This document shows positions 1 to 33,680 of a stretch of 33,680 nt of DNA, piece after piece. Both the position numbers and the translations under genes were made by a program. Origin of the DNA: a bacterium (GTDB taxonomy: Bacteria; Bdellovibrionota_B; Oligoflexia; Oligoflexales; CAIYRB01); contig OMIY01000383.1 of assembly GCA_900299215.1 (NCBI GenBank), forward strand, positions 1 through 33,680. Reading direction: 5' to 3'. The notes beneath the pieces were generated by a model. That model was not told the origin of the DNA and ran no database searches. It saw only the letters and a program-made list of their open reading frames with translations. How positions within the stretch are numbered: position 1 is the first letter of the stretch; each line of letters starts with the position of its first letter.

Positions 1-26
1 CCCATATTTAGCGATCGATAAATTGA

Positions 27-1109
27 ATGAATCAAATGGAGCCAAAAACCCTAGCTTCGACGAGGCCCAAAAACCTCATAAACCTTGCTGTTTCTTTGGC
101 CTGCGGCTATTTCGCAGCAGCTGTCCTCACCAGCCGTAGTATTTCTAACTGGGCCATGCAGCTACCAGCAACTGAAAGCAGCGAGGCCCTAGAAATTCTG
201 GTAAAAACGCACGCCAAAAGAAGCTCCAATTTTGGTGGAGACAAATTAACTAGGACCCTTGAAAGCGATTTTCAGTCGTTTCATGAACGGGCAAAAGTAC
301 CGTTACTGACTAACGAAGTAATCACCCCTCAATCTGATTCAAATCCGTCAAGACCATCCTCCACTCTGATGCATAATCCGTCACCTCTGATGACTGAATA
401 CAGGCGGAAGGGTGGAGCAAAAGACATAGACAAACAACGGCCAAATTTAAGCGTCAACAAAAAGGACGTGCTGCTGATTGGCGATTCACTAATGGCCGGC
501 ATCGGCCCCACCTTAAAGATTAGTTTGGCGAGAAAACAAAAATTAAAGTCCAATCTGATTGCCAAAATTGGCACCGGACTCGCGAGACCAGATCGATTTA
601 ATTGGGCCGAGACTTTAAAAAAAGAAGCGAGACTCCAAAAGTATCAGAAGATGATCGTGCTCCTAGGGACCAACGACACACAAAACATCAAGTTGGGAAG
701 AAAAGGCTTTCTCTTCGGCGGAACCGCTTGGCTGAAAACCTACTCGGCCCGAGTTGATGAAATAATGCGTATCAGTTGCGAATCTAGCGAGTCTGTTTAT
801 TGGCTTGGCTTACCCGCTATGAGAGATAAAGAGTTTAATCGAAAAGCTATGCATCTCAACAAGGTAATTAAATCTGTGGCCGCCAATCACGATTGCGTCA
901 GGTATTTGGATCTAAATCCAGGAAAGGAATCTGAGGATTACCAAGCCTATGCTAGCCATGGAGATCACCAAGTTAAAATTAGGGCACCTGATGGTATCCA
1001 CTATACACCGGCAGGGGCCCTGTTATTGACCAACGCCATTCTCCCCAAAATCCTACATAAATCAGATATTTCTCGGAAAAATGAAGTTTACTCGGAAAGT
1101 AAAAACTAA
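27..1109 (+). CDS. SGNH/GDSL-like hydrolase (DUF459-like), membrane-anchored or secreted
   Basis: Motifs VLLIGDSLMAGIGP (block I), VLLGTNDTQ (GxND block) and DGIHYTPAG (DxxH block); hydrophobic N-terminal segment. Confidence 0.75.
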   Translation: MNQMEPKTLASTRPKNLINLAVSLACGYFAAAVLTSRSISNWAMQLPATESSEALEILVKTHAKRSSNFGGDKLTRTLESDFQSFHERAKVPLLTNEVITPQSDSNPSRPSSTLMHNPSPLMTEYRRKGGAKDIDKQRPNLSVNKKDVLLIGDSLMAGIGPTLKISLARKQKLKSNLIAKIGTGLARPDRFNWAETLKKEARLQKYQKMIVLLGTNDTQNIKLGRKGFLFGGTAWLKTYSARVDEIMRISCESSESVYWLGLPAMRDKEFNRKAMHLNKVIKSVAANHDCVRYLDLNPGKESEDYQAYASHGDHQVKIRAPDGIHYTPAGALLLTNAILPKILHKSDISRKNEVYSESKN

Positions 1110-1214
1110 AAACAAATTTATTTTATTTTACATGACAAATGAAGTTGCCTGAGCTAGCTAGGGGCCTGATTCTATTATTCGGCCCGCATAATGATTTCAG
1201 AGACTTAGGCTCCA

Positions 1215-2093
1215 ATGGCTAGATCGATCATCAGATTAGTACTCTACTTTGTTGCCATTACTGCATGTTCACCTAGTGGTAGGTCACACGATGCGGTATT
1301 CAATTCCACAACTAAAAGTCCAGTGGAAGACGTGGACACAATCAGCGCGACAGATTACTACTCATCCACGTATGGATTGATTGGAGCCACACTAAAGCAA
1401 GCCTTGCATGAAAAGATAAAGGTAGCTCTGCGCCTTCCCTACGCCAGAATTATTTACGATCTACAGTATACAGACGCCGACCCAAATCAGCCTGCAAACC
1501 TAATCATGATTTATAGCGGCAGATCTCTGCCAGCAGAAAATACTTCGACCGATCCTGAGGACTCTTGGAATAGGGAGCATGTTTGGGCTAAGTCACATGG
1601 ATTCCCCCGCACTAATATGCCGGCTCATACTGACCTACATCATGTACGACCTTGCGAAATAGCTCTCAATCGTCAAAGAGGTGATTTTATGTTCACAGAG
1701 CTGACAGATGGTGAGCATGTTACCAAGCTGACCAGCGCTTTACGAGATGCTTATCAAGGAGTCTTCTCACCGCCACCAGAGGTTCGCGGAGACATTGCGC
1801 GTATGCTACTCTACATGGATGTCCGCTATGAGGGTGACGACCCGAGAGAACCCGACCTCAGATTAGTTGAAAAACTACCCCAAGATGTCGAAAGAGGAGT
1901 CGACAGCAAGGGAGCTGGTTATCACAATCACTTGAGCACGCTCCTTAAATGGCACAAAGATGATCCAGTAGATGCTTTTGAGCGCCGCCGCAATGAACGG
2001 GTTTTTGATCGACAAAAGAACCGCAATCCCTTTATTGACCATCCCGAGTTTGCTGATTTAATTTATCGACCTGATGCGTTGCCCCAAAATTAA
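1215..2093 (+). CDS. Endonuclease I (EndA/NucM) family secreted nuclease, probable lipoprotein
   Basis: NREHVWAKSHGFP and DLHHVRP motifs typical of endonuclease I; N-terminal signal ending ITAC (lipobox-like). Confidence 0.85.
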   Translation: MARSIIRLVLYFVAITACSPSGRSHDAVFNSTTKSPVEDVDTISATDYYSSTYGLIGATLKQALHEKIKVALRLPYARIIYDLQYTDADPNQPANLIMIYSGRSLPAENTSTDPEDSWNREHVWAKSHGFPRTNMPAHTDLHHVRPCEIALNRQRGDFMFTELTDGEHVTKLTSALRDAYQGVFSPPPEVRGDIARMLLYMDVRYEGDDPREPDLRLVEKLPQDVERGVDSKGAGYHNHLSTLLKWHKDDPVDAFERRRNERVFDRQKNRNPFIDHPEFADLIYRPDALPQN

Positions 2094-3178
2094 AGTGCAA
2101 ACCTCTGCATGGCTTCGGCCAGATTACAGACGTATCGCATACCAGGGTGTTCAACAAGGCGCTCGCTGATCTTGATCGACACATCTTTAATCGAACGGGC
2201 GCCCTGCAATGCACCATCGAGTGACGTCCAAAAGATTTCGTCCAAATTGCCGGTTGATTCCTCAGGCGGTAACTGATTGTCATTTAGCAGCATGAGAAAA
2301 CCGTCCGGTCTATGGTAATTGAGTTTTTTCACGAGGCCCTCCAACTGAGCCTGCAGCGGAGCGACATCCCACGGAATCACACGGGCAAACGTAGCAGCGA
2401 CATCACGACTTGGTGGAACTCTGGGAGTTATGTCGTTAACATGCTCTAGACGGTAATATCGGTCACCAACGAGCTCCTTGACTTGTGCATAAAACTCTTC
2501 ATTGCCCACTCGGGGTTGGCCTGAAGTGTAAATTCCAGCAACTTCATGGCCCATGATTTTAAGGCGCATGCCGTACATGAGCGCCATGGCGCCACCCAAA
2601 CTATGACCTACAAGGTAGAGAGGCTTTGGATCACGCTCTATGCGCTGTAGTAAAGGCTCCATGACCACGCCTTGGAGCTTTTCGAAATGGCGGCGCATAC
2701 CAAAATGCCCTGCCCCTGCAAGTCCTATAGGCCCATAGGAAACTTGATTGAATAGCGAATCCTTGATGGCTTCCTCATAGCTTGAGGTTCCACGGAAGGC
2801 CACTAGTCTAAAATCATCCATTTCTGCGACTAGCCCGTAAAACCCCTCCCTAGGTTTGCCTAGGTACAGCACATCACGAAATTGCCATGCCTTAAACTGG
2901 GCCTCGATCAGCTCCCGGCTGCGCTTTTCAACCACATAACTTGCCAAGGTCGTGAGCAGGGCGTTGTCAGTCTGGAATTCCGTCGAAACGCGAAAGGAGG
3001 CAGACGGAACCTGACTCGCACAGTCTAACGGCACCAGCACAGGCTCTATGGTCCAAGCTCGGCCACTGACTGATGACAAACAAGCATAAAACACCATGCA
3101 GGAACGGAAGACGGCACGGCGAGCGAATGAAGTCATCAATTGCTCCAGATGTCGTCGACCATGCAGCCGCACGATCAT
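2090..3178 (-). CDS. Class 3 lipase (alpha/beta hydrolase), secreted
   Basis: LVGHSLGGAMALMYG nucleophile elbow, SGQPRVGNEEF and HVNDITPRVPP motifs of the lipase class 3 family. Confidence 0.85.
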   Translation of the reverse strand: MIVRLHGRRHLEQLMTSFARRAVFRSCMVFYACLSSVSGRAWTIEPVLVPLDCASQVPSASFRVSTEFQTDNALLTTLASYVVEKRSRELIEAQFKAWQFRDVLYLGKPREGFYGLVAEMDDFRLVAFRGTSSYEEAIKDSLFNQVSYGPIGLAGAGHFGMRRHFEKLQGVVMEPLLQRIERDPKPLYLVGHSLGGAMALMYGMRLKIMGHEVAGIYTSGQPRVGNEEFYAQVKELVGDRYYRLEHVNDITPRVPPSRDVAATFARVIPWDVAPLQAQLEGLVKKLNYHRPDGFLMLLNDNQLPPEESTGNLDEIFWTSLDGALQGARSIKDVSIKISERLVEHPGMRYVCNLAEAMQRFAL

Positions 3179-3305
3179 AAACCTCCCTGTTCCATTGCAC
3201 GCTATGGGGCCAGCGCCACAGGCTCGGTCTTCGCTTGGGTCACGGTCGCTAAGATTGCTCTTTTACCAAATTATAAGAGAATTTTGCCGCTTGGTCGAGA
3301 GCTTT

Positions 3306-4547
3306 CTAATCAAGCCGTCGGGCAATAAATAAACCAATACCGATTCCCTCTTCAATTGCCTGATCCTCAATGCTTTGGGCGAAAGACTTACTAGTTTTTA
3401 GGTCACAAACAAATGCGACATCACCTCGACGGTTCATCGTCGGCGCGTTATTGAAAATGCCGGTCTGTGCATCGACTTTTCCGATGGTCGCGACCCCAAG
3501 ATCAGTCACAACTTGGTCACCACCGCGCACGATCGGGGTAAGAATGGCATCAGTTGATAGATAAATACCACTGCGTCCATTCACGTTGATTCTAAGTGCG
3601 ACCATACCTGCATCATTCAAAACAGCTGGGAAAAGCTCTGCCTGGCCTTCCACGTCGCGCGGCGGAATAGTGAGGATTTGACCATTTGTTCGGCGCAAAA
3701 TCCACTTAAGCCCTCCCCTTTTTGCATACCTAGAATACAAGAGATCGCCACGCTCGTTACCAACAAGCCATGGCGCCAAGAACCCGCTGCCTGCGTCGCC
3801 TTCGTTGTCACCAGCTGCTACCAAGAGCTCGGGATCACGCCCTGGTCGGAGATAATAAATCGCCGAGTCCCCCGCAGAAATTGAATGCAAGGCATGCACT
3901 ACAACGTCCAATTTATTGACAAAGTGCACGCCGTGAAAAAAATAAAATTTACTCGCCGCATCAATGCTGCGCGTCGAGGCGAGTTTATGCCAAATGCCGT
4001 CGCTGAAGTAACTTAGTTCCTGCGCCAATGCTCCAAAGCTAAGTTTGGCTGCATAAGTTCCGTTGTTTAAGGAACGAAGGGCTCGGTAGGCGCTGAGACC
4101 TTTGGGCTCAGCTGTTAGCAAGGTGACTTTTCCCGCGGCAAAGCTGTATCGATAAATACCGAGCGCACGCGCTTCCTCAGTTAGCGTGAAGAGAACTCCG
4201 TCATCCCCATCTGAGGTGATCTCAGATATTTGCTGGTTGCTATTGAACGCCTCAAATACAATGCTGCCAGCCAACCAATTATGCTCACGAACCCACACCG
4301 CCGCCTTACCGTTGGGACCGGTGAGCAATGCTAGAGCTAGATCTCCTGCATCGTTCATGACGACCGGTTGAAAAGCGGGATAATAACCCTCTTCGATTGC
4401 AAAGCTGCCGAACCTGGAGCCAACAGCATTCATGCGTGCAGCTAGTTTGATGCGGTATTCAGCTCCATAAGAGGTGCCAGCAACAAAGACCATCATGGTG
4501 CCCAAAAGCAAGCCCCAAAAAGCCAATGACAACAGCCTGCAGCGCAT
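3306..4547 (-). CDS. Secreted protein with repeated NxxGxxA(L/F) motifs (possible beta-propeller/DUF7453-like)
   Basis: N-terminal signal peptide; repeats such as MNDAGDLALALL, LNDAGMVALRI, MNRRGDVAFVC. Confidence 0.55.
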   Translation of the reverse strand: MRCRLLSLAFWGLLLGTMMVFVAGTSYGAEYRIKLAARMNAVGSRFGSFAIEEGYYPAFQPVVMNDAGDLALALLTGPNGKAAVWVREHNWLAGSIVFEAFNSNQQISEITSDGDDGVLFTLTEEARALGIYRYSFAAGKVTLLTAEPKGLSAYRALRSLNNGTYAAKLSFGALAQELSYFSDGIWHKLASTRSIDAASKFYFFHGVHFVNKLDVVVHALHSISAGDSAIYYLRPGRDPELLVAAGDNEGDAGSGFLAPWLVGNERGDLLYSRYAKRGGLKWILRRTNGQILTIPPRDVEGQAELFPAVLNDAGMVALRINVNGRSGIYLSTDAILTPIVRGGDQVVTDLGVATIGKVDAQTGIFNNAPTMNRRGDVAFVCDLKTSKSFAQSIEDQAIEEGIGIGLFIARRLD

Positions 4548-4732
4548 AGCTAAGACCCCACTTAACTACGTCATTTCAACAGGTTGCGTCAAAATGACGG
4601 AACTTGTTTTTTATGTAAATTCGCATAAAGATGAAACCAAGAAACTCGACATCAGCCATGGTGCCATGGATGACGCCGCGGGACTAGTTAGATCGCGAAT
4701 TTGAACTAAACCATTTTTTCAGGAGTGAGGGC

Positions 4733-5410
4733 ATGAAGAGGACGCTGACTTTAGTGGTCGCGCCTTGGTGGCTAGCGATGACATCGCTGGTCAGTCCAGT
4801 GGCGGCCGCAGACGACAATGACAATGTCGATCGAGAAGAAGAACCCCAAGCGGAAGATGATGAACTGGTCTGCGAGCAAATCCAAGATCAGGATTTGTGT
4901 GAGGCGAAGGACCACTGCATTTACGACGAGGATCAGAGCCTGTGTCAAACCAAAGAGGGCTCCACGTTAGGTGACCAAACGTTCGAGTTTCACGGCGGCG
5001 GCTTTCACCCAGGAGGAGGCTATCACCCCGGTCCTGGCCCGCGCCCAGGACCGTACCCAGGCCCACGCCCAGGGCCGTACCCAGGACCACGTCCAGGCCC
5101 GTACCCAGGACCACGTCCAGGCCCGTACCCAGGACCAGGCCCAGGCCCGTACCCAGGACCACGTCCATGGCCCGGCCCTGGACCGATCCCAGTGCCGGTA
5201 CCAGTGCCGATTCCGGCCCCTTACCCAACACCCTATCCACAGCCGTACCCGCAGCCGTATCCGCAGCCGAGGCCCAATCCGGGGTATTGGTGTGATCCAT
5301 ACAGCAATCAGTGCTACCCATACTGCACCAACGGCAGCAATAACGGTAACGGTTGGGGTTACCAACCAGAGCTTGGTGGACCAAATGGCTCTTGCCGGGT
5401 TCCCTACTAA
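4733..5410 (+). CDS. Secreted Pro/Gly/Tyr-rich repeat protein (PGPYPGPR repeats) flanked by Cys-rich segments
   Basis: ATG preceded by aggagtgaggg; signal peptide MKRTLTLVVAPWWLAMTSLVSPVAAA; acidic Cys segment, then PGPYPGPR repeats, then Cys-containing tail. Confidence 0.75.
   Translation: MKRTLTLVVAPWWLAMTSLVSPVAAADDNDNVDREEEPQAEDDELVCEQIQDQDLCEAKDHCIYDEDQSLCQTKEGSTLGDQTFEFHGGGFHPGGGYHPGPGPRPGPYPGPRPGPYPGPRPGPYPGPRPGPYPGPGPGPYPGPRPWPGPGPIPVPVPVPIPAPYPTPYPQPYPQPYPQPRPNPGYWCDPYSNQCYPYCTNGSNNGNGWGYQPELGGPNGSCRVPY
5029..5172 (+). repeat. 24-bp tandem repeat encoding PGPYPGPR
   Basis: gtacccagg recurs at 5053, 5077, 5101, 5125 and 5149, exactly 24 bp apart. Confidence 0.9.
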
Positions 5411-5434
5411 AATTAGCAAATTAAGTTGAGGCAC

Positions 5435-5463
5435 ACGGCCGGTGGAAACCATCCACCGGCCGT
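5435..5463 (+). terminator. Strong hairpin, probable transcription end of the Pro-rich gene
   Basis: ACGGCCGGTGGA-aacca-TCCACCGGCCGT: 12-bp perfect stem, 5-nt loop, 24 nt after the stop codon; no clear U-tract. Confidence 0.6.
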
Positions 5464-5577
5464 TGTCGTAGGGCTACATTATAATTTAAAGGTCCAAGCT
5501 AAACTAACCTTTCAGTGCTACGTTAATAAGGCTGCATTGTCCCCCCAATTCCACCGCCACTTGGAAAGGTCCAGGAC

Positions 5578-6849
5578 ATGGCTACCATTGCCTTAATTAA
5601 CATAGATATGCACGGTCACGTTAACCCTACTCTGGGACTCGCAGCTGAGCTGACCCGAGCGGGGCATAAAGTTCACTTTTTTAGTGCCGAGGATTTCCGG
5701 CAGCCAGTATCCGCAACTGGAGCGCTTTTTCATGCCTACCCCACTGCGATAGGAAAAGCCATCGCTGAAACCGCCCAAATACAAGCAGTAGCGGACCAGA
5801 GCGGTAGAGCGGCACCGAAAGAGATGTCACCTCTAAAGCGAGGTCTGGATGAATTTACTGCGACTTTTGATCCGCTATGTGCAGCGATCAGTGAGCTTAA
5901 GCCAGACGTCATGCTTGTTGATTTTGTTTCACTTGCCGCCAAAATCATCGCGGACAATTTAAAAATTCCGCAAATCAAGTTCTTCACTACTTATGCAACT
6001 AACGAACATTACGATTTGATGGCAGCATCGTTCGCCAAACGCGATCCGATGACACCTGAAAGTCTGGCGGCGGCTCAGAAAATTATCGATCAAGAATGTC
6101 ATGCTTGGGGTATGAAAAGCCCCAATTCAGTGAAGTCAATGCGAGAAATTGCTGACGACAATCTAGTTTTCCTGCCCCGCGCTTTACAGCCCTTGGGAGA
6201 AACCTTTGACCGTCGATTCCATTTCGTAGGTCCATGTTTCTTACCAGCTCCCGCTGGCAATGCCAGTGCGCTCATACCTCCTGGGGAAGGACCGGTCATG
6301 GTGATTTCACTTGGGTCACTATTTCATGAATGGCCAGAATTCTATCGAAGTTGCATAGAGGCATTTGGGGAAACATCTTGGCGTGTGGTCATGAGCATTG
6401 GCAAACACCTGAACATTTCAGACTTGGGCATGATTCCAGGCAACTTCAAAGTACTACCCCACATTCCTCAAGTGGCATTGCTACAACATGCAGCTATTTT
6501 TATTTCGCATGGCGGCATGAACTCAACGATGGAGAGTCTGAGCTACGAGGTTCCGCTTGTCGTCATACCTCAGATCGAAGAGCAAATGATTACTGCACGC
6601 CAAGTTGATTCTATGGGTCTAGGTATAGCATTGGACCGCCCGACGCTTACAACGAGTTCTCTTGCTGAAGCCGTAAATCGAGTTCACAACAATCCTAGCT
6701 TTGCAAAAAATGTCAGCACAATGGCGGCGGCAATTGCAGAAGCAGGAGGCCCTAAGTCAGTCTTACGCATCGTTGAAAACATTATTAGTTCCAAAAGCGA
6801 AAACGTATGTGCAGAGGAAGCGCAAAACTCTAAAGAGTTTGGGAGGTAA
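5578..6849 (+). CDS. MGT-family (macrolide-type) UDP-glycosyltransferase
   Basis: C-terminal donor-site motif FISHGGMNSTMESLSYEVPLVVIPQIEEQMITARQV; N-terminal HGHVNPTLGLAAELTRAGHKV. Confidence 0.85.
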   Translation: MATIALINIDMHGHVNPTLGLAAELTRAGHKVHFFSAEDFRQPVSATGALFHAYPTAIGKAIAETAQIQAVADQSGRAAPKEMSPLKRGLDEFTATFDPLCAAISELKPDVMLVDFVSLAAKIIADNLKIPQIKFFTTYATNEHYDLMAASFAKRDPMTPESLAAAQKIIDQECHAWGMKSPNSVKSMREIADDNLVFLPRALQPLGETFDRRFHFVGPCFLPAPAGNASALIPPGEGPVMVISLGSLFHEWPEFYRSCIEAFGETSWRVVMSIGKHLNISDLGMIPGNFKVLPHIPQVALLQHAAIFISHGGMNSTMESLSYEVPLVVIPQIEEQMITARQVDSMGLGIALDRPTLTTSSLAEAVNRVHNNPSFAKNVSTMAAAIAEAGGPKSVLRIVENIISSKSENVCAEEAQNSKEFGR

Positions 6850-6851
6850 TT

Positions 6852-8033
6852 TTGTCTAAGCCTAATTACCTAACTTCGGTGCTAATTTTAGCTGGGGTAC
6901 AGCTGTCGCATATCTTGGATTTTGTCATCTTGATGCCTCTTGGTCCGATGTTAACTCGAGCACTAAATATCACAACTCAGAGCTTTTCATGGTTGGTATC
7001 TGTTTACACTCTAAGTGCAGCGGCTAGCTGTTTCCTGGCAGCATTCGTAATGGATCGCTTTGACCGGAAAAAGATCCTCGTTTCAATCTACAGTGGCCTC
7101 GTGATCGGGACATTCTTGTGTGCGGCAAGTGGAAAGTTTGAGCTCCTATTGGCAGCAAGGGTGATCACCGGATTTTTCGGCGGCTTACTCCAATCAATTA
7201 TTCTAGCTATTGTCGGTGACATCGTACCGTCAGATCACCGGGGGCGTGCCACTGGCATCATTATGGCGGCTTTTGCTGTATCATCCGTTGTTGGTGTACC
7301 ACTTGGTCTTGCCATCGCAAATGCCGCTGGATGGCAGGCTACCTTCATTGCCATCGCTGCTTTCAGCCTCGTAAATCTGGGACTCGTAGCCTGGTGGATA
7401 CCAAATTTAAAAGGCCACCTTAGTATCAGTCATAGTGTATCCGTCGGAGCCGAATTTCGTGCTTTGACGATGAATCGTACGACTTGGCTGGCCTGGTTAC
7501 TTATCATGTCGATGATGAGCGTTTTCGGTATGTTTCCGTTCATAAGCCAATTTATCGTCCAAACCCTGCAAATAGAAGAAGCAAATTTGCCGCACATTTA
7601 TCTGGTGCAGGGGATTGCAACGATGGTAGCTGCCCCACTAATAGGCCGTCTTTCGGATCAATTTGGCTCCAAGTCAGTTTTCATGACTTGCACTTTACTC
7701 TCAATAGTTCTCGTAACCTGGTTCACTCACCTCGAAACAGCAACATTGTTTACAGTCATTGCAATCAATACAGCAATGGCGGCCGTAGGCATCGGTCGCA
7801 TGACTCCGTCCATGGATCTTATCAGCCGAAGCATCACCGCCAGTAAAAGAGGAAGCTTCATGACGTTAGTAGCAGCCGTTCAGCAATTGGCCGCCAGCGG
7901 CGCCGCGTACAGTGGTGGATTGATTCTGAGTGGAACCAGGGGAATGGCCGATTTTCCTGTAGTCGGATGGTTAGTCGCAGGAACCATGGCAGTATCCATA
8001 GCAGTGAGCACTAAGATAAAAACGGTAGAATAG
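6852..8033 (+). CDS. MFS transporter (drug/metabolite efflux type)
   Basis: 12-TM-like hydrophobic protein; MDRFDRKK loop motif and GDIVPSDHRGRATGI; TTG start 3 nt after the glycosyltransferase stop, with gggagg at 6841-6846. Confidence 0.85.
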   Translation: MSKPNYLTSVLILAGVQLSHILDFVILMPLGPMLTRALNITTQSFSWLVSVYTLSAAASCFLAAFVMDRFDRKKILVSIYSGLVIGTFLCAASGKFELLLAARVITGFFGGLLQSIILAIVGDIVPSDHRGRATGIIMAAFAVSSVVGVPLGLAIANAAGWQATFIAIAAFSLVNLGLVAWWIPNLKGHLSISHSVSVGAEFRALTMNRTTWLAWLLIMSMMSVFGMFPFISQFIVQTLQIEEANLPHIYLVQGIATMVAAPLIGRLSDQFGSKSVFMTCTLLSIVLVTWFTHLETATLFTVIAINTAMAAVGIGRMTPSMDLISRSITASKRGSFMTLVAAVQQLAASGAAYSGGLILSGTRGMADFPVVGWLVAGTMAVSIAVSTKIKTVE

Positions 8034-8072
8034 TGACATAGACTCAGGTTTTAAGAAAAGGAGCAAAACCTA

Positions 8073-9140
8073 ATGCGTATACCGATGATGCAACTAATAG
8101 TCAGCCAACTTGCTGCGACGATGATACTATGTTCAGCATCCGCAAGCGCCGTTGAAAATCAGGAAACTTCGGAAACCGTCATACCAAGCGACTCCATCAG
8201 CGAAGCGGTGACCGAAGGTAGAAAATTTGTCGCAGTCTTTGGCGATAGTGTATCAATGGCCACAATGGCAGATGCCAAGCTGGGAAGCCCAGGACCTCGA
8301 TTCTATGCGGATTTTCTTGCATCAATTGCGGCAGCAAGCGCTTATGACGCCACTCTCGGAAAACTTAAACGCGAGCGAACCGAAGATGAACAGCATAGAC
8401 TTTTGACCGCTTTTTTTGGCAACATGGCGCGCCTCAATCTCTCCCCTTATTTTGGCAATCAAAACTATTCGCTGCCAGTTTTGATCAAGTCAAGTCATGG
8501 TAAAAAGCCAGTTGTTTATAATGGCGCTAGGATGGCCGGAGCATATCACTTTGGCCATCTATACCTAGCTACTTTTAAAAAATTTCTTGAACGCCATCCA
8601 TTCCTTTCATCACCCGATTTGATAGTCGTCAATTTTAATGGCATGGATTTCATGGAGGGCTGGTCACTCGAATCCTATGCAAATAGCGTGAGAGCATTTT
8701 ATAGAGAGCTGACAAAGCTTGCTCCCAGGGCAAACATCGTGCTCACTGGATTGGCTGATCCGGTACCCTTACTAACCGCCCCTGACAAAGTAACTATCCC
8801 CAACTCACCTGCTGGACCAATCACTTGCACTCAGCTCTACAAAATTGTTCGATTCGGGAACAAAACAGGCCTTTTCCCCGGTGCACCAGAGGAAAATATT
8901 GAAGCGGCACGGAAGAAGATCAGGGACATGAACCAAATTCTTGCAAACGCGACTGCAAGTCTTAACGAAGACCGCGAAAATTTTCCAGAATTTGAAGGTC
9001 AAGCGATCTTTGTACCACCAATGAGCGGAGACGGAGAGGATAGCGCTAACCACATAGCCGCCGATTGCATCCACCCAGACCAATTCATACAGGCTGCGCT
9101 CGGTCGCTACATGTGGCCATTCATCGAACCACTCCTGTAA
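8073..9140 (+). CDS. Secreted SGNH/GDSL-like hydrolase
   Basis: Signal peptide; VFGDSVSMATMAD (block I) and DCIHPDQF (DxxHP) motifs; RBS aaaaggagc upstream. Confidence 0.7.
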   Translation: MRIPMMQLIVSQLAATMILCSASASAVENQETSETVIPSDSISEAVTEGRKFVAVFGDSVSMATMADAKLGSPGPRFYADFLASIAAASAYDATLGKLKRERTEDEQHRLLTAFFGNMARLNLSPYFGNQNYSLPVLIKSSHGKKPVVYNGARMAGAYHFGHLYLATFKKFLERHPFLSSPDLIVVNFNGMDFMEGWSLESYANSVRAFYRELTKLAPRANIVLTGLADPVPLLTAPDKVTIPNSPAGPITCTQLYKIVRFGNKTGLFPGAPEENIEAARKKIRDMNQILANATASLNEDRENFPEFEGQAIFVPPMSGDGEDSANHIAADCIHPDQFIQAALGRYMWPFIEPLL

Positions 9141-9189
9141 CAAAGATAATTTGGACACGTCTACAATTACCGCCCTTTATTAGAGTCAA

Positions 9190-9217
9190 GACGCCAACTT
9201 CATATGAGGTTGGCGTC
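9190..9217 (+). terminator. Hairpin between SGNH gene and phosphatase-like gene
   Basis: GACGCCAACTTC-atat-GAGGTTGGCGTC: 12-bp stem with one G-U pair; no U-tract immediately after. Confidence 0.55.
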
Positions 9218-9320
9218 ATCAACTCAGCTAGCCCAGTTTAAAAACGACCTTAAAACCTAATGCTTCAGGCTTTTTTACCGATCTTCGGAATGGAGGAATA
9301 CCTCCTCCCACAGAGGCTCG

Positions 9321-10682
9321 ATGAAAATCCTAGTAGCAAAAATAGTTGAGATCTTTCGCTACCTGATTGTCTCCAATGCTGGGCTTTCAGAAGACGAGAT
9401 TGCGTTCATCAAAATCTGGGAGCTTGAGAAAGTTTGGCTTTTAGCGAGACATACAACTAAAGTAATGGCGATTGTTCTGACAATTTCGATAATACCTATC
9501 TCCATTTTAAGTCCAGCCCCACAACGTTACGCTCAAATCCCAACTCACACACTGATGTCGCTAATATCCCTAATTTGGGCTTTTAAGCATAAAGAGTTAA
9601 AAGCATATACCATGTGGCTTGCTTTCGCTCTGGCAGGCGTAGCTGCAGCTGGCTACGCGATAGCTATCGCACTGGCATTCTTGAATGGTGCAGATATAAA
9701 CTCCTTGGTCTTTCTGATTGCAATACATTCAGCGATTACGATCGTATCAGTGACTCAGTATCCGTTCAGCAATGGCACGATCCTAATTTGGACTTGCGGA
9801 GTCTACGCAGCAACCACTGCGGCCATTTCTGCTGATAAATCGATCGATTTAATGCGTGTCTATCAAGTTTATGCTTTTGTGCTCATCATCGCTACTTGGT
9901 TCCGTTACGCCCTAGTCCAAAATATTCGCAGTGAGGCACTTACCGAATTTGCCTATAGGCAGCTCATCATAGCCGAACATCGCGAGCAGTCCATTGAAGT
10001 CGAACGTCAACTCCATGAAGCAAGGGAACTGCAAAGTTCGTTCACTCCAAGTTTTGAAAAACCACAGATTCCAGGTCTTAAAATCGATATCTATCACAAA
10101 CGAGTTGAACGACTAGCTACGGCGTGGTGTGGTGTACGCCATCTAACGCAAGGAGAATCCGTGGTATTCCTCGCAGATGCCACCACCTTGGGAGTGAGTG
10201 CAGCGCTCATAATTCATTCACTTCAGGCTTTGTGGGTACTAAGTCTAAATGCTTCGAACTTTAGTCCAGAATCTTGGCTGACAACCGCTCAAAGAGCTCT
10301 TGGCGCAGTAAGTCAAGAAGTTGAAGGTGCGATCAACTTATCATTAGCAGTTTTTGCCAAAGATTATGTGGCACTTTACAGCACTAATCAGAGCAACTTT
10401 TGGCTTACTGTTGAGAGTGGCGAAAAAAATGACGGAAGATCAAGGGGAATTAGACTTATCAGCAACTCCAACCACACACCATCTTTCGGTCAGACCGCTA
10501 TAAGGAAGATTATATTTCAAGTCCCAACGAAAAAAAATCAAGCAATCATACTGGCAACAAAGAATGAAACGCTGGAGCATATTGACGGAGAAGCGAAAGA
10601 TTTATTTGAGGCAAAATCATCTGTAGCAGAGCAACAAGCAGACCGTTTGATGGTATGGGTGTCTTATGCGGAAGCTAGCTAA
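9321..10682 (+). CDS. Membrane protein with degenerate PP2C/SpoIIE-like phosphatase domain (probable pseudophosphatase)
   Basis: Same architecture as the following gene (N-terminal TM region, coiled-coil linker, SpoIIE-like domain), but the catalytic motifs are replaced (AWCG, DATTLG, STNQ, ATKNE, ADRL). Confidence 0.65.
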   Translation: MKILVAKIVEIFRYLIVSNAGLSEDEIAFIKIWELEKVWLLARHTTKVMAIVLTISIIPISILSPAPQRYAQIPTHTLMSLISLIWAFKHKELKAYTMWLAFALAGVAAAGYAIAIALAFLNGADINSLVFLIAIHSAITIVSVTQYPFSNGTILIWTCGVYAATTAAISADKSIDLMRVYQVYAFVLIIATWFRYALVQNIRSEALTEFAYRQLIIAEHREQSIEVERQLHEARELQSSFTPSFEKPQIPGLKIDIYHKRVERLATAWCGVRHLTQGESVVFLADATTLGVSAALIIHSLQALWVLSLNASNFSPESWLTTAQRALGAVSQEVEGAINLSLAVFAKDYVALYSTNQSNFWLTVESGEKNDGRSRGIRLISNSNHTPSFGQTAIRKIIFQVPTKKNQAIILATKNETLEHIDGEAKDLFEAKSSVAEQQADRLMVWVSYAEAS

Positions 10683-12021
10683 CTGGTTAACTTTTAAGTA
10701 CGAGGAAATTAGTGAAGAAGAACAAATCTTCACTAATGAATGGATAAGTAAGCATCAAACTATGTACATGATCGCTGTGGCAAGATTTTGCCGCTGGTTG
10801 TTTCCAATCTTCGCATCTATTTTGTTTATTTCAAAAAGCACTACGGACATGAATACTGAAATCTTTGCACTTATACTTTTGACGATTCTGGCCTGGATGG
10901 GTACTCTCATTAAGAGTCTCAGCGCACGCCAAATCCAGAGCTTAACGGCAATTGCATGCCTCATCTTATTTTTTGGCTCAGCAGTAATATTACAACAAAC
11001 ATTCAGCCAACAATTTGACCCGTCATTGACCGCTGTGGTCACCAACACCTACATCGCAGCTCACATATTTAGTATTCGTGTATTCCCTTATCGTTCACCA
11101 CTAGTCATCCTCTGGGCTATCGTACAGTTTTTGGTAGCCGTAAAACTTTTCAGCCTCAATCCTGAGCTAAAAATCCCCGACTTGATAGCAGAATTAGCAC
11201 TTATTGCAGCTATATCAGTGGGATTATTTTACTCTTGGATACACAGACTCCACTCCGAGGCCGTGCTTGAATTCAGAGCCAGAAAAATCTTATCTGAAGA
11301 TGAAAAATCTAAGCAACTAGCGCTTCAAAGGGATATAGAAGCGGCTGAGCGCAATGCGTACGGAGATGGCTCCACATTTAAAATCAAGCTGGCGCGCGAT
11401 CTAACTGTGTCAATGTTTCAGCGCCGATTTTCAGCTCTTGGTGGAGACTGGGCGACTTACAAGGTATTTCCTGACGGCAAAATAGTCCTCATTGTTGCCG
11501 ATGCTACCGGCAAGGGCATCCAGGCGGCCTTAGTGATTCAGGCATTAAGGACCATGTGGGATACAATTCAGAATCAAGACACGTTATCTCCAATTCCCTG
11601 GCTAAACACAGTAAACAAGGTTTTTTTTCAGCTTGGACATCGCCGCGATCATACTTTAACGCTAGGATTGCTTGAACTTGACGACAAGGGAATTACCTAC
11701 TATTCGGCTGGCCACGTACCTGTATTCGTCATTAGAAAAGAAAAGGACGGATCGGAACAGGTTGACACCGTGGTTGGACGAGGTTCTCCTCTTGGACTAG
11801 ATGAGGAGTTATCAGTTGAGCCGGTAAGGCACGATTTCGATCTGAGTGAGCTGTCTGGACTGATGCTCGGAACGGACGGAGTCTTTGACCGCGGCGTGAG
11901 GACTCGCAAACGTGACATCGTCAAGCTACAGCAGGTTTTTACGATTAACGGAGAAGCCGGCCTAAATGACCTACCTCAGCATGATGATCAATTAGTTGTT
12001 TGGCTGCATTCAGCAGCATAG
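10666..12021 (+). CDS. Membrane-bound PP2C/SpoIIE (RsbU-type) serine phosphatase
   Basis: GGDWATYK, VADATGKGIQAALV, YSAGHVPV, LGTDGVFDR and HDDQLVVW motifs; N-terminal multi-TM region. Confidence 0.85.
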   Translation: MRKLANWLTFKYEEISEEEQIFTNEWISKHQTMYMIAVARFCRWLFPIFASILFISKSTTDMNTEIFALILLTILAWMGTLIKSLSARQIQSLTAIACLILFFGSAVILQQTFSQQFDPSLTAVVTNTYIAAHIFSIRVFPYRSPLVILWAIVQFLVAVKLFSLNPELKIPDLIAELALIAAISVGLFYSWIHRLHSEAVLEFRARKILSEDEKSKQLALQRDIEAAERNAYGDGSTFKIKLARDLTVSMFQRRFSALGGDWATYKVFPDGKIVLIVADATGKGIQAALVIQALRTMWDTIQNQDTLSPIPWLNTVNKVFFQLGHRRDHTLTLGLLELDDKGITYYSAGHVPVFVIRKEKDGSEQVDTVVGRGSPLGLDEELSVEPVRHDFDLSELSGLMLGTDGVFDRGVRTRKRDIVKLQQVFTINGEAGLNDLPQHDDQLVVWLHSAA

Positions 12022-12105
12022 TGCAGACACACAATAGTTGTTGGTGAATCCTGACAAATGACCTAAAAGGGGGGTGGTCGACGCTCGGATCAGGTATTTA
12101 ATATC

Positions 12106-13602
12106 GTGCTGAAAGATATTCTCAAAGCTAGGGTTTATGAAGTCGCCAAGCGGACACCGCTGGAGCTGGCTCCTTCACTTTCACACGAGCTTGGGCACCG
12201 GATCCACTTGAAGCGCGAAGACTTACAACCGATTTTTTCTTTCAAAATTCGGGGGGCTTACAATCGCATTGCCGCGCTTTCTCCAGCTGAACGCGAGCGG
12301 GGCGTCATCTGTGCCTCCGCCGGCAATCATGGCCAGGGCGTGGCACTCTCGGCTCAGCGCCTTGGGATTCCAGCCTGGGTGGTCATGCCTACTACGACCC
12401 CTGATATTAAAGTTCAAGCGGTGGCGCGGTTCGGAGCCAAAATAGTTTTAGCTGGTGATCACTACTCCCAAGCCTATGAACGGTCCTTACAACTGGTAGA
12501 AACGACTGGCGCCACCATGATTCATCCTTTCGATGATCCTCTAGTGATTGCGGGTCAAGGGACGATCGGCAAGGAAATTCTTGAGGATCTGCCGGAAGTT
12601 GACGCCATCTTTGTACCTGTTGGTGGTGGCGGCCTTCTTGCTGGAATCGCTGCTTATGTGAAAGCCCTTAACCCCACCGTTAAGATTTATGGCGTCGAAC
12701 CCAAAGATAGCGATGCCATGGCCCGATCTGTCGAAGCCGGCAATCGTTTGACACTTCCAGACGTAGGGATATTTGCTGATGGGGTCGCAGTTCGGCAGGT
12801 AGGAGCCCACACTTTTACCCTGAGCCAACAACTCGTCGATGGCTACATTCGGGTGACCACAGATGAGATTTGCTCGGCAATCCACGACATTTACCGTGAA
12901 ACGCGCACCCTACTGGAACCAGCAGGAGCCCTGTCCTGGGCAGGGGCGAAGAAACATCTCGCTGAGTCGCAGCAAAAAGGCCTTAATGTTGTCACCGTCA
13001 ACTCAGGTGCCAACATGAACTTCCAAAGGTTACAGTTTGTTGCTGAGAGGGCGATGACAGGTGCAGGGCTCGAGTGCCTTTATGCGGTACGTCTTGCCGA
13101 ACGCCCTGGCAGCCTTAAGGCGCTATGTTCAGACATTCTCGGCGGTCGCAGCATTACTGAGTTTAATTATCGCAAAAGCGACCCCGACGATGCATTTATT
13201 CTTCTGGGGATTGCAGCAGAAAAGCCGAGCGATCATGCTGGATTTACTGCTAAATTACGGGATAAGGGTTATTTTTTTGCTGACTTAACTGACAATGACC
13301 TAGCCAAGGAACATGTACGTCACATGGTAGGTGGTCGGGCCAAGCACGTAAGCACCGAAGAGCTCTACAGCTTTGTTTTTCCGGAGCGCCCCGGAGCATT
13401 AGCCAGTTTTTTGTCCGCCATAAGTGACGGTTGGAACATCTCTCTTTTTCACTATAGATCGCACGGAGCCGACTACGGACGGGTGCTAATTGCTTTCGAA
13501 GTAGAGAATTCGGAGCGAACCCAATTTGAGCAGCATTTAGGTGCTATTGGTTATCCTTTCAAGCGCGAAACAGATAACCCTGCATACCAATTATTGCTGT
13601 GA
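12106..13602 (+). CDS. ilvA: Threonine ammonia-lyase, biosynthetic (two C-terminal ACT-like domains)
   Basis: FSFKIRGAYNRI PLP-lysine motif, SAGNHGQGVA, VPVGGGGLLAG; C-terminal regulatory repeats (FVAERAMTG..., YSFVFPERPGAL...). GTG start. Confidence 0.93.
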   Translation: MLKDILKARVYEVAKRTPLELAPSLSHELGHRIHLKREDLQPIFSFKIRGAYNRIAALSPAERERGVICASAGNHGQGVALSAQRLGIPAWVVMPTTTPDIKVQAVARFGAKIVLAGDHYSQAYERSLQLVETTGATMIHPFDDPLVIAGQGTIGKEILEDLPEVDAIFVPVGGGGLLAGIAAYVKALNPTVKIYGVEPKDSDAMARSVEAGNRLTLPDVGIFADGVAVRQVGAHTFTLSQQLVDGYIRVTTDEICSAIHDIYRETRTLLEPAGALSWAGAKKHLAESQQKGLNVVTVNSGANMNFQRLQFVAERAMTGAGLECLYAVRLAERPGSLKALCSDILGGRSITEFNYRKSDPDDAFILLGIAAEKPSDHAGFTAKLRDKGYFFADLTDNDLAKEHVRHMVGGRAKHVSTEELYSFVFPERPGALASFLSAISDGWNISLFHYRSHGADYGRVLIAFEVENSERTQFEQHLGAIGYPFKRETDNPAYQLLL

Positions 13603-13718
13603 GCTCAGTTATGTACAAGTTTTGTAATTAGCCAGATTTTTTGTTTGCGATTATTTTCAAAAGTGCTAGGTTCCGAACGCTCGTAAGTAATTTAGGTTGT
13701 TCACCCGGACTCAGAATC

Positions 13719-13784
13719 GTGATCACTTTCCAAATTATCATTATTGCGATTATTAGCTCGATCCTCGAGAGGGACCGGACCTAG
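13719..13784 (+). CDS. Putative Ile-rich leader peptide MITFQIIIIAIISSILERDRT
   Basis: GTG ATC ACT TTC CAA ATT ATC ATT ATT GCG ATT ATT AGC TCG ATC CTC GAG AGG GAC CGG ACC TAG; 8 Ile of 21 codons, directly upstream of an intrinsic terminator and the ilv operon. Confidence 0.75.
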   Translation: MITFQIIIIAIISSILERDRT

Positions 13785-13821
13785 GAGCACACGACTGAAA
13801 GCTCACAAAACCCCGGATCCC
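13771..13821 (+). promoter_or_regulatory. Putative antiterminator stem of an ilv attenuator
   Basis: GGGACCGG (13771-13778) can pair with CCGGaTCCC (13813-13821): 8 bp with one bulged A, excluding the terminator 5' arm. Confidence 0.6.
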
Positions 13822-13841
13822 ACAAAGGTTCCGGGGTTTTT
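13807..13841 (+). terminator. Rho-independent terminator/attenuator in the ilvE leader
   Basis: AAAACCCCGGATCC-cacaaa-GGTTCCGGGGTTTT(T): 14-position stem with one T/T mismatch followed by a T run. Confidence 0.88.
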
Positions 13842-13873
13842 ACTTAGGACTAGAACTTAGAGAGACAATAACG

Positions 13874-14971
13874 ATGTCATTAGTTACGCAGGAACCGCTT
13901 GAAATCGCCCCACAACTAGCTGCGCTAGTAAACGAATTTCAACTGCCTAAACCGCTTGGGTTTGGACAAGCGATGGCTCCTATCATGGCAACCATGGATT
14001 ATTGTGATGGAGTTTGGTCAGATTTAAGCCTGAAAAAGTACGAACCGCTATCACTCGACCCCGCCTGTAAATCTTTGCATTATGGACAGCTAATTTTTGA
14101 AGGTATGAAGGCATTTCGGCTTGTCGATGGGCGAGTTGCATTATTTCGCCCCGAATTAAACAGTCGTCGCTTTAATGCCTCGGCTCGGCGTATGGCTATG
14201 CCAGAGCTTCCAGAGGAACTTTTCATGCAAGCCGTGATGAGCCTGAGCTATCACTTAAGACATGCTGTTCCAAAAGGCGACGGAGAATCCCTCTACTTGC
14301 GCCCCCTGATGCTTGCAACCGATGTTGGACTGAGCCTTAAACCGGCTTCAACCTATAAATTTTTGGTTATTGCTAGTCCCTCAGGTGCCTACTTTGCTAG
14401 CGGCAAGGTAACTGCTTTAATCGAACGCCACGATTGCCGCGCTGCACCTGGAGGTACAGGAGCATTCAAAGTTGCTGGAAATTACGGCTCAAGTATCCGC
14501 GCAGATATTAAGGCGACGAGCCTAAAGTGCCAACAAACGCTTTGGCTGGACGCAGTCGAAAAATCCTATGTTGAAGAGTTTTCGGGAATGAACTTTTTTG
14601 CGGTTATCGACGGCGAACTTTGGACGCCCCCGCTTAGTGATTCAATTCTCGGGGGTGTCACCCGAGATTCGGTCATAAAACTCGCGGAAGGTCTGGGCGT
14701 AAAGGTCCACGAGCAACCGATTCACATCGATGATTTAATTAGCGCCATCAAAGCTGGTCAATGTCGTGAACTTTTTGCCTGCGGAACGGCAGCTGTTATT
14801 TCGCCTGTCCATGCTCTTGCTGAAAGAGATGGCACCCTTCACGAGTTGACAAACTTAAAAACAGAAGAGTCCCTTAGCTTAGCATTGCGCCGTGAACTTG
14901 TTGCGGTTCAGACTGGCGCTAAATTGACGGCCGGTGATTGGGTCAAACCTGTGAGCCAAATGCCATGCTAA
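13874..14971 (+). CDS. ilvE: Branched-chain amino acid aminotransferase (type II, long form)
   Basis: LHYGQLIFEGMKAFR, GGTGAFKVAGNYG, QTLWLDAVEKSYVEEFSGMNFF motifs. Confidence 0.93.
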   Translation: MSLVTQEPLEIAPQLAALVNEFQLPKPLGFGQAMAPIMATMDYCDGVWSDLSLKKYEPLSLDPACKSLHYGQLIFEGMKAFRLVDGRVALFRPELNSRRFNASARRMAMPELPEELFMQAVMSLSYHLRHAVPKGDGESLYLRPLMLATDVGLSLKPASTYKFLVIASPSGAYFASGKVTALIERHDCRAAPGGTGAFKVAGNYGSSIRADIKATSLKCQQTLWLDAVEKSYVEEFSGMNFFAVIDGELWTPPLSDSILGGVTRDSVIKLAEGLGVKVHEQPIHIDDLISAIKAGQCRELFACGTAAVISPVHALAERDGTLHELTNLKTEESLSLALRRELVAVQTGAKLTAGDWVKPVSQMPC

Positions 14972-16710
14972 GCGGCGCGCAAATCTTAGTACGTGAACTT
15001 GAACAATTAGGTGTAACGCATATCTTTGGTTACCCTGGTGGTGCTGCTATCAACATCTTTGATGCGCTCTATGACTCTTCGATTGAGGTCGTTCTTGTGC
15101 GCCACGAACAGGGCGCAACCCACATGGCCGACGGCTACGCGCGCGCCACCGGCAAGGTTGGTGTGGTGCTGGTGACGAGTGGCCCGGGAGCCCTCAATAC
15201 CGTTACAGGGCTTTTGACAGCCAAGATGGATAGCGTTCCAATCCTCGTTATTTCCGGCCAAACGAACAGCACTAATCTCGGCAAAGACGCCTTCCAGGAG
15301 GCCGACGTTTTTGGGGCAACTCTCCCACTGGTCAAACATAATTATCTCGTACTCGACGTTGATGACATCGCTCCTACAGTGCGATTTGCATATGAACTTG
15401 CATCTAAAGGACGACCCGGACCAGTTTTGATAGACATCCCCAAGGATATTTCAGGCAAGAAAACTCGCGGAGATTACCCTGCTAAACTTGTGCCGAAGGT
15501 CGATGCAGAGGAGCCAAAATCCGGAAAACTAACCGTAGAGCAGGCGCGAGACTGTAAGAATCTTGCCGATCTCATAAAGCAAAGTAAACGCCCTCTTCTA
15601 CTTGTTGGAAATGGCGCCGTGATCGCTGGGGCTCAAAAAGAGGTACTGGAACTCGCGGAAAAACTGAGAAGCCCAGTCACCAATACGCTTCTGGGTAAAG
15701 GCGGATTTCCAGAAAGTCATCCACTGGCACTCGGTATGCTGGGGATGCACGGAACAGCCTACGCGAACTACGCCACCACGCGATGTGACTTGATTCTTTC
15801 TATAGGCTCTCGTTTCGATGATCGTATCAATGGTTGCCCTGCAGAGTTTTGCCCTAATGCGAAGATCCTGCACATTGACATCGACCCCACTGAGATCGGT
15901 CGAAGCGTTCGCACCGATGCTTCGGTAGTCGCTGATGCCCGATTGGCTGTCTTAGAGATCCTCCGTCACGCTGATCACCTGGACACAGATGAATGGCTTA
16001 GGGAACTAAAATCCTACCGAAATCAAAACCCATTGATAATTGATCACGGGGAAGGTGTGGTGGGGGGTGACTCCCACCTCTTGCGAGCAGCTCAGGTACT
16101 GACGTCGATCTATAACAGTGCACCGCGTAACGCCGTAGTCACTACCGATGTCGGACAGCATCAGATGTGGGCTGCTCAGTTCATGTTGACTGATGGTGCA
16201 CGCAATTGGCTCTCATCCGGTGGTGCAGGCACTATGGGTTTTGGTCTACCAGCTGCCATCGGTGCTCAGTTTGGACGTCCTGACGCTACTGTGATTGCCA
16301 TAGTTGGTGACGGCGGCTTTCAAATGGTACAGGCGGAACTTGCTACAGCCGCTATCCACAAGCTACCAATCAAGATCGTAATTATTGACAATCAATGTCT
16401 TGGCATGGTTCGGCAATGGCAAGAGCTTTTTTACCAGAATCGCTTAAGTAGTGTATCGCTACACGGTAATCCAGATTTCGTAAAACTTGCTGCCGCTTAT
16501 GACATCAAAGCTTTTTATGTAGATTCTACAAGCAACCTTGAGGAAGTCGTCAATGAGGCGCTTTCCTATCAGGATGGCCCTTGTTTGATCCATGCCCAAG
16601 TTCAAAACGAAGACAATGTCTGGCCGATGATCCCTGCCGGAAAATCGGCCAATGAAATGGTGTTGGCTCATCCCAAATCACAACTACCTATGCCAACAGG
16701 GAGCACTTAG
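14965..16710 (+). CDS. ilvB: Acetolactate synthase, large (catalytic) subunit
   Basis: THIFGYPGGAAINIFDALY, VRHEQGATHMADGYARATGKVGVV, GDGGFQMVQAELATA (TPP motif). ATG at 14965 overlaps the ilvE stop (ATGCTAA), better than the 14938 ORF start. Confidence 0.93.
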   Translation: MLSGAQILVRELEQLGVTHIFGYPGGAAINIFDALYDSSIEVVLVRHEQGATHMADGYARATGKVGVVLVTSGPGALNTVTGLLTAKMDSVPILVISGQTNSTNLGKDAFQEADVFGATLPLVKHNYLVLDVDDIAPTVRFAYELASKGRPGPVLIDIPKDISGKKTRGDYPAKLVPKVDAEEPKSGKLTVEQARDCKNLADLIKQSKRPLLLVGNGAVIAGAQKEVLELAEKLRSPVTNTLLGKGGFPESHPLALGMLGMHGTAYANYATTRCDLILSIGSRFDDRINGCPAEFCPNAKILHIDIDPTEIGRSVRTDASVVADARLAVLEILRHADHLDTDEWLRELKSYRNQNPLIIDHGEGVVGGDSHLLRAAQVLTSIYNSAPRNAVVTTDVGQHQMWAAQFMLTDGARNWLSSGGAGTMGFGLPAAIGAQFGRPDATVIAIVGDGGFQMVQAELATAAIHKLPIKIVIIDNQCLGMVRQWQELFYQNRLSSVSLHGNPDFVKLAAAYDIKAFYVDSTSNLEEVVNEALSYQDGPCLIHAQVQNEDNVWPMIPAGKSANEMVLAHPKSQLPMPTGST

Positions 16711-16711
16711 G

Positions 16712-17047
16712 ATGGCAAAAGCTCATAATCATGGCTTCCTTAACTGTGGCAGCGAAAGAACTAGACTGGAGCTCAAGATGCGACGGTCGCTAGGAATGAT
16801 TGCCCGCGTTGCTTTGGTCTTCTCCCGCCGTGGACTAGACATTGCTCAGTTTAAACTTGAAGAGACCAAGTCTTACAATCGGGCCACTGTCATCTTAGAC
16901 TTCGTTGGCTCGCCCGAACAGCTTAGGGCTGTTAAAGCAGACCTTACTAAACTGATTGACGTTGAATCATTGCGGGAAGTTCCAGAGGCTTCCCTAAATC
17001 ACCCATTGCCAAGTCTCACGCAGATGCAGGCTGCTCTCACATGTTAG
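16712..17047 (+). CDS. ilvN: Acetolactate synthase, small regulatory subunit (ACT domain)
   Basis: ACT-like sequence [31 protein letters not shown] at 16712 directly after the ilvB stop; operon position. Confidence 0.8.
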
Positions 17048-17055
17048 GAGAAACC

Positions 17056-18066
17056 ATGACAGCAAAGAAGTCGTTTCACGTTTATTACGAGGATGATGCT
17101 GATCTTCAGCTGATTCGCGGCAAAAAAGTCGCGATTATCGGCTACGGAAGCCAAGGACATGCACATGCTCTAAATCTTCGCGACAGCGAAGTCGATGTCG
17201 TCGTCGGTCTACCTGACGGAAGCAAGTCCAAAGCTAAAGCTGAGGCCGAAGGACTGCGAGTCATGACCCCCGCGGCTGCAGCAGCTCAAGCAAATGTGGT
17301 TATGTTGCTAGTGCCTGATGAAGTTGCTGCCAAGGTCTATCAGCAAGACATTGCACCAAACTTAAATCCTGGAGACCACCTAGTCTGCGCTCATGGTTTC
17401 AATTTTCACTTTGGCAAAATTCAAGCTCCAGCGGGCGTGAATGTGTTTCTCGTAGCGCCTAAAGGCCCCGGTCACATGGTCAGGCGTCAGTTCACTCAAG
17501 GTAAAGGGGTACCTTGTTTGGTCGCCACATTAACTAATGGCGACTCGACGGCGCTAAACTTAGCTTTGTCTTACGCCAAAGCTATAGGTGGCACTAGAGC
17601 TGGAGTCTACGAGACCACGTTTAAGGAAGAAACTGAAACCGATTTATTTGGCGAGCAAGCCGTGCTTTGTGGCGGCCTCACCAGCCTCATCCAACTGGGA
17701 TTCGAGACGCTGGTCGAAAATGGCTACAGTCCCGCCATGGCCTATTTTGAATGTGTGCACGAAATGAAGCTTATCGTCGATCTCATCTACGAGGGTGGCC
17801 TTTCGCACATGAGATCCTCTATCTCAAATACGGCGGAATACGGCGATTATGCAGTTGGTCCAAAAGTCATCGACCATACCGTACGCGAGCGTATGCAAAA
17901 AGTGCTCGAACACGTACAGAGTGGAAAGTTCGCCAACGATTGGCTTGAAGAAAACGCCAAAGGCGCAGGCCAATTCAAGGCCATGCGCGCAGCTGGTGCG
18001 AGCCATCTCATGGAGACTGTAGGTCAAGAACTCCGCTCACGCATGAGTTTTGCTAAGCCCCAGTGA
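17056..18066 (+). CDS. ilvC: Ketol-acid reductoisomerase
   Basis: [53 protein letters not shown]. Start at 17056 supported by aggag at 17046-17050. Confidence 0.95.
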
Positions 18067-19781
18067 TGTCGTTTTCTGCATTGTTTGAGAGGTCAATTGT
18101 GTCGACTAAGTTAAATCATTATAGTGCCACTATCACTCAACCGAAGGAGCATGGCGCTGCTCAGGCAATGCTTTACGCCACTGGCCTCACCCCCAAGGAT
18201 ATGGCAAAGGCACAAGTTGGGATTGTGGCTAACTGGTTTGATGGAAATCCCTGCAATATGCACCTTGGCGAGCTTGCGCAACTAACCAAGGAGGCTGTTG
18301 TTGCCAGTGGAATGATCGGCATGCGCTTTCATACCATAGGTGTCAGCGATGGCATTTCAATGGGGACGGACGGCATGAGCTATTCATTGCCATCTCGTGA
18401 CATTATCGCTGACTCAATCGAAACTGTCATGAACGCACAATGGTATGACGCCTGCATTGCCATCCCCGGCTGTGATAAGAATATGCCTGGCGCCATGATG
18501 GCAATCGGTCGCCTGAATCGCCCGGCTCTTATGATTTACGGCGGTTCAACAGCGCCAGGGTCCAGACATCCAGGCGAGAGGCTTGACGTAGTTTCAGCCT
18601 TTCAAAGCTACGGAGCCGCTATCAGCGGAGCCATTAGTGAAGACGAGAGGCAATCCATCATCCGTCATAGCTGCCCCGGAAAAGGAGCCTGCGGCGGGAT
18701 GTACACAGCCAACACCATGGCATCAGCAATTGAGGCCATGGGCATGACCCTTCCCTACTCATCTTCGACGCCAGCCGCAGATAAGCGCAAAGCACACGAA
18801 TGTCGCGAAGCAGCGTATGCCGCACGACTTCTGATGGAGCGCGACATAAAGCCTCGTGATATCATGACGCGAAAGGCATTTGAAAACGCGATTGCACTGA
18901 CTATGGCCTTGGGCGGCTCTACCAATGCAGTTTTGCATTTAATCGCAATGGCAAGAGCCGTTGACGTTGATTTATGCCTGGATGATTTTGTCCGGATCAG
19001 TCGTGAGGTTCCCTATCTTGCGGATCTAAAGCCTTCAGGCACCTTTGTCATGAACGATCTCCATGCGGTTGGTGGAACCCCAGCTGTGCTTAAACTGCTT
19101 CTACAGCACGGTTTGATTCATGGGGATATCTTGACTGTAACCGGTAAATCCTTAGCCGAGAATCTTGCCGATCTACCTGGCTTAACCACGGGGCAAGAGG
19201 TCATAAGACCTCTCGCCACCCCGCTAGCCAGCGAAGGCCATATTAAGGTTTTGCGAGGTAATTTGGCACCTGAGGGTGCCGTTGCAAAAATAACTGGTAA
19301 AGAGGGGAAAACCTTCACGGGGCCGGCACGCGTCTTTGACAGCGAAGAAGCAATGCTTGCTGCTTTATCCGCCAATCAGATTAGCCGAGGTTCTGTCGTG
19401 ATTATCCGCTACGAAGGACCCAAAGGTGGACCAGGCATGCCGGAGATGCTCACACCAACCTCAGCTATTGTTGGTGCTGGCTTAGCAAATGACGTAGCAC
19501 TACTAACTGACGGACGATTCTCCGGTGGATCACACGGATTTATAGTCGGACACATTTCACCTGAAGCGCAGGTAGGGGGCCCGATTGCCTTAGTCCATGA
19601 CGGTGACATCATCACCATCAATGCCGAGAACTTGACGATTGAGTGGCAGGTCGAAAGCGGTGTAGAAGCACGTCGACGCCAATCATGGCTTGCACCTGAG
19701 CTGAAAGTGAAATCAGGGGTTCTGTATAAATACGTAAAAGCAGTCAGCTCGGCTTCGCTTGGTTGTGTCACCGATAGATAG
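18063..19781 (+). CDS. ilvD: Dihydroxy-acid dehydratase
   Basis: [49 protein letters not shown]. Confidence 0.95.
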
Positions 19782-19807
19782 CTGTCATCACAGCGTTATT
19801 TATCATT

Positions 19808-19826
19808 CTTTAGTGAATCACTAAAG
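19808..19826. repeat. Perfect inverted repeat downstream of ilvD
   Basis: CTTTAGTGA-a-TCACTAAAG. Confidence 0.7.
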
Positions 19827-19880
19827 TTTGATGAAGTTATGCCGAAACCTCGATGGGACTTCGGACCCTTGGAGGATAAA

Positions 19881-20657
19881 GTGGTCACGGCTCGACAACT
19901 TAAAGCTAATTGCGTTTACTGCCTAATTTCCGTGGCCACTGCCTGCGGAAGTCCTGAGCCGAACAAAACCTCGGTTCAATATAGGTTTGATAGGACAAGT
20001 TCAGAACAAACCGAAGACAGCCTCAACGCAACCAGCGTAAAGCGCAAGTCAACACAGAAGACCAGAAAAACGAAAGCCGATGAATCTGTATCGGATTCCC
20101 AGCCAGATACCGTCACGAAAGCAATAGCACCAAGCTCGACAGGAACAGGTAATCCAACAACACCCGCCAATGGAACTGTACCCCCATCGCCTACATCGCC
20201 TACTGCACCGGGACAAGGCAGCGGCGATCCAGCCATCGCTGATTGCCATAAGGGCGATGAATTTACCTGTAAGGTCGAATTTGAAATTGTCCGTCTCACG
20301 AACGAAAAACGCAGCGGCATGAGCCCACTACGCCATGACAAGAATCTCGCCTACATATCTCGAGACTGGTCACGTCAGCAAAGCCAAGTTGGCGCTATTA
20401 GTCACACCGGGTTTCCAGGCGCGAGGGTGAGTGCGTATCAACAAGAATTTGGCTCTGGCACACAAATCAATGCGGAAAATGTTGCTATGTTTAGTGGCGG
20501 TGGCAGCTCCCCTCAGGAGGTAGCCCAAAAATTTGTCGAAATGTGGTACAACAGCCCAGGCCATCGCGCCAATATGCTGGGTCCGTATCAACGCTTAGGG
20601 GCAGGTGTCTACCGTGGAGCTAGAGGTTTTTACGGCACGCAGATATTCGGTAATTGA
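19881..20657 (+). CDS. CAP/SCP-PR1 domain secreted protein, probable lipoprotein
   Basis: LTNEKRSGMSPLRHDKNLA, SHTGFPGARV, AENVAMFSGG, MWYNSPGHRANMLGPYQRLGAG motifs; GTG start 5 nt after GGAGG (19871-19875), giving a signal with VATAC lipobox. Confidence 0.85.
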   Translation: MVTARQLKANCVYCLISVATACGSPEPNKTSVQYRFDRTSSEQTEDSLNATSVKRKSTQKTRKTKADESVSDSQPDTVTKAIAPSSTGTGNPTTPANGTVPPSPTSPTAPGQGSGDPAIADCHKGDEFTCKVEFEIVRLTNEKRSGMSPLRHDKNLAYISRDWSRQQSQVGAISHTGFPGARVSAYQQEFGSGTQINAENVAMFSGGGSSPQEVAQKFVEMWYNSPGHRANMLGPYQRLGAGVYRGARGFYGTQIFGN

Positions 20658-20686
20658 AGAAATTTCGCCGCGGTAACTTCTAGAAA

Positions 20687-21133
20687 TCAAAGCATTGGTA
20701 ATTGTGCCGACTGGAACCAAAAGAGGTCAATAATCTTGACCAGATTGATAAATTGATCCATGTCGACTGGCTTTGACACATAACTATTAGCATGAAGACT
20801 ATAGCAGTGCTTTATATCCTCTTCAGCTGATGATGTAGTTAGCACAATTACCGGAATACTTCGTAGAGCCGGATCTGACTTGATTGTAGCTAGAACCTCT
20901 CTTCCGTCCTTTCGCGGTAGATTGAGATCAAGCAATACTAAGTCCGGCCTAGGAACGACGCCAATTGAGCTACGTCCATAAAGCATTTCCAAGGCCTCGA
21001 TACCGTCCCTTGCCACCGTCATGCGATGGCGCACTTGCCCCTCTTTAAGGGCTTCGACGGTCAGTCGCACGTCAGCCGGATTATCCTCAACAAGCATAAT
21101 TTCAACCGGCCTTTTCAAAGCATAGGGGCTCAA
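20687..21133 (-). CDS. CheY-like (Rcp1-type) response regulator
   Basis: IMLVEDNPADVRLTVEAL, DLVLLDLNLPRKDGREVL, VIVLTTSS, YVSKPVD; 4-bp overlap with the upstream histidine kinase. Confidence 0.9.
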   Translation of the reverse strand: MSPYALKRPVEIMLVEDNPADVRLTVEALKEGQVRHRMTVARDGIEALEMLYGRSSIGVVPRPDLVLLDLNLPRKDGREVLATIKSDPALRSIPVIVLTTSSAEEDIKHCYSLHANSYVSKPVDMDQFINLVKIIDLFWFQSAQLPML

Positions 21134-22245
21134 GACGCCAAACTCCCCGATGCTGGCAGCGTGAAATGGAAAATAGTCCCATGGGTGGGCGCAGACTCAA
21201 CCCAAATACGACCATGGTGGCGCTCGATTATTTTCTTGCAAATGGCAAGCCCAATACCGTTGCCTGGATAGTGATCCCGGGTATGAAGACGCTGAAACGC
21301 CACAAATATGCGGTCCCTATACTCAGGGGCGATACCAATACCATTATCCTCTACACTGATGATCCAATCGTCCAATTTGCGAACGGAGCTGATCTTAATA
21401 CACAAGGGGCGTTCATTTGATCGAAATTTGAGCGCATTGCTTAGGATATTTTGAATGACTTGGGTTAGCTGGGATGCATCGCCCAAAACCGTCGGAAGAT
21501 GAGCCACCTCAACAGTGGCTTTAGCCTCATCGATCACGGGCGCAAGATACATGATCACCTGTTTAGTCAGCTGGCCGAGATCAGTGGGCTTAAACTCACG
21601 ACCCCGAGTCGTAAGGCGTGCATAGGCTAAAAGATCGTTGATCAAGGCTTGCATTCTTTTCACGCCCTCGACCGTGAAGTCGATGTATTCTTCAGCCTCT
21701 GAATCAAGTTTACCAGTGTATCGCCTTTTCAAAAGTTGCGTATAACCACTCACGACGCGTAAGGGTTCTTGCAAATCGTGACTAGCAATGTAGGCGAATT
21801 GCTCTAGTTCTTCATTGGAGCGCTTCAGCTCTGCTACCAGCCGCTGCAAATCACCTTCCAACCGACGCCGATCACTCACATCACGAACGATTGCGACAAC
21901 GCACTTTTGTCCATCCACCTCCGTGCCGCTCAAACTAATTTCAACGGGTAACGTAGTTCCATTTTTCCTTTGCGCCGAAAGCTGCAAGCCGGCACCCATC
22001 GGACGCGCGCGAGGTGATCGCATATACCCTTGCCGAAGTTCGGCATGTCGGAGCCTACCAGCTTCCGGCACCAAAATATCGATTGAAGCGCCGACGAGTT
22101 CAGCGACGCCATAGCCGAATAGTTGAGTACATTGTTCACTTGCTAACATTATTTTACCGCTCTCGTCGCACACCAGGATTCCGTCGGGCGCTGACTGCAT
22201 CAAACTTTTGAAAATTGAAGCTGAGGAAGAATCATTTCGTTTCAT
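21130..22245 (-). CDS. PAS-domain histidine kinase (phytochrome-kinase-like transmitter)
   Basis: PAS (SAPDGILVCDESGKIMLASEQCTQLFGY), HisKA LEQFAYIASHDLQEPLRVVSGYTQLL, HATPase N/G boxes. Start MKRNDSSS (22245) preferred over the 22338 ORF start. Confidence 0.9.
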   Translation of the reverse strand: MKRNDSSSASIFKSLMQSAPDGILVCDESGKIMLASEQCTQLFGYGVAELVGASIDILVPEAGRLRHAELRQGYMRSPRARPMGAGLQLSAQRKNGTTLPVEISLSGTEVDGQKCVVAIVRDVSDRRRLEGDLQRLVAELKRSNEELEQFAYIASHDLQEPLRVVSGYTQLLKRRYTGKLDSEAEEYIDFTVEGVKRMQALINDLLAYARLTTRGREFKPTDLGQLTKQVIMYLAPVIDEAKATVEVAHLPTVLGDASQLTQVIQNILSNALKFRSNERPLCIKISSVRKLDDWIISVEDNGIGIAPEYRDRIFVAFQRLHTRDHYPGNGIGLAICKKIIERHHGRIWVESAPTHGTIFHFTLPASGSLAS

Positions 22246-22292
22246 AAGCTTTCTACATAAGCAAAATTGAGGCCAAATGGTTTCAGGCTTGA

Positions 22293-22311
22293 ATCCCACT
22301 AATTGTGGGAT
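22293..22311. promoter_or_regulatory. 19-bp palindrome, candidate enhancer/operator site
   Basis: ATCCCAC-taatt-GTGGGAT, perfect 7-bp arms, about 85-100 bp upstream of the -24/-12 element. Confidence 0.45.
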
Positions 22312-22393
22312 ATAACACAAATGCGTGGGGTGCAACAATTGGAGGCAATCAGCACATAAAAGGCAACTGCCTATATTGATTGACTATTAAAAA

Positions 22394-22410
22394 CTGGCAC
22401 CAATGTTGCT
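22394..22410 (+). promoter_or_regulatory. Sigma-54 (-24/-12) promoter
   Basis: CTGGCACCAATGTTGCT matches YTGGCAC-N5-TTGCW with correct GG-N10-GC spacing; 41 bp upstream of the start codon. Confidence 0.75.
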
Positions 22411-22451
22411 CCAGGTAGGATGTTGGCCAAGTCTTAGAGGAACTGAGTCGG

Positions 22452-23210
22452 ATGACACAATCAACCACCACACAAGACGCTGCTCTGATGACCATGGCCA
22501 GATGGGTCTCAACCATCGCCGACAACATCAGAAACCCAATCAGCGGCATCAGCGCGGCACTCAGTATTTTAGAACATCAGCTACGGTCTTCGGACACTGA
22601 TCTAGACTCGACAACCCCTTTAGTTGACGATGCGCTCGCACGAATTAGGCTAAGACTGACTAGTCTAAGTGAATATGTCTCAGAACTGATTGATTTCGCC
22701 AAACCGGCAGTGATCCAACCTTCCCTGACCGATTTAAACAGCTTGGTAAACGCTACGAAGAACCAGACTTTGCGCGACTTACCAGGCGTTCAGGTAGCCA
22801 CGAAATTCAGCTGCAGAACATCCACAGTGAAGGCCGATCATGATCGATTACGCATAGTTCTTTCGGGAATCATGCGGAACGCCGCCGAAGCAGCGCTGAC
22901 CACTACCAGCCAAAACAAACCGCAAGTTTCCATTGCTGTGGACTGCACCCATGAAGGCTTCACAATCACCGTCTCCGATAATGGCCCGGGCTTTAGCAAA
23001 GACGCTATGCACCACGCCTGCGAACCGTTCTACTCCACTAAAGAGGCTGGAACAGGCCTAGGCCTTGCCATTGCAGCCAAAGTCGTCCGAGCCCACGGAG
23101 GGGAAATTACGATCGGCAAGAGTACGTCACTGGGGGGCGCCAAAGTGTCTCTCTATCTGCCTGAAAGCAGGAAAAGTGGCCCAGATCATCTATTGTTACC
23201 TGTAACTTGA
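22452..23210 (+). CDS. Soluble histidine-kinase-like protein (HATPase_c intact, H-box His replaced by Asp)
   Basis: STIADNIRNPISGISAALSIL H-box-like segment; ATPase boxes RNAAEAA, VSDNGPGF, EPFYSTKEAGTGLGLAIA. No TM or recognisable sensor domain. Confidence 0.8.
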   Translation: MTQSTTTQDAALMTMARWVSTIADNIRNPISGISAALSILEHQLRSSDTDLDSTTPLVDDALARIRLRLTSLSEYVSELIDFAKPAVIQPSLTDLNSLVNATKNQTLRDLPGVQVATKFSCRTSTVKADHDRLRIVLSGIMRNAAEAALTTTSQNKPQVSIAVDCTHEGFTITVSDNGPGFSKDAMHHACEPFYSTKEAGTGLGLAIAAKVVRAHGGEITIGKSTSLGGAKVSLYLPESRKSGPDHLLLPVT

Positions 23211-23219
23211 GGAACCCCT

Positions 23220-24863
23220 ATGAGCACCCAAACTACACATGGCAAATCCTCGCAACCATCGATCAACCTTAAGGACACAAAGATCCTGATCGTCGACGAT
23301 GAAGACATTCTCGCCTGGAGCATAGATACGGAGCTCCGTGCACTTGGTGCGGACACTACACGCGCCGGGAGCGTACGAGAGGCAATTGACCGTTTCCATC
23401 AATTCACCCCTGACGTTGCCATCACCGACCTTAGACTTCCGGATGGCAATGGACTGGAGCTTCTAAAAAAATGGCGTCTTGAACTACCAGACATGCCCGT
23501 GATTCTAATCACTGCGCATGGCGCCATTGATTCGGCCATCACCGCGCTTCGCCTTGGTGCCTGTGATTATCTGCAAAAGCCCTTCGACATGAAGGACCTT
23601 CTGGCTGCCGTGGGCCGCGCAACAGAAATTGCAAAACTGCGACAGAAGGTCAGCCGCTTGCAAGGTCGCGAAATAGGAACCAGCGAAGTTAAGATCGTTG
23701 GCGATACGCCAGCCATGCGTCAGCTCCAAAATGAATTGACAAGAATTGCTAAAAGTAAAGCCCAGACTGCCCTAATTCTTGGCGAAAGCGGAAGCGGCAA
23801 GGAACTAGCCGCCCGCGCCATTCACGAGTGGAGCGATCGTGCAGGCCATCCATTTGTCGAGATCAATTGCGCATCGATTCCTGAAACCCTGCTCGAGAGC
23901 GAGCTTTTCGGCTACGAGAAGGGCGCCTTCACCGATGCCAGAGAACGTAAACTAGGTCTGTTTGAAATTGCCCGCAATGGAAGCATATTTTTAGATGAAA
24001 TTGGCGACATGCCACAGAAGCTTCAAGCCAAGCTACTGAGAGCGATAGAGTACCGGAGGTTCAAACGCTTAGGTAGCACTAAAGACATTGAATTCACTGG
24101 TCGGATCATAGCGGCCACCCACCGTAATCTTCTCGAGGAGGTCGCGGAAAAAAGGTTTAGAGCCGACTTGTACTACCGCTTGAGCGCCCTACCCGTGCAT
24201 GTTCCATCATTGCGCGAAAGAATTGAGGATTTACCCAGACTAGTCGACTTTTTCCTACAAAAAATCAGCGGCGACCTAGAACTGCGTCGCCCCGAGGTTA
24301 GTCACGAAGCCCTCGAATTACTTATGCGCCATGACTGGCCAGGCAATGTTCGCGAGCTTAAAAACGTACTCGAACGAGCCCTAGTATTTTATGAACCACA
24401 GGTGCTGGAACCAGGCCATCTTCGCATGGACGCCGTGCCAGAATCGGCAGGCAGAGCGGCAGCGCTACCCCCAAGCACAGTCGACGTTACACCTACCGAA
24501 GTTAAGGCGCCCTTGGCAGAAAGCAGCCCAGATATGGTCCGCGTCGATCAATTGCATACGCACATGATACCCCGAGCTGGAGCCACAAGTAGCCTAGGAG
24601 CCCCTATAAGCCCCCACTTCTCACTCACCCAAGAGCTGCGCGACCTACCAGCAAAACCTGAACCTGTAACCAATAACTTTCGCCTACCGGCATCGGGACT
24701 AAACTTGGAAGAGCTTGAAAAAAGTCTTTTAACTCAAGCCCTGGACCAGGCTAGACACAATCAGACGCGGGCGGCACAATTGTTAGGGATTACTCGCCAC
24801 ACTTTGCGCTACCGCATGGAGAAGCATGGACTGCTAGCACCACACCACGGTGCTTTGGCATAA
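23220..24863 (+). CDS. NtrC-family sigma-54-dependent response regulator
   Basis: Receiver (ILIVDDED, ITDLRLPDGNG, LQKPFD), AAA+ (GESGSGKELAARAIH, ELFGYEKGAFTDA), Fis-type HTH (NQTRAAQLLGITRHTLRYRMEKHGL). Confidence 0.95.
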   Translation: MSTQTTHGKSSQPSINLKDTKILIVDDEDILAWSIDTELRALGADTTRAGSVREAIDRFHQFTPDVAITDLRLPDGNGLELLKKWRLELPDMPVILITAHGAIDSAITALRLGACDYLQKPFDMKDLLAAVGRATEIAKLRQKVSRLQGREIGTSEVKIVGDTPAMRQLQNELTRIAKSKAQTALILGESGSGKELAARAIHEWSDRAGHPFVEINCASIPETLLESELFGYEKGAFTDARERKLGLFEIARNGSIFLDEIGDMPQKLQAKLLRAIEYRRFKRLGSTKDIEFTGRIIAATHRNLLEEVAEKRFRADLYYRLSALPVHVPSLRERIEDLPRLVDFFLQKISGDLELRRPEVSHEALELLMRHDWPGNVRELKNVLERALVFYEPQVLEPGHLRMDAVPESAGRAAALPPSTVDVTPTEVKAPLAESSPDMVRVDQLHTHMIPRAGATSSLGAPISPHFSLTQELRDLPAKPEPVTNNFRLPASGLNLEELEKSLLTQALDQARHNQTRAAQLLGITRHTLRYRMEKHGLLAPHHGALA

Positions 24864-24919
24864 ATCCAAGAACTTGGTGAGTACCCCATAAGCCACAGAA
24901 GTAAATTATCCAAGGAGGG

Positions 24920-26119
24920 ATGAAGATGATCTCTGTTAATGGCAAGATAAATATTTTTTTTGGCCTCGGTGCGGGGATACTCGTCGCATCAAAAGTCGTT
25001 GTCGCTGCTCCAGCCTCACAGGCTAAGCAGGATGTTCCGACTCAGTCTATTATGCAGCAAATCATTGGGCCATTATCCAGAGTACTTCCACTCAGCTTTG
25101 ATGACCTAAGCTTTGAGTCTCCCAAAAATAGACCCGCCATAAGCAAAGATCTCAAACAACTAATGGACAGCGCCAACCACCTAGAGGATCACGCAAAACG
25201 CAAAGATAAGGCATTCGACTACATAGCTAAATCACTGCGCAACGATGCACGTCACGCCTTTCACCGCTTCGAGCGCGGGGATTTTGAAGAATCTAGATTC
25301 GCAATTCACAACATGACAGAAAATTGCATTGCTTGTCATGAAAGCCTCCCCGAGACTCATAAAGTTCCACCGGCTACGGGATTTTTTTCCGCTTTGAAAA
25401 TTGACCGGCTACATCCACTTGAAAAGGCTCATTTTTACGTAGTGAGTCGGCAATTCGATGACGCACTAAAGACTTATGAGGATTATTTTACAAGCGGGAG
25501 TGTGCCACTTACCAGCATCGGTCTACTTGGCTCCTTCACCGATTACTTGAAAATCGCCACGAATGCCAAAGGAGACCTTGATAGACCTAAAAAACTGATT
25601 GAGAAAATATTGGCGCGCCCTGATCTCCCCGGACACGTGAAGAGCCAGATGACCAATTGGCTGAACGCGATCATTCAACTCGAATCGGAAAAGGCCCTTA
25701 CAAAGTCGGACGTAGCAGCGGCCCAAAAAGTCTTAAGTCAGGGCCGTGAAATTATGGAATTCCCGCGCGATCGCAACGGTACAGTTCATTATGTTACTGC
25801 CGCCGCAATCCTAAATCGATACGTACATGATCACCCAGAAGCTAATGCAGAAGTGGCAGAGGCATACTACCTTCTCGGCATTACTGAATCACTTCTAGCC
25901 CATTCTTATTGGATATCCCGCGAAGAGTTTGATTTTGAAACTGCAATCCGCCTAGCGCCGTCTGCTTCATTTGCTGAAAAGGCCTACACTCTGCTCGAGG
26001 AGAGCTATACGGTTGGATTTAGCGGATCAAGCGGCACCCATATCCCACCGGATGTCAAAGCTCTACTTGCGGAATTAAGAAAGTTAATTGATCAGGCGAA
26101 ATCTCAGCAAAAAACTTAA
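24920..26119 (+). CDS. Periplasmic protein with single CxxCH haem-binding motif
   Basis: Signal sequence; TENCIACHES; rest helical and unfamiliar. RBS aaggaggg upstream. Confidence 0.65.
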   Translation: MKMISVNGKINIFFGLGAGILVASKVVVAAPASQAKQDVPTQSIMQQIIGPLSRVLPLSFDDLSFESPKNRPAISKDLKQLMDSANHLEDHAKRKDKAFDYIAKSLRNDARHAFHRFERGDFEESRFAIHNMTENCIACHESLPETHKVPPATGFFSALKIDRLHPLEKAHFYVVSRQFDDALKTYEDYFTSGSVPLTSIGLLGSFTDYLKIATNAKGDLDRPKKLIEKILARPDLPGHVKSQMTNWLNAIIQLESEKALTKSDVAAAQKVLSQGREIMEFPRDRNGTVHYVTAAAILNRYVHDHPEANAEVAEAYYLLGITESLLAHSYWISREEFDFETAIRLAPSASFAEKAYTLLEESYTVGFSGSSGTHIPPDVKALLAELRKLIDQAKSQQKT

Positions 26120-26132
26120 AGGAGTCACGTTT

Positions 26133-26519
26133 ATGAAGTCTCTTATCCGTGCATCCATTGCGGCAGCCGCTATTACGGCAGGACCAGTAGGCTATGGAGC
26201 CGATAGCAACGTCAAAGTTCTGATGCGAGATAAACTTACAGCCGCCCATGGTCTCCTTGAAGCACTTGCTACCGAAGACTATGCCAAACTCGAGCATTTT
26301 TCGGGTCTGCTGTACGACCTCAGTAAGGCCAGTTCCTGGAGCAAGGCCGATTCACCGGACTTTCAATATTATTCAAAGAGCTTCCAGAATGCCGCAGCCT
26401 ATGTCAAAGACCAGGCTAAAGCCCATAACCTTGAGGGGGTTACGGTTGGCTACGTTAGAGTTTCCCTTGAGTGCGTCCAGTGCCACAAATTTGTCCGAAG
26501 CCAAGGACAAAAGCGCTAA
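26133..26519 (+). CDS. Small periplasmic cytochrome-c-like protein (CxxCH)
   Basis: ATG at 26133 after aaaggag; signal peptide MKSLIRASIAAAAITAGPVGYGA; C-terminal LECVQCHKFV. Confidence 0.7.
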   Translation: MKSLIRASIAAAAITAGPVGYGADSNVKVLMRDKLTAAHGLLEALATEDYAKLEHFSGLLYDLSKASSWSKADSPDFQYYSKSFQNAAAYVKDQAKAHNLEGVTVGYVRVSLECVQCHKFVRSQGQKR

Positions 26520-26541
26520 CCTGAAAATATTATTGAATTTG

Positions 26542-26567
26542 TTTAGGGCACCCAGAGGTGTCCTAAA
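26542..26567 (+). terminator. Hairpin after the CxxCH genes
   Basis: TTTAGGGCACC-caga-GGTGTCCTAAA, 11-bp stem with one G-U pair, 23 nt after the stop; no U-tract. Confidence 0.55.
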
Positions 26568-26737
26568 CTTGGTCACCAAACGTCCCAAAAATTGTCCACT
26601 TGGACCTTTTTTGGCCTCACGCCGGAACCAACCAAGAAATACAACGTAATAATATTATTCGAGAAACAGTTTTTTGTTACATTCTTTTGTGCACGGCATG
26701 GACGTTGCAGTCTCCCAAATTAGGGAGCTTTGTAGTC

Positions 26738-27211
26738 ATGTCACGTCCTATGAAAATTAGTACAAGAGACTTTGACCGAGCGATTGGTTATTTGATTCGA
26801 AATCATGATCGCTCGATTTCGTTGGAGGAGCTCGCCGATTCGACCGGATTAGCAAAGGTCAGCCTCAATCGGCTGTTTAAATCCTATTGTCGACTAACCC
26901 CAATGCAATGGATGTGGAATTATCGAGTCCATCTAGCAAAGGCTGTGATTACACATAAACCAGAACTAGAGTTACGACATGTAGCATCAGTTTGCGGTTT
27001 TAGTAACCAGGCGCACTTTTCAAAACGCTTTGCCGCACACACTGGGATTAGGCCTGCTGCATTTAGAGCGGAGGTTCGCTCTACAAGGACTAATAAGCGC
27101 AAGCCAGCGAACCACGATGCCAAACAGTTATTATCTCAACGTCAGCTCAATAGGATTAAAAAACACGCTTTATTATCCTATCAAACGCAGAATCGAGCCA
27201 AAGAGAAATAA
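26738..27211 (+). CDS. AraC-family HTH-only transcriptional regulator
   Basis: Two HTH segments: SISLEELADSTGLAKVSLNRLFK and LRHVASVCGFSNQAHFSKRFAAHTGIRPAAFR; start at MSRPMK. Confidence 0.85.
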   Translation: MSRPMKISTRDFDRAIGYLIRNHDRSISLEELADSTGLAKVSLNRLFKSYCRLTPMQWMWNYRVHLAKAVITHKPELELRHVASVCGFSNQAHFSKRFAAHTGIRPAAFRAEVRSTRTNKRKPANHDAKQLLSQRQLNRIKKHALLSYQTQNRAKEK

Positions 27212-27212
27212 T

Positions 27213-27233
27213 CAGCCCTTGCAACAAGGGCTG
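27213..27233. terminator. Hairpin between convergent genes
   Basis: CAGCCCTTG-caa-CAAGGGCTG, 9-bp perfect stem immediately after the AraC stop. Confidence 0.5.
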
Positions 27234-27239
27234 TAACAC

Positions 27240-27803
27240 TCAGGCATGAAAACGTTGGTGCACGTGCAGAAGCTCGCATCCTTCGTAAAGCGACCACGTT
27301 CGACTCTGATGGTCGTAGCTAAACCAATCCAATCCGTCGTCGAAGTGCTTGATCGCCAAACTTCGTGCACGTGACAACAATTTTACAGCCCTAACTCTTG
27401 CTGATTTACGAAAGCGAGCAGTATGAGTTGAACACGGCTGTAACCTATACACAAAGGTCAGTATCTCCTTTAAATTACAACGTCCGTACTTAGCAATCGC
27501 AAACAACCGAAAAAGCCTTAATGTTAAATGAAAATCGGCGAGATCAATCATTTGGCCTCCAAAACATACCTCCGTTCCGATCACCTCTAACTTCTGATTG
27601 AAGTTCACTGATTGATCGCTCGAAGCGAGAATAACTCTTCCTCTTCCTAAGCCTTGCAAAACGTCTGAATAGCCCTGTACCACTTGAATTCCACTCCATC
27701 GCAAATTGAAGAAACGGATACGTAAAATAGCCACAAGTCGACCGCTGTCAACTGCGACAGAGTGACTTTGGCTAGATGTCAGCGAGATTATCCAGCCACT
27801 CAA
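27240..27803 (-). CDS. Hypothetical protein
   Basis: 187-aa ORF without overlapping better candidate; TTG start; no recognised motif. Confidence 0.4.
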   Translation of the reverse strand: MSGWIISLTSSQSHSVAVDSGRLVAILRIRFFNLRWSGIQVVQGYSDVLQGLGRGRVILASSDQSVNFNQKLEVIGTEVCFGGQMIDLADFHLTLRLFRLFAIAKYGRCNLKEILTFVYRLQPCSTHTARFRKSARVRAVKLLSRARSLAIKHFDDGLDWFSYDHQSRTWSLYEGCELLHVHQRFHA

Positions 27804-28144
27804 ATGCGAGGAAATCGAATAGGAAAAAATTTCCTCCTATAATTTCGGCACCTAACTTGTAGGTGGCATGAGTTGAAATATGCGCTCCTGACAAATTTTT
27901 AGGCACTACGAACACACCTATCAAGACACTGTCAAAATGACCTTATTTTAGCGTTTTTATCGTTTAACCAAGACCCTTGGTCGGTTAGGTCGCTCAAGTA
28001 TTGTGCGCCACGTGACGAATCACCCAATTGATAGCTAAGGTTTTTAATATGTGTGTTCTTGCGTGCTCTCACGCTCGACGTAACTTGTGAGCCCAAGCCT
28101 CAGGTTGCACGAATGAGAGCTAACGATCCTGGAGTTGAGAGTTA

Positions 28145-28495
28145 ATGAGTTTGCGAATGACAACTTGGCAAAAAGCGACGCTGGCTGCACTCAGCTGCGC
28201 GCTTCCGCTGACGTTGGCATTGCGCAACGTGCTTAACGCTCGCCCAAGTCAAAAATTTGGTGAGGTAGTATTATTTGAAGAGCTAATGCGCTCGAAAATG
28301 GAGGAACTATCCGATAACGATATCCATCTCACCACAGTGCGCAGCGAACTTGCAAAATTCGAAGGCCAGCGTAAGCACCTTCTAACTGAACTAACCGCCA
28401 TGCGAGATCAACTCACCCAACTCGTCGACGCTGAACAAAACGACCTCAGTGAACTGCCCGAAGAAGATGAAGAAACAGACCTTCAAAGCCGCTAA
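28145..28495 (+). CDS. Small membrane-anchored acidic coiled-coil protein, unknown function
   Basis: N-terminal hydrophobic segment ATLAALSCALPLTLAL, then charged heptad-like region and acidic tail. Confidence 0.55.
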   Translation: MSLRMTTWQKATLAALSCALPLTLALRNVLNARPSQKFGEVVLFEELMRSKMEELSDNDIHLTTVRSELAKFEGQRKHLLTELTAMRDQLTQLVDAEQNDLSELPEEDEETDLQSR

Positions 28496-28578
28496 TAATC
28501 TATTTTTACTCAATTTAATTTGTTTGTTTGTATTAAACCAAGCCCAAGCGAGGGAGGACCATTATCAGTAGGTTTCTA

Positions 28579-28628
28579 GCCGTGCATGTTACACTAAAAG
28601 AATCCCCACCTTTTAGAATCTGCACGGC
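28579..28628 (+). repeat. Nested inverted repeats (structured leader) upstream of the 28678 gene
   Basis: Outer GCCGTGCA/TGCACGGC (8 bp), inner CTAAAAG/CTTTTAG (7 bp), 9-nt apical loop. Confidence 0.75.
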
Positions 28629-28677
28629 CAATGTGACCGACTAAATGGTCAAGGGCTTAGACGCAGGAGACGGCACC

Positions 28678-29751
28678 ATGGAGCATTTACAAAAAGAAGC
28701 GTTAGCCACGATCCTTGCAATGTCGGATGACCGACTTGCAGCATACGCGGCGGCAACGTCGGCGACCAACGTAGCCGTGCTGCTCTCAGTGATGCCGATA
28801 AAGCGTGCAAATCAGATATTTGCTACTTTACCCCCAAGTAAGCTAGCGGCCGCACTTGGTCACAGCAAGGCCGTACCGCCAAATGGCGTTGTCATTGTAG
28901 CGCGCGAACTTGAACAAATTAATAAAGGTCTCGGCACACCCGAATCACCAAGAGAACCAAAGCCCACTCCTACCTACCGTAAAACGGCTTTATCCGCGGC
29001 GCCATTCGTACTCCTTGCGAGCGTGGCCTGGGCTGTATATTTCGTAACTGTTCCTAAACATAAAATGGTGATGCCGACGCAAACTGCAGCAGAGAAACGC
29101 TCTAGCCAATTGACAGCGGCTGCTGCCAAAGCAAGTGTTAAGCAACAGCAAGTAGCGACCGCCGAATCAAGCGCCAGTTCGGCGACCCTGACGGCTAAGC
29201 CACTTGCAGCAGTCGAAAAGTTAAGTGAAATGGTCGATGTCTTAGGGCAGAAAGAAAAAGAAGAAATGGGCCCACCGGCTCAGCCTCTTCCAGTTGGCTC
29301 TGGTAACTCCAAGCCAGTAAACATGCTTCCTAACACCACAAAGCCCACCACAGCCACAGTAGCAACGACCGAAGCCCCTGACAGAAAACTAGACACTGAT
29401 ATTGTTGAAGAAGACGACGAGGGAGCAGGCCTAAAGCTCACTGAATTTAAGTATAATATTCATCGCCAGCAAGGCATGCGGATCTCATTCAGACTTCGTA
29501 ACGACCGCGCAGTCCCAGCTCTTGGCAGCATACACGCCACCGCCCGTTACCTTCATAGAGACGGTCGGGTTGAAATAATTGACTCAACCCCGCATGCAGA
29601 AAAATTCAAAGTGCGAAGCCTTGGTGTGCCCAAGGTCCTAGAGTTTAAACCTACTAAGATCGACGGTACTTTCGTTGACTTGATCATTGACGTACGCAAT
29701 CTTAAGGGACTGAGCTTACTGCATCGGCAGTTCGAAGTAACTGGAACCTAA
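28678..29751 (+). CDS. Single-pass membrane protein with helical MgtE_N/FliG-like N-terminus and C-terminal periplasmic domain, unknown function
   Basis: ATG at 28678 preceded by caggaga (good SD), unlike the 28645 ORF start; TM segment SAAPFVLLASVAWAVYFV; low-complexity linker. Confidence 0.6.
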   Translation: MEHLQKEALATILAMSDDRLAAYAAATSATNVAVLLSVMPIKRANQIFATLPPSKLAAALGHSKAVPPNGVVIVARELEQINKGLGTPESPREPKPTPTYRKTALSAAPFVLLASVAWAVYFVTVPKHKMVMPTQTAAEKRSSQLTAAAAKASVKQQQVATAESSASSATLTAKPLAAVEKLSEMVDVLGQKEKEEMGPPAQPLPVGSGNSKPVNMLPNTTKPTTATVATTEAPDRKLDTDIVEEDDEGAGLKLTEFKYNIHRQQGMRISFRLRNDRAVPALGSIHATARYLHRDGRVEIIDSTPHAEKFKVRSLGVPKVLEFKPTKIDGTFVDLIIDVRNLKGLSLLHRQFEVTGT

Positions 29752-30536
29752 AAGATCTTGTCAAACTGGAAGTAGCTGACAAAATAGTCGGCGATGAGAA
29801 TAGCCACGAGTGAGATCACAACGGCCTCAGTCGTGGCTTTTCCTACTCCCTTGGCTCCACCAGCAGTAAAAAATCCTTTAAAGCAACCTATAGACGCAAG
29901 AATAGCTCCAAAAACTGCTGCCTTCTCCATTCCTTGAAAGACATAGCGAGGCCTCACCATCCAGCGCAATTTCTCGATAAATACACCGACATCGATATCG
30001 TAAAACATGAGTCCGATCAAAAACGCAGACAAGCATCCAATCAAAACAAAGACGCAATTCAAAAGCGGCATGACTATGATACCAGCCAGCATCCGCGGAG
30101 CGACCAAGTAGCTGTAGGGATTCACTGACATGACCCTCATGGCATCGATTTGCTCGTTTACGCGCATCGTGCCAATTTCAGCGGCCATCGCCGAACCAGC
30201 TCGTGCCGTTACCAGGAAACCGCACATAACTGGCGCCATCTCTTTGGTTAGAGCTATGCCCGCAGCAGCACCGAGCATGGATTCTGCACCAAATTTGCGA
30301 AAAATATTGCCAAGTATCAACCCGAAGATCGCGCCTATCATCACCGCAGAGATGATCACGATTCCCAAACTACGATTTCCAACAAATTCCATTTGCCGCA
30401 GCAACAGTACGGTATTGACCCGAGGCAAGATACAGCGCTTCGATGATTCCATCAAAAACTTAGTAAAGCGCCCGAATCCGCTTATGGGGCGGATGAGGAA
30501 GTCTTCACTTAACCGAGTTAATGTTGCAGTAACCAC
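29748..30536 (-). CDS. MlaE/YrbE-type ABC transporter permease
   Basis: ALTKEMAPVMCGFLVTARAGSAMAAEIGTMRVNEQIDAMRVM signature of the MlaE permease family. Confidence 0.9.
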   Translation of the reverse strand: MVTATLTRLSEDFLIRPISGFGRFTKFLMESSKRCILPRVNTVLLLRQMEFVGNRSLGIVIISAVMIGAIFGLILGNIFRKFGAESMLGAAAGIALTKEMAPVMCGFLVTARAGSAMAAEIGTMRVNEQIDAMRVMSVNPYSYLVAPRMLAGIIVMPLLNCVFVLIGCLSAFLIGLMFYDIDVGVFIEKLRWMVRPRYVFQGMEKAAVFGAILASIGCFKGFFTAGGAKGVGKATTEAVVISLVAILIADYFVSYFQFDKIF

Positions 30537-30744
30537 CGTTGGCCTCCACGGCTATTAGCCTGATCCGAACTCCATTTAAGTTTAGCTGACGACGGCGTTG
30601 GCCTCCAGCAGGTGCAGCACCGCGCCTCCTTTGGTAGTCATTTTACCAATAATTACAAGGTCTTAAAATGCCACTTATTTCCTTCGAGCAGAAGATCACA
30701 CTTTATGTTAGGCACCGTGCGCGAACTCTTGTCAAAAAGACGGT

Positions 30745-31980
30745 ATGAATCAACTTAGCTCAAATTTACCAAAGCCGATGTCTGTAGGTCTGGCACCGAT
30801 GGAAGGAGTTACCAATCTGCCTATGCGGATTTGGTTTCACTTGGTTTCAGCCCCCGAAACCTTGGCCACTCCTTTCCTTCGAGTCACCGCAACTTATCCT
30901 CACAAAGAGTTGCCACGCGAATTTGCTCCGGAACTTGGTGAGCTGCGCGCCTATCTACCTTACCAACTTGTTCCCCAACTAATGGCAGCCGACACCGATG
31001 AATTCTTGCGCGTGGCTCCGGCCTTGCTGCGAGAGAGCGAATTCGTCGAACTCAACTGTGGTTGCCCTTCGCCTACTTGTGTTGGCAAAGGCGCTGGGAG
31101 TAGCCTACTAAAAAATGCCGACGAATTCGGCACCATGATTGGCCGCATTAGTCGTGAACTTGGACCAGGGCGTTTTGCCGTTAAGATGCGCACAGGGTTT
31201 CAGAGTGAACAGGAATTCAGTACTCTGATCGCACCGTTGTCAGCACTGCCTTTAGCTAGACTCACGGTCCATGGGCGCACGAGACCCAACCGCTACACCG
31301 GAATGGCAAGATGGGACCTTATTGAGGAGGCGGCACAAAAAGTTGTTGCCCCTTTAGTGGCCTCCGGCGACGTCGTTGATGATTCTAGTTTGCAGCAGAG
31401 ACTGAGAGTAGCTCCATCAGTTCAACATGTGATTATCGGCCGTGGCGCTCTGCGTAATCCATGGATTTTTGAGGCGCTTCGACGTCGGAGTCATGTAAGC
31501 ATCAGCTTTCAACATCTGCGCCTTGCGGTTCTCGTCCTAGCCCTACTTCAGGAACTCATGGCAACTGATCCGGTCAAATTGTTTACACTCTGTAAAGAGG
31601 GGCTATTTAATCAAAGTTGTGAACACAATGTCGATCGCTGGCTGCAAGTTTATCGGGCCCTAGCCGTAGCAGTTTGGCCTGCCGGTCATGATCATCCAGA
31701 CCGTCCCAGCGAAGTGTCGAGAGCCACCCTAGGACGCGTTAAACTCGTTTGGAATTACTTACGGTCAAGTTTGCCAGCGCCATTTTTTGCCCCACCTCCG
31801 CTGCGTTCAGGGAGTTTAGAGGGGTTCCTTGATGGACTTACTGCTGCCTATGACGTTTTGGAAAGGCCCCAGTATTTGCAGCTATGCCATCGCCCTGAGT
31901 TTGATTGGCTGTACAGTGGCGAGAAAAAGGTTAAAGTGGTTGAATCAACTTGCAAAGACCTAGCTGATACTCCGATTTAG
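30745..31980 (+). CDS. tRNA-dihydrouridine synthase
   Basis: LAPMEGVTNLPMR, ELNCGCPSPTCVGKGAGSSLL, VKMRTGF, LTVHGRT motifs. Confidence 0.9.
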   Translation: MNQLSSNLPKPMSVGLAPMEGVTNLPMRIWFHLVSAPETLATPFLRVTATYPHKELPREFAPELGELRAYLPYQLVPQLMAADTDEFLRVAPALLRESEFVELNCGCPSPTCVGKGAGSSLLKNADEFGTMIGRISRELGPGRFAVKMRTGFQSEQEFSTLIAPLSALPLARLTVHGRTRPNRYTGMARWDLIEEAAQKVVAPLVASGDVVDDSSLQQRLRVAPSVQHVIIGRGALRNPWIFEALRRRSHVSISFQHLRLAVLVLALLQELMATDPVKLFTLCKEGLFNQSCEHNVDRWLQVYRALAVAVWPAGHDHPDRPSEVSRATLGRVKLVWNYLRSSLPAPFFAPPPLRSGSLEGFLDGLTAAYDVLERPQYLQLCHRPEFDWLYSGEKKVKVVESTCKDLADTPI

Positions 31981-31996
31981 CATTGAGGAGCTAGCC

Positions 31997-32905
31997 GTGA
32001 AGCTCAATTTGACCAGCACTGGAGGAAGTAAAGCAACGCTTCTACCAGAACGCGGCGGACTGCTTTCCTCTCTCAATCTGACCACTCCAAGTGGAGAAAA
32101 ATCGGAGGTCCTCTGGCTTTCTCCTGAGTTTGATAGTTCGGGAAGTGGTTGGCCTAGCGGCGGGATGCCGCTGATGTTCCCTTTCGCTGGCCGCGTCTTT
32201 TCTGGGTTGGAGCCCTTTAAGTACAAGTTAGACGAGAAGATTTGGCAAATGCCACTACACGGCTTCGCCTTTGCCCAAAAATGGCAAGTAATTAGTGCCA
32301 CCGCTGACATGATTGAGCTTAGCTTAAGCACCAGCGAGGGAAGCCGACTGTTATTTCCTTTCGATTTTGAGGTCCGAACTAGGTACCTCCTTAGCGATGA
32401 TTACCTGCTTACCGAAACTAAAGTTACATGTCTGGATTCTTTCTCGCCGATTACTAAAAGCATGCCATTTGCAATTGGATGGCATCCATATTTTCGACTA
32501 CCAGCTAGCGATCATGAGCAAGTTAAAGGCAGATTCAAACTAACTACATCGGCACGGACGCAGTTTAACGTCACGTCAGCAGGTGCAGCAGGCATGGAGT
32601 CCCCGTTTCCTACTGGATCCGCAGGCGACTGTAGTGATCTTGCTAACCCACATCTTAGCAACCTAATTCTAGGGCAAATCGAAAGCACTGAGGCTCAGAT
32701 CGAATCTCCAGCAGGCGGACCAGTCATCAACCTCGAATGGGACCCAGCCTTTCGCTACCTAGTCCTCTGGACTCAGCAGGGCAAGGGCTTCCACTGCGTG
32801 GAACCTTGGATGGGTCTGCCAGACGCCCTAAATAACGGCGCCGGTTTAGCTTGGCTGGCTCCGTCTCAAAGTTTCACCACATGGTTCAAAATTGGCATCC
32901 GCTGA
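31997..32905 (+). CDS. Aldose 1-epimerase (galactose mutarotase-like) family protein
   Basis: GGMPLMFPFAGRV, LPLHGFA-like MPLHGFAF, AIGWHPYFRLP, CVEPWMGLPDALN. Confidence 0.85.
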   Translation: MKLNLTSTGGSKATLLPERGGLLSSLNLTTPSGEKSEVLWLSPEFDSSGSGWPSGGMPLMFPFAGRVFSGLEPFKYKLDEKIWQMPLHGFAFAQKWQVISATADMIELSLSTSEGSRLLFPFDFEVRTRYLLSDDYLLTETKVTCLDSFSPITKSMPFAIGWHPYFRLPASDHEQVKGRFKLTTSARTQFNVTSAGAAGMESPFPTGSAGDCSDLANPHLSNLILGQIESTEAQIESPAGGPVINLEWDPAFRYLVLWTQQGKGFHCVEPWMGLPDALNNGAGLAWLAPSQSFTTWFKIGIR

Positions 32906-32906
32906 G

Positions 32907-33680
32907 TCAACCCACGGCTCGCGCCTGCAGGAATTCAGTCAGTAACTGTAAGCATTGTCCTGTGCCACCAGATTCTATACAGCCACCGGTGTTGCCATCG
33001 CTCCACGCATACATATCAAAATGCGCCCAAGGCATATCACCGACGAATTTTTGCAGGAAGAGAGCCGCCACAATTGGACCACCAAAACGACTGTGACCAG
33101 AGTTTGCCATATCAGCTACCGGGGTTTTTAGGGAGGCAAAGTAGTCACCAAATAGCGGCATCCGCCAACTGGGATCAGCTGCCTTTTGTGAGGCGCTTAA
33201 AAGTGCATCCGCCAACTCATCATTGTTGGCAAACATTCCAGCTATGCGTGTTCCAAGAGCAACTCGCATTGCACCAGTCAGAGTTGCCAAATTGATGAGC
33301 AGTTCTGGTTTTTCTGCACCTGCCGCCTTGCTAGCAACGTCAATAGCGTCTGCAAGCACAAGTCGACCCTCTGCATCGGTGTTATCGATCTCAACTGTCA
33401 GCCCACTGCGCGATGTCAGAATATCACCTGGACGTACGGAGCTCTGATCCACTGCATTTTCAGCAAGTGCCAGGTAGATATCACATGGCAGTGGCAACTG
33501 CGAACGCTCCAACCACAACGCTAAACCAGCCAATGACGCGGAGCCGCCCATGTCTTTTTTCATGAGACGCATACCCGAGCTGACTTTAATGTCGAGTCCA
33601 CCAGTATCGAACGTGATGCCCTTGCCAACGAATGCCAAGGGACGCACACCTTTCTTTGCTGCTTTCGGGCGATATTTCAG
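32907..33680 (-). CDS. Leucyl aminopeptidase (M17), C-terminal part; truncated by the window edge
   Basis: VGKGITFDTGGLDIK, KKDMGGSA, NTDAEGRLVLADA signature; frame stays open to 33680 (LKYRPKAAKKGVRPL...). Confidence 0.92.
   Translation of the reverse strand: MKYRPKAAKKGVRPLAFVGKGITFDTGGLDIKVSSGMRLMKKDMGGSASLAGLALWLERSQLPLPCDIYLALAENAVDQSSVRPGDILTSRSGLTVEIDNTDAEGRLVLADAIDVASKAAGAEKPELLINLATLTGAMRVALGTRIAGMFANNDELADALLSASQKAADPSWRMPLFGDYFASLKTPVADMANSGHSRFGGPIVAALFLQKFVGDMPWAHFDMYAWSDGNTGGCIESGGTGQCLQLLTEFLQARAVG

Follow-up and report, generated by a model that had tools for sequence, protein, structure and literature searches.

The stretch of DNA analysed here (33,680 nucleotides, hereafter the window) carries a short, Ile-rich ORF and an intrinsic terminator between ilvA and ilvE, raising the question of whether the downstream ilv genes are controlled by a ribosome that reads this ORF and, if so, which residue is sensed. 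Judging from the sequence comparisons and folds described below, we consider it highly probable that 13719-13841 is a ribosome-mediated transcription attenuator of ilvEBNCD that responds mainly to charged tRNA-Ile. Such a leader belongs mechanistically to the class of the trp/his/ilv-type attenuators, and it combines a leader rich in codons for a product of the operon, an intrinsic terminator and, in silico, an antiterminator that excludes the terminator.

The leader ORF and its operon

Translation of the ORF gave 21 codons (VITFQIIIIAIISSILERDRT) with eight Ile, one Leu, two Thr and no Val besides the GTG start, in agreement with the preliminary description of this DNA, and placed the Ile control codons at 13722, 13734, 13737, 13740, 13743, 13749, 13752 and 13761. 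The distances reported there, 22 nt from the leader stop to the terminator stem and 89 nt to the start of ilvE (13874), were borne out by the fold and the gene starts. The start had been flagged as weak, and it is: the start codon is GTG, a clear Shine-Dalgarno sequence is absent, and the sole alternative in-frame start is a TTG at 13641 that adjoins the candidate promoter. The motif cccgga, which had been taken for a poor Shine-Dalgarno sequence, is better read as the 5' arm of a helix able to cover the antiterminator segment; the conservation of this helix among the leaders is not clear. Leader peptide formation without a ribosome-binding site is claimed in the title of reference 16 of PMC10272879.

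Table 1 Coordinates of the leader region and the neighbouring genes in the window
Feature	Position	Strand	Basis
ilvA, threonine ammonia-lyase (first step to Ile)	12106..13602	+	NF006674/TIGR01124, above cut-off
Candidate promoter TTGCGA-16-TAGGTT, between ilvA and leader	13645..13672	+	Elements common to window and G004
Possible region 1, CCGGACTC	13705..13712	+	Pairs with region 2 in MFE of 13700-13845
Leader ORF, GTG...TAG	13719..13784	+	Translation, conservation, shuffle test
Region 2, GGGACCGG, predicted antiterminator 5' strand, within last leader codons	13771..13778	+	Truncated-transcript folds
Stop codon of leader ORF, TAG	13782..13784	+	
Small hairpin GAGC...GCTC, between stop and terminator	13785..13804	+	Enclosed by predicted antiterminator loop
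Intrinsic terminator (putative attenuator) with U run	13807..13841	+	Fold; RNAalifold
Region 3, CCCCGGATCCC	13811..13821	+	Predicted to pair alternatively with 13771-13778 (antiterminator) or 13827-13840 (terminator)
ilvE, type II branched-chain aminotransferase, first gene under the proposed control	13874..14971	+	TIGR01123/NF009897, above cut-off
ilvB (longest ORF)	14938..16710	+	TIGR00118, above cut-off
ilvN-like single ACT-domain ORF	16652..17047	+	NF008864, sub-threshold only
ilvC	17041..18066	+	NF004017/TIGR00465, above cut-off
ilvD	18063..19781	+	NF002068/TIGR00110, above cut-off

The neighbouring genes were named by NCBIfam profiles, which agree with the operon ilvE-B-N-C-D as previously named, N being the ilvN-like ORF with its sub-threshold matches. 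This ORF encodes a short single-ACT protein that lies far under the acetolactate synthase small-subunit cut-offs and is conserved in the genus. The true start of ilvB is probably a little downstream of 14938. Immediately 5' of the leader lies ilvA, which occupies the equivalent place in four relatives of the genus (G001-G004). In a consensus promoter scan, the candidate promoter of the window and G004 did not score above chance, and a promoter better than those of the shuffles was found in G001/G003 only. As a separate observation on the assembly of the window, hisG is matched twice on separate contigs (G000:C63:180-749 and G000:C405:1837-2397) and once in each congener, possibly reflecting a strain mixture or a duplication.

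Alternative pairing and the proposed switch

The fold of the leader-terminator region has a z of -3.1 for the whole region, and RNAalifold on seven leaders gave a terminator stem of 11 pairs with two-sided compensatory changes at five of them. The same program recovered the terminator but not the antiterminator from the leader alignment, as would be expected of a switch in which the register of the antiterminator differs between clades. Region 2 of G002 and G004 is the window-type element, and both genomes have a hairpin resembling the GAGC...GCTC hairpin of the window; in G001, G024 and G012, region 2 is shifted by ~6 nt onto the stop codon (GGACCTAGG). The pairing partners follow the clades as well: the window clade has GGGACCGG/CCGGATCCC, as against GACCTAGG with CCCGGGTC- or CCCAGGTC-type arms elsewhere. 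The predicted antiterminator energies of the ilvE leaders are about -14 to -18 kcal/mol, and the arm of the window clade reaches -14.0 with its own region 2 and -5.5 to -10.5 with the region 2 elements found in G001, G012 and G024; in these sequences, regions 2 and 3 change together between clades. For single sequences, the complementarity of regions 2 and 3 relative to dinucleotide shuffles is modest (fractions 0.0025 to 0.14).

To follow the switch in silico, transcripts ending just past the 5' arm of the terminator were folded with the ribosome stepped codon by codon, its assumed footprint being the 15 nt that begin with the A-site codon. In all leaders, regions 2 and 3 were predicted to pair while the ribosome was on the control codons, and the pairing was lost when it was at the stop. 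The start of region 2 lies 10-14 nt after the last Ile, Leu or Val codon that leaves region 2 free (ten leaders, two leu leaders included; codons <9 nt before region 2 are excluded from this spacing by definition), matching the leading edge of the ribosome, and in the window it lies 10 nt past the Ile codon at 13761. In 10/10 leaders, again including the two leu leaders, region 2 overlaps or abuts the stop or the last codons. From these folds and this spacing, we infer that region 2 would be freed by a ribosome stalled on Ile codons and hidden by a ribosome at the stop. The final position is not purely Ile, since in three leaders of the window clade a Leu codon precedes region 2 by 7 nt. The window MFE contains a 1:2 pause or protector helix, which in G024 takes the form of a hairpin and elsewhere is not clearly conserved; in the model, pairing of 13705-13712 with region 2 would favour termination when the ribosome is missing.

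Sequence analysis thus establishes the ORF, the terminator, the alternative pairing, the spacing and the conservation (see below), and in the mechanism that we infer, transcription would start between ilvA and the leader ORF, translation would begin at the GTG, and the ribosome would trail the RNA polymerase across the 21 codons. When charged tRNA-Ile is scarce, the ribosome would stall in the Ile run at 13734-13754, or up to 13761, leaving region 2 free to pair with region 3 before the 3' arm of the terminator is made, and the polymerase would read through into ilvE. When Ile is plentiful, the ribosome would reach the last codons or the stop, on or beside region 2, and mask it, so that region 3 would pair with 13827-13840 and transcription would end at ~13841.

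Conservation and related leaders

We searched the genomes of the order for IlvE and scored as a leader a short Ile/Leu/Val-rich ORF with a terminator directly before ilvE; the comparison set is small, with 63 genomes for the phylum. Leader and terminator precede ilvE directly in eight genomes from three families of the order, comprising the window, four of the five other genomes of the genus (G001-G004), and three genomes of two other families (G012 and G023 in one, G024 in another). The leader peptides read M(V)ITFQIIIIAIISSILERDRT in the window, M(V)RQIQIIIAIISSILPRDRN in G004, MIASNIIIISIIATILRRDRT in G002, MMPLTPANILIIAIILDPLRT in G001/G003, MFKKISNIMILIVVIIRET in G023, MLNINVIIVILIVLLVSERT in G024 and MQNIIVNIVVILVVLLSEQET in G012. 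The conserved Ile-rich short ORF that the preliminary description had proposed to look for in relatives is therefore there, Ile-rich in G001-G004 and Ile/Val/Leu-rich in the other families, and the differences between close relatives preserve the Ile codons (ATT/ATC swaps, TCG/TCC, CTC/CTA/CTT). Together with the terminator and an antiterminator set, in silico, by the ribosome position in every copy, this conservation supports the reading of the locus as an attenuator.

The sole congener scored without a leader, G005, gave no match to ilvE or ilvC at the thresholds applied, and the scan detected no leader of this type in two members of the order with ilvE (G034, locus L010, and G022, locus L011). 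At ilvE loci of other phyla, no comparable leader was found, and one Mesonia ORF passed the crude Ile/Leu/Val filter. A covariance model built from seven of the eight ilvE leaders matched all eight with E-values of 1.9e-13 to 1.7e-17, which measure similarity and not independent detection because the sequences are those used for training or a near copy (G003). Across the 63 genomes of the phylum, the model found no further clear members; its weak matches cover mostly the terminator half, with a few over the whole length (G028, G040, G042, G045). One locus of G028 (L126, G028:C423, minus strand) has a diverged Ile/Val-rich leader, MIHSMLRLSIIVGISIMVRIVSSGGPL, with a terminator before ilvD-ilvC.

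Leaders of this kind were also seen before leu genes. In G024, a Leu-only leader ending in QSLLLLLCLLT with a TAG stop and no Ile or Val (L148, G024:C668, 1257-1331, plus strand) precedes a leuA-like gene, after which come leuC and leuB, with a terminator and a predicted antiterminator on the ilv plan. In G012 (apparently Pseudobacteriovorax), a 41-codon Leu/Ile-rich ORF with a terminator (L145, G012:C76, 1261-1386, plus strand) precedes leuA, and its predicted antiterminator would be formed by GGGGGCCC with the 5' arm of the terminator. On the sequence evidence, the attenuator plan is shared and the residue differs, being Leu before leuA of G024, Leu/Ile before leuA of G012, and Ile/Val before ilvD-ilvC of G028. 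When the genus was scanned upstream of hisG for His-rich leaders and upstream of trpE for Trp-rich ones, nothing convincing emerged. At three loci (L177, L178, L183), a mini-frame TTG-GAT-...-TGG-TGG-AGA, ending in WW-R, precedes the trpE profile match by ~100 nt; within one family it is conserved close to the start of trpE in three genomes, and it may be a Trp-Trp leader or a coincidence.

Among known systems, the enterobacterial ilvGMEDA attenuator has the classical ilvL leader, which reads Ile, Val and Leu. By description, the window shares with it a leader ORF rich in branched-chain amino acid (BCAA) codons and an antiterminator/terminator switch before an ilv operon, and differs from it in reading mainly Ile, in having region 2 within the last leader codons, and in the order ilvA-leader-ilvE-B-N-C-D. 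Short BCAA-rich uORFs also precede ilv genes in the Corynebacterium ilvB-II motif/ilvBNC attenuator (PMC10272879, PMC11857589); the likeness extends to the terminator and the antiterminator, and the differences are the phylum, the gene order and the mixed BCAA codons there. The ilvB-OMG motif and the Leptospira ilvB motif are proposed attenuators with BCAA/Thr-rich uORFs before ilvB, and the BCAA-uORF mechanism has been suggested to be widespread (PMC10272879). Neither of these two motifs gave an Rfam match at gathering or relaxed thresholds, their models being possibly absent from the Rfam copy used. The window leader matched no Rfam family at the gathering threshold, and the Rfam search of the relatives' leaders gave no leader family match. 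Its best relaxed match, Thr_leader (RF00506), is a weak whole-length alignment over leader and terminator at 18.9 bits (gathering threshold 55, E = 0.25), and membership was rejected; the control codons of the window are Ile, not Thr.

Alternative explanations and the residue sensed

The ilvA-ilvE spacer is 58% A+T and the ORF starts at GTG with no Shine-Dalgarno sequence, as could be expected of a chance Ile-rich ORF beside a simple ilvA terminator. Among 20,000 dinucleotide-shuffled versions of the spacer, scored by the Ile count within 11 codons of short ORFs, none reached at least six and 0.2% reached five, as compared with seven in the real leader, which also ranks top in Ile density among the 878 short ORFs of the window; with a leader conserved over three families, we regard chance as a negligible explanation. 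As a short, hydrophobic peptide with a conserved ORF, the leader product might instead be a small protein that acts in trans, perhaps in the membrane, next to an ordinary ilvA terminator. Against this, Ile, Val and Leu interchange freely between families, the C-terminal codons also serve as an RNA pairing element linked to the terminator, the ORF is seen before BCAA genes only, and in G012, G023 and G024 the leader has no ilvA directly upstream, making a protein role very improbable.

A closer competitor is a general BCAA attenuator, in which the Ile excess of the genus would be drift and a shortage of Ile, Val or Leu would still be sensed. The leaders of G012, G023 and G024 are indeed mixtures of Ile, Val and Leu, those of G001/G003 retain four Leu codons beside five Ile, and in the window a single Leu codon lies close to region 2. 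However, the five leaders of the genus contain no Val codon although the operon makes Val, the conserved codons are the Ile ones, and a stall at the lone Leu codon of the window would cover region 2; we thus judge general BCAA sensing unlikely for the genus. Mostly-Ile sensing, as proposed in the preliminary description, stands only for the window and the genomes closest to it; outside the genus, the leaders are mixed. The leaders of the window, G002 and G004 have seven or eight Ile, one Leu and no Val.

The Ile bias of the ilv leader in the genus coincides with an apparently missing leucine pathway. LeuA and LeuB profiles have strong matches in G012, G023 and G024, which possess LeuA, LeuB and LeuC, and weak, partial or no matches in the genus. 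LeuC was not found by profile search in the genome of the window, G002 or G004 (assemblies 91-96% complete), and the LeuC/LeuD homologue of G001 sits in an apparent degradation cluster. At this locus (L158, G001:C47, 3148-5192), the LeuC/LeuD homologues lie near maleate-isomerase-like, isochorismatase-like and CoA-transferase-like genes (assigned by eye), and are probably catabolic rather than devoted to leucine synthesis. Because LeuA and LeuB are weak or absent and LeuC is either not found or in such a cluster, the genus probably cannot synthesize leucine. The simple idea that Leu codons were lost since leucine synthesis was lost is only partly right, as G001/G003 keep their four Leu codons and G023 has one; the missing Val is the cleaner difference between the genus and the others. 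We tentatively suggest that the codons of one homologous ilv attenuator were retuned to the remaining pathways, mixed where leucine is synthesized, and Ile-dominated and devoid of Val where LeuA/LeuB were not found, a possibility that we put somewhat short of even. This link between codons and pathway is a hypothesis since it relies on one evolutionary contrast and on incomplete assemblies (91-96%).

Returning to the Ile-reading attenuator as a whole, it is very probably a new example of a well-known device, the classical ribosome-driven attenuator. We found no report of such a leader for this lineage and none on leader peptides and attenuation in Bdellovibrio, which is weak evidence of novelty as most subscription journals lay outside the search. 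The leader would be a short gene missed by standard annotation that adds a regulator of the entire operon, and leader-peptide attenuation, well supported by comparison, would be extended to a lineage of the Oligoflexia type (Bdellovibrionota). With eight homologous ilv leaders whose sensed residues appear to vary between genera alongside leucine synthesis, the change of specificity is directly testable, and the retuning, if true, would have left a natural record of how sensor specificity tracks pathway loss.
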